Assembly: GCA_018333655.1 (NCBI GenBank)
Contig: JAGXTJ010000044.1
Coordinates: forward strand, 1-64,000
DNA: 64,000 bases
DNA from: Bacillota bacterium
GTDB lineage: Bacteria > Bacillota > UBA994
Reading direction: 5' to 3'
Shown: piece after piece, positions 1-64,000 of the stretch
Numbering within the stretch: position 1 is the stretch's first letter
Layout: each line of letters begins with the position of its first letter
The notes under the pieces: model-generated
The model's database searches: none
Told to the model about the DNA's origin: nothing
Seen by the model: the letters and a program-made list of their open reading frames with translations, nothing else
Program-made: the position numbers and the translations under genes

Positions 1-147
1 CTTGCCTCTTGCTTCTTGCCTCTTGCCTCTTGCCTCTTGCCTCTTGCCTCTTGCCTCTTGCATCTTGCCTCTTGCCTCTTACTTCTTGCATCTTGCCTCT
101 TGCCTCTTGCCTCTTGCATCTTACTTCTTGCTTCTTGCTTCTTGCCG
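1..147. repeat. Degenerate heptanucleotide (CTTGCCT-type) tandem repeat
   Basis: About twenty head-to-tail copies of a pyrimidine-rich 7-mer, CTTGCCT, with variants CTTGCAT, CTTGCTT and CTTACTT. The array runs off the left edge of the window. Seven is not a multiple of three, so the unit translates as a repeating LASCLLP peptide in any forward frame, and open frames through it are artefacts. A shorter copy of the same motif family lies at 60383-60442. It sits about 60 bp upstream of an S55 protease gene that appears to lack its 5' end. Confidence 0.93.
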
Positions 148-210
148 CAGGCACTTAACCTTGCTCTGGCACATATCATGTGTCGAGATAGGAGCGAAGG
201 TGGTGTGTTC

Positions 211-1332
211 ATGAGCAAGTACAGGCGAGTGCGGGCTTACACCGTTTTGCGTAGTCCCGCTGTCACGCGGTTTTTTGTTCGTCTACTGAGCAAGGAGCCA
301 GTGAAGGGTATTGTGGATACAAATTTGTTCATCGGTAGGGCTTATGGCCAGGCTATTACTTTAGCTGGAGGTATTCCAGCTGGTGCTAGCGGCAGCCCAG
401 TTTTCAGAGGTAAAAAGATACTGGGAGCAGTTTCCTATCTACTGGGTGGTGACCCTTTTCTAGTTGGAATTACGCCCCAGGCAGAGATGCTGGCGTTGGC
501 GAGCGAACCCCATGGTCCCACCGGAGCGGCAGGGGCAGAGCAGTTGCCGCAGATAAAATCAAACATAGGCCTGCCTGTTGGCAATGGCTTCACCTCTGAT
601 GCGGCTAAGAAGAAGCTTGCTCAGCGCTTTGGGGGCCTGCTTTGTGCGGGGGCAAGTCCCAAATATAGTCGATGTAGTAAGCAGTTCTTTCCAGGAAGTC
701 CAGTAGGTGCAGCTATGATGATCGGCGACCTGCGGCTTGGCTTTATCGGTACTGTCACCTGGGTAAACCAAAGCGAGGTGTTTGCATTTGGGCATCCCTT
801 GCTCTATGCCGGACCCTGCCAGTACCCACTGACCACAGCTACGATAATCACGACTGCCAGGGGGTACTATCCAAACAAACTTGCTGTGCTAGGCGAAGTG
901 GCAGGTACAGTACTGCAAGATAGGGCGGCAGGCATTTACGGACGTTTAGGACAAATGCCGGCCGGGCTGGTAGCTGTGACACTAGAAGTAAGCGATGAGG
1001 ACAGAAAGGTAACTAAGAAAAATAACGTGCAGGTTATTCATAACGCCGCAGAGCTGCCCTTTCTCGTCTATGTAGCCGCTTTAGAAACCATGGCCCAAGC
1101 GATGAATCGCACAGGGCCAGGAACAGCGAATTGGCAGTGGATTATCTACATGGTGGGTTTGGCAGAGCCTGTCGTCTGGAGCACTGTACAGTACAGCTTC
1201 TACAATATCGGTTCTGACGTCGCCAGCTCGATTTTTCCTCTGCTAGAAGAGCCACTGCGCATGGGCATGCAGGTAGTTAGCGTTTCTTTGACAGCCAAAG
1301 TGGTCATGGCCGAGCAAGTAGAAGAAACGTAG
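211..1332 (+). CDS. SpoIVB-family S55 peptidase domain protein, probably 5'-truncated
   Basis: A 373-residue protein. Seen: the serine motif GASGSPVF at residues 58-65, the following ITPQAEML block that in this family comes soon after the nucleophile, and FAFGHPLL near residue 192. This is the arrangement of S55 peptidase-domain proteins related to the sporulation protease SpoIVB. Known: SpoIVB is exported and cleaves SpoIVFA to trigger pro-sigma-K processing. Odd: there is no signal peptide, and the beta-rich lead-in that usually precedes the serine motif is shortened. The frame is open back into the heptamer repeat, so the true 5' end may have been lost. ATG 211 was chosen as the first plausible start outside the repeat, with GGAG at 191-194 and GGTGG just upstream. 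Substrate unknown. Confidence 0.72.
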   Translation: MSKYRRVRAYTVLRSPAVTRFFVRLLSKEPVKGIVDTNLFIGRAYGQAITLAGGIPAGASGSPVFRGKKILGAVSYLLGGDPFLVGITPQAEMLALASEPHGPTGAAGAEQLPQIKSNIGLPVGNGFTSDAAKKKLAQRFGGLLCAGASPKYSRCSKQFFPGSPVGAAMMIGDLRLGFIGTVTWVNQSEVFAFGHPLLYAGPCQYPLTTATIITTARGYYPNKLAVLGEVAGTVLQDRAAGIYGRLGQMPAGLVAVTLEVSDEDRKVTKKNNVQVIHNAAELPFLVYVAALETMAQAMNRTGPGTANWQWIIYMVGLAEPVVWSTVQYSFYNIGSDVASSIFPLLEEPLRMGMQVVSVSLTAKVVMAEQVEET

Positions 1333-1395
1333 GCAGCAAGGCGCGACACCGCCTTCATCTAGGGGTATAATGAGCCCAAGAGGGGAGGCGGCTCA

Positions 1396-2046
1396 ATGAA
1401 CAAGAAACCAGATTGGATCAGTGGTATCAGTCATGGAGCAGGAGCAGTTATGTCTGTGGTTGGCCTGTTCTTTCTCACCCGCTCAGCACTGACAGAGGGC
1501 ACTGTGCGGCATCTCATTTCGTTCTCTATTTTTGGTGGCAGCCTCGTTCTGCTGTATGCGGCCTCCGCTTTCTACCACTTGGTCCCCGCTCGCGAGCGGG
1601 TGCATCTGTGGTTGCGGCGCCTTGACCATATGATGGTGTTCGTCCTTATTGCCGGAACATACACTCCGTTTTGTCTGTTAGCCTTGCGGGGAGTATGGGG
1701 AACAACCCTGCTCATTGCTGTCTGGTCATTAAGCATAGTGGGTATCGTCCTCAAAGTAGTATGGCTCTTCGCCCCACGCTGGGTGTACACTGGCTTCTAC
1801 TTACTACTGGGCTGGCTCATTGTCATTGCTGCTGGCCCTCTTTGGCGTGCGTTGCCCCTGCCAGCCCTAGGCTGGCTAGGGCTGGGAGGACTTTTTTACA
1901 CTGTGGGAGCCTTTATTTACGGCCTGAAGTGGCCAAAACTCATTCCGAATGTTTTCGGATTCCACGAACTATGGCACTTGTTTGTGATGGCAGGTAGTTT
2001 CGCCCATTACTGGGCTATTTTCCGATTTCTGCCCGATGTAGGGTAG
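1396..2046 (+). CDS. trhA: Hemolysin III / TrhA (PAQR) family membrane protein
   Basis: A 216-residue, seven-helix membrane protein. Seen: family hallmarks in order, namely SHGAGAV near the N-terminus, SAFYHL after helix 2, LDHMMVF in helix 3 and FHELWHLFV in the last third; these His/Asp residues form the metal site of PAQR-type proteins. Known: Bacillus YqfA/YplQ (TrhA) affects membrane fluidity and energetics; the hemolysin name is historical. GGGGAGG lies just before ATG 1396, and a TATAAT box at 1366-1371 suggests its own promoter. Length is normal for the family. Confidence 0.9.
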   Translation: MNKKPDWISGISHGAGAVMSVVGLFFLTRSALTEGTVRHLISFSIFGGSLVLLYAASAFYHLVPARERVHLWLRRLDHMMVFVLIAGTYTPFCLLALRGVWGTTLLIAVWSLSIVGIVLKVVWLFAPRWVYTGFYLLLGWLIVIAAGPLWRALPLPALGWLGLGGLFYTVGAFIYGLKWPKLIPNVFGFHELWHLFVMAGSFAHYWAIFRFLPDVG

Positions 2047-2189
2047 CGAACTATAGCTAAGTTAACTGTTTGCGGGCATAGTCTTGCAGCCCTTTGCTAC
2101 CTGCGTTATAGTTAAACACTGTGAGGAAACCACATAAGCCAACCCGTGAGGCCAACCACGTAAACTCCCAATATGAAAGGATGTCGCTC

Positions 2190-2834
2190 GTGAAACAATC
2201 GGAAAACTATTTTCACTTCCTTCTCACTTCTTTTGTCGCCGTCATCATCGTCAGCAACGTTATCTCAGGCAAATTAATCCAACTAGGACCATTAACACTG
2301 GCGGGAGCCACAATTTTTTATCCGGTGACCTTCCTTATCACCGATGTTGTCGGTGAGATTTGGGGGAAGGAAAGAGGCTTTAAAGTCATTCTGTGGGGTT
2401 TTTATGGCAACTTGCTTTTGCTCCTCGGCAACATCTTTATAATCGCTGCACCTGGTGCCGACGCTTTTCGTCATCAAGCCGCCTTTGAAATCGTGCTCGG
2501 AGCTTCGTCGCGCATTATTATCGCCAGCATGTTGGCCTACATGGTAAGTCAGTACCATGATGTATGGGCTTTTGCTTTTTGGAAGTCCAAGACCAAAGGA
2601 CAACACAAATGGATACGCAATAATTTATCGACCATATCCTCCCAAATTCTTGATACAGCTATCTTTACTATAGTCGCCTTCTACGGTCTCATGCCAAATG
2701 AGGTACTTTGGTCTATCGGCCTCACACAGTATGGCGTAAAATTTGTTTTTGCCATTCTCGATACACCTTTCTTCTATTGGGCGACGGCACATCTCGAAGG
2801 TGTCGTGCGTCAGGAAGCTCGGCAGGCAGCATAA
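2190..2834 (+). CDS. Queuosine precursor transporter (YhhQ/VUT family)
   Basis: A 214-residue membrane protein with about six hydrophobic segments. Seen: an N-terminal helix containing VSNVISGKL, then FYPVTFLITDVVGEIWGK, the signature of the YhhQ/VUT (DUF165) family, and a C-terminal half with the polar patch YGVKFVFAILDTP. Known: E. coli YhhQ imports preQ0/preQ1 for queuosine synthesis. Start choice: AAAGG at 2176-2180 abuts ATG 2181, so GTG 2190, nine bases away, is more likely; ATG 2121 has no ribosome site. I looked for a preQ1 riboswitch in 2047-2189 and could not identify one. Confidence 0.85.
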   Translation: MKQSENYFHFLLTSFVAVIIVSNVISGKLIQLGPLTLAGATIFYPVTFLITDVVGEIWGKERGFKVILWGFYGNLLLLLGNIFIIAAPGADAFRHQAAFEIVLGASSRIIIASMLAYMVSQYHDVWAFAFWKSKTKGQHKWIRNNLSTISSQILDTAIFTIVAFYGLMPNEVLWSIGLTQYGVKFVFAILDTPFFYWATAHLEGVVRQEARQAA

Positions 2835-2898
2835 CACCGTGCCAAGTTAGTCATTTTTTCTCGTATCTCTGCGAAAACTAAGCGCGGAGGTGATCGAG

Positions 2899-3108
2899 AT
2901 GCATATAACTTACACACTGAAAAACAGTGGCGAGGTTTTGCATGGCTTTTATGACGAGACAACGCGGTTAATGCGCCTAGCCAGCGGTAGGGAACTTGAC
3001 CTTAGTGCGGACAGTGACCGCAAGGTGGCCAAGAAGCTCTTGTACAACAAAGTTGTAACTATGCCGGATCTTAAAGTGGTTACCCTCGCAGAGCTTGTCA
3101 AGGGGTAA
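2899..3108 (+). CDS. Small conserved-looking protein of unknown function
   Basis: A 69-residue, mixed-charge soluble protein with no signal peptide or membrane segment. GGAGG at 2886-2890 with eight bases before ATG 2899 is a textbook ribosome site; GTG 2890 overlaps the site itself and was rejected. The sequence starts with a strand-like MHITYTLKNSG and ends with MPDLKVVTLAELVKG. I recognise no family. The strong ribosome site and unbroken frame support a real gene. It lies 35 bp before a P-loop kinase gene and may be cotranscribed with it. Confidence 0.62.
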   Translation: MHITYTLKNSGEVLHGFYDETTRLMRLASGRELDLSADSDRKVAKKLLYNKVVTMPDLKVVTLAELVKG

Positions 3109-3143
3109 TCAACAGCGGTGCCGGGCAGGGGTGGGATAGCGAG

Positions 3144-3758
3144 ATGACGGTTCTTCTGATCGAGGGAGTGGTGGCTACAGGTAAGACCACGCTCTTAGCT
3201 GAGTTACAGCAAACCACCCCCTGGCGCGAGCGCCCGACGAAACTAGTGCTCTCAGAGCACTATACCGAGAGAGTCCTCGAGTTAACAGGGCCGACGGTGG
3301 AATCTCGGCTGGCCTTACTTGGTCGCCATGTCGATATCTGTGAAACCTTGCATCAGATTTGGCGCGCCTCGCGCTTTGGCGACTCCCGTACCCTCGCACC
3401 GTTGGTACTGTGTGAGCGCTTTCATCTAACGCACGCGGCACAAGCGAATGACTTTGCGCCTTTTTCCGGTCTCGAACAGAGGCTTGAAAATTGTGGCGCT
3501 CTTTTAGTGTTCTTGTACCACCCTAAAGAGCTTCTGCTGGAGCGGATCAAAGCCACTGAAAATAGGCGTAATGACATGTGGCGGCGTTGGCTGCGTTCTC
3601 TAGGTACTGACCAGGAGCTCGCCAGTTACTTCATGGCTCTGCAAGAGAAATCTGCAAAATTCTTTGCGGCTAGCACGCTGCCAAAAATAGCTATCGAGGC
3701 GCACGGTAAAGAACCGGCCGTCATGGCCGCCGAACTAGCCCTGTTACTCAACGAGTAA
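3144..3758 (+). CDS. P-loop nucleoside/nucleotide kinase-like protein
   Basis: A 204-residue protein whose N-terminus MTVLLIEGVVATGKTTLL is a Walker A loop placed as in thymidylate and deoxynucleoside kinases. VLCERFHLTHA near residue 92 resembles the DRX-like catalytic segment of that fold, and LLVFLYHPKELLLERI the strand preceding the lid. I infer a phosphotransferase on a nucleotide, nucleoside or similar small molecule; the sequence does not identify the substrate. The lid region RRNDMWRRWLRSLG is basic, as in kinases. GGGTGGGATAGCGAG lies before ATG. Confidence 0.65.
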   Translation: MTVLLIEGVVATGKTTLLAELQQTTPWRERPTKLVLSEHYTERVLELTGPTVESRLALLGRHVDICETLHQIWRASRFGDSRTLAPLVLCERFHLTHAAQANDFAPFSGLEQRLENCGALLVFLYHPKELLLERIKATENRRNDMWRRWLRSLGTDQELASYFMALQEKSAKFFAASTLPKIAIEAHGKEPAVMAAELALLLNE

Positions 3759-3833
3759 CTTTAAGTTGTGGCCGCATATAATTGAAACTCGTGGGCAAAC
3801 TTGGTGTGGAGTATTTAACTAGGAGGTTTGCCC

Positions 3834-4385
3834 GTGCAGTTGACCCAGAAGGAACGCATGTACTTACAGGACGCCAAGTCGCAAGAGGAACTGTGCATCG
3901 CCAAGTACAATCATTACAGCAGTATCGTCCAGAGTCCACAGTTAAAACAGATTTTGCAGTGGGCAGGGCAGCAAGAGACGCATCATCACCAAACTATAAG
4001 CGACCTTCTACAGGGCCGCACACCGCAGATGGGCGGGTCAGGCCAGACCACAACGGTGAATCAGATTATTAGTCAATTTGCTACGGGTGCCAGCATGAGT
4101 GCAGGGACGCGAGGTCGCACCTCAGGTGGGCAACAAACGCAGGGACAATCCATGATGGCCAGCAATACGCAGTTCACCGGGCAGGGCGGTCTTTCTGACC
4201 AGCAAATATGCCAAGATCTCTTGTCCACAGAGAAGGCGGTCTCCGATATGTACGACCACGCTGTCTTTGAAGCCAGTAGTCTGCCGCTGCGTCAAGCCTT
4301 TAACCACATTCAAAAAGAGGAACAAGAGCATGCTTTCGCTCTCTTTAAGTACATGGAACAGATGGGTTGGTATCAACCACAATAA
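3834..4385 (+). CDS. CotF-like spore coat / ferritin-like protein
   Basis: A 183-residue protein with two helical segments separated by a Gly/Gln/Ser/Thr-rich linker (about residues 65-105). Segment 1 carries EELCIAKYNHYSSI and QQETHHHQTISDLL; segment 2 carries DLLSTEKAVSDMYDHAVFEAS and IQKEEQEHAFALFKYM. These EE..H-type helices match the coat F (CotF/DUF3231-like) ferritin-fold family found in spores of Bacillota. Start: AGGAGG 3821-3826 is seven bases before GTG 3834, which is preferred over TTG 3828. A perfect palindrome follows the stop. Supports a spore-forming host. Confidence 0.82.
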   Translation: MQLTQKERMYLQDAKSQEELCIAKYNHYSSIVQSPQLKQILQWAGQQETHHHQTISDLLQGRTPQMGGSGQTTTVNQIISQFATGASMSAGTRGRTSGGQQTQGQSMMASNTQFTGQGGLSDQQICQDLLSTEKAVSDMYDHAVFEASSLPLRQAFNHIQKEEQEHAFALFKYMEQMGWYQPQ

Positions 4386-4394
4386 GCGTAAATT

Positions 4395-4436
4395 GAAGAG
4401 CAGGGCTACTCCGCATGCGGAGTAGCCCTGCTCTTC
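4395..4436. terminator. Perfect 42-bp palindrome between convergent genes
   Basis: A 21-bp arm beginning GAAGAGCAGGGC is followed immediately by its exact reverse complement, so the hairpin needs no unpaired loop in DNA. It lies between the convergent stops at 4385 and 4448. It is GC-rich, but neither side has a run of T, so it may be a bidirectional terminator or 3'-end stabiliser rather than a classical intrinsic terminator. Confidence 0.7.
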
Positions 4437-4447
4437 ATGCCACGGTT

Positions 4448-4978
4448 CTACTTCTGTCTGGCCTGTCCATGCCTTTGTAATATCAAGACGGTAGCGGGCA
4501 CGGCAACAAGCTGCAAGGCTAAACCCGGTAAAGCCATGACAAGACTTGCGCCAAAAACTTGTGCGAGCGGTACGGCCCTTAGCCCAAGTAAGGGGAAGAC
4601 CGCCAAGGTGACTAAGCTAAAGACGAAACGTCCACCTACGAGGGTGAGCAGCAAGCTTGGCACAATATGTAGCTTGAGCTTTGTATAGAGTACGCCTGCC
4701 AGCAGGCCGAAGGCTGCAAGCTCAACGCTCATTTGCAGAGCAATGGGCATAGGCGCCATGGGCGGCATGCCGGTGAGCAAAGAACTAAGTAGAGGGGTTG
4801 TGGCGCCGACGGTGACACCTAACCAGGGGCCAAGTATAAACCCCGCCAAGAGAACGGGAATGTGCATGGGCAAAAAGACCCTCCCAGTCCAACCTAGAGC
4901 GTGAAAGGCAATCGGTAGTACTACACCAATTGCGATCATCAATGCCGCTTTGAGTAGTTCATTTAATGTAACCTTCAT
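4448..4978 (-). CDS. ECF transporter S component (substrate unknown)
   Basis: A 176-residue, very hydrophobic protein with about five to six membrane segments and little else. Seen: MHIPVLLAGFILGPWLGVTVGATTPLLSSLLTG, characteristic of energy-coupling-factor substrate-binding subunits related to vitamin or metabolite transporters, and an alanine-rich helix 1. Known: such S components dock on a shared EcfAA'T module, which is not in this window. The substrate cannot be assigned, as there is no recognisable riboswitch or pathway neighbour. GGAAGGAGC lies about nine bases before ATG. A TATAAT and an inverted repeat lie upstream (see 5024-5058). Confidence 0.8.
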   Translation of the reverse strand: MKVTLNELLKAALMIAIGVVLPIAFHALGWTGRVFLPMHIPVLLAGFILGPWLGVTVGATTPLLSSLLTGMPPMAPMPIALQMSVELAAFGLLAGVLYTKLKLHIVPSLLLTLVGGRFVFSLVTLAVFPLLGLRAVPLAQVFGASLVMALPGLALQLVAVPATVLILQRHGQARQK

Positions 4979-5023
4979 GCTTTATTGTTGCTCCTTCCTT
5001 AACTAACCTCAGTAACTAGAGCC

Positions 5024-5058
5024 ATTATAGCACGGCTTGACAGTAAACTAGGTTACAT
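5024..5058 (-). promoter_or_regulatory. Promoter -10 box and inverted repeat upstream of ECF gene
   Basis: Reading the minus strand, TATAAT (plus-strand 5024-5029) lies about 45 bp before the ECF S-component start. The inverted repeat GTAACCTAGTTTAC (5044-5057 region) overlaps where the -35 would be, and no good TTGACA is present there. I infer an operator for an unidentified repressor. Weakly supported. Confidence 0.4.
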
Positions 5059-5127
5059 TTTTCGCTCTCTAGCGTACTGTGTTCAGCCATGGTATCATTA
5101 ATCACTAATTTCAAAACGATAATTAAC

Positions 5128-5164
5128 CGATAGGGGCAAGTTCCGCGTGGTTGTACCCCTATCG
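5128..5164 (+). promoter_or_regulatory. Leader hairpin upstream of ileS
   Basis: CGATAGGGGCAAG pairs with TTG-TA-CCCCTATCG across a ten-base GC-rich loop, a stable hairpin in the ileS 5' leader 30 bp before the start codon. No T-run follows, and the T-box core AGGGTGGNACC is absent on this strand, so this does not look like the tRNA-responsive leaders of proS and alaS in this window. Possible role in mRNA stability or translation control. Confidence 0.4.
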
Positions 5165-5193
5165 CTTAGGCTATGTAAGGGGAGGTTGCCAAC

Positions 5194-8100
5194 ATGTTTA
5201 AAAAGGTACAGAGTAAGGTCGATTATCCCAAACTTGAGGAGAACATTTTAGAGTTCTGGCGCGAGGAAGCTGTCTTTCAAAAGACTCAGGCTCTACGCGA
5301 GAATGGTCCTCGCTATGTTTTCTATGAAGGGCCGCCTACCGCGAACGGCAAGCCGCATATCGGACACGCCATGCCTCGTTCGATGAAAGATCTCGTGCCC
5401 CGTTACAAGACCATGGAAGGTTTTCATGTGCGCCGCAAAGCCGGCTGGGATACGCATGGCTTGCCAGTGGAGCTTGAAGTAGAGAAGAGACTAGGGCTTA
5501 GCGGCAAACAAGACATCGAGAAATTCGGTGTCAAAGAGTTTATTGAGGAATGTCGCGCCAGCGTCTTTATTTATGAAAAAGAGTGGGCCAGAATGACCGA
5601 GCGCATGGGCTTTTGGCTAGAATTAGATGACCCCTATGTTACCTACCACAACACCTACATCGAGTCGGTGTGGTGGTCGCTACGGCAAGCCTGGGACAAA
5701 GAGCTTCTCTACAAGGGGTTCAAGGTGCTGCCCTACTGCCCTCGTTGTGGTACTTCGCTCTCTAGCCATGAAGTAGCGCAAGGTTACGAGGAAACAGAAG
5801 ACCCCTCCGTCTTTGTGCGCTTTCCGGTCGTAGGCGAAGAGAATACTGCCTTTCTGGTCTGGACGACGACCCCTTGGACTTTACCTGCTAACGTCGCCCT
5901 CGCAGTAGGAGAAGACATCACTTATGCGGTCATCAGGCATGATGGCGCTAGGCTTATATTGGCGGAAAAATGCCTCGGCGTAATCCATGGAGAATACGAA
6001 GTGTTAGAAACACGCCGTGGGAGTGAACTCAAAAACACCCGCTATGTTGCTCCCTATGCACTGGCGAGCTTAGCGGGTGAGAATGTGCACTTTGTGGTCA
6101 GTGGCGACTTTGTCACCACCACTGACGGTACCGGTATTGTGCACATTGCGCCGGCCTTCGGTGAGGACGACAATCGTCTCGCGCGCCTGCACAATTTGCC
6201 CACACCAATCCCCGTTGACGCGGAAGGGCGTTTTAAACCTGAGGTGCAGGAATGGGCTGGGCAATTTGTTAAAGATGCTGATCCACATATCATCGGGCAC
6301 CTAGAGGAAAAGGGTCGTCTCTACAGGTCTGAAAAGCATGTGCACAACTATCCATTTTGCTGGCGGTGTGACACTCCGCTACTCTACTATGCTCGTAGCT
6401 CCTGGTTCATTCGCATGACGGCCATCAAGGAGAGAGTCTTAGAGAACAATCAGACCATCAATTGGTTCCCCGAGCATATTAAAGGGGGGCGTTTCGGTAA
6501 CTTCTTAGACAACATGGTCGATTGGGCAGTTAGCCGTGAGCGGTACTGGGGAACACCCCTGCCTATTTGGCAGTGCCAGTGCGGGCACCAGCACTGTGTA
6601 GGTAGCATCGTCGACCTGTCGGCGAGGGCAGTAAACCTACCCGAGAATCTAGACTTGCACCGGCCCTATATTGACGAGGTGCTACTGTCTTGCGAAAAGT
6701 GCGGCGGCGAAATGCAGCGCGTAAGTGAAGTGCTCGACTGTTGGTATGACTCGGGCAGCATGCCCTTTGCGCAGTGGCACTACCCCTTTGAAAACAAGGA
6801 GCTTTTTGCGGAGTCCTTCCCCGCGGACTACATTTGCGAGGCAATTGATCAGACTAGAGGCTGGTTCTACACCCTACTAGCCGTCTCGTCCTTTACTTTT
6901 GACCAAGCCCCTTACAAGAATGTGGTTGTCACAGAACTGGGGTTAGATGACCAAGGGCAAAAAATGAGCAAATCGAAAGGGAATGTATTTGACCCCTGGA
7001 AAGCCTTCGACACCATAGGTGCTGATGGCCTCCGCTGGTTTATTTACACCGTTAATCCGCCGTGGTACACAAAACGTTTTTCACTTGAAAGCATGCAAGA
7101 GTGGCAGCGCCGCGTCATGGGCACCTTGTGGAATGTCTACTCCTTCTTTGTGCTCTACGCCAACATTGACGATTTTGACCCCACAAAATACACCGTACCA
7201 ATTGCCGAGCGCCCGCTTATTGATAGATGGCTCCTTTCGCGTCTTAACACCACAGTTCGCGATGTACGCTCGGCACTCGATGTGTTTAATAGCATGACGG
7301 CCACGCGAGCCATCGATGAGTTCATTGACGAGCTCAGCAACTGGTATGTGCGACGCAATCGGCGTCGCTTTTGGAAGGGCGAGATGGATCAAGATAAGAT
7401 TTCTGCCTACCTCTCCCTCTATGAGACTCTCACCACCTTGACGGCCTTGATGGCTCCGTTTACTCCCTTCCTTACCGAAGAGCTTTATCAAAATTTAGTG
7501 CGTTCTGTACAACCAGCGGCGAGGCTAAGTGTACACATGCAGGATTACCCAAAGGTCGACGAATCGCTCATCGATGAAAACTTACAGAGCGAGATGAATC
7601 TAGCGCGCGACATCGTCTACCTCGGTCGTGCGGTGCGTAGCAAAAGTAGCGTCAAAGTGCGTCAGCCAGTCTCTACCCTCTACTTTGTTATGCCGCGGGC
7701 TACCCTCATGCGGGCGGAGCTGATTGAACTCATTAAAGACGAGCTCAATGTGAAGACAGTTTCACCCGCTAGCGACACCACGCGCTTTGTAAACTACAGT
7801 GCCAAGCCTAACTTTAAGCTTCTCGGGCGCCGCTTTGGTAAGGACGTACAGACTCTATCTGCCGTACTGGCCGGCCTCGATGAACAAGCCTTGGCTAGTG
7901 CGGTACTAAGCGAAGCACCCCTCTGGGTGGAGCTCAATGGCCAACTCATCAAACTTGAATTAAGCGAATTAGATTTACGCGTGCAGGAGAAAGATGGTTT
8001 CTCTGCCGAATCTAGTAGCGGCTTAACCGTTATTATGGACCTGCACTTGACGCCTGAACTGGTGGCCGAAGGGCAGGTGCGAGAAGTCATCAGCAAAGTA

Positions 8101-8319
8101 CAGTCCATGCGCAAAGAGGCGGGGTTTGAAGTCGAAGATAAGATCATCGTCTCTTATACTGGCGACCCTGTCCTCGAAGGGGCCATCAATGAATATCGGC
8201 AGTTAATTCTAGACGAAGTCCTGGCGGTAGAGCTGACTAAGCTCCCACTTGCCGCTAGTTTCGTGCAGGCATGGGATATCAATGGTCACCCCATCACCCT
8301 TAGCGTTAAAACGGTGTAA
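5194..8319 (+). CDS. ileS: Isoleucyl-tRNA synthetase (IleS2, eukaryote-like type)
   Basis: A 1041-residue class I synthetase that charges tRNA-Ile in the cytosol. Seen: PPTANGKPHIGHA with the HIGH signature at about residues 54-57, the editing domain containing WTTTPWTLPAN, KMSKSKGN at 590-597, and a long C-terminal anticodon-binding region. CPRCGTSLSSHEVAQGYEE after the first catalytic half and the 1040-residue length fit the IleS2 group, found in eukaryotes and some bacteria. Known: IleS2 enzymes are generally less sensitive to mupirocin than IleS1. GGGGAGG precedes ATG 5194. Monocistronic or leading sbcDC. Confidence 0.97.
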   Translation: MFKKVQSKVDYPKLEENILEFWREEAVFQKTQALRENGPRYVFYEGPPTANGKPHIGHAMPRSMKDLVPRYKTMEGFHVRRKAGWDTHGLPVELEVEKRLGLSGKQDIEKFGVKEFIEECRASVFIYEKEWARMTERMGFWLELDDPYVTYHNTYIESVWWSLRQAWDKELLYKGFKVLPYCPRCGTSLSSHEVAQGYEETEDPSVFVRFPVVGEENTAFLVWTTTPWTLPANVALAVGEDITYAVIRHDGARLILAEKCLGVIHGEYEVLETRRGSELKNTRYVAPYALASLAGENVHFVVSGDFVTTTDGTGIVHIAPAFGEDDNRLARLHNLPTPIPVDAEGRFKPEVQEWAGQFVKDADPHIIGHLEEKGRLYRSEKHVHNYPFCWRCDTPLLYYARSSWFIRMTAIKERVLENNQTINWFPEHIKGGRFGNFLDNMVDWAVSRERYWGTPLPIWQCQCGHQHCVGSIVDLSARAVNLPENLDLHRPYIDEVLLSCEKCGGEMQRVSEVLDCWYDSGSMPFAQWHYPFENKELFAESFPADYICEAIDQTRGWFYTLLAVSSFTFDQAPYKNVVVTELGLDDQGQKMSKSKGNVFDPWKAFDTIGADGLRWFIYTVNPPWYTKRFSLESMQEWQRRVMGTLWNVYSFFVLYANIDDFDPTKYTVPIAERPLIDRWLLSRLNTTVRDVRSALDVFNSMTATRAIDEFIDELSNWYVRRNRRRFWKGEMDQDKISAYLSLYETLTTLTALMAPFTPFLTEELYQNLVRSVQPAARLSVHMQDYPKVDESLIDENLQSEMNLARDIVYLGRAVRSKSSVKVRQPVSTLYFVMPRATLMRAELIELIKDELNVKTVSPASDTTRFVNYSAKPNFKLLGRRFGKDVQTLSAVLAGLDEQALASAVLSEAPLWVELNGQLIKLELSELDLRVQEKDGFSAESSSGLTVIMDLHLTPELVAEGQVREVISKVQSMRKEAGFEVEDKIIVSYTGDPVLEGAINEYRQLILDEVLAVELTKLPLAASFVQAWDINGHPITLSVKTV

Positions 8320-8353
8320 CCTATAACAGGAAGTCAGGCGAGGTGATTTAGAC

Positions 8354-9598
8354 ATGCGAATCTTGCATACGTCAGACTGGCATTTAGGCCGCTCGCTCGA
8401 AGGACGTAGCCGCTACCAAGAACAGGTGCAATTCGTCAATGAAGTAGCAGGCATAGCCGAAGACGAAGGGGTGCACATGGTCGTCATTGCTGGCGACGTG
8501 TTCGACACCTACAACCCCTCGGCCGAAGCAGAAGAGCTGTATTGTCGGGCCTTAGAGCAGTTAGCTGGACAGGGAAAGCGGTGCGTAGTCGTTGTGGCGG
8601 GTAATCATGACAGCCCGGAGCGCTTGGGTGCTATCCGCCCCCTAGCTCTCCGCCATGGAATTCTAATTGCGGGGCGACCCCAGGAAACTCTCGCGACGAG
8701 TATTTATGGGCATGGCACCAAGGTAGTGCAGTCCGGACCGGGTTTTGTCGAGGTTGCCTGGCCCGACCTGCCATACTCTGCAGTCGTTTCTCACTTGCCC
8801 TATCCGTCTGAGTCTCGCCTAGGGCAACTAATCAGCCCCGTCCTAGAAGAAGGCCAACTGCGCAAGGCCTATGCCGAAATGGTCATCGAGCTACTAGACC
8901 GACAGGCCAGTGCTTTTCGTGCGGACACTGTCAATATTGTCGTATCCCACCTCTTGGCCCTAGGCGGGCTACCGAGTGATTCTGAACGCGCCATCGACAT
9001 CGGGGGCGCGTGTGCTGTGGATTACAAGCGTTTTCCACGCCAAGCCCAGTACATTGCGCTTGGGCACCTGCACCGTCCCCAGCAAATGCGCAGCTCCGGG
9101 CCACAAACGTACTATTCTGGTTCACCTTTGGCCTATAGTTTTTCTGAAACCCTCCAGACAAAAGTCGTGTACGTGGTCGACGTCGTTCCCGGCCAGGAAG
9201 CAGAGGTTAAAGCTGTCTCTTTAAAATCCGGCATACCTCTCGAACGTTGGCGTTGTCTAAATGGGGTAGAGGAAGCATTGCGGCGCTTAGAGGGTCTAGG
9301 TGGTCGACCACTGTGGTTAGAGCTTGAGGTGCATGCCGATAAGTACCTCACTCAGTCCGAAGTTGCCGCGCTGCGACAGGCGCACAGCGGGCTCTTAAAC
9401 GTGCGTTGTATTGTGCCTTTAGGGGAGGCCGACACGCCCGTAGTGGCCCTGTCAGAGATGTCTGTGGCCGAAGTATTTGCCCGTTTTTACAAACATCGCC
9501 TGGCCGGCGCCGTGCCGCGAGATGAGCTTGTCGAGCTTTTTACTGCCCTTGTCCATCAGTCTGCCATGCAGGCGGAAGAGGGAGGGAGCAGCTCATGA
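8354..9598 (+). CDS. sbcD: Nuclease SbcCD subunit D
   Basis: A 414-residue Mre11-type metallophosphoesterase. Seen: all phosphoesterase motifs in order, HTSDWHLGRSLEG at residues 4-16, VIAGDVFDTYNP near 49, VVAGNHDSPERLG near 80, VVSHLLALGG and GHLHRPQ near 238. Known: with SbcC it forms the complex that cuts hairpins and protein-blocked DNA ends. AGGTGATTTAGAC precedes ATG. Its stop overlaps the sbcC start by four bases, indicating translational coupling. The target hairpins of SbcCD are relevant here, as this window contains several long perfect palindromes. Confidence 0.97.
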   Translation: MRILHTSDWHLGRSLEGRSRYQEQVQFVNEVAGIAEDEGVHMVVIAGDVFDTYNPSAEAEELYCRALEQLAGQGKRCVVVVAGNHDSPERLGAIRPLALRHGILIAGRPQETLATSIYGHGTKVVQSGPGFVEVAWPDLPYSAVVSHLPYPSESRLGQLISPVLEEGQLRKAYAEMVIELLDRQASAFRADTVNIVVSHLLALGGLPSDSERAIDIGGACAVDYKRFPRQAQYIALGHLHRPQQMRSSGPQTYYSGSPLAYSFSETLQTKVVYVVDVVPGQEAEVKAVSLKSGIPLERWRCLNGVEEALRRLEGLGGRPLWLELEVHADKYLTQSEVAALRQAHSGLLNVRCIVPLGEADTPVVALSEMSVAEVFARFYKHRLAGAVPRDELVELFTALVHQSAMQAEEGGSSS

Positions 9599-12500
9599 GA
9601 CCGCTAAAGCTATCCTTTTATGGACTCAATAGCTTCAAAGAAGAGCAAGAAATAGATTTCTCCTCGCTCGGCGCTGGCCATGTTTTTGGCATCTTTGGCC
9701 CTACGGGTAGCGGAAAGTCGACCATTATTGACGCCATTACCTTGGCTCTCTACGGTAAAGTTGAACGGGCTCCCGACAAAGTACGGGGCATTATAAACAA
9801 GAGCCTCACCGAGGCTGGAGCGCGTTTTGACTTTAGTATTGGCAGCGGACCACTCTATAAAGTGTATCGGGTAGAGCGCAAGTATGTCAGTAAAGAGGAC
9901 TCAATTTCTTGCCGCATGGCGAGGCTCTGCGAGCTATCGTCCTTGGGGAACAAAGTTCTTGCCGACAAGTCTACCCTTGTAGACGGACAAGTAGAAGCCA
10001 TACTCGGCCTAACGGTAGATGATTTCACACGCGCTGTAGTACTGCCACAAGGAAGGTTTGCCGAGTTCTTGGGTCTCAAAGGCAAGGAGCGTCGCGAGAT
10101 GCTCGGGCGTATCTTTAATCTTTCTGGCTATGGCGAAAAGTTATATTCTCTGGCCAGTAATCGCGCCAAAGAAGTAGAAGCGCGGGTTATGAACATGCAA
10201 AGTGAGCAGCAGGGCCTAGGCAATGCTTCGCGCGAAGCTCTAGGTGTGGCCGAGGCCGAAGTGTCAGTGGCAAAGACCTCTCTCGCTACAGCATTAGAGG
10301 CAGTGGTGGCAAGTAGTAAGGCCTGGGCTGAAGCCCAAGTGATTAGAGAGCTGCAAGATAAGATTAGACACGCTCTAGAGCGGCAGGCTGCGCTAGATGC
10401 CGAATCGTCGCGCCTAGCAGCTTTGCAGGCGAAGCTAGACCGACTCGCTGCGGCAGAAGTGCTGTGGCCGAGCGCGCTCGCTCTTGACGAGTCCACAGTG
10501 ACACAAGAAGCCGCCTTAGAGCGTCAGAGCGCGGTAGTAGCCACGCTTGAGGAGGCAGTGGCACAAGAGGCCTCTTCTCTCATAGCCTTGTCGGCTGCCA
10601 AAACCGCCCGACAAAGGGATGAACCTCGTATCTTAATGCGACAACATGAACTAAAGCGCGCGGTGGTGCTCACTGAAGAACGACGTGGGCTCACTGCCGC
10701 CTTGGCCACGGAACGTCTAGCTCTAAGCGCTGCTGAAACTCGTTTAGAGGTGGCGAAGCAAGAGCTAGCGTCCATCCTGCAAAGAGAGAAGAGAGCGCAA
10801 GAATCCCAAGTGGTTCTGCGCCAAGAGATAGCCGGTACAGAGGTGTTGCCCGAGGAAAGAGTTGCACTCGAGTTAGCGCTGCGCACTGAGGCGGCTTGGT
10901 TAACGCTCGCCAGTCAGTTAGGCGAGAGGCGAAAAGAAGAACACAGTCGGAGCGGTAGCTTAGAAACAGCCAAGGCTACCCTGAGTCAGGCGCGTCAGAA
11001 TGTCAGCAGTCTAGAACAAGAGCATGCCTTGGCCAAGGCCTCACTCGACGAGGTGTTGTCTCGCCACTTACCCGAGGTAGGCATGAGTGAGCACGAGGCA
11101 CACAACAATTATCGACTATCTCTGCAAGACCTCAAGTACAAGGCGGCGGAGGTAGGGCGCATCATCGACAAGCAAGAGACGCTGAATTTAAGTAAGAGTG
11201 CCACGGAAACACAACTTCTCGCCATGCAAGAAACAGCCAGCCGTGCCGAGGAGAGGGTGGATTTCTTGCGCAACCTGGTGGCGGAAAACGAAGCCAAGTA
11301 CAAGGCAGCCAAGGACGCCTGCCTCATTGGTGAGCTAGCAGCACAGGTTTCTCCGGGGGAAAAATGCCCGGTCTGTGGCTCACGTTCCCATCCAGAACTG
11401 GGTACTCGCCTGCCCCCGGCAAACTTAGAGCATTTCGCCGCCGCGACTATGGAGTCCACTACCTTGCTGCAAAAGGCTATTGCCGAACAGGGAGCAATCG
11501 CGGCTAGGGCCGAGGCTCTGCATGTTGGGCTGGCTGATATCTTGCGGCAAATTGAAGTATTAACTGCTGAACGCCTTGCTCTTTTGAAAGATATGGCAGG
11601 GATAAAAAGTTCTTTCCCCGCGGTGTGGAACGCGCTCAGTCTGCCAGAAATTGAGCAAAATATCGCCTTGCTGGCCAAGGACATAGAAAACCGTAGCGAA
11701 GAACGCCGCCTCTGGCAGGGTGCGCTAGACAAAGGGCGCCAAGCGGAGAGAGTTTTAGCCGACAAATTGGCGAGGGGCAGGGAGGCTCAAGCGGTGGCCG
11801 AGCAGCACGTCGCCGGTTTAGAGACGGAATTCACCTGCCTAGTGGCTAAAGTAATGACTATCGCGAATGAAGAGGCTCTAGCCAAGGACGCACTGCAAAA
11901 TATCCTTAAGCAGCACCAAATTAGCGACCTTAAGGAGCAGAGAGAGCTTTTGCAGGGCAAGGACCGCAAGCAGAAAGAGTTAAGTGATACTATGAAGCAG
12001 CTTGAGGCCAAGCTTTTTGAGCTCGTCGCTCTGCGTCAAAATGGGGAGCAAGTCATGGCTTCTACGCAAGAAGGAGCGGCTGCACTACTCATTTCACTAC
12101 GGGGACTTACAGAGCGAGAGAGTATGCTAGCTAAAGAATTAGTTTCCCTAGTTGGCGATGCCGACCCCTTGGTGGAAGCAGCGGTAGCGGAAGCTAGCCT
12201 AGTGGCGCTGAGAGAAGAGGAGACACAGAGCGAAGATAACCACGCCCTGGTCGTTAGCGTTGTCGCGCAAGCGAAAAATGACCTCGCCAGCGCGACAGAG
12301 GCGTTGCGCTTGGCCGATCAGGCTCTCGATAAAGCTAGACTGAGGTTCGCCGAAGCCATGCAGGGTTCTCCCTTCGTTACCCGGTCTGATTTGCACCAGG
12401 CCCGCGAAGCCTTGGGTTCACGCGAGGCATGGATGGCTGAGATTAACCTGCACCGAGAGCAGAGGATGCTCCTTGCTAATGACCTCGACGCCTGGCGCGA

Positions 12501-13194
12501 GGCACTGGCTGGCCGTGCCGTGAGCGAGGCCGCATGGGAGATTGCTCGGCACACTTACCTGCAGGCCGAAGCAACTCGCGATGAGGCAATGCGCCAACTA
12601 GGCCAAGCCGAGGCCAAGCTCGCCGACATCAAGACCCGCCACGCCAGGTACATGAACCTAGCAGAGCTTATCGAGGCACAAGCTAAAGAGCGAGATCTAA
12701 CTATGGAACTAGTGTCTTTACTGCGTGGCAACGCGCTAGTTGAATTTATGGCAGGGGAGCATTTGCAGGCTGTAACGGCTACAGCCACAGAATGGCTACG
12801 CACTTTGTCCTCGCATCGCTATGCGCTCGAAGTCGCCCCTGACGGCGGTTTTCTCATTCGAGACGATGGTCAAGGCGGCTTAAGGCGGCCCGTTCATACC
12901 CTCTCTGGTGGAGAGACTTTTATCACTTCGCTCGCTCTCGCCCTCGCCTTGTCCATGCAGATCCAGCTGCGGGGGAGATTCCCCCTGGAGTTTTTCTTCT
13001 TGGACGAGGGTTTTGGCACTCTAGATGCCGAGCTGTTAGAAACAGTGATGTGCTGTTTAGAGCGCATGCAAGGGCAAAATCTCTCTATTGGCATTATTAG
13101 CCATGTACGAGAGTTGGTAGAACGCATTCCCCGCAAAATAATAGTAACCCCCGCCCAACTAGGGGGCAGGGGTTCGCAAGTGCAAGTTATTTAG
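9595..13194 (+). CDS. sbcC: Nuclease SbcCD subunit C (SMC-like ATPase)
   Basis: A 1199-residue Rad50-type ATPase. Seen: N-terminal Walker A FGPTGSGKSTIIDAIT (about residues 34-49), Q-loop region VVLPQGRFAEFL, long Glu/Ala-rich coiled coils, the zinc-hook CPVC at about 591-594 in the middle, and the C-terminal signature LSGGETFITSLALAL followed by Walker B LEFFFLDEGFGTLD and the H-loop region IISHV. Length and symmetry around the hook are normal. Overlaps sbcD by four bases. Many reverse-strand open frames here are shadows of its alanine-rich coils. Confidence 0.97.
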   Translation: MRPLKLSFYGLNSFKEEQEIDFSSLGAGHVFGIFGPTGSGKSTIIDAITLALYGKVERAPDKVRGIINKSLTEAGARFDFSIGSGPLYKVYRVERKYVSKEDSISCRMARLCELSSLGNKVLADKSTLVDGQVEAILGLTVDDFTRAVVLPQGRFAEFLGLKGKERREMLGRIFNLSGYGEKLYSLASNRAKEVEARVMNMQSEQQGLGNASREALGVAEAEVSVAKTSLATALEAVVASSKAWAEAQVIRELQDKIRHALERQAALDAESSRLAALQAKLDRLAAAEVLWPSALALDESTVTQEAALERQSAVVATLEEAVAQEASSLIALSAAKTARQRDEPRILMRQHELKRAVVLTEERRGLTAALATERLALSAAETRLEVAKQELASILQREKRAQESQVVLRQEIAGTEVLPEERVALELALRTEAAWLTLASQLGERRKEEHSRSGSLETAKATLSQARQNVSSLEQEHALAKASLDEVLSRHLPEVGMSEHEAHNNYRLSLQDLKYKAAEVGRIIDKQETLNLSKSATETQLLAMQETASRAEERVDFLRNLVAENEAKYKAAKDACLIGELAAQVSPGEKCPVCGSRSHPELGTRLPPANLEHFAAATMESTTLLQKAIAEQGAIAARAEALHVGLADILRQIEVLTAERLALLKDMAGIKSSFPAVWNALSLPEIEQNIALLAKDIENRSEERRLWQGALDKGRQAERVLADKLARGREAQAVAEQHVAGLETEFTCLVAKVMTIANEEALAKDALQNILKQHQISDLKEQRELLQGKDRKQKELSDTMKQLEAKLFELVALRQNGEQVMASTQEGAAALLISLRGLTERESMLAKELVSLVGDADPLVEAAVAEASLVALREEETQSEDNHALVVSVVAQAKNDLASATEALRLADQALDKARLRFAEAMQGSPFVTRSDLHQAREALGSREAWMAEINLHREQRMLLANDLDAWREALAGRAVSEAAWEIARHTYLQAEATRDEAMRQLGQAEAKLADIKTRHARYMNLAELIEAQAKERDLTMELVSLLRGNALVEFMAGEHLQAVTATATEWLRTLSSHRYALEVAPDGGFLIRDDGQGGLRRPVHTLSGGETFITSLALALALSMQIQLRGRFPLEFFFLDEGFGTLDAELLETVMCCLERMQGQNLSIGIISHVRELVERIPRKIIVTPAQLGGRGSQVQVI
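13146..13174. terminator. Hairpin at the sbcC 3' end
   Basis: AACCCC-C-GCCC and GGGC-A-GGGGTT form a ten-pair stem with one mismatch in the last codons of sbcC, just before the convergent cysK stop. No clear T-run follows on the plus strand. Plausible as a shared transcript end, but not proven. Confidence 0.35.
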
Positions 13195-13212
13195 AGGTAG
13201 GGGTGGCAGAGT

Positions 13213-14163
13213 TTACGCTCTGACTTCGTCGCAAAACAAATCCGGAGTACTCAAGTACCTTTCGCCACCATCAGGAAGCAGAGTAATTATGGTGCTCCCC
13301 GCGGGGAGCATTTTTGCTACTTCTATCGCGGCACAGACATTAGTGCCAGACGAAATGCCCACAAAGAGCCCCTCTTCTTGCGCTAAGCGTCGCGTCATGT
13401 TGTAGGCGTCTTCGCAAGTCACCGTAACGACTGAATCATAGAGAGTGGTATCAAGGATGACGGGGACAAAACCATCGCCGATGCCTTGCTGTTTGTGGCT
13501 CAGAACAGCCCCACCAGAGAGAATGGCGGCATCGCGCGGCTCCACGGCGACAATCTTGATACTTGGGTATTCCTCTTTGAGGCGGAGGCCTGCGCCAGTT
13601 ATGGTTCCTCCGGTGCCGATGGCCGCTACAAAGGCATCAGGGACGAGAGCACCCAGTTGGCCGATGACTTCTTGAGCGGTAGCAGCATAGTGGATGGCTG
13701 GGTTGGCAGGGTTTACAAACTGCCCGGCTAAAACGTAGCGTGGGTCATCTTGCAGTAACTCAGTGACCTTAGCTTCCGCCATGGCAAAAGTCGCCGTGAT
13801 GTCCTTGCCGACGGGGGTGAGAATAATTTTTGCTCCATAGCTCGCTATGATGCGCCGGCGTTCCTCGCTCATGCAACTAGGCATGACAATAGTGCACTGA
13901 TAGCCCTTAACGGCGGACACTAAAGCTAGTCCGATGCCCTGGTTCCCCGAAGTGAATTCAATGATGTTGGAGTCCGGCTTAAGCACCCCGCGCCGCTCAA
14001 GGTCTTCAATCATACTAAGAGCGGTACGCGCCTTGACACTGCCACCTGGGTTCTGACCTTCAACCTTGACTAAAATGGTTCGTCCTAGGTCTGCCGTTAC
14101 CTTGTTCAGCCGTACCAAGGGGGTGTTGCCGATTGCTTCTAAGATAGTCTGTGAAATTGCCAT
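13213..14163 (-). CDS. cysK: Cysteine synthase (O-acetylserine sulfhydrylase family)
   Basis: A 316-residue fold-type II PLP enzyme expected to make L-cysteine from O-acetylserine and sulfide. Seen: IGNTPLVRL at residues 11-19, PGGSVKAR with the PLP lysine K44, the substrate loop TSGNQG (71-76), the phosphate-binding GTGGTITGAG near 177 and the PLP-ring serine in SSGTNVCAA. Odd: KAR replaces the usual KDR, and SGNQG replaces SGNTG; Bacillota paralogues vary here, so a related beta-replacement enzyme is possible. Start: the second of two tandem ATGs gives better spacing (six bases) from GGAGG; ATG 14166 is the alternative. Confidence 0.9.
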   Translation of the reverse strand: MAISQTILEAIGNTPLVRLNKVTADLGRTILVKVEGQNPGGSVKARTALSMIEDLERRGVLKPDSNIIEFTSGNQGIGLALVSAVKGYQCTIVMPSCMSEERRRIIASYGAKIILTPVGKDITATFAMAEAKVTELLQDDPRYVLAGQFVNPANPAIHYAATAQEVIGQLGALVPDAFVAAIGTGGTITGAGLRLKEEYPSIKIVAVEPRDAAILSGGAVLSHKQQGIGDGFVPVILDTTLYDSVVTVTCEDAYNMTRRLAQEEGLFVGISSGTNVCAAIEVAKMLPAGSTIITLLPDGGERYLSTPDLFCDEVRA

Positions 14164-14236
14164 CATTAACCTCCATGCTGCTAACGCTTATCCTCGTTTG
14201 TAGCTTTTTCGACATCATTTCGCAATATCCTGCTTG

Positions 14237-14265
14237 TTGACTCTCGCTCGTTAAGGTGATAGTAT
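14237..14265 (+). promoter_or_regulatory. Sigma-A-type promoter of T-box-proS
   Basis: TTGACT (14237-14242), a 17-bp spacer, then TAGTAT (14260-14265), immediately upstream of the T-box leader of proS. Five of six matches at -35 and four of six at -10. Confidence 0.65.
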
Positions 14266-14271
14266 TCTTGA

Positions 14272-14480
14272 CAAAGCTACGAAGGGGAGCGTAGGTCTTT
14301 CGCGCTTAGAGAGCTGGCGGTCGGTGCAAGCCAGTGTGCGGTAGACTTAGAACCCGCCCCAGAGCTGCCGGCGTTGAGCCGTGCCGTGTTTCCGCGTTAA
14401 GGGAGCTTGAGTGGGTCGTATTTTGACCAATCAGGGTGGTACCACGGGTGTTTGCCCGTCCCTATTTTAGGGGCGGGCTT
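14272..14480 (+). promoter_or_regulatory. T-box leader (tRNA-Pro responsive) upstream of proS
   Basis: Seen: the invariant T-box core AGGGTGGTACCACGG at 14433-14447, whose GGTACC-type bulge pairs with uncharged tRNA, followed by a terminator hairpin GCCCGTCCC-TATTTTA-GGGGCGGGC (14454-14479) and a short T-rich stretch. Upstream is a stem I with the apical loop GGTCGGTGCAAGCC. In the specifier region GAACCCGCC (14350-14358) both possible codons, CCC and CCG, encode proline, matching the downstream gene. Uncharged tRNA-Pro should allow read-through into proS. Confidence 0.92.
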
Positions 14481-14530
14481 TGTAGTTTTCACCCGTCGCC
14501 AAATTTAAGTATATCAGGGAGGTATGAACT

Positions 14531-15982
14531 ATGTCAGAAAACAAACTCACCTCGCAAGCAGCCGACTTTTCCGCTTGGTACATCGAGGCCATTCAAAAAG
14601 CCGAGCTCATGGATTACGCGCCTGTGCGCGGATGCATCATCTTTAAGCCAGATGGATATGAGCTTTGGGAGCGTATTCAGGCCGGGCTCGACCAACGTTT
14701 CAAGGCGACAGGGCACCGCAATGCCTACTTCCCCATGCTTATCCCCGAGAGTTTCTTGCAAAAAGAAAAAGAGCATGTGGAAGGTTTTAATCCTGAACTG
14801 CCCTGGGTTACTGAAGCGGGCGGCGAAAAACTCGAAGAAAAACTTGCCCTGCGCCCCACGTCCGAAACGATGATTGGCCACATGTACAGCCGTTGGATTC
14901 AAAGCTACAGGGACTTGCCTGTTTTGCTAAATCAATGGGCGAACGTGTTCCGCTGGGAAAAGCGCACCTTGCCCTTTCTCCGCACCTCGGAATTTCTCTG
15001 GCAAGAAGGACACACCGCCCACGCTGACGAAGTTGAAGCGCGAGAAGAAACCATGCGCATGCTAGAGACCTACGCCGAGTTTGCCGCGAGCGAAATGGCT
15101 ATTCCCATGTGGACCGGACAAAAGACACCTTCCGAGCGTTTTGCCGGTGCAGTTGACACCTACTCTATTGAGGGCATGATGAAGGACGGTAAGGCCCTAC
15201 AGGCGGGCACCTCCCACTTCCTCGGCCAGAACTTTGCCAAAGCTTTCGGCATAGAATTCTTAGATAGAGATAATCTGCGTAAGCATGTTTATACCACGTC
15301 GTGGGGTGTCTCTACTCGTTTGATTGGGGCACTCGTCATGGTGCATGGTGACGACAAAGGCCTGGCCCTGCCTCCTAAATTAGCGCCTACGCAAGTCATC
15401 ATGATTCCCATCGGTCCACCTAAATTACGGGCCAAGGTTATGGAGAAATTTTCGACAGTCTTTAGTGTCCTGCAGGCCGCGAAAATCAGAGTGCGCACCG
15501 ATGAAAGAGAAGAAACGCCAGGCTGGAAGTTTAACGAATGGGAAATGCGCGGAGTACCCCTGCGCCTAGAGCTAGGACCCCGTGACGTGGACAGTAATCA
15601 GTGCGTCTTGGTGCGCCGCGACACCGGTGAGAAACTGAGCGTTAGTCTCGATGATTTACCCGCTACCGTAGAGGCTTTGCTTGCTGCCATTCAGACCCAT
15701 ATGTATGAAAAGGCTTGCGATTTTCGTAGTCAGCACAGTCATCTCCACATTGACAATCTAGAGCAGCTAAAGGCCCATATTGCCGAGGCCGAGGCCAAGG
15801 GCAGTCTAGCCGGCTGGGTTCTCGGCGGCTGGTGTGGTAATGATCTTTGTGAGGCGCGTGTGCGTGAAGAGACTAAGTTCACCTCGCGCAACATCCCCTT
15901 TATGCCACCCGTACACAAAGAGAAATGCCTTGTCTGCGACGAAAAAGCCACCCACAGTGTATGGATGGCGCGGGCTTACTAA
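14531..15982 (+). CDS. proS: Prolyl-tRNA synthetase (type 3, archaeal/eukaryote-like)
   Basis: A 483-residue class II synthetase. Seen: class II motif 2 around FRWEKRTLPFLRTSEFLWQEGHTA, the proline-site stretch TSHFLGQNFAKAFGI, motif 3 region GVSTRLIGALVMVHGDD, and the C-terminal zinc-like domain ending CLVCDEKATHSVWMARAY. The absence of the large editing insertion and the presence of this tail mark the ProS type 3 subgroup. It is controlled by the T-box immediately upstream, with GGGAGGT six to eight bases before ATG 14531. Confidence 0.96.
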   Translation: MSENKLTSQAADFSAWYIEAIQKAELMDYAPVRGCIIFKPDGYELWERIQAGLDQRFKATGHRNAYFPMLIPESFLQKEKEHVEGFNPELPWVTEAGGEKLEEKLALRPTSETMIGHMYSRWIQSYRDLPVLLNQWANVFRWEKRTLPFLRTSEFLWQEGHTAHADEVEAREETMRMLETYAEFAASEMAIPMWTGQKTPSERFAGAVDTYSIEGMMKDGKALQAGTSHFLGQNFAKAFGIEFLDRDNLRKHVYTTSWGVSTRLIGALVMVHGDDKGLALPPKLAPTQVIMIPIGPPKLRAKVMEKFSTVFSVLQAAKIRVRTDEREETPGWKFNEWEMRGVPLRLELGPRDVDSNQCVLVRRDTGEKLSVSLDDLPATVEALLAAIQTHMYEKACDFRSQHSHLHIDNLEQLKAHIAEAEAKGSLAGWVLGGWCGNDLCEARVREETKFTSRNIPFMPPVHKEKCLVCDEKATHSVWMARAY

Positions 15983-16034
15983 ACTGCAATAAAGGGATTG
16001 CTGGGTAGAACCAAGCTGTGAGGAGGTCGTCAGC

Positions 16035-16217
16035 ATGATTGGATGCTTGCTGTGGCTCATTCTGTTCGCCATATCGTGGCCCATTGCCCTATTGTTTGTC
16101 GTTATCTATCCTCTAGTTTGGCTACTTCTCCTGCCCCTTAGTTTGCTAGGCATGAGCATTGCCGGTATTTTGGCGATTTTACGGGCGATAATTCTTTGGC
16201 CACTCAGGTTCTTTTAA
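16035..16217 (+). CDS. Small hydrophobic membrane protein
   Basis: A 60-residue protein that is almost entirely hydrophobic, with two predicted membrane spans separated by PLVWLLLLPLS and a short basic end (LRAIILWPLRFF). GAGGAGG with seven to nine bases before ATG 16035 is a strong ribosome site. Its last 14 bp overlap the 3' end of the convergent DMT transporter gene. No recognised family or function; it could be a small accessory membrane protein. Confidence 0.6.
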   Translation: MIGCLLWLILFAISWPIALLFVVIYPLVWLLLLPLSLLGMSIAGILAILRAIILWPLRFF

Positions 16218-17097
16218 GCATCGTCAGCCATACCCCGAGGATGATGAGTGCGCCTCCGAGTAGCATGGTCAAGGTTAGGCGCTCTCCGAGGAGCAAAACA
16301 GCCCAGGCGATGGCGAAAACTGGTATCAAGAAGAGTGTAATCGAGGCCTGTGAAGCTTGCACACGTTCTAAGAGATAGAAGTACGCGACCACGGCGACTG
16401 AGGTCGGGATGATACTCAAGTAGGCAAGAACGGCCAGATGAGTTCCTGTTAAGGGAGCTAGTGCGGGCCAGCCCTCGAGTAGCGCCGCGGCCAAAATTAG
16501 CTGCACAGCCCCTATCGTGGTGGCCCAGGCCACCACGATAGGGGGTTTTTCGTTGCGCAAGATAGCCTTGCTCTGTAGGGTATAGATGCTATACCCTAGG
16601 GCAGCACCGACCACTAGTAAGTTGCCGACACTTTCTCCCCAATCCTGCACCCATTGACCATTGGTAATGACCAAGACCACCCCGCCAAAAGCACAGACTA
16701 AGCCGGCGACTTTCGACCTCGTAAATTTTTCTCCCAGGAGTAATATAGAGAGCACGGCTGTGAATATGGGGTCTAGGGTGCCAAGCAGGGCCGCACTGCT
16801 CGCGCTGGTCAAAGTAAGCCCTAGATTCTGCAAAAAATTATTCACAAAAACACCGACAAAACCAAGGAGCAAGTACGTTTTGTAGCGGCGCTTAAAGGAG
16901 AGAACCATCTCTTGCCAAGAATAAACATATGTTGCGTATGTTAGAAGCACCAAGGCTCCGACGCTAAAGCGTAAGGCGGCCAACGTGGTAGGCGGCAAGA
17001 CATCTAGGAGCAGTTTGGAAAGTGGAAAAACAGTCGACCACAGTAGGGCCGGTGTCAACAAAAGCCATCGCAGTCGAATCTCCCGCTGTTTTTTCAG
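16204..17097 (-). CDS. EamA/DMT-family transporter, apparent CTG start
   Basis: A 297-residue membrane protein with ten predicted helices in two EamA repeats; the second repeat starts near VGNLLVVGAALGYSIY. Seen: LRFSVGALVLL, SSAALLGTLDPIFTAVLSILLLGEK and the mirrored ASITLFLIPVFAIAWAVLLLGERL, hallmarks of drug/metabolite transporters. Start: the first ordinary start in frame (TTG 17061) has no ribosome site, but AGGAGG at 17105-17110 lies seven bases before CTG 17097, giving the basic leader KKQREIRLRW before helix 1, as expected. Its middle contains a perfect palindrome (16509-16544). Substrate unknown. Confidence 0.85.
   Translation of the reverse strand: MKKQREIRLRWLLLTPALLWSTVFPLSKLLLDVLPPTTLAALRFSVGALVLLTYATYVYSWQEMVLSFKRRYKTYLLLGFVGVFVNNFLQNLGLTLTSASSAALLGTLDPIFTAVLSILLLGEKFTRSKVAGLVCAFGGVVLVITNGQWVQDWGESVGNLLVVGAALGYSIYTLQSKAILRNEKPPIVVAWATTIGAVQLILAAALLEGWPALAPLTGTHLAVLAYLSIIPTSVAVVAYFYLLERVQASQASITLFLIPVFAIAWAVLLLGERLTLTMLLGGALIILGVWLTMLKRT
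16509..16550. repeat. Terminator-like perfect palindrome inside the DMT transporter gene
   Basis: CCCCTATCGTGGTGGCC (16509-16525), a two-base CA centre, then its exact complement to 16544, followed on the plus strand by G and five T. On the plus strand this has all features of a strong intrinsic terminator, but it lies within the transporter coding sequence, where it encodes part of a helix (PPIVVAWATTIG). Antisense terminator, accidental codon pairing or insertion relic are all possible. Confidence 0.75.
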
Positions 17098-17104
17098 ACG
17101 ATGC

Positions 17105-17110
17105 CCTCCT
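17105..17110 (-). promoter_or_regulatory. Shine-Dalgarno deciding a CTG start
   Basis: AGGAGG on the minus strand (CCTCCT on plus), seven bases before an in-frame CTG at 17097. No ATG, GTG or TTG lies in frame between it and TTG 17061, which is too far away. This site is the main argument for CTG initiation of the DMT transporter. Confidence 0.7.
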
Positions 17111-17214
17111 CGCTACCTAGAATCGCCAGACAACTACCATACTATATTAACATAGCGTCATAGATTTGACCCGCAAAAGAAACTCTTTGCGGGTCGTCTG
17201 CCTAATCCCTTGGT

Positions 17215-18501
17215 TTAGCCGAGCATGGAAGCCATGTCGTCAGCGGCATTAGTGATAAGTTTGAGGTTCCAGTGCTGCTGTAAGGCGCTTAAGACCCCTG
17301 GCGTAATAAATTCGGGTGGGGTGGGGCCGATGTAGATGTTTTTCACCCCGAGGCTGAAGAGTCCAAGGAGTATGGCTACAGCTTTTTGTTCGTACCAGGA
17401 TAGCACGATGCTTAGTGGTAGGTCATTGACCCCGCAGCCAAAGGCGTCCGCCAAAGCGGTGGCGATTTTTACTGCGGAACCGCTATTGTTACACTGGCCA
17501 AGATCAATATAGCGGGGGATATTCGTGCCTGGCACTACGCCAAAGTCCACATCATTGAAGCGGAATTTGCCGCAGGAGGTGGTAAGGATGACGCAGTCTA
17601 CAGGCAAGTTGGTGGCTAGGGTGCGGTAGTAGTTACCGCCTGAACCTGGCGCGTCACAACCGGCGATGACAAAGAAGCGACGTATTTTCCCCTCTTTAAC
17701 AGCGGAGATTATTTCAGGCGCAATAGCCAGCACTGTCTGGTGATGATATCCTGTGGTCAGAGTCTTGTTCGACTCCTGCTTGGCTGCCGGCAGCTCGAGT
17801 GCCTTGCTTATCAAGGGGGCAAAATCATCATTCTCGATTTTTTGCACGCCCTCGAGCCCCGTCACGTCGTAAGAGAAAAAGCGAGGGGCATAACTGCCCT
17901 TAATGGGCATCAGGCAGTTCGTCGTGCCTAAAATCGCACCGGGGAACTCCTCAAAGACTTTGCGTTGGTCATACCAAGCTTTGCCCACATTTCCTTTGAG
18001 GTGAGGGTATTTCTTTAGTTCGGGGTAGCCATGCGCCGGGAGCATTTCAGAGTGCGTGTAGACATTAATACCGGTTCCCTGGCTTTGTTCGAGCAGTTTT
18101 TCTAAGGCTAGGTAGTTGTGGCCGGTCACTAGGATGCATTTTCCCTCAATGCGGTCTTGCGACACCACCGCCGGGTTAGGGACACCTAAGCGGTCTAGAT
18201 GGGCGCGGTCGAGCAGGTCCATGACCTTTACGGTGGCAGTGCCTACTTTGAGAGCCATCTTGACATGGTCGTCCAAATTAAAATTGACATTGGTAAGAGT
18301 GGTATAGAGAGCTTCTTGGGTGATAGCGTCTACCTCTGGGTCTGTGTAGCCAAGCTGCTTGGCATGGGTCGCGTAGGCGGCGACACCTTTGAGGCCAAAG
18401 ATGGTGATGTCTTGTAGGCTGGCGATGTCTTCGTTTTTGCCGCACACGCCAATCTTGGTGCAGCCACCCTTGGGAGTCTGTTGGCATTGATAGCAGAACA
18501 T
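17215..18501 (-). CDS. hcp: Hybrid cluster protein (hydroxylamine reductase), short class
   Basis: A 428-residue protein. Seen: N-terminal cysteines C3, C6, C14, C20 (spacing C-x2-C-x7-C-x5-C) for the proximal Fe-S cluster, and hybrid-cluster ligands in GHNYLALE, HSEMLPAHGYPE, TTNCLMP, AGCDAPG, TTSCGKFRFN and the terminal NDLPLSIVLSWYEQKA. It is about 120 residues shorter than E. coli Hcp, as in the short class III enzymes of anaerobes. Known: Hcp acts on NO and/or hydroxylamine in nitrosative stress. Start: ATG 18501 gives the canonical MFCYQC and follows GAGAGGGG; an upstream in-frame extension lacks a ribosome site. An Fnr/HcpR-type site lies upstream. Confidence 0.96.
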   Translation of the reverse strand: MFCYQCQQTPKGGCTKIGVCGKNEDIASLQDITIFGLKGVAAYATHAKQLGYTDPEVDAITQEALYTTLTNVNFNLDDHVKMALKVGTATVKVMDLLDRAHLDRLGVPNPAVVSQDRIEGKCILVTGHNYLALEKLLEQSQGTGINVYTHSEMLPAHGYPELKKYPHLKGNVGKAWYDQRKVFEEFPGAILGTTNCLMPIKGSYAPRFFSYDVTGLEGVQKIENDDFAPLISKALELPAAKQESNKTLTTGYHHQTVLAIAPEIISAVKEGKIRRFFVIAGCDAPGSGGNYYRTLATNLPVDCVILTTSCGKFRFNDVDFGVVPGTNIPRYIDLGQCNNSGSAVKIATALADAFGCGVNDLPLSIVLSWYEQKAVAILLGLFSLGVKNIYIGPTPPEFITPGVLSALQQHWNLKLITNAADDMASMLG

Positions 18502-18546
18502 GTAGTTTGCCCCTCTCGCAATAATGTTTAACCTCGTTACACAAAC

Positions 18547-18590
18547 ATTGTAGCAAAGAGCTGTCATCTTTTACGTGACCAAAATCACAA
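18547..18590 (-). promoter_or_regulatory. hcp promoter with Crp/Fnr-family operator at -41.5
   Basis: On the minus strand, TACAAT (plus 18547-18552) is a good -10, but there is no -35 hexamer. Instead TTGTGATTTTGGTCACGT (plus 18573-18590) supplies a TGTGA-N6-TCAC palindrome. If transcription starts seven bases after TACAAT (about 18540), the palindrome centre lies at -41.5, the classical position for Crp/Fnr-type class II activators such as Fnr or HcpR. Strong inference from geometry. Confidence 0.72.
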
Positions 18591-18634
18591 TAAAATATTT
18601 TGTCAGCACAAAGTTAAGAGCGCGCTGGCCTTGT

Positions 18635-18696
18635 GTTAAACGAAGTTAACTACTTACCTAGCGCTACTTGCAGGTATGGCCAGTCAGACATAGAAT
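18635..18696 (+). promoter_or_regulatory. Hemerythrin operon promoter with upstream inverted repeat
   Basis: TTGCAG (18668-18673), a 17-bp spacer and TAGAAT (18691-18696) form a plausible sigma-A promoter 34 bp before the first hemerythrin gene. GTTAAACGAAGTTAAC (18635-18650), an inverted GTTAA-N6-TTAAC, is centred near -60 and could bind an activator. The promoter is moderately supported, the operator weakly. Confidence 0.5.
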
Positions 18697-18729
18697 ATAT
18701 CTTGCAGAGAGACAAGGGGAGGGAACAAT

Positions 18730-19134
18730 ATGCCAATTAAGTGGAATGAAACTTTGGCGGTCGGGGTAGCAGAGATAGACAAACAGCATCAAGAAATTTT
18801 TAACCGTATGGGGCAGTTGCTCGAAGCCTGCAGTAAAGGTCAAGGCAAGGATGCCGTTAAGCCCATGATCGATTTCTTAGAAGCGTATGTGGGAGAACAC
18901 TTCCGCGATGAAGAAAAACTGCAAAAGAACTCAGGTTATCCTGGCTACGTTCAGCATAAGGCTCTGCATACGGAGTATCTGCAAAACATAGCTAACCTGC
19001 GCCAACAGTTAGCACAGCACGGGCCAACCCTGCCTTTCGTCATTACCGTCAACAAGACGGTAGTGGACTGGCTGACCAGCCATATTAGTAAGGTTGACAA
19101 AGAACTGGGCACATATTTGCAGAGTAAGCGATAG
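18730..19134 (+). CDS. Bacteriohemerythrin (copy 1)
   Basis: A 134-residue, single-domain cytosolic O2-binding protein. All seven di-iron ligands are visible: H20 (KQHQE), H57 and E61 (EHFRDEE), H76 and H80 (HKALH), H118 and D123 (HISKVD). Known: bacteriohemerythrins bind O2 (and NO) at a non-heme di-iron site and serve oxygen sensing, delivery or scavenging. GGGGAGGG precedes ATG. First gene of a head-to-tail pair, followed by an AAA+/VWA pair; divergent from hcp. Confidence 0.94.
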   Translation: MPIKWNETLAVGVAEIDKQHQEIFNRMGQLLEACSKGQGKDAVKPMIDFLEAYVGEHFRDEEKLQKNSGYPGYVQHKALHTEYLQNIANLRQQLAQHGPTLPFVITVNKTVVDWLTSHISKVDKELGTYLQSKR

Positions 19135-19146
19135 GAGGGCATAACT

Positions 19147-19551
19147 ATGGCACTAAAATGGTCGAGTGATCTTTCCGTTGGTGTCGCCGAAGTAGATAAT
19201 CAACATCAAGAAATCATAGAGCGACTCAATATTTTGATAGACGCCTGTAACAAAGGCAAGGGAAAAGCCGAAGTCGGCAGCCTTATAAATTTTCTTGACG
19301 GGTATACAGTGGAACATTTTAAAATGGAGGAAGAGCTGCAGAGAAAGTACGCCTACCCAGACTACACAGCACACAAGAGCGAGCACGATAACTTTCTGCG
19401 CACCCTCAATGCTCTCAAAGTACAATTCTCAGAAAGCGGGGCCACCCTGCCGCTGACAATTCAGATCAACCGTACTGTTGTCGCCTGGTTGATCGACCAT
19501 GTTACCAAGACCGACAAAGCCATGGGGGCCTACCTACGTACTAAACTCTAA
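19147..19551 (+). CDS. Bacteriohemerythrin (copy 2)
   Basis: Also 134 residues and collinear with copy 1 without a gap, with the same ligand positions: H20 (NQHQE), H57 and E61 (EHFKMEE), H76 and H80 (HKSEH), H118 and D123 (HVTKTD). Twelve bp separate it from copy 1, with GGAGGG before ATG. The two differ at many surface positions, so this is an old tandem duplication rather than a recent copy. Two forms may differ in O2 affinity or partner. Confidence 0.94.
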   Translation: MALKWSSDLSVGVAEVDNQHQEIIERLNILIDACNKGKGKAEVGSLINFLDGYTVEHFKMEEELQRKYAYPDYTAHKSEHDNFLRTLNALKVQFSESGATLPLTIQINRTVVAWLIDHVTKTDKAMGAYLRTKL

Positions 19552-19631
19552 ACCACCACTTCCCAGCTCTCATGAATTCTCGCCTGCCAGTGAATACTAG
19601 CAAGAGAATTGATTGCATGGGAGGTGTTTTT

Positions 19632-20984
19632 TTGTCTAAGTCTTATGGGCAACTGGTGCGACATCGCGAAAATCAGTCGCTCTTTACCGCGGTAGAGCTA
19701 TCTATTCTCGCTGCAGAGAGCAGTACGCCGCTCCACTTGCATGCGGAGGGTTTGCGGGGCACAGGCAAGACGACCATACTACGAGCAGCCAGGCAAATCT
19801 GCGGAGAGATAGTCAGAGTGAGCGGATGTCTCTACAACTGTGCACCTGAGGCTCCACATTGCCCAGAGCATCGACACATGGGCCAGCAGAGTCTAAAAAG
19901 TCTTGGTGTCGAGGTCATTCCCATGCCCTTCTTGGAGATATCACATGGGGCCAAAGTAGCCACCGTCGTTGGTAGCATCGACTTGGCACGCCTCACACGC
20001 CAAGAAGGACCACAAGCAGCGTTGCTGCCTGGCACATTGGCCCAAGCACATCGCGGGGTGGTGCTGGTGGACGAGATTAACCGCCTCGTTGACACCAACC
20101 CAGAAATTGCCGACGTGTTACTCGATGTGATGGGCACCAAGCCAGGCCGTCTACAAATAGAAGAGGTAGGACTACCCAAAGTTGAGCTGCCGCTAACTGT
20201 AACTGTGTGGGCAGCCTCAAATCCAGATGAAGATCCTGGCCCGCTAGACTCCATTCGTCGTCAACTGGCGGATCGCTTCGATTTGTCGGTGGGGGTCAAA
20301 GCGCCCTCTGACGCGCAGGCCCTCAGCCAGATTCTGATGCTCTCGCAAAGACTGCCTGGCAGCATGCTAGGAGAGGGCTTACCAACTGCCGAAGAGCGGA
20401 AACTTTGGCGAAGAGAGCCCTTCACCAAGACCGATGGTATTGTCATACCGAGTGCGGCCATCGAGTTAGTAGCCAAGCTATACATAGAACGCAACATTGA
20501 GAGTGTGCGAGCCGCAGAAGCGATCTTAATCGCGGCGCGCATGCACTGCGCCTATCGGGGAGGGCATGGCGTCGAAAAAGTGGACATCGTGGCCGGCTTG
20601 ACACTGGCTCTGCGACACCGTGTGCGACCTGAAGTGTTGGCAGATATTGTCGCCGAAATGAACAGCATTCCGCTCACTCTCGCCAAAGAGCAGCAAAAGG
20701 CCTTGTCAAACGTAGCTGAACAAGCTGCCAGTCCGCCAAACTTTATGGCGCGCCTGCGCGATGTTTTTAAGTCCGCTAACCCGCATTCTCCAGGTGGGCC
20801 TCATGTCTCGCAGTCTAGCGCACCGTACCACGGCGCCTACCGCCATGTAGATATTCCTGGCAGGGTTGGCCCTGTGCACGCGGGTAGCGGGCTTGGCAGC
20901 GTGGCTCCTCCCCTTGCTGCCCGCCAACTAGTTGAGATTCCCGGAGTTGAACAAGTGAAGAGCCAGGGAGATTTGCTCCCGTGA
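19632..20984 (+). CDS. AAA+ ATPase, magnesium chelatase subunit I-like
   Basis: A 450-residue BchI/ChlI-like AAA+ protein. Seen: Walker A GLRGTGKTT (residues 40-48), Walker B GVVLVDEINR (about 142-151), sensor 1 WAASNPDED, an arginine finger region around SIRRQLADRFDLSV, and a Cys/His-rich insertion (CLYNCAPEAPHCPEH near 66-80) that could bind metal. The C-terminal 80 residues are Pro/Gly/Ser/His-rich and probably disordered. Start: GGGAGGTG at 19619-19626, six bases before TTG 19632, is preferred to ATG 19572. No chelatase H subunit is nearby, so the role is not chlorophyll synthesis; with the next gene it forms a MoxR/VWA-type pair. Confidence 0.85.
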   Translation: MSKSYGQLVRHRENQSLFTAVELSILAAESSTPLHLHAEGLRGTGKTTILRAARQICGEIVRVSGCLYNCAPEAPHCPEHRHMGQQSLKSLGVEVIPMPFLEISHGAKVATVVGSIDLARLTRQEGPQAALLPGTLAQAHRGVVLVDEINRLVDTNPEIADVLLDVMGTKPGRLQIEEVGLPKVELPLTVTVWAASNPDEDPGPLDSIRRQLADRFDLSVGVKAPSDAQALSQILMLSQRLPGSMLGEGLPTAEERKLWRREPFTKTDGIVIPSAAIELVAKLYIERNIESVRAAEAILIAARMHCAYRGGHGVEKVDIVAGLTLALRHRVRPEVLADIVAEMNSIPLTLAKEQQKALSNVAEQAASPPNFMARLRDVFKSANPHSPGGPHVSQSSAPYHGAYRHVDIPGRVGPVHAGSGLGSVAPPLAARQLVEIPGVEQVKSQGDLLP

Positions 20985-22657
20985 AAGACTACTTTGCCTC
21001 GTCTCGACAGCTCAGCATGCTGCTAGCGCGCGAGGAGGGTTGTAGAGTGGGTGAGACAGCAGTCGTGAGCACTAAAGTGCACACTCTCGACCCCACAAAT
21101 CCTGCCACCGTGTTTATTATCACAGGCAGAGACGCCGGCCAGACATTTTACAAACGTGGTCACGCGGGGGAAATCGTGCACATAGACATTTTTCATGCCT
21201 TGGCACGTCTTGACCCCCACTCCTTGGCGAAGGCCGCTAGGCAGGGCGTGGCGATGTATCGCCACGCCAAGCTACTGCCTGTGGGCATCAACCTCGCCGA
21301 CTTCATTGACCTGCAGAGTGGCTTGGGGGGGGGTCGTATCACGGGCAAACTCATCTATGGCCAGCATGGCTCGGACAAGAGGGCGCATGAGAACCACGTT
21401 CACCTCACTTTACGTCTCTCTCCCCCAGACTTTGCCCTCGTGTTTTTCGTGGTCGAACAGGTTGAACGAGCTATTCTAAGCCTGGGCAGTGAGCTACGCC
21501 AGGTTGAGAGTATTGTGCACGAGACGAGCAAAAATCACGTAAGTTACGACTCCATGGCCTACAGCTCTTACAGTGACTCTTTCTTGCGCGAGCAGAGAAA
21601 CATGGCGGCGGATGCTACTCTAGACAATTACCAGCATCGTTGCCTAGACATTGCCGATCTGCTAGAGGATGTAGATGACCCGCTCGCTCTCCGAGAGCTA
21701 TTAATGTTAGCCGCACCTGTCGGCCGCAAGGCGGTGCTAGGACGCCGCAACCTGCCCTACGAGGCTACGAAAAAACTCCTTGGCTACAACTACTGGCGTG
21801 AAGAGCAGGGCATGTATGCGCTCACAGAGTCAGGTTATGAGCTGGCCGATTTTCTTAAGCGGTGTGGGCGTCAAATTGAGAGCGACCTCAGGCCACAACT
21901 TAGGGTCGGGCGCGGACGAGGGGCTATAGTCGCAGAGAGATGGGGCAGAGAGAAAAAAACCTTCGTGGCAAAGGCAGAGTCAGCTGGTAAAACTCTAGCG
22001 CTAGTGCCCACGTTGGTGGAGAGCTTGCGTCAAACAGTTCTCGAAGGGCAGAAGTGGCGGGTTAGGGCGCGACATCTCCGCTACGTGAAGCCGCTAGCGC
22101 GCGGTCACTGCGATATCTTGCTCTTGCTCGACGCCTCAGCAAGCATGTTGGGACAACGCATGAAAGCCTCTAAAGTTCTGGCCTCGCACCTCTTGCAAGT
22201 TACCAGAGACAGGCTAGGGGTGATCTACTTTCAGGAGAACAAAGCAACGCTCGCCGTACCCTTTACCCGTAACCGCTCCCTGCTCAGGGAGGGGCTAGGT
22301 CGCATTACTCCTCTAGGTCTAACACCCCTAGCAGAGGGGCTTATGCAGGCGGCCTCATACTTGCAGCAGCACTCGCGCAAACAAGAGTCCCTGCTGGTAG
22401 TCATTACCGATGGCATCCCCACTATATCGCAAAAGAGCGGAGACCCTGTGGAGGATGCCATGGAGGTAGCCCGATCTATACGACAAGAGGGAATTAATCT
22501 GTGCTGTATTGGACTTTTGCCTAACCAAGAAGTCTTGCGTAAGCTGTGCCAAGTTGCGCAGGGTAGCATGTATATTATTGACGAAATCACGCCAGAGCAG
22601 CTGGTGGGCATTGTCCTTACCGAGCGTAGGGCAGTGGTGCGCGAAAAGCAGGAATAA
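20981..22657 (+). CDS. VWA-domain protein, magnesium chelatase subunit D-like
   Basis: A 558-residue partner of the preceding AAA+ protein, overlapping it by four bases (GTG start). Seen: the C-terminal von Willebrand A domain with a complete MIDAS, DASAS at 384-388, then TPLAEG and ITDGIP. The N-terminal 350 residues are charged and include a winged-helix-like stretch (KKLLGYNYWREEQGMYALTESGYEL). Known: BchI/BchD, NorQ/NorD and CbbQ/CbbO pairs remodel metalloenzymes or insert metals. I infer a metal-centre chaperone system; the client is unknown, with the adjacent hemerythrins as candidates. Confidence 0.85.
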   Translation: MKDYFASSRQLSMLLAREEGCRVGETAVVSTKVHTLDPTNPATVFIITGRDAGQTFYKRGHAGEIVHIDIFHALARLDPHSLAKAARQGVAMYRHAKLLPVGINLADFIDLQSGLGGGRITGKLIYGQHGSDKRAHENHVHLTLRLSPPDFALVFFVVEQVERAILSLGSELRQVESIVHETSKNHVSYDSMAYSSYSDSFLREQRNMAADATLDNYQHRCLDIADLLEDVDDPLALRELLMLAAPVGRKAVLGRRNLPYEATKKLLGYNYWREEQGMYALTESGYELADFLKRCGRQIESDLRPQLRVGRGRGAIVAERWGREKKTFVAKAESAGKTLALVPTLVESLRQTVLEGQKWRVRARHLRYVKPLARGHCDILLLLDASASMLGQRMKASKVLASHLLQVTRDRLGVIYFQENKATLAVPFTRNRSLLREGLGRITPLGLTPLAEGLMQAASYLQQHSRKQESLLVVITDGIPTISQKSGDPVEDAMEVARSIRQEGINLCCIGLLPNQEVLRKLCQVAQGSMYIIDEITPEQLVGIVLTERRAVVREKQE

Positions 22658-22663
22658 CGCTGA

Positions 22664-22707
22664 CCCCCGCTGAAATAAGTACAACAACTTAGATAGCGGG
22701 GGGTTTT
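22664..22707 (+). terminator. Hairpin plus T-run overlapping the lapA ribosome site
   Basis: CCCCCGCT (22664-22671) pairs with AGCGGGGG (22695-22702) across 23 bases, followed by G and TTTT. It can terminate the AAA+/VWA transcript. The 3' arm also supplies the G-run that would serve as the lapA Shine-Dalgarno before GTG 22711, so it may also control lapA translation. Confidence 0.55.
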
Positions 22708-22710
22708 ATC

Positions 22711-23001
22711 GTGCCCATAAAACTTGTTTTCTTCTCCGTACTTGCCCTTGTCGTGGCCCTATTCGCCCTAGAAAACTCTACCCTTGTGGCGGTGCGATTT
22801 CTCGGTTTTACTTTTGCCGAAGTACCATTGGCAGCCGTGATTATCGGTTTATTTACCCTAGGCATCACCGTGGGGGTACTCTTCTCCCTGCCTAAAATAC
22901 TATTTTGTCGAGGACGCATTCGCGACCTGGAACGCGAACTCGCCCAGCATGCCCCACAGGTGCTTGTGCCCCCTGCAGAACAGCAAAAGGACGCCAAATG
23001 A
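22711..23001 (+). CDS. LapA/DUF1049-domain membrane protein (YrvD-like)
   Basis: A 96-residue protein with two hydrophobic helices (FFSVLALVVALFALENSTLV and VIIGLFTLGITVGVLF), then a basic-to-acidic cytoplasmic coil (GRIRDLERELAQHAP). ENSTLVAVRFLG between the helices is the DUF1049/LapA pattern. Known: LapA/LapB assemble lipopolysaccharide in proteobacteria; in Bacillota the homologue (B. subtilis YrvD) lies upstream of recJ, as here, with unknown role. It ends three bases before the recJ start. Confidence 0.82.
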   Translation: MPIKLVFFSVLALVVALFALENSTLVAVRFLGFTFAEVPLAAVIIGLFTLGITVGVLFSLPKILFCRGRIRDLERELAQHAPQVLVPPAEQQKDAK

Positions 23002-23004
23002 TAA

Positions 23005-25230
23005 ATGTATAGATGGGAGAACATTGCTGCACAGGCTAGTGAGACCACTTTAAAGAGTGGGCTTCACCCCTTGGTTGAGAATATTCTTTGGGCGCGTGGT
23101 GTGCGCGACCACGCTTCCCTGCAGGCCTTTCTCTATCCTGATTATGGCAACGAGCATGATCCCTTTTTGTTCAGTGACATGGCCATGGCTGTTAAGCGCC
23201 TCGAACTGGCGCGCGAGAGAAAAGAAAAAGTCCTCATTCATGGGGATTATGATGCGGATGGGATAACTTCCGCAGCGCTATTGTTCTTGGCACTCACCCA
23301 GTTCGGGCTGCGGCCACAAGTCTACATTCCCACTCGCGCCGAGGGCTATGGCCTGCAAAAGGACAGTCTGGCGATGGCCGCAGAGAATGGTATTTCCCTA
23401 GTAATAACAGTGGACTGCGGTGTGCAGGCGGTAGAAGAAGCTAAGCTCGCACACAGTCTAGGCCTAGACTTAATTATCACCGACCATCATACTCCGGCCG
23501 CAGAACTGCCTGTCGTGCTGGCGCTCATAAACCCGAGGCTCCCCCATTGCACCTACCCCTTCAAGGGTCTGGCGGGTGTAGGTGTCGCCTACAAATTGGC
23601 GTGCGCCTTGCTGGGCGAAGAGGCGAGAGCCTACCTTGACTACGTGGCGGTGGGCACTGTCGCCGACGTAGCTCCCTTAGTTGGGGAGAACCGCCTCTAT
23701 GTCAAGAAAGGCCTAGAAGCGCTGGCGTCTCCACGGCTGTGCTTTCAAGCCCTGATGGAAGTTGCCGCGGTCAAGCCGGCCAGTGTGACTGCGGGAAGTA
23801 TAGGCTTTATGCTCGCGCCGCGTTTAAATGCCGCTGGTCGTTTGGAAGATGCCGTTCTGCCTCTACAACTATTGCTTACGCAAGACATGGCTAAAGCACA
23901 AGCGCTAGCGCGTGAACTTGACGACTTTAATCGCGCCAGACAGCGCCTCGAGGCACAAATCTTAGCGGAGGCTTTAGCCATGGTCGAGGCCAATTCTCCG
24001 GCCCTCGTCTTGTATGCCCCCCATTGGTCACCAGGTGTGGTCGGTGTTGTTGCTTCTCGCCTCGTCGAGCGCTTTCATCGACCCGCTATCCTCCTTTGCC
24101 AAGACGAAGAGGGTGCCCTGCGTGGCTCTGGCCGCAGTATACCTGGGTTTGACCTTATTGCCGCTCTGCGGCGCTGTGAGCACCTGCTCCTGCGGTGCGG
24201 GGGCCATCCTATGGCCGCCGGTCTCTCTTTATCACTTGCGGAGTGGGAGGCTTTTCGTGCCGCCTTCTTGGCCTTAGCGGGTGAAATTCCACCCCACTAC
24301 TTCATCCCCAAGCTTACGGTTCAAGCGGAGATCTCGCCCGAGGATGTTTCCGAACGCCTGATTGCCGATATCGCCCTCCTAGCACCCTTTGGGGTGGGCA
24401 ATTCCCAGCCAATTTTTGCCTCGCAACCGATCGTCGTGGCCGACAAGCGGCGAGTCGGCAAAGAAAGCCAGCACCTGCGGTTGCTCCTGGCTAACTCGCG
24501 CGGTGGGAACACCGCGGCCGTGATGTTTAATCAGGCTGCCCGCTATGATGAACTGGTCGTTGGCGAGAGGGTGCGCGTAGCCTTTCGCCCTAGTCTCGAT
24601 GAGTACCAGGGCAAAGCCCAAGTTTCTCTTCACCTGCAAGACTTTGCTGTCGGCAAAGAATGGTGGCTTGTGGACCTGCCCTACATGGCCGATTATCGTT
24701 TCGCGCGACTAAGCGCGGCAACCCAGGGCGCGTTCTTTGTTCCCGCACATCTCTTTGTGCCACTGATACTCAAAGTACAAGGGGGAGAAGTCTCTTTGCA
24801 ACCTGCCCTCAACTTAGACGACCTTGACACGGCCTATGTGGTTACGCCGCGGTGGCGGCGCGAGCCAGAACTCCCACCAGGAAGCAAGACCTATGCGGCT
24901 GATAGCGATTTAGTGTATAATGGGAACATGTCGCAGCAGGTCCTAGTGCCTAAAAGGCCTAGCCTGATGCTTTACTATCGTTACCTGGCCACGCGGTCGT
25001 CGTTTTCTGTGGGCGACTTTGCGCGAGCCCATTCCCTGCCCTTAGCGGCCGCCCACAGCGTCTGTGCCGCGGCACTACAGATCTTTGCGGAACTTAGCTT
25101 GCTAACATATGAACATTACTTGGGGCAAGTCACACTGACCCACTGCCCGGTAGTGGGCACCAAGCAAGAACTCGGGCAATCACCAACTTTTAATGCCTTG
25201 CAAGCATGGGAAAAGGAGGCTTTACTGTGA
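23005..25230 (+). CDS. recJ: Single-stranded-DNA exonuclease RecJ
   Basis: A 741-residue DHH-family 5'-3' exonuclease. Seen: HGDYDADGITSAALL near residue 78, VDCGVQAVEEA, ITDHHTP near 162, the second DHHA1 part with GRLEDA and GSGRSIPGFDLIAAL, and the GGHPMAAGLSL motif. The C-terminal about 180 residues after the OB domain form an extra region with a winged-helix-like end (FSVGDFARAHSLPLAAAHSV), seen in Bacillota RecJ. Downstream of lapA as in B. subtilis yrvD-yrvE. The ribosome site is weak (AAAGGACG), consistent with coupling to lapA. Confidence 0.96.
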   Translation: MYRWENIAAQASETTLKSGLHPLVENILWARGVRDHASLQAFLYPDYGNEHDPFLFSDMAMAVKRLELARERKEKVLIHGDYDADGITSAALLFLALTQFGLRPQVYIPTRAEGYGLQKDSLAMAAENGISLVITVDCGVQAVEEAKLAHSLGLDLIITDHHTPAAELPVVLALINPRLPHCTYPFKGLAGVGVAYKLACALLGEEARAYLDYVAVGTVADVAPLVGENRLYVKKGLEALASPRLCFQALMEVAAVKPASVTAGSIGFMLAPRLNAAGRLEDAVLPLQLLLTQDMAKAQALARELDDFNRARQRLEAQILAEALAMVEANSPALVLYAPHWSPGVVGVVASRLVERFHRPAILLCQDEEGALRGSGRSIPGFDLIAALRRCEHLLLRCGGHPMAAGLSLSLAEWEAFRAAFLALAGEIPPHYFIPKLTVQAEISPEDVSERLIADIALLAPFGVGNSQPIFASQPIVVADKRRVGKESQHLRLLLANSRGGNTAAVMFNQAARYDELVVGERVRVAFRPSLDEYQGKAQVSLHLQDFAVGKEWWLVDLPYMADYRFARLSAATQGAFFVPAHLFVPLILKVQGGEVSLQPALNLDDLDTAYVVTPRWRREPELPPGSKTYAADSDLVYNGNMSQQVLVPKRPSLMLYYRYLATRSSFSVGDFARAHSLPLAAAHSVCAAALQIFAELSLLTYEHYLGQVTLTHCPVVGTKQELGQSPTFNALQAWEKEALL

Positions 25231-25742
25231 TCGACCTCTCCGCCAAAATACGCGCGATACCTGACTTTCCTAAATCTGGCATTCTATTTCGGGACATCAC
25301 TACCTTGCTGCAGGACGGACCAGCCTTTAGGCAGGCTGTCGACCAATTAGCAGAATTGTGTGCCGGAACAACCTTCGATCTCATTGTTGCCCCCGAGGCA
25401 CGCGGTTTTATTATGGGCACACCCTTGGCCTATTCACTCGGTAAGGGCTTCATTCCGGTGAGAAAAGCTGGCAAACTGCCGGGCAAGACTAGGCGCGCTT
25501 CGTACACCCTAGAGTATGGCGAAGACAACCTCGAGATTCACGAGGATGCCATTTCTCCTGGCATGCGTGTGCTCGTGGTAGATGACCTTCTGGCTACGGG
25601 GGGCACGATTCGCTCTACCGTCGACTTAGTCGAGGGTCTCGGTGGCGTTGTGGTCGGCGTGGCCTTTCTGATCGAACTCACAGAACTAAAGGGGCGCGAC
25701 CTTCTTTCGGGGTACCCCATTCATTCTTTAATCAAGTACTAG
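25227..25742 (+). CDS. apt: Adenine phosphoribosyltransferase
   Basis: A 171-residue purine-salvage enzyme converting adenine and PRPP to AMP. Seen: IPDFPKSGILFRDITTLL at the N-terminus, APEARGFIMG and the PRPP loop VLVVDDLLATGGT. Start: AAAGGAGG (25213-25219) is seven bases before GTG 25227, which overlaps the recJ stop; this gives the usual family length, whereas ATG 25206 would lie before the ribosome site. The order recJ-apt-relA is conserved in Bacillota. Confidence 0.96.
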   Translation: MIDLSAKIRAIPDFPKSGILFRDITTLLQDGPAFRQAVDQLAELCAGTTFDLIVAPEARGFIMGTPLAYSLGKGFIPVRKAGKLPGKTRRASYTLEYGEDNLEIHEDAISPGMRVLVVDDLLATGGTIRSTVDLVEGLGGVVVGVAFLIELTELKGRDLLSGYPIHSLIKY

Positions 25743-25747
25743 CGGCA

Positions 25748-25877
25748 TTCGACAGAGGGGACTTTGCGACAGAGGGGACGCTTTACGACAGATCAGCGAC
25801 AGAGGGGACGGTTCCTTTTGTCGATAATTCCCGACAAAAGGAACCGTCCCCTCTGTCGCAACGTCCCCTCTGTCGCC
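25748..25877. repeat. REP-like nested palindromic element (GACAGAGGGGACG family)
   Basis: The core is a 27-bp arm (25797-25823, starting CGACAGAGGGGACGG) and its exact reverse complement (25832-25858) around an eight-base loop. Outer, partly degraded copies of GCGACAGAGGGGAC lie at about 25749, 25767 and, inverted, 25862-25877, making a nested palindrome. No transposase is present. The structure resembles REP/BIME elements mobilised by REP-associated tyrosine transposases. An identical 27-bp arm lies inside mnmA at 42576-42602. The element separates apt from relA. Confidence 0.9.
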
Positions 25878-25924
25878 TTCCTTCGTCGTAGTTGGGTCTA
25901 TTTGGGAAAGGAACGGCGAGTAGC

Positions 25925-28138
25925 TTGGCTCTAGACTACGGTGCATTGACAGACAGAATCAATATGTACAGCCCCGGGGCAGATTTTAGCTTGCTCGCGC
26001 GGGCTGTTCAGTTTGCTGACAGTGCTCATGTTGGGCAGAAGCGTGAGTCTGGTGAGGACTATATCTCTCACCCCTTGGCGGTAGCCTTAATCTTGGCTGA
26101 TATACAGCTCGATATGGAGAGCATCTGCGCTGCCATTTTACATGATGTAGTTGAGGATACCAATGTTAGTCTTTCTGATGTGGCGGAGAAATTTGGCCCG
26201 CGCGTCGCCAAGCTTGTCGACGGCGTGACCAAGTTAGGTCGCCTCGAGTTTAAGAACCGACAGGAGCAGCAGGCCGAAAATTTGCGCAAAATGCTCCTAG
26301 CCATGTCCGAAGATGTGCGGGTAATCTTGATTAAGTTGGCCGACAGACTGCACAATATGCGCACGCTTAAATTTCGTCCCCCCCAGCGGCAAAAGCCGAC
26401 CGCCAAAGAGACGCTCGACATTTATGCGCCACTCGCTCATCGCCTCGGCATCAGTCGCATGCAGTGGGAGCTAGAAGACCTTGCCTTTCGCTACCTAGAG
26501 CCCGCGGCTTACGAGGATGTAGCGGAGCGCGTAGCCACCAAGCGGCAGGATAGAGAGCAAGTGATTAACCGCGCTCGCGCCACCCTACAGCAGCATTTGC
26601 GCGAGGTGGATATTGTCGCCGAGATACAGGGGCGGCCAAAACACTTTTACAGCATCTACCGCAAAATGCAGTCCGGCAAGAGCTTTGAAGAAATTTACGA
26701 CTTAGTAGCCATGCGGGTCATTGTGGACTCCGTAAAAGACTGCTACGGTGTGCTTGGCATCATCCACAGCATTTGGCGACCTATTCCTGGTCGTTTCAAG
26801 GATTTTATCGCGACGCCTAAGCCTAACATGTACCAAAGTCTCCACACCACCATAGTGGGAGAGCAGGGCACGCCGCTGGAGCTCCAGATTAGGACACAGG
26901 AGATGCATCGCATCGCCGAACACGGTGTGGCTGCCCACTGGGCCTACAAAGAGGGTAGTAAGCCGGAGAGGGAGCTATCGACCAAGTTGGCATGGCTGCG
27001 CTCACTTATTGAATGGCAAAAAGATTTAGTGGACCCCGAAGAGTTCGTTGAAGGACTCAAGATTGACCTTTTTACAGATGAAGTCTTCGTTTTTACGCCT
27101 AAGGGCGATGTTGTGGATTTACCTGTAGGTTCGATCCCCATAGATTTTGCCTACCGTGTACATACCAATATCGGGCATCGCTGTGTAGGGGCTAAGGTAA
27201 ACGGTCGTATCGTGCCCCTAACCTACGAGCTCAAAACGGGCGATATCGTGGAGATCGTGACTACCAAGCAAGCCAACGGACCGAGTCGCGACTGGATTAA
27301 GCTGGTGCGCACCCCGGGGGCACGCAGCCGCATACGCCAATGGTTCAAAAAAGAGCAGAAAGCGGAGAATGTCGAGCGTGGCGGCGAGCTACTCACCAAG
27401 GAGGTGCGGCGACAGAATTACCCTCCAGAGGAAGTTCTGTTGGACAAGTATTTGAGCGATATCGCCGCCCAGCAAAACTACATTTCTGTAGATGACATGC
27501 TGGCTAATCTCGGTCATGGCGGTGTCAGTGCCATGCACATCGCCAATAAACTCATCGCCAAGTACCTTAAAGATAGAGGCCCGGTAGCCTTAGAGCCTGT
27601 CTCGATGGTTGAGCTGACCAAGCAGCCCTTCGCCGCGGTGGAAGTGCAGGTCGTTGGTCTAGATAACGCCCTAGTTAAATTTGCACGTTGCTGCAGCCCT
27701 TTGCCGGGCGACGAAATCATTGGTTTTGTGACGCGCGGGCGAGGGGTATCGGTGCATACTAGTAACTGTCCAAATGTGCCTAGTCTGCAGCGCGAGAGCG
27801 AACGACTGATTAACGTCGCCTGGGGTTCTCGCACCCAGGCGTCCTACCAGGTTCGCATAGAGTTTGTGGGCATGGATCGTCCGGGGCTCTTGCAGGATGT
27901 TATTCAGGCGCTGGCTGAGATAAAGACGAACATTACGTCGCTAAAGGCGCGCACTACCAAAGATCAAGAAGCACATTTTAACTTTTCCATTGTCGTTCGT
28001 GATTTAGCGCATTGCGAGAGAGTCTTAGCCAAGCTACACAAAATTCGGGATGCTCTTAGCGTTAAGCGTGCTACCAGTATCTTGACTAAAGGAGACGATG
28101 TCGGTGCGGGCGGTGGTACAGCGAGTAACAAGGGCTAG
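25925..28138 (+). CDS. relA: Bifunctional (p)ppGpp synthetase/hydrolase RelA/SpoT
   Basis: A 737-residue Rel enzyme that makes and degrades (p)ppGpp in the stringent response. Domains in order: HD hydrolase ([29 protein letters not shown]), synthetase ([38 protein letters not shown]), TGS ([16 protein letters not shown]), a zinc-finger-like region ([15 protein letters not shown]) and a C-terminal ACT domain. Both activities look intact. Start uncertain: TTG 25925 gives the usual N-terminus but its AAAGGA is 12 bases away; TTG 25892 is an alternative. A REP-like palindrome occupies the upstream gap. Confidence 0.95.
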
Positions 28139-28553
28139 AGTACTGGTCAATGGGGAACTAAGCGGTGAAATTGCCGCTGGCTTGGTCGTACTGCTTGGTG
28201 TAGGCGTGAACGATACCGGGAGTGATGTCGCCTACTTGATAGAAAAAATTGCGGGACTTAGGGTGTTTGCCGATCAGGCTGGCAAAATGAATCTCAGCTT
28301 GGCAGAGATTCAAGGTGAGGTCTTGGCAGTTTCTCAATTCACTTTGCACGGCGATTGTCGCCGCGGCAAGCGACCGAGTTTTGACGGTGCGGCTCGCCCC
28401 GAAGTTGCCATACCCTTGTACAATGAATTTGTCGCGGGGCTTCGGGCCCGGGGCATCGTGGTAGCCACGGGTTCTTTTGGTGCCATGATGCAGGTCGAGC
28501 TTGTCAATGACGGCCCTGTAACCATCTTACTAGACAGCGAAAAAGTTTTTTAG
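28104..28553 (+). CDS. dtd: D-aminoacyl-tRNA deacylase
   Basis: A 149-residue homodimeric proofreading enzyme that frees D-amino acids from tRNA. Seen: [12 protein letters not shown] at the N-terminus, the catalytic [17 protein letters not shown] motif and the Gly-cisPro-like signature zone near [21 protein letters not shown]. Start: AAAGGAG is nine bases before GTG 28104 and only three before ATG 28098; GTG also yields the family-standard length. It overlaps the end of relA by 35 bp, a conserved arrangement. Confidence 0.96.
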
Positions 28554-28567
28554 GGGAGGGAATCATA

Positions 28568-29179
28568 GTGAAGATTGAGAGTTTGGCTTTGGGCAAGCTG
28601 CAGACTAATGCCTATTTTCTCCTGCATGAGGGTAAGGCAGCGGTAATAGACCCTGCCGGGGACAGTGACCTGTGCCTTGCTTACCTGAGCGAAGAGGGAG
28701 CAGTTCTTGACAGCATCTACTTTACTCATGGTCATGCCGATCATGTCGCCGCCGCTATGGAGTTAAAGCGTGCTACAGGTGCACGCATTTATGGACACAG
28801 CGCCGATTCATACTTACTGGGTCGAGTTAATGACGAAGTAGCTATGTACTTAGGCTTAAAAGAGATTATTACGCTTGATGTAGAGCTAATCCCCGAAAGC
28901 AGTATCGACATTGCCGGATCAAACTTCACTGTGCTGGCAACACCTGGGCACACGCCGGGTTCGGTTTGCTACTATAGCGCCTCACTCAAGGTCTTGTTCT
29001 CCGGAGACACTCTTTTCGCGAAGAGTATCGGTAGGTCGGACTTATTGGGTGGCAATGCGCAAGTACTCAGGCAGTCTCTGCTACGCCTTAAGGAATTGCC
29101 AGATGATACGCTAGTCTTGCCAGGGCATGGTCCTAGCACCACTATCGCGGAGGAGAAGGTGCATAATCGCCTTTGGTGA
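28568..29179 (+). CDS. MBL-fold metallohydrolase (glyoxalase II-like)
   Basis: A 203-residue metallo-beta-lactamase-fold enzyme. Seen: the metal motif THGHADHVAA, then GHTPGSVCYY, GDTLF and LPGHGPSTTI, the five ligand clusters of the YcbL/GloB-like subgroup. It lacks the C-terminal glutathione-binding domain of true glyoxalase II. In Bacillota this gene is regularly found between dtd and hemZ; its substrate there is not established. GGGGAGGG precedes GTG 28568. Confidence 0.88.
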   Translation: MKIESLALGKLQTNAYFLLHEGKAAVIDPAGDSDLCLAYLSEEGAVLDSIYFTHGHADHVAAAMELKRATGARIYGHSADSYLLGRVNDEVAMYLGLKEIITLDVELIPESSIDIAGSNFTVLATPGHTPGSVCYYSASLKVLFSGDTLFAKSIGRSDLLGGNAQVLRQSLLRLKELPDDTLVLPGHGPSTTIAEEKVHNRLW

Positions 29180-30351
29180 AGAAACTATACGGTTCACTAG
29201 TCGGCGTTCGGCCAGGTAAATTGGCCGACCACATGCTAGCATTAGGCTTCGCACCGCGCGAGGTAGTTCATCGCCTGTGCCTAGAGCGCGAGGTAGACCC
29301 TTTGCGGGCCAAACTCTTAGTTGAAGTGGCCTTGTTGCAGCGCGAACTGCTTGCGCCCTTTGCCGCTACGCAGGACCTTGTCTCTCTCTACATAGGCATT
29401 CCCTTTTGTCCTTCACGTTGTGCCTACTGCAGTTTTGCCTCCCACAGCCTCGACAAGTATCGTCGTGCTGAGCTCGAGAGGTACTGTGAGGGCCTAGTAC
29501 ATGAAATTTCGTCTCTTGGCACACAGCTCCGCCAGCTAGGTCTCAAAGTCGCTACCTGCTACATTGGCGGTGGCACACCAACCACACTTGCACCTAGAGA
29601 GCTGTCAAGCTTGCTTGCGGCTGTGCGGGCACTACCGCTGTGGGAGTCTGCTTTTGAGCTGACTGTAGAAGCGGGGCGCGCCGACACCATGGAGGCAGAG
29701 AAGCTCGATATACTACCGCGAGACATTCGTCTCGCCATAAACCCCCAGAGCATGCATGACGCAACTCTCACGGCCATTGGGCGCTCTCATACGGTAGAGC
29801 AAGTGCGCGAAAAGTACGCCTTGGCCCGAACTATGGGCTTTGACAATATCAACATGGACCTTATCGTCGGCCTGCCCGGGGAAGATGCCCAAGCCGTCAG
29901 GTACAGCATGGCCGAGGTGCTCGACCTCGCTCCCGATAGTGTCACTTTGCACATGTTCTCGAGGAAGCGCGCTTCACGTTTTGGTGGAGGCGAAGTTTGG
30001 CAGACGATGGATGACACCGAGGCCTACATGGCGAGTGACCTAACGACAGAGATGCTGCGCCAGAGGGGGCTCCGGCCCTACTATCTCTATCGCCAGCGTG
30101 CGATTTTAGCAGGACTTGAAAACATCGGCTGGGCTAGGCCAGGCAAGGAATGTCTTTACAACATGCTAATTATCGGCGAGAGCCAGACGATTATCGGCGT
30201 GGGCGCTGGGGCCACCAGCATCTTTCCCTTAAAGACCACCGAGTGGGAACGTCACGCCAACCCTAAAGATGCTAAAATGTACTTAGATCGCCTGCCCCAA
30301 CTAGTGGCAGAAAAGGGCAGACTACTAAGTGAGTGGAGGAGTAAATTATGA
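29176..30351 (+). CDS. hemZ: HemZ-type radical SAM protein (coproporphyrinogen III dehydrogenase-like), N-terminally short
   Basis: A 391-residue radical SAM enzyme. Seen: FCPSRCAYCSF with the CxxxCxxC cluster near residue 82, YIGGGTPTTL and NMDLIVGLPGE. LVGVRPGKLADHMLALGF at the N-terminus is the HemZ-specific GVRPxK block. Known: Clostridia HemZ is about 100 residues longer at the N-terminus; here GTG 29176 overlaps the previous stop, so the region is truly absent. It may act in oxygen-independent haem synthesis, but HemZ activity is not well established and HemW-like roles are possible. Confidence 0.86.
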   Translation: MKKLYGSLVGVRPGKLADHMLALGFAPREVVHRLCLEREVDPLRAKLLVEVALLQRELLAPFAATQDLVSLYIGIPFCPSRCAYCSFASHSLDKYRRAELERYCEGLVHEISSLGTQLRQLGLKVATCYIGGGTPTTLAPRELSSLLAAVRALPLWESAFELTVEAGRADTMEAEKLDILPRDIRLAINPQSMHDATLTAIGRSHTVEQVREKYALARTMGFDNINMDLIVGLPGEDAQAVRYSMAEVLDLAPDSVTLHMFSRKRASRFGGGEVWQTMDDTEAYMASDLTTEMLRQRGLRPYYLYRQRAILAGLENIGWARPGKECLYNMLIIGESQTIIGVGAGATSIFPLKTTEWERHANPKDAKMYLDRLPQLVAEKGRLLSEWRSKL

Positions 30352-32102
30352 AATTGCCTCGTTCCCGCACGGGAGAGCTCTCCTTGGCGCAAGTTGGCAA
30401 AGAAGTTCATCTCTCTGGTTGGGTTGCTAAGCGGCGCGACCTCGGCGGTCTTATATTCGCAGACCTGAGGGACATTGGCGGTATTGTGCAGTTAGTTTTT
30501 GACCCCCAAGGCGAACAAGTTTTTCGTCAGGCCGAGACTTTGCGCAGTGAATTCGTCATCGAAGTGGTGGGAACCGTGCAAAAACGGCCTCCTGAGGGCA
30601 TCAATCGGCACTTAGCCTCTGGCGAAATCGAAGTGTTCGTCACAGAGCTCATCATTCACAACGCGGCCAAAACTACTCCCTTTTATATTCAGCCGGATAT
30701 CAAGGTGGACGAGGGCCTGCGCCTTAAGTATCGCTATCTAGATTTACGACGACCTGAAATGCAGGCCAGTCTCATTTTACGCCACAAAGTAGCGCAAACA
30801 GTGCGTAATTTCTTAGATAGCCAGGGCTTCTTAGAGGTAGAGACGCCCATGTTAACGCGTTCCACCCCTGAGGGAGCGCGCGACTACATCGTGCCTAGCC
30901 GCGTCAGTCCGGGTGAATTTTACGCCTTGCCACAATCACCCCAAATATTTAAGCAGCTGCTCATGGTGGCAGGGCTAGACCGTTATTTTCAGCTAGCGCG
31001 CTGCTTCCGCGACGAAGACTTGCGCGCTGACCGTCAGCCCGAGTTTACCCAAGTAGACTTAGAAATGTCTTTCGTCGACGAAGAAGACATACATTCTCTC
31101 ACCGAAGACATGATGCGCGACATCTGCACCAGGACTCTCGGCATTAATGGTGCCAGCCTCGAGTTCCCCCGACTCACCTACGACGAGGCGCTAGAGCGCT
31201 ATGGCTCAGACAAACCAGATTTACGCTACGAGCTACCAATTGTCGATGTCACGGCGCTCTTCGCCCATACAGAGTTTAAAGTTTTCGCCGAAGCCGCGAA
31301 GAGCGGCACAATCCGTGCTATTAATGCCAAGGGCTGCGCGAATTACAGCCGCAAAGACATAGACGAGCTCACGCAATTCGTAGCAAAATTCGGCGCCAGG
31401 GGACTAGCTTACATGGCGCTAGATGAGAACGGGCCACGGTCATCCTTCGCCAAATTTCTAACCTCCGAGCAAGTAGCTGCGCTTGTCGCCGCCCTAGCAG
31501 GGGAAAAAGGAGACCTCCTGCTCTTTGTGGCCGATAAGAAGAAGACGGCCCTCAGTGCCCTAGGTGCCTTGCGGCAGCACTTAGCCGACCGACTGGGCCT
31601 TAAGACCCCTGGCCTGCTTAAGTTTCTCTGGGTAGTCAACTTCCCTCTCCTTGAATTTGACGAGGCCAGCAATCGCTACATCGCCTGCCATCACCCCTTT
31701 ACTTCTCCACTGCCTGAGGACGAAGAAAAAATGAGCTCGCACCCCGGTGAAGTGCGAGCGAGAGCCTATGATCTGGTGTTAAACGGTGTAGAACTAGGTG
31801 GGGGCAGCATTCGTATCCATCGCCGCGAACTGCAGGAGAAAATGTTTCAGTGCCTAGGTCTTTCTAGCGAAGAGTCCCAGGACAAATTTGGCTTCTTGCT
31901 GGAGGCCTTTGAGTATGGTACACCGCCCCACGGCGGCATTGCCCTAGGCTTAGATCGCTTAGTAATGCTGTTATCTGGCAGAGACAGCATTCGCGACTGC
32001 ATTGCCTTCCCTAAGACCACGGCCGCGCAGGACCTGATGACCAATGCACCTAATGTTGTGCCGGAAAGTCTACTGCAGGAGCTTAAACTAAGGTCTCGGT
32101 AA
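30348..32102 (+). CDS. aspS: Aspartyl-tRNA synthetase
   Basis: A 584-residue bacterial-type class II synthetase. Seen: an N-terminal OB anticodon domain (VHLSGWVAKRRDLGGLIFADLRD), motif 2 FRDEDLRADRQPEFTQ, the bacterial insertion (GAD) domain in the middle, and motif 3 GIALGLDRLVMLL. Overlaps hemZ by four bases. In most Bacillota hisS precedes aspS; here hemZ adjoins aspS directly. Whether it also charges tRNA-Asn depends on a GatCAB system elsewhere. Confidence 0.97.
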   Translation: MKLPRSRTGELSLAQVGKEVHLSGWVAKRRDLGGLIFADLRDIGGIVQLVFDPQGEQVFRQAETLRSEFVIEVVGTVQKRPPEGINRHLASGEIEVFVTELIIHNAAKTTPFYIQPDIKVDEGLRLKYRYLDLRRPEMQASLILRHKVAQTVRNFLDSQGFLEVETPMLTRSTPEGARDYIVPSRVSPGEFYALPQSPQIFKQLLMVAGLDRYFQLARCFRDEDLRADRQPEFTQVDLEMSFVDEEDIHSLTEDMMRDICTRTLGINGASLEFPRLTYDEALERYGSDKPDLRYELPIVDVTALFAHTEFKVFAEAAKSGTIRAINAKGCANYSRKDIDELTQFVAKFGARGLAYMALDENGPRSSFAKFLTSEQVAALVAALAGEKGDLLLFVADKKKTALSALGALRQHLADRLGLKTPGLLKFLWVVNFPLLEFDEASNRYIACHHPFTSPLPEDEEKMSSHPGEVRARAYDLVLNGVELGGGSIRIHRRELQEKMFQCLGLSSEESQDKFGFLLEAFEYGTPPHGGIALGLDRLVMLLSGRDSIRDCIAFPKTTAAQDLMTNAPNVVPESLLQELKLRSR

Positions 32103-32110
32103 GAGCAACT

Positions 32111-32401
32111 TTAGATTTTTTTAATCGGCAAGGTGCCGAGCTTGTGAATGACATCGTGCAAGAAATTTGAACCGCGAGAGATGAGCAGCCCAGATACCAA
32201 GTAGTCAACGAAGGGATAAACCGTAGGCACAGAAAGCTGTTGCAGTAAACCTACCCGCGTGCTGAAACAAAGAACAATGCCGACCAGCATCGAGGTAGCT
32301 TGCGCTAGGTTGCCTTTAATTGCGGGCACAGCACCCTTGAGAACCGTCGTTACTTGTTCAACGACAATCGCCAAGAGGACAATCGTTGCCGACCATTCCA
32401 T
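32111..32401 (-). CDS. Small two-span membrane protein of unknown function
   Basis: A 96-residue protein starting MEWSATIVLLAIVVEQVTT, with a second hydrophobic stretch ATSMLVGIVLCFSTRVGLL and a conserved-looking end SGLLISRGSNFLHDVIHKL. AGAGGTGGG is five to seven bases before ATG 32401; a longer frame upstream lacks a ribosome site. The size and two-helix layout, with an amphipathic C-terminus, recall holin-like proteins, but no family is recognised. It begins an 8.7-kb block inserted between aspS and rarA relative to the B. subtilis order. Confidence 0.65.
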   Translation of the reverse strand: MEWSATIVLLAIVVEQVTTVLKGAVPAIKGNLAQATSMLVGIVLCFSTRVGLLQQLSVPTVYPFVDYLVSGLLISRGSNFLHDVIHKLGTLPIKKI

Positions 32402-32568
32402 ATACCCACCTCTTTCTCTGTACTTGTGTAGCCTTGTTGCTACAAGATATGCGGCAGATGGAAGATTGTGAGGCACGAAATATCCTTGCAAAGACAAGCT
32501 AGCGCATGCTAAGATAAGGGCAAGAAAATAAATTTTAGTTTGCCCTGCGATGTGCGTGAGCTCTATGA

Positions 32569-32716
32569 GTTTTGTTCCTAACACCAACAAAACGGGAAGT
32601 TAAGTCTTGTACCAAGTGGCAGCCGCTTGTTCGGATTCGCGCGGTACAAAGACAAACCTCCCACCTGCGGAGAGCAGGTTCAAAACGAGAGGGCCACGGC
32701 ATGGCGGGGGAAGAAA
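32569..32716. ncRNA. Candidate structured RNA, unassigned
   Basis: The 364-bp gap between two minus-strand genes has no gene but several hairpins in series: GTTTTGTT/AACAAAAC (32569-32593); GTCTTGTACC with GGTACAAAGAC (32604-32653) enclosing AAGTGG/CCGCTT; and CCTC/GAGG (32657-32692) enclosing ACCTGC/GCAGGT. This nested design is unlike the other gaps here. The direction is undetermined: on plus it would end at the 32720-32744 terminator; on minus it would be the 5' leader of the small membrane protein. I recognise no known riboswitch or 6S core. Confidence 0.4.
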
Positions 32717-32719
32717 TAA

Positions 32720-32744
32720 ACCACAATCCAATGCGGACTGTGGT
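32720..32744. terminator. Intrinsic terminator, usable in both directions
   Basis: ACCACAATCC and GGACTGTGGT form a ten-pair stem with one mismatch and a five-base loop. On plus it is followed by CTTTCTATTTTT, on minus by TTTATTTCTT. The nearest gene end is the minus-strand MFS gene (stop at 32766), which it should terminate; it could also end a plus-strand RNA from 32569. Confidence 0.75.
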
Positions 32745-32765
32745 CTTTCTATTTTTCGTGCTGGT

Positions 32766-34016
32766 TTAATTGGTGACCACCTTTAGGCGTCTTGGAGAGG
32801 CAAAAAACAGCCACCAGAAAAAGGTCGAGAGTACATAGCAAAACAACATGATTTGTATGGCCGCGGGGTAGCCGGAAAAGGCCCCTGCCGAAGTAATAAC
32901 TAGGCCCGCGCTGTAGGTGGCGACGGCTCGGGTTCCACTCATCACCATGTTGTTAATGCCATTGGCGGTCGCTCTAAACTGCGGCGATATATGAGAGACA
33001 AAGAAATTAGTCTCGAGAGGAAGAGACATTTGCATAAAAGCACTGCGTAGCATAAATAAACCGCCTGCCACAGGGAAGCTAGTTACGGACGAAATACCAA
33101 AGAGCAGGGGCAGGGAGATGATGCGCGTGAAGATAATGGCGGGGACAGGCTGCCACTTGGCGGCGAGAGAAGGGGCGATGGCCGTGGCTACGAGTACCGT
33201 CATTTGTGTCAGGCTCATCAGCGTACCTAGTTGTGCCGGCGAGGCGGCAAAAGTACGGCGGAAAAATGGCGTGGCAAAGGGCATGAAGTGGGCAGCCCCA
33301 AGAGCAATAAAGCCAGCGCAGACCATGTAGCGCCAGAGAAACCCGAGGTCGCGCGCGGCAGGCAGTACCCACTTGCTTCTGGCGTGGGTCTTCGCTTCAC
33401 TCTCCGTCTCCACAATCCGCCAGAGAAACACACAGGCGTAGGCCATGAGCAGCACGGCCAGTACAAAAGTAGTACGAAACAGGCTGATTTCACCCAGAGC
33501 AGGCCAAAGTTTGCTTGCCACCCGAGGCAAGGCACCCCCGAGCATGTTACCCAGGATGCCAGCGCCGAGCATGCCCATGGCGCCCAAGCTAAAGGCATGC
33601 ACTCTGTTCTCTGCGGTGGTGTTCTCGGCCACAAAGGGGGCGTAAGAGGCCATAAATAGCATGACAAAGGCACCTTCTGCGAAATGCAAAAGGCGCAAAA
33701 AAGGTACGTTAAAAGTTGAGGCCCGCAGCACCGTGATAACCACCATGGCACAAGCTCCAATGATAAAGCTGCGCTTACGGCCGATGCGGTCCGCTACAAG
33801 GCCAGCGGGTATGGCGGTGATGGCGCTGCCAAAAGTGCCTAGCGCGAATAAACCGCCCATGACTTGCTCATCGAGGCCACCTGCCAGTAGGTATAAAGGA
33901 AAGAGCAGTCCAAACATGGCCGCTCCAAGTTGCCAAAGGCCATAATGCCAGAGAAGTGTGCGTATATTCGTGTTGTAGGAGCGGTAATGTTTGCGGTATT
34001 CCAGCCAGATGCCCAC
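32766..34016 (-). CDS. Major facilitator superfamily transporter
   Basis: A 416-residue membrane protein with about twelve helices. Seen: the MFS loop 2-3 signature GLVADRIGRKRSF near residue 75, a long cytoplasmic loop with RIVETESEAKTHARSK between halves, and a glycine-rich helix MGMLGAGILGNMLGGALPR. The pattern resembles drug or metabolite exporters; the substrate is not determinable. It has a strong sigma-A promoter immediately upstream (34039-34067) and an intrinsic terminator after it, so it is probably monocistronic. Confidence 0.88.
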   Translation of the reverse strand: MGIWLEYRKHYRSYNTNIRTLLWHYGLWQLGAAMFGLLFPLYLLAGGLDEQVMGGLFALGTFGSAITAIPAGLVADRIGRKRSFIIGACAMVVITVLRASTFNVPFLRLLHFAEGAFVMLFMASYAPFVAENTTAENRVHAFSLGAMGMLGAGILGNMLGGALPRVASKLWPALGEISLFRTTFVLAVLLMAYACVFLWRIVETESEAKTHARSKWVLPAARDLGFLWRYMVCAGFIALGAAHFMPFATPFFRRTFAASPAQLGTLMSLTQMTVLVATAIAPSLAAKWQPVPAIIFTRIISLPLLFGISSVTSFPVAGGLFMLRSAFMQMSLPLETNFFVSHISPQFRATANGINNMVMSGTRAVATYSAGLVITSAGAFSGYPAAIQIMLFCYVLSTFFWWLFFASPRRLKVVTN

Positions 34017-34038
34017 TCGCTTCCCCCCAGACCCGCTA

Positions 34039-34067
34039 ACTATACCACAATGCTAAAATTTCGACAA
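34039..34067 (-). promoter_or_regulatory. Sigma-A promoter of the MFS gene
   Basis: Minus strand: TTGTCG (plus 34062-34067), 17-bp spacer, TATAGT (plus 34039-34044), about 22 bp before the MFS start codon. Good match and ideal spacing. Confidence 0.72.
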
Positions 34068-34075
34068 CCGGGGGA

Positions 34076-35509
34076 TTATGTCTGGCAGTAACGCTCCAGT
34101 AACTTTTCGGCAACATTGCGCTTAATGAGGGTGCCGGGACCAGCAATGCAACCCCCCTCACAGGCCATGCCCTCGAGAAAAGTGGCCCCCAGTCGGCCAG
34201 CCTTGGCGTCTTTCAAAGCCGCCTGGGCTTCTTCTAGCCCATTGGCCACGCGAGCCGTCACACCAGAGTTCTCATCAAGTTTTGCCAGTACAGCCTTGCT
34301 GAGTCCGCCCACTTTGGCGAAACCGCGCCCTAAGGCATTGGCTTGATCGAGCTCGCCGCCCGTGGTAATGGCGGCTATATTAATCTCCTTGGCGACAAAA
34401 ATACAACCTAATTCTTCAAAAGTCAGCACGGCGTCTACCGCCCTTAGGTTTGCGGCCTCGTTCTTCTTAGCGATGCATGGCCCAATAAACACGGTCACCG
34501 CCTGTGGGTCGAGGGCCTTAATCTGTGCCGCCTGCTGTGCCATGGGAGACGGGGTATGAGAGATGCGATCGGCTAAGTCAGGGTACTGCGACTTAACCAT
34601 AGCGACAAAACTTGGGCAACAGGACGAGGTGACAAAGTCAGCGCCTTGTTCTAAGCGGTCTTTTACTTCCATCGCTTCGTGGCGGGCTACTTCGTCTGCG
34701 CACTTGGCGACCTCATGCACCGCCGTGAAGCCAAGCTCTAAAAGAGCCGCACGTAGTGCACCCGGTGTCGCTTTCGGCCCAAATTGCCCCACAAAGGAAG
34801 GCGCAATTAAGGCATGTTTGTTTTGCGGGCTTTGTGTGAGCAGGGTAATCACCTGTGCTACTTGCGTATAATCAGCGATAGAGCCAAAAGGGCATGAAGG
34901 AATGCAGGCCGCGCAGTTAACACAGGTTTCGCAGTCTATGACCGCGGCATTGTTTTGATCGCGCGTAATGGCTTTGGCAGCACAGGCTTGCTCACAGGGG
35001 CGGGTAACTTGGATGATGGCGCGAAAGGGGCAATTTCGTTCGCAGAGCCCGCATTCCACGCAACGGTTGCGGTCGATGTAGGCGCGATTATGGACGATCG
35101 TAATCGCATCCTTCGGGCAGACTACGCAGCAATGGTGCGCGACGCAGTTGCGGCAGGCGTCCGTGATGACGTATTTCTCAAAGGGGCAGCGATCACAAGC
35201 TGCTGCTATCATCTCAAGGGTGCACTTGCTGGGGCGGGTCGCTTTTTCTAGAGTGAGTTTGGCCATCTCTCCTAAAGTGGTATGCTTGGTCACCTCGTAG
35301 GGAGTAAGCCCTAATATGACCCGCAATCTCTCTTTGAGAATGGCTCTTTCCTTGTGTTCGCAGCACCGATAGCGCATGGTTTGTTCCGCAATTAGGTTGT
35401 CTGGGTAGTCGTCAATTTCTTCAACTAGCCGACCTCGCCAAGTCATATCCGCAACCGCCGTGTAGAGTTGGCGGCGTATCCGTATCATCTCTGAGTTGTG
35501 GCTAGCCAT
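34076..35509 (-). CDS. [FeFe]-hydrogenase, group B-like monomeric
   Basis: A 477-residue protein. Seen: an N-terminal helical part, then a Cys-rich region with several 4Fe-4S ferredoxin motifs (CVECGLCERNCP, CVNCAACIPSCP), then the H-cluster domain with L1 TSSCCPSFV, L2 GPCIAKKNE and L3 FLEGMACEGGCIAGPG. All cluster-binding cysteines are present, so hydrogen turnover is plausible. Known: group B enzymes occur in anaerobic Bacillota and are physiologically obscure. Last gene of a five-gene operon. Start: ATG 35509 follows AGAGGTG; upstream GTG 35518 overlaps that site. No hydEFG maturases are nearby. Confidence 0.9.
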   Translation of the reverse strand: MASHNSEMIRIRRQLYTAVADMTWRGRLVEEIDDYPDNLIAEQTMRYRCCEHKERAILKERLRVILGLTPYEVTKHTTLGEMAKLTLEKATRPSKCTLEMIAAACDRCPFEKYVITDACRNCVAHHCCVVCPKDAITIVHNRAYIDRNRCVECGLCERNCPFRAIIQVTRPCEQACAAKAITRDQNNAAVIDCETCVNCAACIPSCPFGSIADYTQVAQVITLLTQSPQNKHALIAPSFVGQFGPKATPGALRAALLELGFTAVHEVAKCADEVARHEAMEVKDRLEQGADFVTSSCCPSFVAMVKSQYPDLADRISHTPSPMAQQAAQIKALDPQAVTVFIGPCIAKKNEAANLRAVDAVLTFEELGCIFVAKEINIAAITTGGELDQANALGRGFAKVGGLSKAVLAKLDENSGVTARVANGLEEAQAALKDAKAGRLGATFLEGMACEGGCIAGPGTLIKRNVAEKLLERYCQT

Positions 35510-35520
35510 TAAGAGCACCT

Positions 35521-35763
35521 CTATCTCTGTCCAAAATGTTTGTTAAGAAGTACCAGCAAACTCTCGGGAGTGACGCGGGAATGTAACACGCCATTGACTT
35601 TGACATTAGGCCCCGCGCCGCAGTTGTTTAAGCAATGGGTGTAGCGTAACTCCACCATTTGTCGGTGGGCTACGGGTAGAGTCTCGATAGTCGCCACTAA
35701 GTCTGGCGAACCTTTCATATGGCAGGCGGTTCCGACGCAAAATTCTAGTGTTAGTACTTTCAT
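35521..35763 (-). CDS. Thioredoxin-like [2Fe-2S] protein (NuoE/HymA-like), copy 2
   Basis: An 80-residue protein with the four-cysteine pattern of thioredoxin-like [2Fe-2S] ferredoxins: FCVGTACHMKGS near the N-terminus and THCLNNCGAGPNVKVNG in the second half. Known: such domains pass electrons between NADH dehydrogenase modules and Fe-S hydrogenases. It lies between the phosphatase and the hydrogenase, 12 bases from the latter. A paralogue (38639-38878) begins the operon, so each hydrogenase-type protein has its own small ferredoxin. AGGAGG precedes ATG. Confidence 0.88.
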   Translation of the reverse strand: MKVLTLEFCVGTACHMKGSPDLVATIETLPVAHRQMVELRYTHCLNNCGAGPNVKVNGVLHSRVTPESLLVLLNKHFGQR

Positions 35764-35772
35764 AATTGCCTC

Positions 35773-36927
35773 CTAGAAGTAAGAGATTTCCGTGCGAATA
35801 GAGCGCTTTCTCAGAAAATCTACCAGTCGAGTGATGATGTACTGGCGCGGTGCTAGTTGCATTAGTTCCTCGATATTGGCATGGGCTTGATTAAAGCTTT
35901 TCCCCACCAGAAAGTGTACTTCTTCAGCGTTCCATAATTCCTTAGCTAGTAGCGTGGCACCGTCCTGACTTCTGGGAAAGAAGCCACCGTCTTGCACTCC
36001 CCGCAAGAGCTCGTAGCAGCGATTAAGTGTCAGGACACCTTCCGTTACTAGATCAATACCCGACATGTTAGCAATGGGAGGAACACGGGGGTCGACATAT
36101 TCGAGGCTGGTTTCTAGCTCGGCGCCGGTTATTCGAGAGACAATGCTCGCGCTCGTGCCGCCACAGACAATCTTTTTGTAGGTAGTAAGCGACATTAAGG
36201 CGCGCACCATCTCGTCATCCCTCTTAGGGTCAAGAGGCGGCCCCGTGAAAACAGCTACCCCACGTGGTGGCCTGATACGCAAGACAACTGCTGTGCAGTC
36301 ATCACCAAATTTTTGGTGGTAGCAGCTTGAGGATAGACCAATAATAAAATCAGCCATGTCTTCTGCCTGCGGCCAGGTAGTGCAGGGCGAGGTGAGAAAG
36401 TGCAGCAGGCCATCCTCACCTAAGCCTAGGTCAAAGGCCTCACCTACGCCGGCATGTATAACGCCATCGCTGACCATCAGCAACATGTCTCCCTCTTGGA
36501 GTTGAAACGTGGACTCAAGTATTCTTTTTCCGTGAATAATCCGAGCTTTGCGCTCTAAGGGGATAACAAGATCTTTTCTAAAGAGATGAACGGGTGGCGA
36601 GTCGTATTCATAAAGCATGGCTTTGCCATCATGCTGCACTTGCAGGATACTGAGCGTTGCATAGGCTAGCCCCCGCACGCGGCAGACTGGTAAAGTATCG
36701 GCAATCGTCGCTATCACATGCTCGAGAGGGACAGCTCGCTGTAGCAAGCCGCTGGCAATTTTTGTGGTGAGGGTGGACATAATGTTGGCTTTTACGCCGC
36801 TCCCTAAGCCATCAGAAAGGATGACCGTGGTTTGTCCTGGTGTGCGCACCACTTGCACGGCGTCACCGCAGAGCTCTTCTTTGTACTTGCTGTTTCTGGC
36901 TACCCCTATATCCGCGGTGAGTCTCAT
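35773..36927 (-). CDS. SpoIIE-type PP2C protein phosphatase
   Basis: A 384-residue cytosolic serine phosphatase. Seen: metal-binding aspartates in CGDAVQVV, ILSDGLGSGVKAN, MLLMVSDGVIHAG and FGDDCTAVVLRI, the order of SpoIIE/RsbU phosphatases. The last 130 residues (from PLDPKRDDEMVRALMSL) form a second domain of unknown role. Overlaps the sensory hydrogenase gene by four bases. Known: phosphatases of this type are found beside PAS-containing sensory [FeFe]-hydrogenases in Clostridia. I infer that redox or H2 state is converted into dephosphorylation of an unidentified partner. Confidence 0.9.
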   Translation of the reverse strand: MRLTADIGVARNSKYKEELCGDAVQVVRTPGQTTVILSDGLGSGVKANIMSTLTTKIASGLLQRAVPLEHVIATIADTLPVCRVRGLAYATLSILQVQHDGKAMLYEYDSPPVHLFRKDLVIPLERKARIIHGKRILESTFQLQEGDMLLMVSDGVIHAGVGEAFDLGLGEDGLLHFLTSPCTTWPQAEDMADFIIGLSSSCYHQKFGDDCTAVVLRIRPPRGVAVFTGPPLDPKRDDEMVRALMSLTTYKKIVCGGTSASIVSRITGAELETSLEYVDPRVPPIANMSGIDLVTEGVLTLNRCYELLRGVQDGGFFPRSQDGATLLAKELWNAEEVHFLVGKSFNQAHANIEELMQLAPRQYIITRLVDFLRKRSIRTEISYF

Positions 36928-38642
36928 TTGGCCGCACCACTCTCATCCGCCAGGCTAGTAATCAGGTCAAGTAGGGTGGCCTTAGTCTCCGCAGTAGCCT
37001 CACCAAGGAGCCCCGCAATTTCTTGCGCCAACTTCATTTGGTTGCGAATCACCGCTGTGGCACGCTGAATGGTCTCTTGGTGCTTGCCCTCTAACTCTTT
37101 TTTGCGTTGCTCTTCATCGGTGACATCGGTGACTATGCCGACAATTAAGTTGTACTCGGGCAGCGCGTAGATTACTTGGCGGGTAGTGAGCTGCAGCTTG
37201 TCGTACTCGACGCGCCGATACAGTACTTGGCCGTTCATGGCCACGTGGACAAAGTCGCTAGGGTCGAGAAAGTCGGCGAGGTGGGCGCCCTTGGTCGGTT
37301 TGCCGCAGGGGTTAAACATGCGTTCCGCCTCAGCATTGAACTGGTGTATGGTGATGTCGCTGTTGACGATGACTACGCCATTAGGCGAGGAGTCTACCAC
37401 CAAGTGCGACAAGGACTCAAACTTGGCGCGCATAAAAGGAACACACATTTCTAGTTCAGCGAAACCCTGCAGCGTGGCCACGGCCTTCTCGCGGCAGGTG
37501 TGGTAGCCGCAGCCTCCGCAGTTGCGCTCATCTTCTATGCTGTCCTTGCCAATTTGTAGCAACACAGCCCGAATTTCTTCTTCGGTGACTATGCGCGCAC
37601 TTGGCAGGCGCGGGGTGAAGATATAAGGCCTTACTTCCCAGTGTAGCGGACCATGTCCCTGTGTCTCGGCCACTTCGCTAGCGCAGTAAAGTTCGTGGTA
37701 GCGTTCCACGGCATCTCGTCGTGCCATCGCGCCAGTAGTACAGGGCATCTCGGTTCCGCCAACGCAGCCTTCGCGGCAGGCTAAGGCCTCGACAAAAGAC
37801 GGTTTCAAAATCCCCGAGGCTAAGTCTCTAAAGGTCTCTAAACAGCTTTCGAGGCCCGAAATACTGATGGTTCGGCGTGCTGGGGGTGTAGAGAGGCCAC
37901 TCGCTTCGAGAATGCCACGGCTGAGCGGGTATAGACGCGGTGCTCTTGGCCACAAATCGCTTGGCACCGGTTCTAGCCGCGCAGGGTCAATACTGGCCAG
38001 CTGCCAACATTCCTCAAGTTGCTTAAAAGTGATAGCGAGGTCTATAGTTGCACCCTCGAACTTCCGCGCTGCTTCGGCCAGTTTGCCTGAGCAGGGGCCA
38101 ATGAAGACCACTTTAGCCTCTCCGTATCTCTGTTTTAACTTCTCACCGTGCAAGATCATGGGGGAGACAGTGGCCGCCAAATTTGGGATAAGCTCTGGGT
38201 AGTACATTTCAACTAAATTAACCACCACCGGGCAGCAGGAAGAGATAAGAAAGTCATGCTTTAGGGAGGCCACAGCGCCTTGGTAATGACGCGCCACCGC
38301 GGCGGCAGCGTAGGAAGTCTCTTCGACATGGGAAAAACCCAAGGCCTTTATTCCGGCTATGATTTGCCGTGGGTCGAGATGGGGGAAAGCGGCAGGGAAG
38401 GAGGGGGCCAGACTGGCCACCATGGCCACCCTGTCTTGTTGCCAAGTGGCCAGCGCATGGGCTTGACTTGTAACGGCCTTGGCCTTTTGCGGACAAACCG
38501 TGACGCACAAACCGCAGGTAATGCACCGCTCAGCCACAACTTGCGCCTGTCCGTTGCGCAGGCTAATGGCCTTGACGGGGCAAACGCGAATACAGCGGTG
38601 ACAATCCTTGCACTTTGCCCTTAAAGAGGTTATAACGGTCAT
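36924..38642 (-). CDS. Sensory [FeFe]-hydrogenase-like protein with PAS domain
   Basis: A 572-residue multidomain protein. In order: two N-terminal 4Fe-4S motifs (CKDCHRCIRVCP, CITCGLCVTVCP), an H-cluster domain with L1 SSCCPVVVN, L2 GPCSGKLAE, L3 EALACREGCVGG, a further Fe-S motif CGGCGYHTCREKA near residue 380, a PAS domain (SSPNGVVIVNSDITIHQFN onward) and a C-terminal coil. Cluster cysteines are conserved, but the methionine next to the L3 cysteine (MAC) is leucine (LAC). No kinase or GGDEF output follows; the adjoining phosphatase is the likely output. Inference: H2/redox sensor. Confidence 0.9.
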   Translation of the reverse strand: MTVITSLRAKCKDCHRCIRVCPVKAISLRNGQAQVVAERCITCGLCVTVCPQKAKAVTSQAHALATWQQDRVAMVASLAPSFPAAFPHLDPRQIIAGIKALGFSHVEETSYAAAAVARHYQGAVASLKHDFLISSCCPVVVNLVEMYYPELIPNLAATVSPMILHGEKLKQRYGEAKVVFIGPCSGKLAEAARKFEGATIDLAITFKQLEECWQLASIDPARLEPVPSDLWPRAPRLYPLSRGILEASGLSTPPARRTISISGLESCLETFRDLASGILKPSFVEALACREGCVGGTEMPCTTGAMARRDAVERYHELYCASEVAETQGHGPLHWEVRPYIFTPRLPSARIVTEEEIRAVLLQIGKDSIEDERNCGGCGYHTCREKAVATLQGFAELEMCVPFMRAKFESLSHLVVDSSPNGVVIVNSDITIHQFNAEAERMFNPCGKPTKGAHLADFLDPSDFVHVAMNGQVLYRRVEYDKLQLTTRQVIYALPEYNLIVGIVTDVTDEEQRKKELEGKHQETIQRATAVIRNQMKLAQEIAGLLGEATAETKATLLDLITSLADESGAAK

Positions 38643-38878
38643 CGCTTTCTCACCGCCGCTAAGAAAACCTCATCCACATTGTCCATGTTGACGCGCCTAA
38701 CAATCTCACCGTTAATGCGTAGCACGACACCTTCCGTGCAATGTTCTTGACAGAAGGAGGCTTTTAATCTAATTTGTATTTCACTGCCATGCTCATTGAT
38801 CAATTGCTTGAGTCTGTTGATGACAAAGTGGGCACCCTTAAGGTGGCATCCACTGCCGATACAAACCTGAATCTCCAT
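38639..38878 (-). CDS. Thioredoxin-like [2Fe-2S] protein (NuoE/HymA-like), copy 1
   Basis: A 79-residue protein with the cysteine pattern VCIGSGCHLKGA and SFCQEHCTEGVVLRINGE of thioredoxin-like [2Fe-2S] ferredoxins, paralogous to the gene at 35521-35763. First gene of the operon; its stop overlaps the sensor gene start. Start: ATG 38878 is nine bases from GAAGGGTG; two in-frame codons just upstream overlap the ribosome site. The operon promoter and two operator-like palindromes lie within 80 bp upstream. Confidence 0.86.
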   Translation of the reverse strand: MEIQVCIGSGCHLKGAHFVINRLKQLINEHGSEIQIRLKASFCQEHCTEGVVLRINGEIVRRVNMDNVDEVFLAAVRKR

Positions 38879-38897
38879 GACAGCCATCACCCTTCGT

Positions 38898-38956
38898 TTG
38901 TGATATTAATAACAAAGCTTTAAATATATTGTGCCACGTTTCACAAACTGCGTCAA
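38898..38956 (-). promoter_or_regulatory. Hydrogenase operon promoter with two Rex-like operators
   Basis: Minus strand: TTGACG (plus 38951-38956), 17-bp spacer, CACAAT (plus 38928-38933). Two 18-bp dyads overlap it: TTGTGCCACGTTTCACAA (38929-38946) covers the -10/spacer and TTGTGATATTAATAACAA (38898-38915) lies just downstream of the predicted start. Their centres are 31 bp apart, about three helical turns. The pattern fits repression by Rex (NADH/NAD+ sensor, TTGTGA or TTGTTA half-sites); a Crp/Fnr-type factor is an alternative. Confidence 0.62.
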
Positions 38957-39060
38957 TCGCCCGGCAAAGAGTCGCATAAGTAAGTCTATTGGTCATAATG
39001 AGGTAAAATTTGACCCCACAAGGGTGCGGTTGTACAATGTTAAAGAAGGGGGGGGAGTGT

Positions 39061-39495
39061 ATGCGTCAGGTAGCCGTGGTGACGGCCTTGCAAGAGAGTA
39101 TGGCCGAAGTGTTGGTCATTCAGCACGGAGCCTGTGGTAGCTGTCGGCAAAAGTGCGGCTTAGCTAATGAGCACAAAGAAGTGCGCCTTAGGGTCTTAAA
39201 TCCGTCACCGGCCCAAGTGGGGGATCGCGTATGGATAGATCTACCTGATCAGCAGGTCTTGCAGGCTGCTGCTTGGGTCTATGTTTGGCCACTAGTCTTT
39301 CTCTTTCTCGGCGTAGCCCTGGGTACGCAGATTTTTGCCAGTGAGGCGCTCGCGCTGTTCCTTGGGATAGCTGGTTTGTCTTTGTCATTACTGGCAGTCA
39401 AGTTTTTTGTCGAACCGCGCATAAAGAAGTCCCGCAAGTATGTCCCTATTATAGTTGGTTTTGCAGATCATAACGATTGTAAGGAGAGAGAGTAA
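39061..39495 (+). CDS. SoxR-reducing system protein RseC family
   Basis: A 144-residue membrane protein. Seen: an N-terminal domain with the cysteine cluster GACGSCRQKCGLAN (residues 22-35), the conserved GDRVWIDLPDQQVLQAAAWVYVWP, then two membrane helices and a basic tail. This is the RseC/MucC layout. Known: in proteobacteria RseC is tied to the Rsx electron-transfer system; Clostridia carry it near rnf genes or alone. Here it precedes trxA, suggesting redox chemistry. GGGGGGAG precedes ATG 39061. Confidence 0.85.
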   Translation: MRQVAVVTALQESMAEVLVIQHGACGSCRQKCGLANEHKEVRLRVLNPSPAQVGDRVWIDLPDQQVLQAAAWVYVWPLVFLFLGVALGTQIFASEALALFLGIAGLSLSLLAVKFFVEPRIKKSRKYVPIIVGFADHNDCKERE

Positions 39496-39496
39496 A

Positions 39497-39823
39497 ATGG
39501 CAAGTAATGTAACTAACGTAACTGCTGCGAACTACAAACAAGAGGTGCTAGAAGCTACCTTGCCCGTGTTGCTAGATGTATGGGCAGCCTGGTGTGGCCC
39601 CTGTCGCATGATTGCACCCGTGCTCGAACAATTGGCAGGGGAGCAAGTAGGCAAACTAAAAGTGGCCAAGCTAAATTCCGATGAGAATATGGCCTTAGCC
39701 GCGGAACTAAATATTATGAGTCTGCCTACCTTAGTTGTTTTTAAGAATGGCAAAGAAGTCACCCGCCTCGTGGGCATGATGCCCAAGCAAGCCATTCTAA
39801 GTCGCATCCAGCCCTACCTCTAA
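39497..39823 (+). CDS. trxA: Thioredoxin
   Basis: A 108-residue cytosolic thioredoxin. Seen: the active site WAAWCGPCRM at residues 29-38, the cis-proline segment MSLPTLVVF and the terminal VGMMPKQAI. Starts one base after the rseC-like stop, with AAGGAGAGAG upstream (part of the preceding gene's end), so the two are coupled. The usual glycine-rich GxxxK near the end is slightly altered, but the fold looks complete. Confidence 0.95.
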   Translation: MASNVTNVTAANYKQEVLEATLPVLLDVWAAWCGPCRMIAPVLEQLAGEQVGKLKVAKLNSDENMALAAELNIMSLPTLVVFKNGKEVTRLVGMMPKQAILSRIQPYL

Positions 39824-39830
39824 GGCGTTT

Positions 39831-40856
39831 ATGAAGACCATCGACTTTCGTAGCGATACAGTTACGCAGCCCACCCCCGCCATGCGTGAGGCCATGTACA
39901 AGGCAGAAGTGGGCGACGATGTCTATGGCGAAGACATAACCGTAAATCGCCTTGAGGAACTAGGTGCAGAGCTAGCTGGCAAAGAGGCGGCGCTTTATGT
40001 GGTTAGCGGCACGCAAGGCAACTTGTTGGCCCTTATGGTGCATTGTAAGCGCGGCGACGAAGTTATTTTAGAGGCCGACTCACACATTTTTCTCTACGAG
40101 GTGGGTGGCATCTCGGCCTTGGCTGGCCTGGTGCCGAAATGCGTGCGTGGGCACCGCGGTGTCTTGCAGGTAGCCGATGTAGCAGGTAGTGTTCGTGCCG
40201 ACAACATTCATTTTCCGCGTACCGCACTCGTCTGCCTTGAGAATACCCATAATCGCGCCGGGGGTACCGTCACCTCGCTAGCACAGATGGAGAGCTTAGG
40301 CGCTGTGGCTAGTGCGCATGGCTTGCCCCTACATCTCGATGGGGCCAGACTATTTAATGCCGCCGTCGCTTTAGGAGTACCTGTCGCCGAACTAGCGGCT
40401 CCATGTGCTTCGGCGAGCTTGTGTCTTTCTAAGGGTCTCGGCGCGCCGGTGGGCTCCTTGCTGGTGGGCAGCCGTGCCTTTGTAACGGAAGCACGCAAGC
40501 TGCGCAAGATGCTAGGTGGTGGCATGCGCCAAGCAGGTGTAATTGCGGCCGCAGGCATAGTGGCGCTAGAGCAGATGACTGGTCGTTTAGTAGTCGACCA
40601 CGATAATGCACGTCTTCTCGCCGAGGGCTTGCTCGACATTGGCTTTTGGTTAGAACTCCCTCATGTAGAGACCAATATTGTGATGGCGCATACCAATTCG
40701 CTTGGGCTTACTGCGGCAGAAGTAGTAGCGAAATTAGCTACCGTCGGCGTTAAGGCCGGGGTTATCGATAAACATACCATGCGCTTTGTTACCCACCACA
40801 ATGTAGAGCGCGAAGATATTGGCGCGGCCTTGTCGCGCATCCTTAAAGTACTATGA
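39831..40856 (+). CDS. ltaE: Low-specificity L-threonine aldolase
   Basis: A 341-residue fold-type I PLP enzyme that cleaves L-threonine or allo-threonine to glycine and acetaldehyde. Seen: DFRSDTVTQPTPAMREAM at the N-terminus, VGDDVYGED, LENTHNRAGGTV, LHLDGARLFNAAV with the PLP-pairing aspartate, and SLCLSKGLGAPVGSLL with the PLP lysine. Length is standard. It starts seven bases after trxA and overlaps rarA by four, so it belongs to a tight run from rseC to mnmA. Confidence 0.95.
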   Translation: MKTIDFRSDTVTQPTPAMREAMYKAEVGDDVYGEDITVNRLEELGAELAGKEAALYVVSGTQGNLLALMVHCKRGDEVILEADSHIFLYEVGGISALAGLVPKCVRGHRGVLQVADVAGSVRADNIHFPRTALVCLENTHNRAGGTVTSLAQMESLGAVASAHGLPLHLDGARLFNAAVALGVPVAELAAPCASASLCLSKGLGAPVGSLLVGSRAFVTEARKLRKMLGGGMRQAGVIAAAGIVALEQMTGRLVVDHDNARLLAEGLLDIGFWLELPHVETNIVMAHTNSLGLTAAEVVAKLATVGVKAGVIDKHTMRFVTHHNVEREDIGAALSRILKVL

Positions 40857-42184
40857 ATATATTTGACTTTACTGCCGAGGTGCGCCAGAAACAGGGCGCA
40901 CCTTTGGCCGAGCGCATGCGACCCCGCACCCTACAGGAGTTTTTTGGGCAAGGTAGCATCGTGGGGGAGGGCAAGCTCCTCAGTCGTCTCATAGCTGCCG
41001 ACAAATTGGTCTCTGTTATTTTTCATGGGCCGCCGGGAACTGGTAAGACGACTCTCGCCCACATCATCGCCGAGCACACCCGTTCTCACTTTGTGCCGCT
41101 AAACGCAGTCTCTGCTGGTGTGGCTGATGTGCGACGCGTGATCGAAGGCGCTAGGGAGAATTTAGCGAGCTATGGACGCCGCACCATCATCTTCATCGAT
41201 GAAATCCATCGTTTTAACAAAGGTCAGCAGGATAGTCTCTTGCCGGCCGTGGAAAAGGGTCTTCTGGTGCTTATTGGTGCGACCACAGAGAACCCCTACT
41301 TCAGCGTCAATGCACCTCTCCTCAGCCGTTCGCGACTTTTTCGGCTCGAAACTCTCGGTGTGCCTGACTTAAAGGCCATTGCTTTATCCGCCATGGGGGA
41401 TAAGGAGCGTGGCCTAGGACAGATGGATATTTCCATCGACGAAGGTGCACTTATGCACCTTGTGCATAGTGCCGCCGGCGATGCTCGTAATCTCTTAAAT
41501 GCTCTCGAGATTGCCGCGCTGAGCACAACAGCCGATAGCGCAGGCCAGGTAAGAATTACTATGGCCGATGCCGAAAACTCGACGCAGGAGAAAGTCATTC
41601 TCTACGACAAAACTGGGGACCAGCATTACGACATTATCTCTGCCTTTATAAAGTCCATGCGCGGCGGCGACCCAGACGCGACCTTATTTTGGCTGGCTTG
41701 TATGGTTAAGGCGGGCGAGGACCCGCGCTTTATCGCGCGTAGAATTGTCATCTGCGCGGCCGAAGACGTAGGTAACGCCGACCCAAGAGCCTTGCAACTA
41801 GCCGTTTCGGCGAGCCATGCCGTGGAGTTTCTAGGCATGCCGGAGGGGCGCATACCTCTAGCTCAAGCCGCGCTCTACGTAGCCACTGCCCCTAAATCTA
41901 ACGCCGCCTATGTGGGCATAGATGAGGCCCTCGCCGCCCTCGAGCAGCCTACTACCTTTGCCGTACCCAAGCACTTGCGCGACAGCAGCTACCAAGGAGC
42001 TAAGCATTTTGGGCATGGTCAAGGATACCTTTATCCGCATTCATATCCGGGCAGCATAGTAAAGCAGAGTTTTCTGCCCGAGGGGCTACACGAGCCCCAA
42101 TTTTACGCGCCGCAGGGTAATGGTTATGAGAAGAACATTTTGGAACGTCTCGCACAATGGCGCAGAGAAAAGGGGGAGAAGTAA
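40853..42184 (+). CDS. rarA: Replication-associated recombination protein A (RarA/MgsA)
   Basis: A 443-residue AAA+ ATPase acting at stalled replication forks. Seen: LAERMRPRTLQEFFGQ, Walker A FHGPPGTGKTTLAHII (about residues 58-73), Walker B TIIFIDEIHRFNK, sensor ATTENPYFSVN, and the C-terminal tetramerisation region with AAEDVGNADPRAL and LRDSSYQGAKHFGHG. In B. subtilis (yrvN) it is followed by cymR, iscS-like yrvO and mnmA; here mnmA follows directly, overlapping by one base. Confidence 0.96.
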   Translation: MNIFDFTAEVRQKQGAPLAERMRPRTLQEFFGQGSIVGEGKLLSRLIAADKLVSVIFHGPPGTGKTTLAHIIAEHTRSHFVPLNAVSAGVADVRRVIEGARENLASYGRRTIIFIDEIHRFNKGQQDSLLPAVEKGLLVLIGATTENPYFSVNAPLLSRSRLFRLETLGVPDLKAIALSAMGDKERGLGQMDISIDEGALMHLVHSAAGDARNLLNALEIAALSTTADSAGQVRITMADAENSTQEKVILYDKTGDQHYDIISAFIKSMRGGDPDATLFWLACMVKAGEDPRFIARRIVICAAEDVGNADPRALQLAVSASHAVEFLGMPEGRIPLAQAALYVATAPKSNAAYVGIDEALAALEQPTTFAVPKHLRDSSYQGAKHFGHGQGYLYPHSYPGSIVKQSFLPEGLHEPQFYAPQGNGYEKNILERLAQWRREKGEK

Positions 42185-43275
42185 TGGGGCAACGAGTGCT
42201 ACTAGGCATGAGCGGGGGAGTAGACAGCTCTGTGGCTGCCTACCTCCTCAAGGAACAGGGCTACGAAGTTATCGGCGCGACCATGCGCCTGTGGGTAGAC
42301 GAAGACAGCCTCGACCTAGGCGGCTGCTGCTCGCTTAGCGCAGTGGAAGACGCACGTTTCGTAGCGCATAAGCTCGGTATACCGCACTATGTGTTAAATT
42401 ATAAAGAGATATTTCGCGAGCAAGTGGTTGACTACTTTGTAGCAGAATACAGGGCGGGGCGCACCCCAAACCCCTGCATTGCCTGCAACAGCCGCGTGCG
42501 CTTCACCACCTTTCTCGAGCAAGCGCAAGCCCTCGGCTGCCACTACATCGCCACCGGCCACTATGCCCGCATCACCGACAGAGGGGACGGTTCCTTTTGT
42601 CGCAGTCCCCGCCTGCAGCGAGCGGTGGATAGACAAAAAGACCAGACCTACATGCTCTTTCGCATGACGGAGGAGCAAATGTCACAAACACTCTTTCCCT
42701 TAGGGGCTTTAGAAAAGACTGAAGTAAGGGCCATCGCGGCAAAGCTCGGCCTTGCCGTGGCCAACAAGCCCGACAGCCAAGAAGTCTGTTTTATACCCGA
42801 CGATAATTACAAGCGTTTTCTCCAAACCGCAGGCGTCAGTTTTCGCCCGGGTAAAATTGTCGACGAAGTAGGGCAGGTACTAGGCAGCCACGCGGGCATA
42901 CATGGCTACACCGTAGGGCAGCGTAAAGGGCTCGGCCTAACTTCACCCGAGCCCCTCTACGTCTTACGCCTCGACCCAGGCCTCGACCCAGGGCACAACT
43001 TAGTCGTAGTCGGCCCGGCCACCTCGCTTATGAAAAGAGAAGTCATCATTTCCGAGCTGCACTTTCTAGAAGACCCCACGCCCTCGTGCGAGTTTACTGC
43101 CAAAGTACGCTATTCAAACGCTGGGGACGGCACGCCCTGTACGGTTTCTTGGCTGGGAGAAGACCGCGCGCTCATCACCTTTCACGATGCGGTGCGCGCA
43201 CCAACGCCGGGGCAATCTCTGGTCATCTACCGCGGCGACTTAGTTATTGGCGGAGGTACTATACAAATGTCCTAG
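42184..43275 (+). CDS. mnmA: tRNA 2-thiouridine(34) synthase MnmA, carrying a REP-derived segment
   Basis: A 363-residue enzyme that adds sulfur to U34 of tRNA-Lys, -Glu and -Gln. Seen: the PP-loop GMSGGVDSSVAAYLL at residues 9-23, the first catalytic cysteine in NPCIACNS, KDQTYML, the second cysteine in SQEVCFIPDD and the C-terminal beta domain. Odd: between ATGHYARI and KDQTYML the protein carries DRGDGSFC-type residues encoded by a 27-bp repeat identical to one arm of the palindrome at 25797-25823, lengthening this loop by about five residues relative to B. subtilis. GGGGGAG precedes ATG. The sulfur-donor genes usually beside it are missing. Confidence 0.95.
   Translation: MGQRVLLGMSGGVDSSVAAYLLKEQGYEVIGATMRLWVDEDSLDLGGCCSLSAVEDARFVAHKLGIPHYVLNYKEIFREQVVDYFVAEYRAGRTPNPCIACNSRVRFTTFLEQAQALGCHYIATGHYARITDRGDGSFCRSPRLQRAVDRQKDQTYMLFRMTEEQMSQTLFPLGALEKTEVRAIAAKLGLAVANKPDSQEVCFIPDDNYKRFLQTAGVSFRPGKIVDEVGQVLGSHAGIHGYTVGQRKGLGLTSPEPLYVLRLDPGLDPGHNLVVVGPATSLMKREVIISELHFLEDPTPSCEFTAKVRYSNAGDGTPCTVSWLGEDRALITFHDAVRAPTPGQSLVIYRGDLVIGGGTIQMS
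42576..42602 (+). repeat. REP-like 27-bp arm inside mnmA
   Basis: Identical over 27 bp to the arm at 25797-25823 (starts CGACAGAGGGGACGG, ends TTTTGTCG). The length is exactly nine codons and keeps the frame, contributing a surface loop between two conserved MnmA blocks. Only one arm is present, so no hairpin forms here; a short AGTCCCC after it may be a remnant. Confidence 0.9.
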
Positions 43276-43340
43276 CGCCTAGTGCTCTAGGCCTCTGTCG
43301 GTCGCGAAGTCGTTTCCCAATCATCGACACGAAGTAGGAA

Positions 43341-43452
43341 CGTTTATTAACCACAGAGTACACAGAGTATGAAAGAGAGGAACAAGGGTTGAAATCGTTC
43401 CTCTGCGGCACAGGAGATGGCAACTGTGTGAAGAGTCTCCTCTGTCAGGAGG
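43341..43452. other. Intergenic region with hairpins after mnmA
   Basis: The 177-bp gap between convergent mnmA and the pilX-like gene contains ACCACAGAGTACACAGAG (43350-43367), a short direct CACAGAG repeat, then GAGGAAC/GTTCCTC (43377-43403) and alternative pairings of GGAGA (43413), TCTCC (43436) and GGAGGCT (43448). No T-runs follow. Probably 3'-end structures for both genes; no gene seen. Confidence 0.4.
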
Positions 43453-44697
43453 CTAGCGTTGTACGTTCCAATTGCTGAAACTGTAGGTCACCCCGCCGGC
43501 ACCGAAAGCTACGAAGGGAGCAAAGGGCGTATCAATGGTCCGGTTCAGAGTGAGGGTGGCTTTGTTTCCAACACTGAGAGTGTTTGCCACGACAACCCCA
43601 AAGACATTTGCCTCGAGGTCTATATCAACATCGCCCCTAGGAGCATATAATAGCACTCCTTGCGTGGCTGTACCGACATTTGCATTGTTACGGATGCGAA
43701 TTGCATCGTTCTCGCTGCTGTTTGTTAGCAGAAGTCCGCTAACCGTAGTATTCGTTCCAATTCGAATGTTGGCAGAATTTGCAATCAACGCCCCATGGAA
43801 GGCAGCGTGCGGTGCCCTATTATCATCTTTTCCAATTTCAACACGAATATTAGAATGCGGGATGACTTGCAGACGATTCGCAGTAGTCGTAGATCCGACA
43901 GTGCCTTCAATATCGATAGTGTTGTTGACATGAATGGACACCGTTCCTGTTCCACCGCCAATAACAATTGATGCTCCTTGGCGCACTATTAAACTCTGCA
44001 CACGAATTACTCGGTTGACGTTCCCGGGGTTGATTGTTAGAGTCCCCTGTACGGTGACGATCCCATAGTGACCGAAATTATCAGGGTGTTCGATAGTGTG
44101 CGCACCTGTGACATTGAGAACGCTTAGCGAGTTTAAGAATTCTGGCACGGATGGTATATTCACAGCAGGGTAGTTAAAGCCATGTTGGCCTTCGACCACA
44201 GTTCCGTTTATTGTTGGGTTGCCATTGCGCGTGAACCTGTGATTAATGTGGTGACTGGTAGGCAAACTACCACTACCCGCCCCGTCGATTTCAGTAATCA
44301 ACATGTTCACCGTGCGCTGGGCTTGATGCTGCCGCCCCCGCGACTCTATTCGCAAAGTATTCGCGGTTAAGCGACGCACCCGCACCTCTACTGGACCAAC
44401 GGCATCGAGAGTTGTTACCGGCTGTCCAACAACGGGGCTGCCATAGGCGGCATTTCTGTACAGAACCACTTCTTGTCCTACTAAAATAACGGGCAGGGCG
44501 AGAGTGCCGCTTTGTAGCCCCCGCCGCGCCCAGTTAAGGCCCGCCTCGGCCACAAAAAAAGCCTGCGTGCTATGCCCGTGATTTACAGAGCTACGATATT
44601 CCACCGTGCTAGCCGCCACCAGCGATACGCCTACAATAAGAAGTGCGGCCACGGTCAACATCACCAGTACCAGTGCGCTGCCTTTTTGGTTCTGCAT
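43453..44697 (-). CDS. PilX-like pilus protein with beta-helix-like body
   Basis: A 414-residue protein beginning MQNQKGSALVLVMLTVAALLIVG, a class III prepilin-like or PilX N-terminal segment, followed by AFFVAEAGLNWARRGL, the conserved PilX/minor-pilin junction. The rest is rich in Asn, Thr, Ile and Val with periodic short strands (GTLTINPGNVNRVIRVQSLIV), suggesting a right-handed beta-helix or bactofilin-like exposed body. GGAGAG precedes ATG 44697 and TATAAT (plus 44742-44747) lies upstream. It is 11 kb from the pilus operon and on the other strand. Confidence 0.75.
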   Translation of the reverse strand: MQNQKGSALVLVMLTVAALLIVGVSLVAASTVEYRSSVNHGHSTQAFFVAEAGLNWARRGLQSGTLALPVILVGQEVVLYRNAAYGSPVVGQPVTTLDAVGPVEVRVRRLTANTLRIESRGRQHQAQRTVNMLITEIDGAGSGSLPTSHHINHRFTRNGNPTINGTVVEGQHGFNYPAVNIPSVPEFLNSLSVLNVTGAHTIEHPDNFGHYGIVTVQGTLTINPGNVNRVIRVQSLIVRQGASIVIGGGTGTVSIHVNNTIDIEGTVGSTTTANRLQVIPHSNIRVEIGKDDNRAPHAAFHGALIANSANIRIGTNTTVSGLLLTNSSENDAIRIRNNANVGTATQGVLLYAPRGDVDIDLEANVFGVVVANTLSVGNKATLTLNRTIDTPFAPFVAFGAGGVTYSFSNWNVQR

Positions 44698-44893
44698 ATC
44701 ACACTCTCCTATCACCAAAGAATATCTGGCTTTCTAATATCATTATAGCAGGCGTGTCACGGCAGGGCGAGTACTTTGGTCTGGCTGGCTGTGGCTGGGC
44801 CTGTTTTTGTTGTGTTTTTGCAGCGCATAATTTCTTGTTTAAAGTGAAAAAATAGTGTGCGGACGAAAATTTCTGTTTCACTGGGGGCAGGTT

Positions 44894-45406
44894 GTGCGCA
44901 CTAGCCAAGAACTGACGGGGCTACCGGTCATTGAACTCTGCCGCGGGCGCAAAGTGGGTGAAGTTTCCGGCGTGCTCTGCGATGCCACTGACAAAAAAGT
45001 CTACGCCTTGCTCGTCCATACCGGACACCTGTTTCGCCAGAAAGGCTATATTCGTTGGTCTGATATTTACAGCCTGGGAGCAGATGCGGTTACGGTGCAG
45101 CATCTATCCGCGGTTAAAGAGCTCACGGCTGCCACGCCTGCGCCATCCGATTCCTACTTGCAGAAGCAAGTAATGACTACTAGCGGGCAACTCCTTGGGC
45201 GTGTCGAGGACATAACTCTCGACCCTAAAACGGGCAGAATTATCGGTTGTGTGTTGACCGATGGACTTATGGGCGACCTACTGCATGGCCGGTCCATAAT
45301 TCCCTTGGTAGATAATGCCATAATAAACGATGAGCACATGATTGTCCCAGATGAGCCGCGGGGGAGTGAACATGACAAAAAGTTTACGGTGCCCAAACTG
45401 CTCTAG
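44894..45406 (+). CDS. PRC-barrel protein (YrrD-like)
   Basis: A 170-residue soluble protein with two PRC-barrel repeats: ELTGLPVIELCRGRKVGEVSGVLCD at the start and VMTTSGQLLGRVEDITLDPKTGRIIGCVLTDG in the second half. Known: the Bacillota homologue YrrD lies between mnmA and alaS in B. subtilis, matching this position; its role is unknown, and some PRC-barrel proteins act at the spore or in RNA metabolism. Start: GTG 44894 follows GGGGGCAGG; the upstream GTG 44855 has no ribosome site. Overlaps the next small gene by 35 bp. Confidence 0.82.
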   Translation: MRTSQELTGLPVIELCRGRKVGEVSGVLCDATDKKVYALLVHTGHLFRQKGYIRWSDIYSLGADAVTVQHLSAVKELTAATPAPSDSYLQKQVMTTSGQLLGRVEDITLDPKTGRIIGCVLTDGLMGDLLHGRSIIPLVDNAIINDEHMIVPDEPRGSEHDKKFTVPKLL

Positions 45407-45551
45407 TCGTGCATTAGGAAGAGTAGGCGTGGAACAATACTACTGCTGGGAGTGTTGCATCGAGTTCTCCCTAGCCAAGCAGACCGTTACCCTGTACGAA
45501 GTGCAAGTAGATGGCAGTCTAGCTTCAATGTCGCCCATGGCAGAGTCTTAA
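45372..45551 (+). CDS. Small zinc-ribbon protein
   Basis: A 59-residue protein with two cysteine pairs, LRCPNCSSRALG and YYCWECCIEFSL, spaced as a zinc ribbon. GGGGGAG lies six to seven bases before ATG 45372, inside the end of the PRC-barrel gene, so the two are translationally linked. The function is unknown; small zinc ribbons often bind nucleic acid or a protein partner. Confidence 0.7.
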   Translation: MTKSLRCPNCSSRALGRVGVEQYYCWECCIEFSLAKQTVTLYEVQVDGSLASMSPMAES

Positions 45552-45577
45552 CCAATAAAAGAGGGGAGGCGATTTGT

Positions 45578-45778
45578 GTGAATAGGGGATTTATGGCGGG
45601 GATAGTACTCGGTGGTCTTGTCGGCGCGTACTACGGCATACAGATGGTCCGCGGCAATCGATCGCAGCTTAGAAATATGGCCATGCGCCTAGCCAAAAGA
45701 GGCAGGCGTGCCCTAGGAAGGGTCGGCACTCGGGCCGAAAGAGCGATGGAAGACGCCGCAGATATGTTGATGGACTGA
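45578..45778 (+). CDS. Small YtxH-like membrane protein
   Basis: A 66-residue protein with a glycine-rich membrane helix (FMAGIVLGGLVGAYYGIQMV), then a very basic amphipathic tail (RLAKRGRRALGRVGTRAERAMED). The layout is like YtxH/gas-vesicle-like small stress proteins, but the match is loose. Start: GGGGAGG (45563-45569) is eight bases before GTG 45578; longer frames upstream ignore this site. Its stop codon lies inside the stem of an intrinsic terminator, ending the three-gene PRC-barrel operon. Confidence 0.68.
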   Translation: MNRGFMAGIVLGGLVGAYYGIQMVRGNRSQLRNMAMRLAKRGRRALGRVGTRAERAMEDAADMLMD

Positions 45779-45799
45779 GTAATACTCAGTCTTTTTTTT
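45773..45799 (+). terminator. Intrinsic terminator
   Basis: GACTGAGTAATACTCAGTC (45773-45791) is a near-perfect dyad followed by eight T (45792-45799). It ends the operon of the PRC-barrel, zinc-ribbon and YtxH-like genes; the last stop codon lies in the 5' arm. Confidence 0.93.
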
Positions 45800-45806
45800 C
45801 GTAACC

Positions 45807-45899
45807 TATAGCGTGAAGGCAATCAGTGCCTATAGCGTGAAGGCAATCAGTGCCTTTAGCGTGAAGGCAATCAGTGCCTTTATCGTGAAGGCAAGAAGC
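45807..45899 (+). repeat. 24-bp direct repeats, about 3.9 copies
   Basis: The units TATAGCGTGAAGGCAATCAG plus TGCC begin at 45807, 45831, 45855 (first two identical, third with one change) and 45879 (diverging after GTGAAGGCAA). They lie between a terminator and the AI-2E transporter gene, ending about 20 bp before its start. Twenty-four is divisible by three and the stretch is open in frame, but lacks a ribosome site, so I regard it as noncoding; it could be a multi-copy binding site or slippage tract. Confidence 0.9.
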
Positions 45900-45919
45900 G
45901 TCAGCAAAGGGGGACTTAC

Positions 45920-46960
45920 ATGGATAGAGGGAGGCTCCTGCGAGTCATCACGGCCACGAGCACCATACTGCTCATCGGTCTCACACTGTTCGTGTACCAT
46001 GATGCTCTTCTAGCTGTCATCACGCCATTTGCCATATCCATTGTTTTGGCCTACCTGTTAATACCGGTAGTAGACTTTCTGAATGCGCATAAAGTACCGC
46101 GCGCTGTGGCCATTTTAGTCGTCTACTCGGGTCTGGGTCTCCTTTTCTTTGTGGCGGTGACCACTACCTTGCCCATAATTTTGGCCGAGATGGATAACTT
46201 CACGGCCAGAGTGCCGCAGCTGGCCGTGACTTTGACCAGTCTGTTTATGCAACTAGAGGAACTCTTTCACCGCTTAAACCTGCCTCCCGTCCTGCATTAC
46301 GCCATCTTAGAAAACATAGCCCGCAGCAAGAGTATTTTCTTGGGTTGGCTAGACCAAGCCGTACTGGGACTACTCACCCTGCCGAGCAAACTGTTCTTAA
46401 TCCTCGTAACCCCTATCGTCACCTTCTATATTCTAAAGGACATTCAGGCCATACGAACTAGCATGCGTGAATTGTTGCCGAGCAGGTATCGGCAGCGCAT
46501 CTTGCGCTGGCTGGCCCGTATAGACATGACCCTGGGTAGGTGGGTGCGGGGACAAGTCATTGTTGCCTTCTTAGTGGGCCTCCTCACCACCTTAGGCTTA
46601 AGGCTCATTGGTCTTGAATATGCCGTACTGCTTGGAACGATCGCGGGCCTGCTTGATGTGGTGCCGTACTTTGGGCCCATCATGGGGGGGGTGCTACCTG
46701 TGCTGGTAGGGCTCCTTACTTCACCCGCCATGGGACTCAGGGTTCTCTTGGTCATTATTGTGGTGCAGCAAATCGAGAGCAATTTCATCACCCCCCAAGT
46801 TCTTGGTCACTCCTTAAATCTTCATCCCTTAACCATCATCTTCGCCCTGCTCCTCGGGGGGGAGTTAGCTGGTTTTCTAGGCCTTGTTCTAGCCGTCCCT
46901 GCCGCCGCCATCATCAAGGTGACTTTACTGCATATCGCCGCACGCACACCTCAGCCTTGA
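45920..46960 (+). CDS. AI-2E/PerM-family membrane transporter (YrrI-like)
   Basis: A 346-residue membrane protein with about eight helices. Seen: FAISIVLAYLLIPVVDFL near the N-terminus, a long amphipathic middle (residues 70-150), VTFYILKDIQAIR, GQVIVAFLVGLLTTLGL and the C-terminal VVQQIESNFITPQVLGHSLNLHP, the family signature. Known: members export varied substrates or act as sodium/proton antiporters; the substrate is unclear. B. subtilis yrrI occupies the same place upstream of alaS. GGGGGACT precedes ATG. The alaS promoter begins within its stop codon. Confidence 0.9.
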   Translation: MDRGRLLRVITATSTILLIGLTLFVYHDALLAVITPFAISIVLAYLLIPVVDFLNAHKVPRAVAILVVYSGLGLLFFVAVTTTLPIILAEMDNFTARVPQLAVTLTSLFMQLEELFHRLNLPPVLHYAILENIARSKSIFLGWLDQAVLGLLTLPSKLFLILVTPIVTFYILKDIQAIRTSMRELLPSRYRQRILRWLARIDMTLGRWVRGQVIVAFLVGLLTTLGLRLIGLEYAVLLGTIAGLLDVVPYFGPIMGGVLPVLVGLLTSPAMGLRVLLVIIVVQQIESNFITPQVLGHSLNLHPLTIIFALLLGGELAGFLGLVLAVPAAAIIKVTLLHIAARTPQP

Positions 46961-46985
46961 CACGGTAGTTCAAGCGACCTATAAT
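46957..46985 (+). promoter_or_regulatory. Perfect consensus sigma-A promoter of T-box-alaS
   Basis: TTGACA (46957-46962), exactly 17 bp, then TATAAT (46980-46985): both hexamers match consensus completely. The -35 overlaps the stop codon of the upstream transporter gene. It drives the alaS T-box leader. Confidence 0.9.
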
Positions 46986-46994
46986 GGGCCTATA

Positions 46995-47215
46995 GACAGG
47001 CGATGACGGGTCAGACAAGGTTGTGCGTGCTAAAGAGAGGGTTCTCACGGTGGAAGTGAACCTGCATAGCCTGCCTTGCGGCCAACCCCGAGCCATCGGT
47101 TGATGAAGCCGACGCTTGCCCCGTTACCGGCAAAGCTGAGTGACCGTTCACACGGTAAGCAGGGTGGTACCACGAGATTCTCGTCCCTGCAGGGTGAGGG
47201 TCTTTTTGTTTTCCA
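46995..47215 (+). promoter_or_regulatory. T-box leader upstream of alaS
   Basis: Seen: the T-box core AGGGTGGTACCACGAG at 47161-47176, followed by complementary sequence (CTCGTCCCT) for the antiterminator, a CCCTGCAGGG dyad with nearby partners (47185-47194) and TCTTTTTGTTTT for termination. Upstream stem I shows the apical GGTGGAAGTGAACC motif and several GCC triplets in the following arm as candidate alanine specifiers; I could not decide which. Uncharged tRNA-Ala should relieve termination. Confidence 0.9.
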
Positions 47216-47235
47216 AAAATGAAGGAGGTTTTTGC

Positions 47236-49863
47236 ATGAAATACCAGTCAACCAACGAGTTGCGGCGATCCTTCTTGGAGTTTTTCCGCGACAGGGGCCA
47301 TACCATTGTGGCCTGTGCCTCTCTTGTGCCCATTGACGACCCCACCTTGCTCTGGATTAACAGCGGGGTGGCTACCCTAAAACCGTATTTTTCTGGGCAA
47401 GAAGTGCCCCCCAACCCACGTTTAGCGAGCAGTCAAAAATCTATCCGCACCAATGACATTGACAATGTCGGCCGCACGGCGCGCCACCACACTCTTTTTG
47501 AGATGTTAGGCAACTTTTCTATCGGCGAATATTTTAAAGTCGAGGCCATTCGCTGGGCATGGGAGTACCTGACTACTGTTGTTGGCTTTGCCCCCTCCTC
47601 GCTGTGGATTACTGTGCACCCCGACGACGAGGAGGCCTTCGACATCTGGACTAAGCAGGTGGGCATCCCGCAGGAGAGAGTAGTTAAGCTGGCAGATAAC
47701 TTCTGGGATATCGGTCCTGGTCCCTGCGGCCCTAACTCCGAAATTTACTACGACCGCGGCAGTGCCTACGCCTGCCCGAGTCTACAGTGCCTGCCAGGCT
47801 GCGATTGCGAGCGCTACTTAGAAATATGGAACCTGGTGTTCTCGCAGTTTAATCATAACGAAGATAACACCTACACCCCACTACCAAAAAAGAACATAGA
47901 TACCGGCATGGGTCTAGAGCGCCTGGCCTCTGTGGTGCAAGATGTGCCCACTAACTACGGCACCGACCTCTTTATGCCCTATATTCGACATGTAGAGAAC
48001 TTGTCGGGCCAGTCTTATGCCCAGGCTGAACACAAAATGGCAATGAATATCATAGCCGACCATGTGCGGGCCGTCGTTATGGCTATTTCTGACGGCGCTG
48101 CGCCGTCTAACGAAGGACGCGGATACGTCATTCGTCGCTTGCTCCGGCGCGCTGTCCGTTTCGGTCAAACGCTGGGTCTAAGAGAGCCCTTTCTATGCGA
48201 CATCGTTCCCCTAGTGGCCTCTGTCATGGGCGAACCCTTCCCTGAGCTAGATTCTAAAGTGCCCTACATCTCCCGCGTGGTGCGACTGGAAGAAGAGCGT
48301 TTTCTCGAGACTCTAGAGGACGGAACGGCTCTCTTTATGAGTATCGCCAAGGCGGTGCAAAACTCGGCCTCGGGCAAACTAATTACGGGGGAGCAGGCCT
48401 TTAAGCTCTACGATACCTTTGGTTTTCCACTGGAGCTTACCGAAGAACTCGCCCTTGAACAGGGCTTAAGCGTAGATCGGGCTGGCTTTACCGAGGCTAT
48501 GAAGCTGCAGCGGGAGCGCGCCCGTGCGGCACGCGGCGAGCAGGGCGGCGATTTTGGCAAGACCAATCTCTTTCCTGAACTCGCGCCTGTAAAATTTGTC
48601 GGTCATAGTAGCGAGGTTGCCTCGGGCACGGTACTCGGGCTCTTGCAGGGCGACAGCGCAGTGTCAGTCTTGCGCCCGGGAGAGCAAGGCGCGGTACTTC
48701 TTGACTCTACGCCCTTTTACGCCGAGTCAGGCGGACAAGTTGGCGACCACGGCTTTATTACCTTCCCAGGCGGTAGATTTAAAGTAGGTAGTACGGTTAA
48801 GTACTACGGCGAGCAATCCTTGCATGTGGGCGAGCTCGTAGAGGGTACTCTAGCGGTTGGTCAAATTGTCGCTAGCACTGTGACCACAGACCGACGCACC
48901 GCCCTGAGGCGTGCCCATACGGCTACCCACCTGCTACAGGCCGCCTTGCGCAGTGTACTAGGCTCACATGTGCAGCAAGCTGGGTCCCTTGTCGAGCCAG
49001 ACCGTTTGCGTTTTGACTTCTCGCATCTCTCGGCCCTCACTCAGCAAGAAATGCAAGCTGTCGAAGAGCATATTAATGCCAACATCTTGGCGGACCTCTC
49101 TGTACTTGGTGCAGAAATGCCACTCTCTGCGGCGAAAGAAAAAGGGGCCACTGCACTCTTTGGTGAAAAGTACGGCGAGACGGTGCGCGTAGTTGAAATT
49201 GGTGCTGTCAGTTTAGAGCTGTGCGGCGGCACGCACTTAGAACGCTCAGCGGGTATCGGACTCTGCATTGTCCTAGGTGAGAGTGGTATCGGGGCGGGCC
49301 TGCGCCGCGTAGAAGCCGTCACCGGGCTCCTAGCCTACAAGTTAGTGCAAGAGCGCTCGTCACTACTAGTGGAGCTAGCTGAGGCACTCAAAACCACGCC
49401 TGATGAGGCGCTAAAAAGGGTGGATGCCTTGCTTGAGCAATGTAAGGAGGCGGAGAGAGAAGCGGCACGCCTGCACGCCAAATTATCTGCTCTCGAAGCT
49501 AATGAGTTTATCGAAAACGCAACACTTGTATCTGGTATCAGGGTTATTGCCCGCAAAGTGCATGCCAATGACATGGAAATGCTGCGCTTGACTGCTGACG
49601 CCGTCAAGAATAAGCTCCCCTCGGGTGTCATTGTCCTTGGCGCTGTTCACGAGGGTAAAGTCTCTCTCGTCAGCGTGGTCAGTGACGATTTGCCGGTGCG
49701 CGGCCTACATGCTGGTAATCTCATTCGTGAGGTCGCTAAGCTTACCGGAGGTAGCGGCGGCGGCAAACCAACCATGGCGCAGGCGGGCGGAAAGATGCCC
49801 TCGGCGCTCGAGTCTGCCCTGCAAGCTGTGCCTGACTTGGTCAAGGCCCAGCTCAAAATGTGA
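47236..49863 (+). CDS. alaS: Alanyl-tRNA synthetase
   Basis: An 875-residue class II synthetase. Seen: SLVPIDDPTLLWINSGVATLKPYF and RHHTLFEMLGNFSIGEYFK in the catalytic core, FWDIGPGPCGPNSEIYYDRG, the editing domain zinc motif HTATHLL with CGGTHLERSAG, and the C-terminal coiled coil plus DHHA1 domain ending GGSGGGKPTMAQAGGK. Start: ATG 47236 follows AAGGAGG and gives the usual N-terminus; in-frame sequence further upstream belongs to the T-box leader. The neighbours ireB and ruvX keep the conserved Bacillota order. Confidence 0.98.
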   Translation: MKYQSTNELRRSFLEFFRDRGHTIVACASLVPIDDPTLLWINSGVATLKPYFSGQEVPPNPRLASSQKSIRTNDIDNVGRTARHHTLFEMLGNFSIGEYFKVEAIRWAWEYLTTVVGFAPSSLWITVHPDDEEAFDIWTKQVGIPQERVVKLADNFWDIGPGPCGPNSEIYYDRGSAYACPSLQCLPGCDCERYLEIWNLVFSQFNHNEDNTYTPLPKKNIDTGMGLERLASVVQDVPTNYGTDLFMPYIRHVENLSGQSYAQAEHKMAMNIIADHVRAVVMAISDGAAPSNEGRGYVIRRLLRRAVRFGQTLGLREPFLCDIVPLVASVMGEPFPELDSKVPYISRVVRLEEERFLETLEDGTALFMSIAKAVQNSASGKLITGEQAFKLYDTFGFPLELTEELALEQGLSVDRAGFTEAMKLQRERARAARGEQGGDFGKTNLFPELAPVKFVGHSSEVASGTVLGLLQGDSAVSVLRPGEQGAVLLDSTPFYAESGGQVGDHGFITFPGGRFKVGSTVKYYGEQSLHVGELVEGTLAVGQIVASTVTTDRRTALRRAHTATHLLQAALRSVLGSHVQQAGSLVEPDRLRFDFSHLSALTQQEMQAVEEHINANILADLSVLGAEMPLSAAKEKGATALFGEKYGETVRVVEIGAVSLELCGGTHLERSAGIGLCIVLGESGIGAGLRRVEAVTGLLAYKLVQERSSLLVELAEALKTTPDEALKRVDALLEQCKEAEREAARLHAKLSALEANEFIENATLVSGIRVIARKVHANDMEMLRLTADAVKNKLPSGVIVLGAVHEGKVSLVSVVSDDLPVRGLHAGNLIREVAKLTGGSGGGKPTMAQAGGKMPSALESALQAVPDLVKAQLKM

Positions 49864-49961
49864 CAAGCTCATGACAGTATAGCGAGAAAATGGCTAGTAT
49901 AAGCGGCCAAGAGTTATGATATGTTAAACTAGAAGTGGACATAGGTTGGGAGGTATTTAAG

Positions 49962-50216
49962 GTGAATGAACGCATGGACGAAACTAAGCTGATTCAGAAA
50001 GTAGAGGTAGACCGCAAACAGTTAGTTCGAGAGGTTCTCGAACAAGTGACTGTTGCCCTGCGCGAAAAAGGCTACAACCCGTCATTCCACATTGCAGGCT
50101 ACCTCTTGTCTGGCGACCCTGCCTACATTACCTACCATAAGCAGGCGCGTAACACCATCCGTCGCGTCGAGCGCGACGAAATCTTGGAGGAACTACTCGA
50201 TTCCTATCTCAAGTAA
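49962..50216 (+). CDS. ireB: IreB-family regulatory phosphoprotein (UPF0297/YrzL)
   Basis: An 84-residue cytosolic protein. Seen: the family pattern [62 protein letters not shown] in short conserved blocks, and an N-terminal TKLIQK where Enterococcus IreB is phosphorylated on threonines. Known: IreB is a substrate of the IreK Ser/Thr kinase that controls cell-wall stress resistance. GGGAGGT is eight bases before GTG 49962. In the conserved order it precedes ruvX; here an aldo/keto reductase is inserted. Confidence 0.94.
50186..50190 (+). promoter_or_regulatory. Shine-Dalgarno possibly used with an ATT start
   Basis: GGAGG inside the last codons of ireB lies nine bases before ATT 50200, which is in frame with the aldo/keto reductase. 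The only ordinary in-frame start (TTG 50239) lacks any ribosome site. Suggestive, not decisive. Confidence 0.45.
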
Positions 50217-50238
50217 AACCAGTCTAGGTACAGTTACT

Positions 50239-51168
50239 TTGTGCCGGGGTGTCAGTGTATCGCCACTGTGTTTTGGTACACTGACCCTCGGCCCTTTGCA
50301 AAAAAACCTCAGCCCCGAGGCGGGTGGCAGGTTGATTAGCCATGCCTATGCACAGGGCATTACCTTTTTTGATACGGCGGAGCTTTACGGCACCTACGCC
50401 CATTTACGTGCGGGGCTTGGCAGTAAGATCGGCGAGGTCGTCATCGCCAGCAAAAGCTATGCGGCCGATGCCCCCAGTATGGCCAAGAGCGTGGAGCGGG
50501 CCAGAGCCGAGCTTAATCGCGACTACATCGACATTTTTTTGCTGCATGAGCAAGAGTCAGTGCACACGATGAAAGGCCACCGCGAGGCCCTAGACTACCT
50601 ACTAGACCTAAGAGAAAAGGGTGTAGTTCGTGCAGTGGGTCTATCTACTCACCATGTGGCTGGCGTGCGGGCTGCCTATGGTTGCCCCGATATCGACGTC
50701 ATACACCCCCTCATAAATCTTTCGGGCATTGGTATTGCCGATGGCACCCGCGAAGAGATGGCCGAGAGTATTCTAGAAGCAGGTCTGGCAGGCAAGGCGG
50801 TTTATGCCATGAAAGCCCTGGCCGGGGGGGCGCTCTTTCGTCAGGCCGCCGCCGCCCTTACCTATGTGCGGCAGCTTCCTGGAGTTAAAGCCCTGGCAAT
50901 TGGCATGGGCAGCATAGCCGATATTGAGGCCAATGTTGCTTTTTTTGCGACTGATGCCTTCCCCCCGTCCTACGCCATGGATGGCGAGAGGGGAGAGCGT
51001 AGACTGCTCATTGAGCCATGGTGCGCAGGCTGTGGAGACTGTGTGCCCCACTGCCGTGCGAACTGTCTGGCCGTTAAGGGAGACAAAGTCGAAGTCGACC
51101 ATAGTCGCTGCACTCTCTGCGGGTACTGCGTCGCGCACTGCAAAGGTTTTTACATGAAGGTGATATAG
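50239..51168 (+). CDS. Aldo/keto reductase with C-terminal ferredoxin domain
   Basis: At least 309 residues. Seen: the AKR barrel with FGTLTLGPLQ, FFDTAELYGTYAHLRAGLG (catalytic Asp and Tyr), ARAELNRDYIDIFLLHEQ, VRAVGLSTHHVAGV and AIGMGS; then two 4Fe-4S motifs CAGCGDCVPHCRANC and CTLCGYCVAHC. This fusion is common in anaerobes, where the iron-sulfur tail passes electrons. Start unclear: TTG 50239 is the only standard codon but removes part of the N-terminal hairpin; ATT 50200 with GGAGG restores it (322 residues). It lies between ireB and ruvX, an unusual insertion, and abuts ruvX. Confidence 0.88.
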   Translation: MCRGVSVSPLCFGTLTLGPLQKNLSPEAGGRLISHAYAQGITFFDTAELYGTYAHLRAGLGSKIGEVVIASKSYAADAPSMAKSVERARAELNRDYIDIFLLHEQESVHTMKGHREALDYLLDLREKGVVRAVGLSTHHVAGVRAAYGCPDIDVIHPLINLSGIGIADGTREEMAESILEAGLAGKAVYAMKALAGGALFRQAAAALTYVRQLPGVKALAIGMGSIADIEANVAFFATDAFPPSYAMDGERGERRLLIEPWCAGCGDCVPHCRANCLAVKGDKVEVDHSRCTLCGYCVAHCKGFYMKVI

Positions 51169-51648
51169 ATGACAGAACAAAGATACATGGGGCTCGATGT
51201 CGGAGAAAAAACCATTGGTGTGGCCATTAGCGACCCGCTTGGGTTCACTGCCCAGGGTATTACCGTTATTGCCCGGCAGTCTCTACCTAAAGACCTCGCC
51301 CTGCTCAAAAAAATCATCGCTGACTACCAAGTGACCGCTCTAGTCGTGGGCTTGCCGCTATCCTTAAACAACACCTTAGGCCCCCAAGCGGAAAAGGTGA
51401 AGTATTTTGTCGCCAAGCTGCAAAAGGAGATACCGCTGCCGCTCGAGTATGCTGACGAGCGGTTCTCGACCACTCTCGCGGAGCGCACCCTTATTGCCGC
51501 CGATGTTTCGCGACAAAAACGTAGAGTTGTTATCGATAAAATGGCCGCACAAATAATTTTACAGAGCTTTCTTGACCGCATGGCTTATCGCGCCAAAGGT
51601 CAAACTAAAGAGGACGTTTCCGCGACGTTGACTAATCCACGCCCGTGA
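51169..51648 (+). CDS. ruvX: Holliday junction resolvase-like RuvX/YqgF
   Basis: A 159-residue RNase H-fold protein. Seen: MGLDVGEKTIGVAISDPLG at the N-terminus with the first catalytic Asp, VVGLPLSLNNTLGPQAEKV, and YADERFSTTLAERTLI. Known: YqgF acts in 16S rRNA 5'-end processing and may resolve Holliday junctions. Starts immediately after the reductase stop. The C-terminal tail is longer than in E. coli YqgF. B. subtilis yrrK is the equivalent at this position. Confidence 0.94.
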   Translation: MTEQRYMGLDVGEKTIGVAISDPLGFTAQGITVIARQSLPKDLALLKKIIADYQVTALVVGLPLSLNNTLGPQAEKVKYFVAKLQKEIPLPLEYADERFSTTLAERTLIAADVSRQKRRVVIDKMAAQIILQSFLDRMAYRAKGQTKEDVSATLTNPRP

Positions 51649-51691
51649 GATACAATTATAGCTACCATGGCGAAAGAGGTGATTTTTACCA

Positions 51692-52042
51692 ATGAATGAA
51701 GAAAGACGCGAAGAAGTTATTGTCCTCACCGATGAGGAAGGTAACGAATACGAGTTTGAGGTAGTACAAGTTCTCGAAGTGGACGGCAACAAGTACGCTG
51801 TTCTCTTCCCACTAAATGATGAGGACATCGAAGACGACGAAGCCATCATCATGAGAATCGAAAAGGGCGAAGACGGCGAAGACATCATTGTGGACATCGA
51901 AGACGATGCCGAATGGGAAAAGGTAGTTGCCGAGTGGGAGCTCTTCCTCGACGAAGAGGGAGACGACGACTGCGAAGATGACGACGAAGAGGGTCACTCC
52001 CATGAAGGTTGCGCCTGCGGCGGCGAGCCCACTAAGAAGTAA
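51692..52042 (+). CDS. DUF1292 acidic protein (YrzB-like)
   Basis: A 116-residue, extremely acidic protein. Seen: VIVLTDEEGNEYEFEVVQVLEVDGNKYAVLFPL in short blocks, the hallmark of DUF1292/YrzB. The tail is a poly-Asp/Glu stretch ending in the potential metal ligands HSHEGCACGG. The function is unknown; in Bacillota it lies between ruvX and mltG, as here. AGAGGTGA precedes ATG 51692. The family is usually about 90 residues, so the acidic Cys/His tail is an extension. Confidence 0.9.
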   Translation: MNEERREEVIVLTDEEGNEYEFEVVQVLEVDGNKYAVLFPLNDEDIEDDEAIIMRIEKGEDGEDIIVDIEDDAEWEKVVAEWELFLDEEGDDDCEDDDEEGHSHEGCACGGEPTKK

Positions 52043-52058
52043 AAAAACTCGTAGCGAG

Positions 52059-52096
52059 AAATCGGGTAGGATATTCCTCACCCGATTTTTTTTGCG
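52059..52096 (+). terminator. Intrinsic terminator
   Basis: AAATCGGGT (52059-52067) and ACCCGATTT (52080-52088) form the stem around twelve bases, followed by a run of T extending the 3' arm. Ends the ireB-AKR-ruvX-DUF1292 transcript. A TATAAT at about 52104 could start the mltG transcript. Confidence 0.9.
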
Positions 52097-52142
52097 TTCT
52101 GGTATAATAAATCTTAAGCTTGAGAGGAGGCGTCAGTAGGGG

Positions 52143-53204
52143 ATGAATAGCGAGCGCTTAATGAATTTTGTCCAAACACTAAGGGGTCGCCTAAACAGAG
52201 ACCTCCCCTTGCGGCAGGCCGTCTATGCCGGCCTGCTCTGTATCGCCCTTGCGACTACCGCCGTCTATGTCGCGCATCTTTACCTGCCCGTGGGTAGCGG
52301 CGAAAGTGTGATCATCACCATTCCGCCAGGCAGTACCGTGGCCGCCATCGGTGAGCAACTAGAGGCGCGGGGCATTGTACGCAGTGGGGGCGCTTTTACG
52401 CTCTTAGCGCGGGTAAAGGGCCTCGCCTCACAGCTCAAGGCAGGCACTTACGACCTTTCTCCGCACGCGACTTTGGGGGCAGTGTTGGATAAAATAGTCT
52501 TGGGGGATGTCATAGATTTAAGTGTCCGCGTTACCATACCCGAGGGGCTGACTTTGCCTAGCATGGGCCTTCTCTTTGAGCAGAGGGGACTTTTTTCGCA
52601 GGCAGATTTTTTGGCGGCGGCACAAGCCATAAACCTGCCCTACGAGTATCTTGAGTCTGTGCCACTAGCGGTGCACAATCGCCTGGAGGGCTACCTGTTC
52701 CCCGACACTTACTATTTTCCGGTGGCCGTGCGACCAGAGCAGGTCATTAGCACTATGGCGGCCCGCTTTAATGAATTAGTACCCCCACTCTACGCTGCCT
52801 CACCCCTCCGCGCGCGCTTTACGCTGCACCAAGTTATAACCATGGCCTCTATCGTCGAAAAAGAAGCTGTTGTGCCCGACGAAAGGCCAGTTATCGCCGG
52901 CGTCTTCTACAACCGCCTGCAGAGGAACATGCGGCTTGAATCATGCGCCACCATTCAGTTTCTTCTCGGCACCCCGCGCACCCTGCTCTATGCCGATTTA
53001 GAGATTGTCTCGCCGTACAATACCTATCGTAACCTCGGTCTGCCACCCGGCCCTATCGCGAACCCGGGCCTTGCCGCTATCAGGGCTGCGCTAGAGCCAG
53101 CCCCTACTGCCTACCTGTTCTTTGTGGCCCGACGCGATGGTACACACATTTTTAGCCCTACCTACGAACAACACCAAGCCGCCATAAGGCAAGCACGTCG
53201 CTAG
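52143..53204 (+). CDS. mltG: Endolytic murein transglycosylase MltG (YceG)
   Basis: A 353-residue inner-membrane protein. Seen: one N-terminal membrane span (AVYAGLLCIALATTAVYVAHL), a LysM-like domain (VTIPPGSTV-type, IGEQLEARGIV), then the YceG catalytic part with ITMASIVEKEAVVPDERPVIAGVFYNRL, whose Glu is catalytic, and LESCATIQFLLG, SPYNTYRNLGLPPGPIANPG. Known: MltG cuts nascent glycan strands and may set their length. In B. subtilis yrrL follows yrzB, as here. Confidence 0.95.
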   Translation: MNSERLMNFVQTLRGRLNRDLPLRQAVYAGLLCIALATTAVYVAHLYLPVGSGESVIITIPPGSTVAAIGEQLEARGIVRSGGAFTLLARVKGLASQLKAGTYDLSPHATLGAVLDKIVLGDVIDLSVRVTIPEGLTLPSMGLLFEQRGLFSQADFLAAAQAINLPYEYLESVPLAVHNRLEGYLFPDTYYFPVAVRPEQVISTMAARFNELVPPLYAASPLRARFTLHQVITMASIVEKEAVVPDERPVIAGVFYNRLQRNMRLESCATIQFLLGTPRTLLYADLEIVSPYNTYRNLGLPPGPIANPGLAAIRAALEPAPTAYLFFVARRDGTHIFSPTYEQHQAAIRQARR

Positions 53205-53205
53205 A

Positions 53206-53211
53206 GGGAGG
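53206..53211 (+). promoter_or_regulatory. Shine-Dalgarno deciding an ATA start
   Basis: GGGAGG directly after the mltG stop, eight bases before ATA 53220, which opens the U32 peptidase frame at exactly the position where the family N-terminus begins. The first ordinary codon, ATG 53262, is 50 bases away. Confidence 0.72.
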
Positions 53212-53219
53212 AACAAACT

Positions 53220-54425
53220 ATACTACCTGAACTTTTAGCCCCTGCCGGAACACTCGAGAAAATGATCTTCGCCCTCAAGTATGGGGCCGATGCGGTCTAC
53301 GCCGCCGGCCCCCAGTTTGGCTTGCGGGCTTTTGCCGGTAACTTCACCCTACCTGAATTAAAAGAGGGCATCCACTTAGCTCACAAACTAGGGCGCAAAG
53401 TCTACATTACGGTCAATATCATGCCCCACAACGACGACCTAGTGGGTTTGCCAGAGTACTTAGAGACTATTCAGGCTCTAGGTGCCGACGCCATTATCTT
53501 GAGCGACCCCGGGGTGCTCCTCCTGGCCAAGCAGTATGCCCCCCGCCTTAGTCTCCATCTTAGTACCCAGGCCAACACCGTAAACTATGCTGCCGTACGT
53601 TTTTGGCAGGCCCAGGGCATTAAGCGGGTTATCTTGGCGCGCGAACTAAGTGCGCGCGAAATTGCCGAAATTCGCCGCGCCGCCCCAGAGATGGAACTCG
53701 AGATCTTTGTGCACGGCGCCATGTGTATTTCTTACTCTGGGCGCTGCCTGCTCAGCAACTACATGACCGGCCGTAATGCCAATAAAGGCGAATGTGCCCA
53801 CCCCTGCCGCTACCAGTACTCTCTCGTCGAGCAGAAGCGTCCTGGCCAGTTCTTTGACATAGAGGAGGACGACAGGGGTAGCTACATCATGAACTCCAAA
53901 GATCTCAGCCTTTTTAAGCACTTGGGTGAGATTTTGCCGCTTGGTCTCGAGGGCCTTAAAATTGAGGGTCGTATGAAGAGCGTTCATTATGTTGCTACGG
54001 TCACCCGCGCCTACCGCCTCGCCCTAGACGCCTTAGCCAGAGGGGTAGCGCCACCCGTAGACCTAGAGCGCGAGCTATTTCAAGTCAGCCACCGTGACTA
54101 CACCTCTGGTTTTTTTGTCGCCAAGCCAGAGGCTCGCGACCATAACTACGAGGGGGCCAAAGAGAAAGGCGAGGCGCAGTTTCTCGGCATCGTGCGTGGT
54201 TACTCGCCCCTCCATGGCCTACTCATTGAGCAACGCGGCCATTTCAAAGTGGGCATGAAGGCCGAAATCATTGGTCCGCAGAGCGGCCCCTACCCACTCA
54301 CCATCGAAAGCATAGTAGACAGCGAGACCTTGCTTCCCACCGATGCTGCTCGCCACGCACAGCAACTCGTCTATGTTCCGCATCAGGGTGCTGTAGAAGA
54401 ATACTCTATAGTCCGCACTGCTTAA
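53220..54425 (+). CDS. U32 family peptidase / tRNA-hydroxylation-type protein, apparent ATA start
   Basis: A 401-residue protein if started at ATA 53220. Seen: PELLAPAGTLEKM immediately after that codon, the universal first strand of U32 proteins, then FALKYGADAVYAAG, VNIMPHNDD, FVHGAMCISYSGRCLLSNYMTGR with the family cysteines, GECAHPCR, and LKIEGRMKSVHYVA. Known: U32 relatives such as TrhP act in tRNA uridine hydroxylation; others are called collagenase-like peptidases. Starting at ATG 53262 would delete the conserved PELLAPAG, so a non-standard start is favoured. It corresponds to B. subtilis yrrO. Confidence 0.9.
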   Translation: MLPELLAPAGTLEKMIFALKYGADAVYAAGPQFGLRAFAGNFTLPELKEGIHLAHKLGRKVYITVNIMPHNDDLVGLPEYLETIQALGADAIILSDPGVLLLAKQYAPRLSLHLSTQANTVNYAAVRFWQAQGIKRVILARELSAREIAEIRRAAPEMELEIFVHGAMCISYSGRCLLSNYMTGRNANKGECAHPCRYQYSLVEQKRPGQFFDIEEDDRGSYIMNSKDLSLFKHLGEILPLGLEGLKIEGRMKSVHYVATVTRAYRLALDALARGVAPPVDLERELFQVSHRDYTSGFFVAKPEARDHNYEGAKEKGEAQFLGIVRGYSPLHGLLIEQRGHFKVGMKAEIIGPQSGPYPLTIESIVDSETLLPTDAARHAQQLVYVPHQGAVEEYSIVRTA

Positions 54426-54514
54426 AAAGAACCTTGTCACTTCCCACACCGGTACTGGCACAGAGATCCTCACTCCCGCATATACTGGGGAATCAACTAG
54501 AGAGGAGATCAGAT

Positions 54515-55225
54515 GTGCCGATACTAGCTTTGCTGGCTAAGTTGCTAGGTTGGGCCGGGGAATGGCAGTTACTTGTTTCATATGTCTCTAACAATTCCTT
54601 TCCGCAACCCCTGACCGAAGAAGAAGAGCGCACCCACCTTAAGGCGTTTAAGAATGGCGGAGACAAAAGGGCTCGCAAAATACTCGTCGAGCACAATTTG
54701 CGCCTGGTGGCCCACATCGTGAAAAAATACGAGGCCAACCGTGACGATGTGGAGGATCTCATCTCCATCGGTTCCATCGGCTTAATCAAGGGTGTTGACA
54801 CCTTCGACATGGCGAAAGGTACTAAGTTGGCCACTTACGCCGCGCGCTGTATTGAGAACGAAATACTGATGTACTTGCGTGGATTAAGAAGACTTAGACA
54901 CAATATCTACATCCGGGAGCCTATCGGCATCGATAAAGAAGGTAATGAAATCACCATGCTCGAGACGCTGGCCAGTGATGACGTGCCCATTCCAGACACA
55001 GTTGAAACAGCCCTACAACAAGAAAAATTGCAGGAACTTCTCGCGAGGCTACCGCGACGGGAGCGTATGGTCTTAATGCTCCGCTTTGGCCTGGTCGACA
55101 ATGTACGGCTCACCCAGCGCGAAGTGGCTAAGCTGCTTAATATTTCGCGTTCCTATGTGTCGCGAATTGAGAAAAAGGCCATGCAAGACCTGCTCGCCGA
55201 GGTGAGCAAGGAGGGCGGATTTTAG
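54515..55225 (+). CDS. sigK: RNA polymerase sporulation sigma factor pro-sigma-K
   Basis: A 236-residue sigma factor of the late mother cell. Seen: a hydrophobic pro-sequence (PILALLAKLLGWAGEWQLLV) followed by SYVSNNSFPQPLTEEEE, the SpoIVFB cleavage zone, then region 2 (HNLRLVAHIVKKYE, DLISIGSIGLIKGVDTFD, TYAARCIENEILMYLR) and region 4 (RLTQREVAKLLNISRSYVSRIEKKA). Uninterrupted, with no skin-like element. Start: GAGAGGAG is seven bases before GTG 54515. CATATACT at 54477-54484 could be a sigma-E/sigma-K -10, not proven. Confidence 0.96.
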   Translation: MPILALLAKLLGWAGEWQLLVSYVSNNSFPQPLTEEEERTHLKAFKNGGDKRARKILVEHNLRLVAHIVKKYEANRDDVEDLISIGSIGLIKGVDTFDMAKGTKLATYAARCIENEILMYLRGLRRLRHNIYIREPIGIDKEGNEITMLETLASDDVPIPDTVETALQQEKLQELLARLPRRERMVLMLRFGLVDNVRLTQREVAKLLNISRSYVSRIEKKAMQDLLAEVSKEGGF

Positions 55226-55261
55226 CCCTAAGGTAAGAAGTCAATTTTCGGAGGTGTCGTT

Positions 55262-55777
55262 TTGCAGTCCCTGCTCTTGCCCAAGCTCTATGTTGACAGC
55301 ATTTACCACATTGACCTCGACGATCTCAAGGCGCGCGGCATTGACACCATCGTCACTGACCTCGACAACACTCTCGTGCCCTGGGCAGAGTCTGAGGTTA
55401 ACCAAAGCCTACTCGACTGGCTCGCCGAGGTGCAGAAGAGAGGCTTCAAGATTTGTCTTTTGTCTAATGCCTTGGAACAGCGCCTCGCTCATTTTCGTAC
55501 CGCCATGGGCGTGCCGGGGCTTAGCAAGGCTAACAAACCAAGCCGTCGCGCCTTTTTGCAGGCACTAGAGATGCTCGGCAGCCAGCCTAGAGAAACGGCC
55601 ATGATTGGCGACCAAGTGTTCACCGACGTGCTCGGTGGCAATCGTCTGGGGCTGTACACCATCCTCGTTGTGCCTCTCTGTCGGCAGGAATTTATTGGTA
55701 CACGCATCTTACGTCTCTTGGAGCGCCTTGTTATCCGTAAACTTTTGCGTGGTAGTGAGGGCAGCCAGCGAAAGTAG
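55262..55777 (+). CDS. yqeG: YqeG-family HAD-IIIA phosphatase
   Basis: A 171-residue HAD-superfamily protein. Seen: VTDLDNTLVPW with the catalytic DxD, LLSNALEQR, AKKPS-equivalent ANKPSRRAFL with the conserved lysine, and MIGDQVFTDVLGGNRLGLYTI. Known: close to mitochondrial phosphatidylglycerophosphate phosphatases (GEP4/PTPMT-like), so PgsA-product dephosphorylation is plausible for YqeG. GGAGGTG precedes TTG 55262. It follows sigK and precedes the pilus operon by 50 bp. Confidence 0.9.
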   Translation: MQSLLLPKLYVDSIYHIDLDDLKARGIDTIVTDLDNTLVPWAESEVNQSLLDWLAEVQKRGFKICLLSNALEQRLAHFRTAMGVPGLSKANKPSRRAFLQALEMLGSQPRETAMIGDQVFTDVLGGNRLGLYTILVVPLCRQEFIGTRILRLLERLVIRKLLRGSEGSQRK

Positions 55778-55828
55778 CTCTAGGTCATGGCTGAGGTGGA
55801 ATGAACTACTAGGCAAAGGACGTGTTCT

Positions 55829-57463
55829 GTGGTTCGTAAAAAGTTAGGGGAAATACTGCTTGACGAGGGCCTCATCACCCGCGCTCAGCTTGAGCTCGGG
55901 CTTGCTCACGGAGGGGGAGGGCGCTTAGGCGAAGCTTTGGTGGCGCTTGGCTTTGTCGCGCCAGAACAAATTGCCCGCACTCTTGCCAAGCAGTTTGGCT
56001 TGCGTTTCGCCAGTTTAAGAGAGGTCACTTTTGATCCGGAGGCAGTGCGGCTCTTAAACGCGCGCACGGCTCGCCGCTACAAAGTTGTGCCCGTTTCTCG
56101 CGAGCCCAAAAAGTTCACCATTGCCATGAGCGACCCGCTCAATGTGCTCGCCATCGACGATATTCGGCTGATTACGGGCCTGTCGGTCGAAGTAGTGGTC
56201 ATGAGTTCCACCGACATCGACCGTGCCCTCGCTCGCCTGTACCCCGAAAACCAGACGCCTGCCGACGAAGTGGGTGAAACGGCGCCGGCCGCCGATGCCG
56301 CACCCGTGGTGCGCCTAGTCAGCAACCTGATCGCCCAGGCGGTCAGGGAACGAGCCAGTGACATACATCTCGAGCCCCAAGAAGAAGGCACCCGCGTGCG
56401 TTTTCGCATTGACGGCTTGCTCCACGATATCACCCGTATAGATAAAGAACTATCTTTGCCGGCGGTTTCGCGCCTGAAGATTATGGCGGGGCTAGATATT
56501 TCAGAGCGCCGTTTGCCGCAGGACGGCAGCCTGCGCTTTACCGACCTTAAAGAGCCGCTAGATGTGCGCATGTCATCTCTGCCCACCATCAGCGGAGAGA
56601 AACTGGTACTGCGCCTGTTGCGCTCCGGCAGCGCTAAGTTGACACTGGCCCAGGTGGGCCTGGCCGAAGGCCCCCGGCAGCAACTAGAAACGATGCTTAA
56701 GAGCGCTTACGGCATGGTGTTAGTGACAGGGCCTACAGGCAGTGGCAAGACCACCACTCTTTACTCGGCACTAGGCCTGCTGCATACCTCCGACCGCAAT
56801 ATCATGACGGTGGAAGACCCGGTGGAGTTTCGCGTGGTGGGCATCAACCAGGTAGCTGTCAATGCCCGCATCGGTCTTACTTTTGCCAATGTGCTGCGCT
56901 CCCTGGTTCGTCAAGACCCGGATATTATTATGGTCGGCGAAATACGTGACAGCGAGACGGCAGATATTGCCATTCGCTCGGCCCTCACGGGGCACTTGGT
57001 CTTGTCTTCGCTCCATACCAATGACGCGCCAAGCACCATCACCCGCTTAGTGGACATGGGTGTAGAGCCTTTCTTGGTCGCCTCGGCCTTGCTCGGTATC
57101 GTGGCGCAGCGCCTAGTGCGCCGTCTTTGCGACCACTGCAAAATTGCTAAACCTCTTAAAGCAGGGTCGCCACAACTTATCGCCCTTGGTCTTGACACCA
57201 AGACAGAGCAGATGTTTTATTTACCAAAAGGTTGTGAGCACTGTAATGGCGAAGGTTACAAAGGACGTCTTGGTATTTTTGAGGTGCTGCCCATTACGGA
57301 GGAACTACGTGAAATGATCTCCAGACGCGCCACCTTAGGGGAGCTAAGGCGTCAAGCAGAGCTTATGGGCATACAAACATTTCGGCAAGACGGCCTGCGC
57401 AAAGCCGAGATGGGGGCTACCACCATCAGCGAAGTCTTGCGCATGACCTACCAGGAGGGATAG
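55829..57463 (+). CDS. pilB: Type IV pilus extension ATPase PilB
   Basis: A 544-residue hexameric motor. Seen: the N-terminal GSPII_E domain (KLGEILLDEGLITRAQLELGL, ALVALGFV), the catalytic half with FRIDGLLHDI, Walker A GPTGSGKTTTLYSAL, Asp box, Walker B GEIRDSETADIAIRSAL, the His box LSSLHTNDAPSTITRL, and the zinc-binding cysteines CDHCK and CEHCNGEGYKG. First gene of a pilus operon. AAAGGAC precedes GTG 55829. Normal length. Confidence 0.96.
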   Translation: MVRKKLGEILLDEGLITRAQLELGLAHGGGGRLGEALVALGFVAPEQIARTLAKQFGLRFASLREVTFDPEAVRLLNARTARRYKVVPVSREPKKFTIAMSDPLNVLAIDDIRLITGLSVEVVVMSSTDIDRALARLYPENQTPADEVGETAPAADAAPVVRLVSNLIAQAVRERASDIHLEPQEEGTRVRFRIDGLLHDITRIDKELSLPAVSRLKIMAGLDISERRLPQDGSLRFTDLKEPLDVRMSSLPTISGEKLVLRLLRSGSAKLTLAQVGLAEGPRQQLETMLKSAYGMVLVTGPTGSGKTTTLYSALGLLHTSDRNIMTVEDPVEFRVVGINQVAVNARIGLTFANVLRSLVRQDPDIIMVGEIRDSETADIAIRSALTGHLVLSSLHTNDAPSTITRLVDMGVEPFLVASALLGIVAQRLVRRLCDHCKIAKPLKAGSPQLIALGLDTKTEQMFYLPKGCEHCNGEGYKGRLGIFEVLPITEELREMISRRATLGELRRQAELMGIQTFRQDGLRKAEMGATTISEVLRMTYQEG

Positions 57464-57464
57464 C

Positions 57465-58532
57465 ATGTCGGAGAATACATGGCAAGTTGACGAGCTCCTG
57501 CGCCAAGCTAGTCTGGCGCGCGCGTCCGATGTTCACTTTACGGTGGAGTTGCCGCCTATGCTTCGCATCGACGGGGAACTTAAGCCCGTGCCGGGCTTGC
57601 CGGTGCTAAAGCCACCCGATACGGAACGGGTGTTGCTAGAAGTTTTGACGGAGCTACAGCTCGCCGAGTACAGGCTACAAGGCAGCGTCGATTTCTCGCG
57701 CAGCCTGCCTGGCGTGGGCCGCTTTCGCGTCAATGCCTACCGGCAGCGCCATGCCGCGGCCTTGGCCCTGCGCCTTATACCCATCGGCATCCCTAGTCTC
57801 GGCAGCCTCGGCCTGCCTCGGGTCGTCAGTGAGCTGGCCCGCAAGCACGCGGGGTTAGTCATTGTCACCGGCCCAACGGGTAGCGGCAAATCGACAACCT
57901 TAGCCGCCATGCTCGGGCAAATAAACTCCGAGGAGTCGCTCCACATCTTGACCCTAGAAGACCCCATTGAGTTTTTGCATCGCCATAACAAAGCCATGGT
58001 TAATCAGCGCGAAGTAGGCCCCGACACCCCTTCTTTTGCCGCCGGGTTGCGCGCCGCCCTGCGCGAAGACCCCGATGTCATCTTGGTGGGCGAAATGCGC
58101 GACTACGACACCACGCAAATCGCCATCAGCGCCGCCGAAACAGGGCATCTTGTGCTTACTACCCTGCATACGCCTTCGGCCTCGCAGACCATTGACCGCA
58201 TTATCGATATCTTCCCCCCGCATCAGCAGTCGCAGGTGCGCATTCAGCTCGCGGCTTCGCTGCAGGGTGTGGTGGCGCAGCAGCTGCTGCCGCGCGCTGA
58301 CGGGCCGGGCCGGGTGGCCTGCGTCGAGGTGCTCCTTGCTACGCCCGCCGTGCGCAACCTTATTCGCGAGGGCAAGACGCATCAGCTGCCTTCTATCATC
58401 CAGACTAACTCGCGCCTAGGTATGGTGACCATGGACACGTCGCTGCGCGATTTGCGCCAACGGGGTATCATCAGCCAGGAGACATACGAAGTCTACTCGC
58501 AAGAGCATACCCTGATGAAGATTCTGGAATAG
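57465..58532 (+). CDS. pilT: Type IV pilus retraction ATPase PilT
   Basis: A 355-residue motor for pilus retraction. Seen: a short N-terminal PAS-like domain (ASDVHFTVELPPMLRIDGELKP), Walker A GPTGSGKSTTLAAML, HILTLEDPIEFLH, Walker B VILVGEMRDYDTTQIAIS, LTTLHTPSASQTIDRI, and the C-terminal LRDLRQRGIISQETYEVY. It lacks the PilB zinc cysteines. One base separates it from the pilB stop, with GGAGG inside the end of pilB. Confidence 0.96.
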   Translation: MSENTWQVDELLRQASLARASDVHFTVELPPMLRIDGELKPVPGLPVLKPPDTERVLLEVLTELQLAEYRLQGSVDFSRSLPGVGRFRVNAYRQRHAAALALRLIPIGIPSLGSLGLPRVVSELARKHAGLVIVTGPTGSGKSTTLAAMLGQINSEESLHILTLEDPIEFLHRHNKAMVNQREVGPDTPSFAAGLRAALREDPDVILVGEMRDYDTTQIAISAAETGHLVLTTLHTPSASQTIDRIIDIFPPHQQSQVRIQLAASLQGVVAQQLLPRADGPGRVACVEVLLATPAVRNLIREGKTHQLPSIIQTNSRLGMVTMDTSLRDLRQRGIISQETYEVYSQEHTLMKILE

Positions 58533-58543
58533 GGGGGAGGTTT

Positions 58544-59776
58544 GTGCCGATTCTCTATGACTACCGCGCCCGCTCGGCGCAGGGGCAGCAGTTGCGGGGC
58601 CAAATCGAGGCCGAGTTCGAGCATGAGGCCCTGCATAAATTGCAGGAGGGCGGCTTAGTGGTTGTGCACCTCGAGCAGAGCCGCGATATAAAGACCTACT
58701 TTTCGCGCGACAGTAAGGGCAACTTTGTTCTCTTCCCCCAGGCGGTCACTCCGAAGGACCTCGCCATTATGTCGCGCCAACTCGCCGTACTGTATGGCGC
58801 CGGGGTGAGTATTTTGCAGAGCCTACGCACTGTGGCGCAGCAGACCCGCAATGACCGCCTAAAGGGTATAATGAAGCAGGTAGCGGCAATGGTGGAGGCA
58901 GGGCATGGCATGGGCGAGAGCATGAAACGTTTTCCTGATGTTTTCCCCGCGCTGCTCTACAACATGGTGGCGGCCGCTGAAGTCTCCGGCGCGTTAGAAG
59001 CAGTCTTAAACCGCGCCGCCGAGTACTTTGAGCGCGACTACGAGCTAGAGCAAGAAATTAAGTCGGCCCTTAACTACCCCAAAATGGTATTTATCGCGCT
59101 CTTCTTAGTCGGGGGCTTTCTTATCACCTTCGTCGTGCCGAGCTTTGCCGGGGTCTTTGCCATGCTGGGGGCAGAGCTGCCCCTGCCCACCCGCATACTT
59201 ATGGGGGCGGGCGATTTTATGCAAGTGTACTGGGTATGGCTCCTTCTCACCATATTTCTCGCTGTAATCGGGGTCAAGATCTATGCCCGCACCAAGCCCG
59301 GACAAATCGCCATGGATAATTTAGACCTGCGCTACCCCATACTCGGTGACATCACCAAGAAGCAGTTAGTCTCGCGTTTTTGCCGCAGTCTGGCCACGCT
59401 ATCGCGGAGCGGCGTGCCCATCATACCCGCCCTAGCCCTCGTACGACAGACTCTCGGCAACTCCGTAATCAGCGAGTCGCTGCGCCCCGCACAAGAGGCG
59501 GTGCGCATGGGCGAGCCGGTAGCCCGCCAGCTCGAAAAAACCGGCTACTTTCCGCCCCTCGTCATCCAAATGATCAGCGTGGGCGAGGAAACAGGTAACT
59601 TTGACCAAATGCTCGAAAAATCCTCCGACTTTCTCGACTCCGAAATACGGCACACCACCGACAACATGACCCAGCTGCTCGAGCCAATTATCATCGCCTT
59701 CCTCGCCCTTGGCGTCGGCTTCATCCTCATCGCTATCGTCATGCCCATGTTCGACACCTTCACCCTCATAAACTAA
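58544..59776 (+). CDS. pilC: Type IV pilus platform protein PilC
   Basis: A 410-residue inner-membrane protein with two GspF domains: MSRQLAVLYGAGVSILQSL in the first and FCRSLATLSRSGVPIIPAL in the second, each followed by helices ending in membrane spans (MVFIALFLVGGFLITFVVPSF; PIIIAFLALGVGFILIAIVMPMF). It couples PilB/PilT to pilin movement. GGGGGGAGG is five bases before GTG 58544. The layout pilB-pilT-pilC is standard for Clostridia. Confidence 0.95.
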   Translation: MPILYDYRARSAQGQQLRGQIEAEFEHEALHKLQEGGLVVVHLEQSRDIKTYFSRDSKGNFVLFPQAVTPKDLAIMSRQLAVLYGAGVSILQSLRTVAQQTRNDRLKGIMKQVAAMVEAGHGMGESMKRFPDVFPALLYNMVAAAEVSGALEAVLNRAAEYFERDYELEQEIKSALNYPKMVFIALFLVGGFLITFVVPSFAGVFAMLGAELPLPTRILMGAGDFMQVYWVWLLLTIFLAVIGVKIYARTKPGQIAMDNLDLRYPILGDITKKQLVSRFCRSLATLSRSGVPIIPALALVRQTLGNSVISESLRPAQEAVRMGEPVARQLEKTGYFPPLVIQMISVGEETGNFDQMLEKSSDFLDSEIRHTTDNMTQLLEPIIIAFLALGVGFILIAIVMPMFDTFTLIN

Positions 59777-59870
59777 ATATCTTGCCATAAAAAGCAGGAA
59801 TTCATACTTTAATGTCGTAATAAATCTCTGATATCACCCTATCACTAGAACTTATAAGGAGGGACTATTA

Positions 59871-60302
59871 ATGAAACTACACCATAAATCTCGCCAAAGC
59901 GGTTTCACCCTTATCGAACTCCTCGCCGTCGTCGCCATCCTCGGCATCCTCGCCGGCATCGCCATCCCCCGCGTCCTCGGAGGGCTCGAAAACGCCCGCA
60001 CTAGCGCCAACAATGCCAACCTCGCGTTGTTACAATCTGCCGTAGAACGGTGGGCTTTCGACAATAATCCCACAACGCTAGCGGGTACAACCGGCTGGGA
60101 TCGCCTAACAGCGCTTGCTGCGGATGGATTAGTCAGTACGCCGGCCACAACTGCGACAGCTGGGCACTTTATTATGCGTGCACCTCTCGAACCCTATCTC
60201 GGAAGGTTTCCAAGCCACCCAACCGCAAATCATCACTACAGGATCCAATTAGTGCTCGTCACCGGCACTGTATACCGGGCAACGGTTATCTCTGGACCAT
60301 AA
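59871..60302 (+). CDS. pilA: Major type IV pilin PilA
   Basis: A 143-residue prepilin. Seen: a short basic leader KLHHKSRQSG, cleavage before F in GFTLIELLAVVAILGILAG with the conserved Glu5, helix continuing to GGLENARTSANNANLALLQ, and a small globular domain with no disulfide cysteines. GGAGGG precedes ATG. A 94-bp gap with its own possible promoter and a strong terminator after it suggest high, separate expression, as expected for the main subunit. Confidence 0.93.
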   Translation: MKLHHKSRQSGFTLIELLAVVAILGILAGIAIPRVLGGLENARTSANNANLALLQSAVERWAFDNNPTTLAGTTGWDRLTALAADGLVSTPATTATAGHFIMRAPLEPYLGRFPSHPTANHHYRIQLVLVTGTVYRATVISGP

Positions 60303-60319
60303 TGCTGTATAGACGCTAG

Positions 60320-60344
60320 GGCCCGAGGTCGCCTCGGGCCTTTT
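60320..60344 (+). terminator. Intrinsic terminator after pilA
   Basis: GGCCCGAGG (60320-60328), TCG loop, CCTCGGGCC (60332-60340), then TTTT. Separates pilA from pilD and probably limits read-through. Confidence 0.93.
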
Positions 60345-60382
60345 CCCCACATCCAATCCATCTCACTCCACAAACACTTTTC

Positions 60383-60442
60383 TCTTGCTTCTATTTTCTT
60401 GCCTCTATCCTCTTGCTTCTTGCTTCCAACCTCCAACCTCCA
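60383..60442. repeat. Heptamer-family pyrimidine repeat upstream of pilD
   Basis: Repeated TCTTGCTTCT, TCTTGCCTCT and TTGCTTC units followed by three AACCTCC/AATT heptamers. The same CTTGCCT motif family as the array at 1-147, but shorter and more diverged. It occupies the pilA-pilD gap and ends at the pilD ribosome site. Confidence 0.75.
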
Positions 60443-60445
60443 ATT

Positions 60446-60454
60446 AAGGTGGTG
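60446..60454 (+). promoter_or_regulatory. Shine-Dalgarno deciding an ATC start
   Basis: AAGGTGGTG, six to eight bases before ATC 60460, in frame with pilD. The next ordinary start, ATG... none before GTG 60478, would remove most of the first membrane helix. Confidence 0.65.
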
Positions 60455-60459
60455 TTCCC

Positions 60460-61197
60460 ATCACAACCCTACTCTGGCTCCTCGTGGGCTCCTTTTTTAA
60501 CGTCGTCATACACCGCTTGCCCCGCGGCGAGAGCATCGCCTTCCCCGCCTCGCACTGTGTGCACTGCGGGGTGCGGCTCTCTGCCAAGGAGCTCATCCCT
60601 TTCTTCTCTTACGCCTGGCAAAGGGGGCGTTGCCGGCATTGCGGCAAGCCCATCTCTTTACGTTACCCCTTGGTCGAACTATTGACGGCGGTGTTGCTCA
60701 CATTACTCTGGTACTTGCACCAGGGTGGGCCGGCGGTTTATGCCTACCTAGCCTTCACCTCTCTTCTAATTGTGATTAGCTTTATCGACTACGACCATTT
60801 TTTAATACCCGACCAACTGCTCGTTGCCGGGCTTGGCGTGTGGTTGCTACAGCAACTTTTTCTTCCCTTTATTGCCTGGCCGCTGGCTTTGGCAGGTGGG
60901 GCCCTGGCTTTTGCCATGATGCTTGTTATCTACGTGCTCTCGCGCGGGGGCATGGGCTTTGGCGATGTGAAACTGGCGGGGCTTATTGGGCTCTACCTCG
61001 GCACGCCGCTGGCCATGCTTTCGCTCTTTCTCGCCTTTGTCCTCGGGGCGGGCATCGGCCTCTTGCTCCTCGCCTCGGGTCTAAAAAAGCGGAAGGACGC
61101 CCTGCCTTTTGGCCCTTTCTTGGCTGTCGGCGCGTTCTTAGCCATGGTCTGGGGGCCGCAATTTATCACTTGGTATCGAATCTTTTTTGGACTGTAG
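60460..61197 (+). CDS. pilD: Prepilin peptidase PilD, apparent ATC start
   Basis: A 245-residue membrane aspartyl protease and N-methylase that processes prepilins. Seen: LLVGSFFNVVIHRLPRGES in helix 1 and loop, the zinc motif CVHCG and CRHCG, the catalytic aspartates in DYDHFLIPD and GMGFGDVKLAG, and seven to eight helices. Start: read from ATC 60460 the protein begins (M)TTLLWLLVGSFFN, as in relatives; GTG 60478 or the internal frame at 60484 would cut helix 1. It serves the four or more prepilins of this operon. Confidence 0.92.
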   Translation: MTTLLWLLVGSFFNVVIHRLPRGESIAFPASHCVHCGVRLSAKELIPFFSYAWQRGRCRHCGKPISLRYPLVELLTAVLLTLLWYLHQGGPAVYAYLAFTSLLIVISFIDYDHFLIPDQLLVAGLGVWLLQQLFLPFIAWPLALAGGALAFAMMLVIYVLSRGGMGFGDVKLAGLIGLYLGTPLAMLSLFLAFVLGAGIGLLLLASGLKKRKDALPFGPFLAVGAFLAMVWGPQFITWYRIFFGL

Positions 61198-61206
61198 GGG
61201 TGCCGT

Positions 61207-61569
61207 ATGTTGCAGGGTACACAGCGAGGCTTTTCGCTCATAGAGGTACTGGCAGCGGTGGCGATCTTGGCCTTAGTCGCGCTACCGCTACTTGGCATGT
61301 TTACAGCCGCCATGCAGGCTGGGCATGCGGCGCAACTTGGTACCTTGGCAACTCTCCATGCCCAGCAGCTGATGGAGGAAACGATTGCCGGGACGGTAAG
61401 CCCTCTAAGCGGCACGATTCCCTTTGGCACTGTCAGTAACTTCTTTTCTTTTTCGAGAAGTATCGTGGATGACCCAACGGGCCTGCGACTGATTACTATT
61501 ACTATTACTGTTAGTTGGACGGAGGCGCGCGGTCCGCGCTCCTACAGGGTGGTGACTTTGGTTGAATAG
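61207..61569 (+). CDS. Minor prepilin, PilV/GspI-like
   Basis: A 120-residue prepilin. Seen: leader LQGTQRG, then FSLIEVLAAVAILALVALPLLGMF with Glu5, and HAQQLMEETIAG as in PilV/GspI-type minor pilins. The short globular domain ends in SWTEARGPRSYRVVTLVE, a strand-rich tail typical of this group. Overlaps the next prepilin gene by eight bases. Confidence 0.87.
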   Translation: MLQGTQRGFSLIEVLAAVAILALVALPLLGMFTAAMQAGHAAQLGTLATLHAQQLMEETIAGTVSPLSGTIPFGTVSNFFSFSRSIVDDPTGLRLITITITVSWTEARGPRSYRVVTLVE

Positions 61570-62032
61570 GCAGTCGGGCATGACTTTAATGGAACTAACC
61601 GTTGGCATTGCCATCATTGCCCTAGTCGCAGTCACCGCCGGCTCTATGTTTGTGGCGGGCATGCGTAGCTTTCAGGCGCGCCATGTCGGCAATGTGGTCA
61701 TGGCTGACCTGCGCTTCGCCATGGAGGTGGTGGCTAGTGATTTGCGGGCAGCCACCCAGATCTCCCCACTTAATAGTCCTGGGGTTAGTCAAATTCAATT
61801 TATACGTCCAAGCGATACTGTGTGGCGCGGCTACCACATTAGCGACCGAACATTGTGGCTTACGCAGACCAGTGCTGCACCGCATTCGCTTGCTGCTAAT
61901 GTGGCTTCGCTCACCTTTGCCATTGAGCCAACAGCCATTAGCATTACTATGACCAGTGTTACCTCAGTAGATGGAGTAACCGGCAGTGGCTTGCCGCTGA
62001 CTTTGACCACGCGTGTAATGAGGCGTAACTAG
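61562..62032 (+). CDS. Minor prepilin, PilW/GspJ-like
   Basis: A 156-residue prepilin. Seen: a very short leader NRQSG, MTLMELTVGIAIIALVAVTAGSMF (Met at +1 instead of Phe, Glu5 present) and FAMEVVASDLRAATQISPL, as in PilW/GspJ minor pilins. TTG start 61562 overlaps the previous stop. Met at +1 is tolerated by prepilin peptidases. Confidence 0.85.
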   Translation: MNRQSGMTLMELTVGIAIIALVAVTAGSMFVAGMRSFQARHVGNVVMADLRFAMEVVASDLRAATQISPLNSPGVSQIQFIRPSDTVWRGYHISDRTLWLTQTSAAPHSLAANVASLTFAIEPTAISITMTSVTSVDGVTGSGLPLTLTTRVMRRN

Positions 62033-62043
62033 AACGGGGGGCT

Positions 62044-62532
62044 ATGCTAGGGATGCGGACTTTGCCAGGCAAGCAAGCCGGGGGCTTTACTCTTATTGAG
62101 TTACTGGTAGTCGTAGCCCTACTTGCCCTCATCGCGGGGATGGCTGTGCCGCGTGTTTCTGCTATCTTGCTCGATCTAAGCTTAATCGCCGAGGCAAGAT
62201 ATGCCCACTCCCACGCGCAGGCTGTGCGCCAGTTCGCCATTATGCGCGGCAGTGCGGTAAGTATACACTATTTTAGCTCTGCCCCGGCCCGGATTCTAGT
62301 AATCGACCCTCAGTCAGGGGTAGCGGTATCAGAGTTTACAGAGCGCATTTTACCGGCTGGTTTCCGACTCGAACCCGTTTTACATGGCTCAAAAGTTGTG
62401 ACCTTTAACGCGCGGGGCGAGGCAACATGGCATCCCTCTGCCGCGCAATTGATTGTTATCCGTGCGCCACATGGGCAGACGCGCAGCTTACGCTTTCACA
62501 GTGCGGGGCGAATTATGTTTTTAAACCCGTAG
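62044..62532 (+). CDS. Minor prepilin, FimT/GspH-like
   Basis: A 162-residue prepilin. Seen: a 14-residue leader ending QAGG, FTLIELLVVVALLALIAGMAVPR, then YAHSHAQAVRQFAIMRGSAVSIHYF, the GspH/FimT hallmark. The C-terminus LRFHSAGRIMFL is a typical final strand. With the two preceding genes it probably forms the tip complex that primes pilus assembly. GGGGGG before ATG 62044 is the likely ribosome site. Confidence 0.88.
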   Translation: MLGMRTLPGKQAGGFTLIELLVVVALLALIAGMAVPRVSAILLDLSLIAEARYAHSHAQAVRQFAIMRGSAVSIHYFSSAPARILVIDPQSGVAVSEFTERILPAGFRLEPVLHGSKVVTFNARGEATWHPSAAQLIVIRAPHGQTRSLRFHSAGRIMFLNP

Positions 62533-62592
62533 AGAAGGGTAGTTTATTGCTTAATGCCCTTTGTTTGCGTGGTGTCGTGATAGGAGGTACCT

Positions 62593-63747
62593 GTGCTAAT
62601 GTCTTTTTTTACTGCCAGTAATGCCTGGCTGTACTTAGTCGCTTTGTTACTGCTGCTGCTCGTCGCGGGGTATTCTCTCTTGCGCTTACGCTCCAGCACC
62701 AGAACAACCCTTGGCATTGACGTTGGCAATGCCCAAATTAAGATCGCGGAGTTAAGTGTGGGTAGGCGACCGGCCTTACTGCGCTACGCGATTGTGCCCA
62801 CCCCTCCGGATGCGGTTCATAATGGCGTGGTTAAAGACGGAGAAGCTTTGGTACTCGTTATTGCTGATGCCATCGCTAGCGCTGGCTTTCGTTCGCGACG
62901 TTGTACGGCAGTGTTAACGGGGCAGAATCTGCTGCTACGGCATATTGAGCTACCTGCTATGCCTACCGCGGAATTGCGTCAGGCTATAAAGTGGCAGTTT
63001 GAGCAATTTTTTCAGATTCGCCTAGCGGAGATGCTCACTGACTACCAAGTTATCTCGGCTGGCCCCGGGCAGCCCTCTACCGTCCTCCTTGTGGCCATGC
63101 AACGCGAGCCGATTATGTCCTTGGTAGACCACTTGCGGCGCGCCGGTCTTGTCGTTCTGGGCGTGGACATTGAGTCGCTGGCTGTGCAGCGCGCCATCGG
63201 CTTAACGCAGAGCGCGGACAAAACTAAGGTCACGGAAGCCGCGGTAGACTTTGGTGCGGGTACGACCAATGTAAGCATTTACCATCAAGGGCTACTGCAG
63301 GCCAGTCGTATATTAAACATCGGGGGCAATGACTTTACCAGTGCCATTGCCGCGTACTTTGACTTAGACCACGATTCGGCCGAGGCCCTTAAATTACGCC
63401 ATGGGCTGGCCACGGCGAGCGAGATTGGGCCCGCTGTAGCAGCAGTGCGAGACCGCTTGTTTGGCGAAATCTACAAGACCCTAGACTTTTATTTTACGGA
63501 ACATCGCGAGCAAAAATTGGCCAAGCTGACTATTGTCGGCGGGGGCAGTAATATGGCGGGCCTAGCCGTGCAAATTGACCATTTTTTAGGCGAAAACCAG
63601 GCCATGCTACTGGATACTTTTTCTGTAGAGCTACTTAACCCCCTGCATTTTGTGGAGCACAAGCTGGGGGAAGAGGAGGCCAAGCTGCTAGGGCCTGCGC
63701 TAGCCGTAGCCATTGGACTGGCGCTTGAAGAGGTGGTGACGCGATGA
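62593..63747 (+). CDS. pilM: Type IV pilus assembly protein PilM
   Basis: A 384-residue actin-like ATPase. Seen: TTLGIDVGNAQIKIAEL (phosphate 1), LLRHIELPAMPTAELRQAIKWQFEQFF, AAVDFGAGTTNVSIYHQG (phosphate 2), LNIGGNDFTSAIA and IVGGGSNMAGLAVQI (adenosine motif). Odd: unlike most PilM, an N-terminal hydrophobic helix (WLYLVALLLLLLVAGYSLL) precedes the actin fold, suggesting membrane anchoring. AGGAGG is six bases before GTG 62593; ATG 62599 is an alternative. Confidence 0.92.
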   Translation: MLMSFFTASNAWLYLVALLLLLLVAGYSLLRLRSSTRTTLGIDVGNAQIKIAELSVGRRPALLRYAIVPTPPDAVHNGVVKDGEALVLVIADAIASAGFRSRRCTAVLTGQNLLLRHIELPAMPTAELRQAIKWQFEQFFQIRLAEMLTDYQVISAGPGQPSTVLLVAMQREPIMSLVDHLRRAGLVVLGVDIESLAVQRAIGLTQSADKTKVTEAAVDFGAGTTNVSIYHQGLLQASRILNIGGNDFTSAIAAYFDLDHDSAEALKLRHGLATASEIGPAVAAVRDRLFGEIYKTLDFYFTEHREQKLAKLTIVGGGSNMAGLAVQIDHFLGENQAMLLDTFSVELLNPLHFVEHKLGEEEAKLLGPALAVAIGLALEEVVTR

Positions 63748-64000
63748 AAGTAAATTTACTGCCACTAGAGATGAGGCGGCGGAGTGACTTAAGCCCGTAC
63801 CAGCGCTACCTAGGTGGTTTTGTCGCGGCATTGGTGCTCCTACCCATGCTCTACACCCTGATGGTGTACCTAGATACCAATCGCTTAAGCCGTGAAGAGG
63901 CAGCTTTAGAGGCGCGTCTAGAAGTGCTGCGCCCCTTGGAGGGGCTACTCGCCGAGCGAAATACCTTGGCGCAAGAGGTGCAGGTATTACGGCAGGCGAT
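63744..64000 (+). CDS. pilN: Pilus assembly protein PilN, partial (cut by window end)
   Basis: The first 85 residues are visible. Seen: MKVNLLPLEMRRR, the conserved PilN motif that binds PilM, then one membrane helix (YLGGFVAALVLLPMLYTLMVYL) and the start of a coiled coil (SREEAALEARLEVLRPLEGLL). Overlaps pilM by four bases. The rest lies beyond the window. Confidence 0.92.
   Translation, partial: MKVNLLPLEMRRRSDLSPYQRYLGGFVAALVLLPMLYTLMVYLDTNRLSREEAALEARLEVLRPLEGLLAERNTLAQEVQVLRQA

Follow-up and report, generated by a model that had tools for sequence, protein, structure and literature searches.

Where does translation of an aldo/keto reductase (AKR) gene begin when the start codon shared by its relatives has been lost and the only standard start codon nearby codes for a conserved residue? 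This question is raised by a window of 64,000 nucleotides, the whole stretch of DNA analysed here, which belongs to a draft genome of 2.2 Mb in 57 contigs. Between 49.9 and 51.6 kb, the genes are, in order, alaS, ireB, AKR and a ruvX-like gene; family matches identify ireB and AKR, and the names alaS and ruvX come from sequence and position only. The ireB gene (49962..50216, plus strand) matches the IreB family (NCBIfam, E 1.2e-30; Pfam, E 5.9e-30) and ends in a TAA stop codon (50214-50216), the putative coupling point for AKR. Read from an ATT codon, AKR covers positions 50200..51168 of the same strand; it matches Pfam Aldo_ket_red (E 5.8e-22) and carries a C-terminal 4Fe-4S region in which ten Cys are invariant or near-invariant in the alignment. 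Because the gene callers in common use recognize no start codons other than ATG, GTG and TTG, genes with near-cognate starts are shortened or mis-started in databases.

The initial annotation had described an ATT at 50200 (50200..50202, plus strand) with GGAGG nine bases upstream, and TTG 50239 (50239..50241, plus strand) as the only standard codon, and both are indeed present and in frame. The GGAGG (50187..50191, plus strand) is a possible Shine-Dalgarno (SD) sequence that lies within ireB. Its predicted pairing with the anti-SD is -9.3 kcal/mol, versus -3.8 kcal/mol for TTG 50239, which is preceded only by a weak TAGG, and 0.0 kcal/mol for CTA 50224; near the AKR start, only ATT 50200 has a strong SD. 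An Rfam search for RNA elements at the locus returned no match.

The relatives indicate where the family begins. In an alignment of 21 proteins, the start Met of 20/20 relatives lines up with residue 9 of AKR in the window, which is encoded by CTA 50224 (50224..50226, plus strand). In the congeners, AKR starts with a TTG placed directly after the ireB stop (TAGATTG), with an SD pairing of -5.8 kcal/mol; in sister genera, the junction with the ireB stop reads TAATG, TAGTG or TAATAAATG, and in genera of another family in the class it reads ATGA or GTGA. The AKR start of these relatives thus overlaps or touches the ireB stop; in nine of them it lies within a few bases of that stop with no useful SD (-2.5 to +1.3 kcal/mol) and, therefore, AKR was probably read ancestrally by termination-reinitiation on ireB. 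The ireB stop of the window sits six bases further upstream than that of the congeners, neither the family start nor the SD of the congeners is left, and the nearest standard start, TTG, lies 22 nt past the stop. Comparison at the sequence level shows, then, both the loss of the family start and the coupling-type junctions of the relatives. AKR is under purifying selection (pN 0.19 versus pS 0.77-0.79) and, in consequence, some start works.

The main rival to ATT 50200 is TTG 50239, which ribosomes would reach by reinitiating 22 nt past the end of ireB. The N-terminus would then be five residues shorter than in relatives, and the ATT would be a chance product of the ireB coding sequence. This genome uses TTG as a normal start (30/191 concordant starts), AKR of the relatives needs no SD, the bases in between are poorly conserved (13/22 differ from the congener G002 at 50217-50238, unlike a conserved N-terminus), and a phage gene pair is coupled at +23 nt (PMC12548453). 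Nevertheless, almost no coupling is usually left about 20 nt past the stop (PMC10666635), and from CTA 50224 onwards the second codon position agrees with G002 in 4/5 codons (manual count). The protein itself also speaks against this start: TTG 50239 codes for the near-invariant Leu14, which it would replace, and starting there would cost the protein half of its first beta strand (residues 12-15), a strand that the structure model places in a block with pLDDT about 95 (residues 1-6 are below 50). Initiation at TTG 50239 is possible, but we consider it unlikely. The remaining odds are shared by CTA 50224, ATC 50206 and sequence error. CTA hardly initiates translation. As for error, a wrong base or a faulty assembly could hide the true start near CTA 50224 or could have created the ATT, the window coming from a single draft genome with consensus bases only; but turning CTA into the TTG of the congeners takes two changes, the neighbouring bases differ as well, and the sample contains no split coding-strand gene (all six pairs that were flagged are frames on the antisense strand), all of which makes this explanation very improbable.

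How much weight can the motif at ATT 50200 bear by itself? It is in frame and its SD is suitably spaced, but that SD doubles as coding sequence of another gene, and orthologous starts align to CTA 50224 instead. Among internal in-frame near-cognate codons of the sampled genome, 136/5516 (2.5%) have an SD of at least 5 bases at 4-11 nt; an SD followed by ATT is, as a bare motif, not strong evidence. In addition, the GGAGG forms part of the ireB codons for the conserved ILEEL end (coding sequence E-I-L-E-E-L), and GAGG is also found in ireB of relatives whose AKR starts elsewhere; the SD is not independent evidence, because those codons impose GAGG. The ATT itself consists of the last two bases of an ireB Asp codon and the T that opens the Ser codon after it. 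This Asp codon is GAT in the window and GAC in both congeners, so that the latter read ACT in their AKR frame at this site, and the ATT is private to the window species. The proposal that AKR starts at ATT thus falls short of proof, its SD being explained by ireB coding; it is, in any case, the best candidate to replace the lost start, with roughly even odds judged from the sequence.

The following course of events would account for these observations: (i) AKR was ancestrally translated by termination-reinitiation, from a start that adjoined or overlapped the ireB stop and could do without an SD; (ii) the window species has its ireB stop six bases further upstream, and CTA in place of the family start (TTG in the congeners); and (iii) translation would now most likely begin at ATT 50200, within a 17-nt overlap with ireB, where the GGAGG of the ILEEL codons and the ribosomes finishing ireB would aid an initiation of reduced efficiency. 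Such a start would add a disordered eight-residue tail ahead of the conserved AKR fold, and ATT 50200 would join the other near-cognate starts of a lineage in which such codons seem to be tolerated. To this explanation as a whole (a coupled start lost and ATT 50200 taking over in a tolerant lineage) we give a probability of about 0.48; we infer that ATT is used, how efficient it is, and that tolerance is the reason. The other near-cognate starts of the genome are counted as support for ATT 50200.

Three of these lie in the window. The initial annotation had named a CTG, an ATA and an ATC start without coordinates; matched here by fit, they correspond to CTG 17097, ATA 53220 and ATC 60460, each of which is supported by comparison and holds up better than ATT 50200. 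The CTG start (17095..17097, minus strand) belongs to an EamA transporter and has AGGAGG seven bases upstream, with a pairing of -12.1 kcal/mol versus -2.1 kcal/mol for TTG 17061. Both congeners keep the CTG and the residues that follow, and their case is ambiguous, since they carry an ATG or GTG in frame six codons further upstream, at a site that reads TAG in the window genome. The ATA start (53220..53222, plus strand), with GGAGG eight bases upstream, belongs to a gene of the U32 peptidase family (TrhP-like). A standard start just before (P)ELLAPAG is present in 15/15 relatives read and in the window there is none; upstream of the first ATG, 12/13 residues match G002, and 10/12 of the differences fall at third positions. 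The ATC start (60460..60462, plus strand) opens a prepilin peptidase gene (A24_N_bact, E 8.2e-33); G002 also has ATC, with GGGAG eight bases upstream, and a sister genus has GTG there.

Beyond the window, a survey of 400 kb more of the same genome and about 1.1 Mb of G002, which yielded 263 ortholog pairs, added two cases. An ABC-F gene (YbiT-like; L165, G000:C55, minus strand) starts with ATT throughout the three species of the genus and with ATG in a sister genus, where the sequence is nearly identical; its alignment to the best NCBIfam model begins at residue 2, opposite model position 2. A short upstream frame (6783-6757, MSKTCKGR) ends three bases before this ATT (6753); the same eight residues precede the ATG of the ortholog in a sister genus (L253), and the congeners have MSNL. 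From its sequence and position, this frame looks like a leader peptide with reinitiation. The second case is nadE (NAD synthase; L171, G000:C6, minus strand), with ATA 10617 at the place where nine relatives have ATG, and with its SD kept. All five starts (U32 ATA, prepilin peptidase ATC, EamA CTG, nadE ATA and ABC-F ATT) coincide with the ortholog start or lie at most a few codons from it, precede conserved coding sequence, and have no standard start that would keep the conserved N-terminus. Two other candidates were rejected as internal codons: the ATA of L155 (shared TTG upstream) and the CTG of L163 (shared ATG upstream). A possible further start, an ATT at L159:13384 (plus strand) aligned with an ATG of G002 in a small membrane-like protein, was left out of the count, since it has no family match and G002 is the only relative read.

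The count is then about 5/263 ortholog pairs (1.9%), three of the five within the window; G002 shares three of the five cases, EamA being ambiguous there. In Listeria, 6/2265 conserved (core) genes have fixed non-canonical starts (PMC13068326). By our own arithmetic, that rate predicts 0.7 in 263 pairs, and five or more would have a Poisson probability near 7e-4, a soft comparison given that the methods differ, the numbers are small and the window had been picked out for its near-cognate starts. A control of 328 gene comparisons in relatives gave, once antisense frames and an Hcp-like frame cut short close to a contig end had been excluded, no near-cognate start except that of infC. The wider pattern noticed at the outset is real, and its frequency exceeds the Listeria prediction, subject to those reservations.

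What might cause such a pattern? Two causes had been put forward, an altered IF3 or initiator tRNA and sequence error, and neither fares well. IF3 is nearly identical to that of the congeners, and infC keeps its ATT start, which lies behind AGGAGGTGG in the window genome and both congeners and fits the autoregulation of IF3; both tRNA-fMet genes, with their GGG:CCC stem and 1-72 mismatch, match those of the congeners; and the anti-SD is normal. No unusual residues were found in IF3, the initiator tRNA or the anti-SD with respect to relatives, and a change in any of the three is rejected as the cause. In the family as a whole, the initiator tRNA genes (L140-L145) show U1 facing U72 where C1-A72 is usual, and most of them are duplicated in tandem, beside tRNA-Gly and tRNA-Tyr. 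Widespread assembly error is likewise rejected, no coding-strand gene of the sample being split, and error is unlikely for most sites, since genomes assembled separately show the ABC-F, prepilin peptidase and EamA codons again; the bases of the U32, nadE and AKR cases are private to the window genome.

Relaxed start selection throughout the lineage, brought about by an altered initiation component, would explain AKR and the other near-cognate starts together. It is favored by the rate set against that of Listeria, by the clean control among relatives, and by concordant TTG starts that are commoner in the window species than in the congener (30 versus 19 of 191). Against it stand the ordinary IF3, initiator tRNA and anti-SD, the small numbers, the differing methods and the fact that three of the five cases lie within a window chosen for this feature. 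As a common explanation it is unlikely, and lineage-wide relaxation is at most suggested by the data. A related and slightly less doubtful conjecture is that in this uncultured Bacillota genus, and in the window species most of all, roughly 1.5-2% of genes start with ATA, ATT, ATC or CTG owing to a change in initiation outside IF3, tRNA-fMet and the anti-SD.

Near-cognate starts as such are already known (PMC13009471, PMC13068326), and it is their number in one genome that is the point of interest. A lineage rich in supported near-cognate starts would directly test the drift of bacterial start selection and what permits it, and the AKR locus shows what may happen once a coupled start codon is lost.

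Among known systems, infC, whose IF3 product is autoregulated, resembles AKR in having an ATT behind an SD, and it does so in the window genome too; it differs in that its near-cognate start is family-wide and its SD very strong (-15.2 kcal/mol), whereas the ATT of AKR is private to the species and the SD before it belongs to the coding region of another gene. The coupling of genes by termination-reinitiation (PMC10666635, PMC12548453) is matched by the relatives, whose AKR start touches or overlaps the ireB stop, and the window AKR departs from it, with no standard start in its frame within 20 nt of that stop. In Staphylococcus aureus, where AUU and AUA starts reach about 10-30% of AUG efficiency, cvfC1 (AUU) and ccpN (AUA) also combine a near-cognate codon with an SD where no other start is expected (PMC13009471); these starts are conserved and were mapped by ribosome profiling, while the ATT of AKR is a candidate read from sequence. 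A parallel in layout is that of Listeria rsbW, in which ATG-to-ATT/ATA variants lie in the overlap with rsbV: as at ireB-AKR, an ATT sits within a 17-bp overlap with the upstream gene, and there it is translated weakly (PMC13068326). The ATT of rsbW replaces an ATG at the family start, whereas that of AKR precedes the family start by eight codons.
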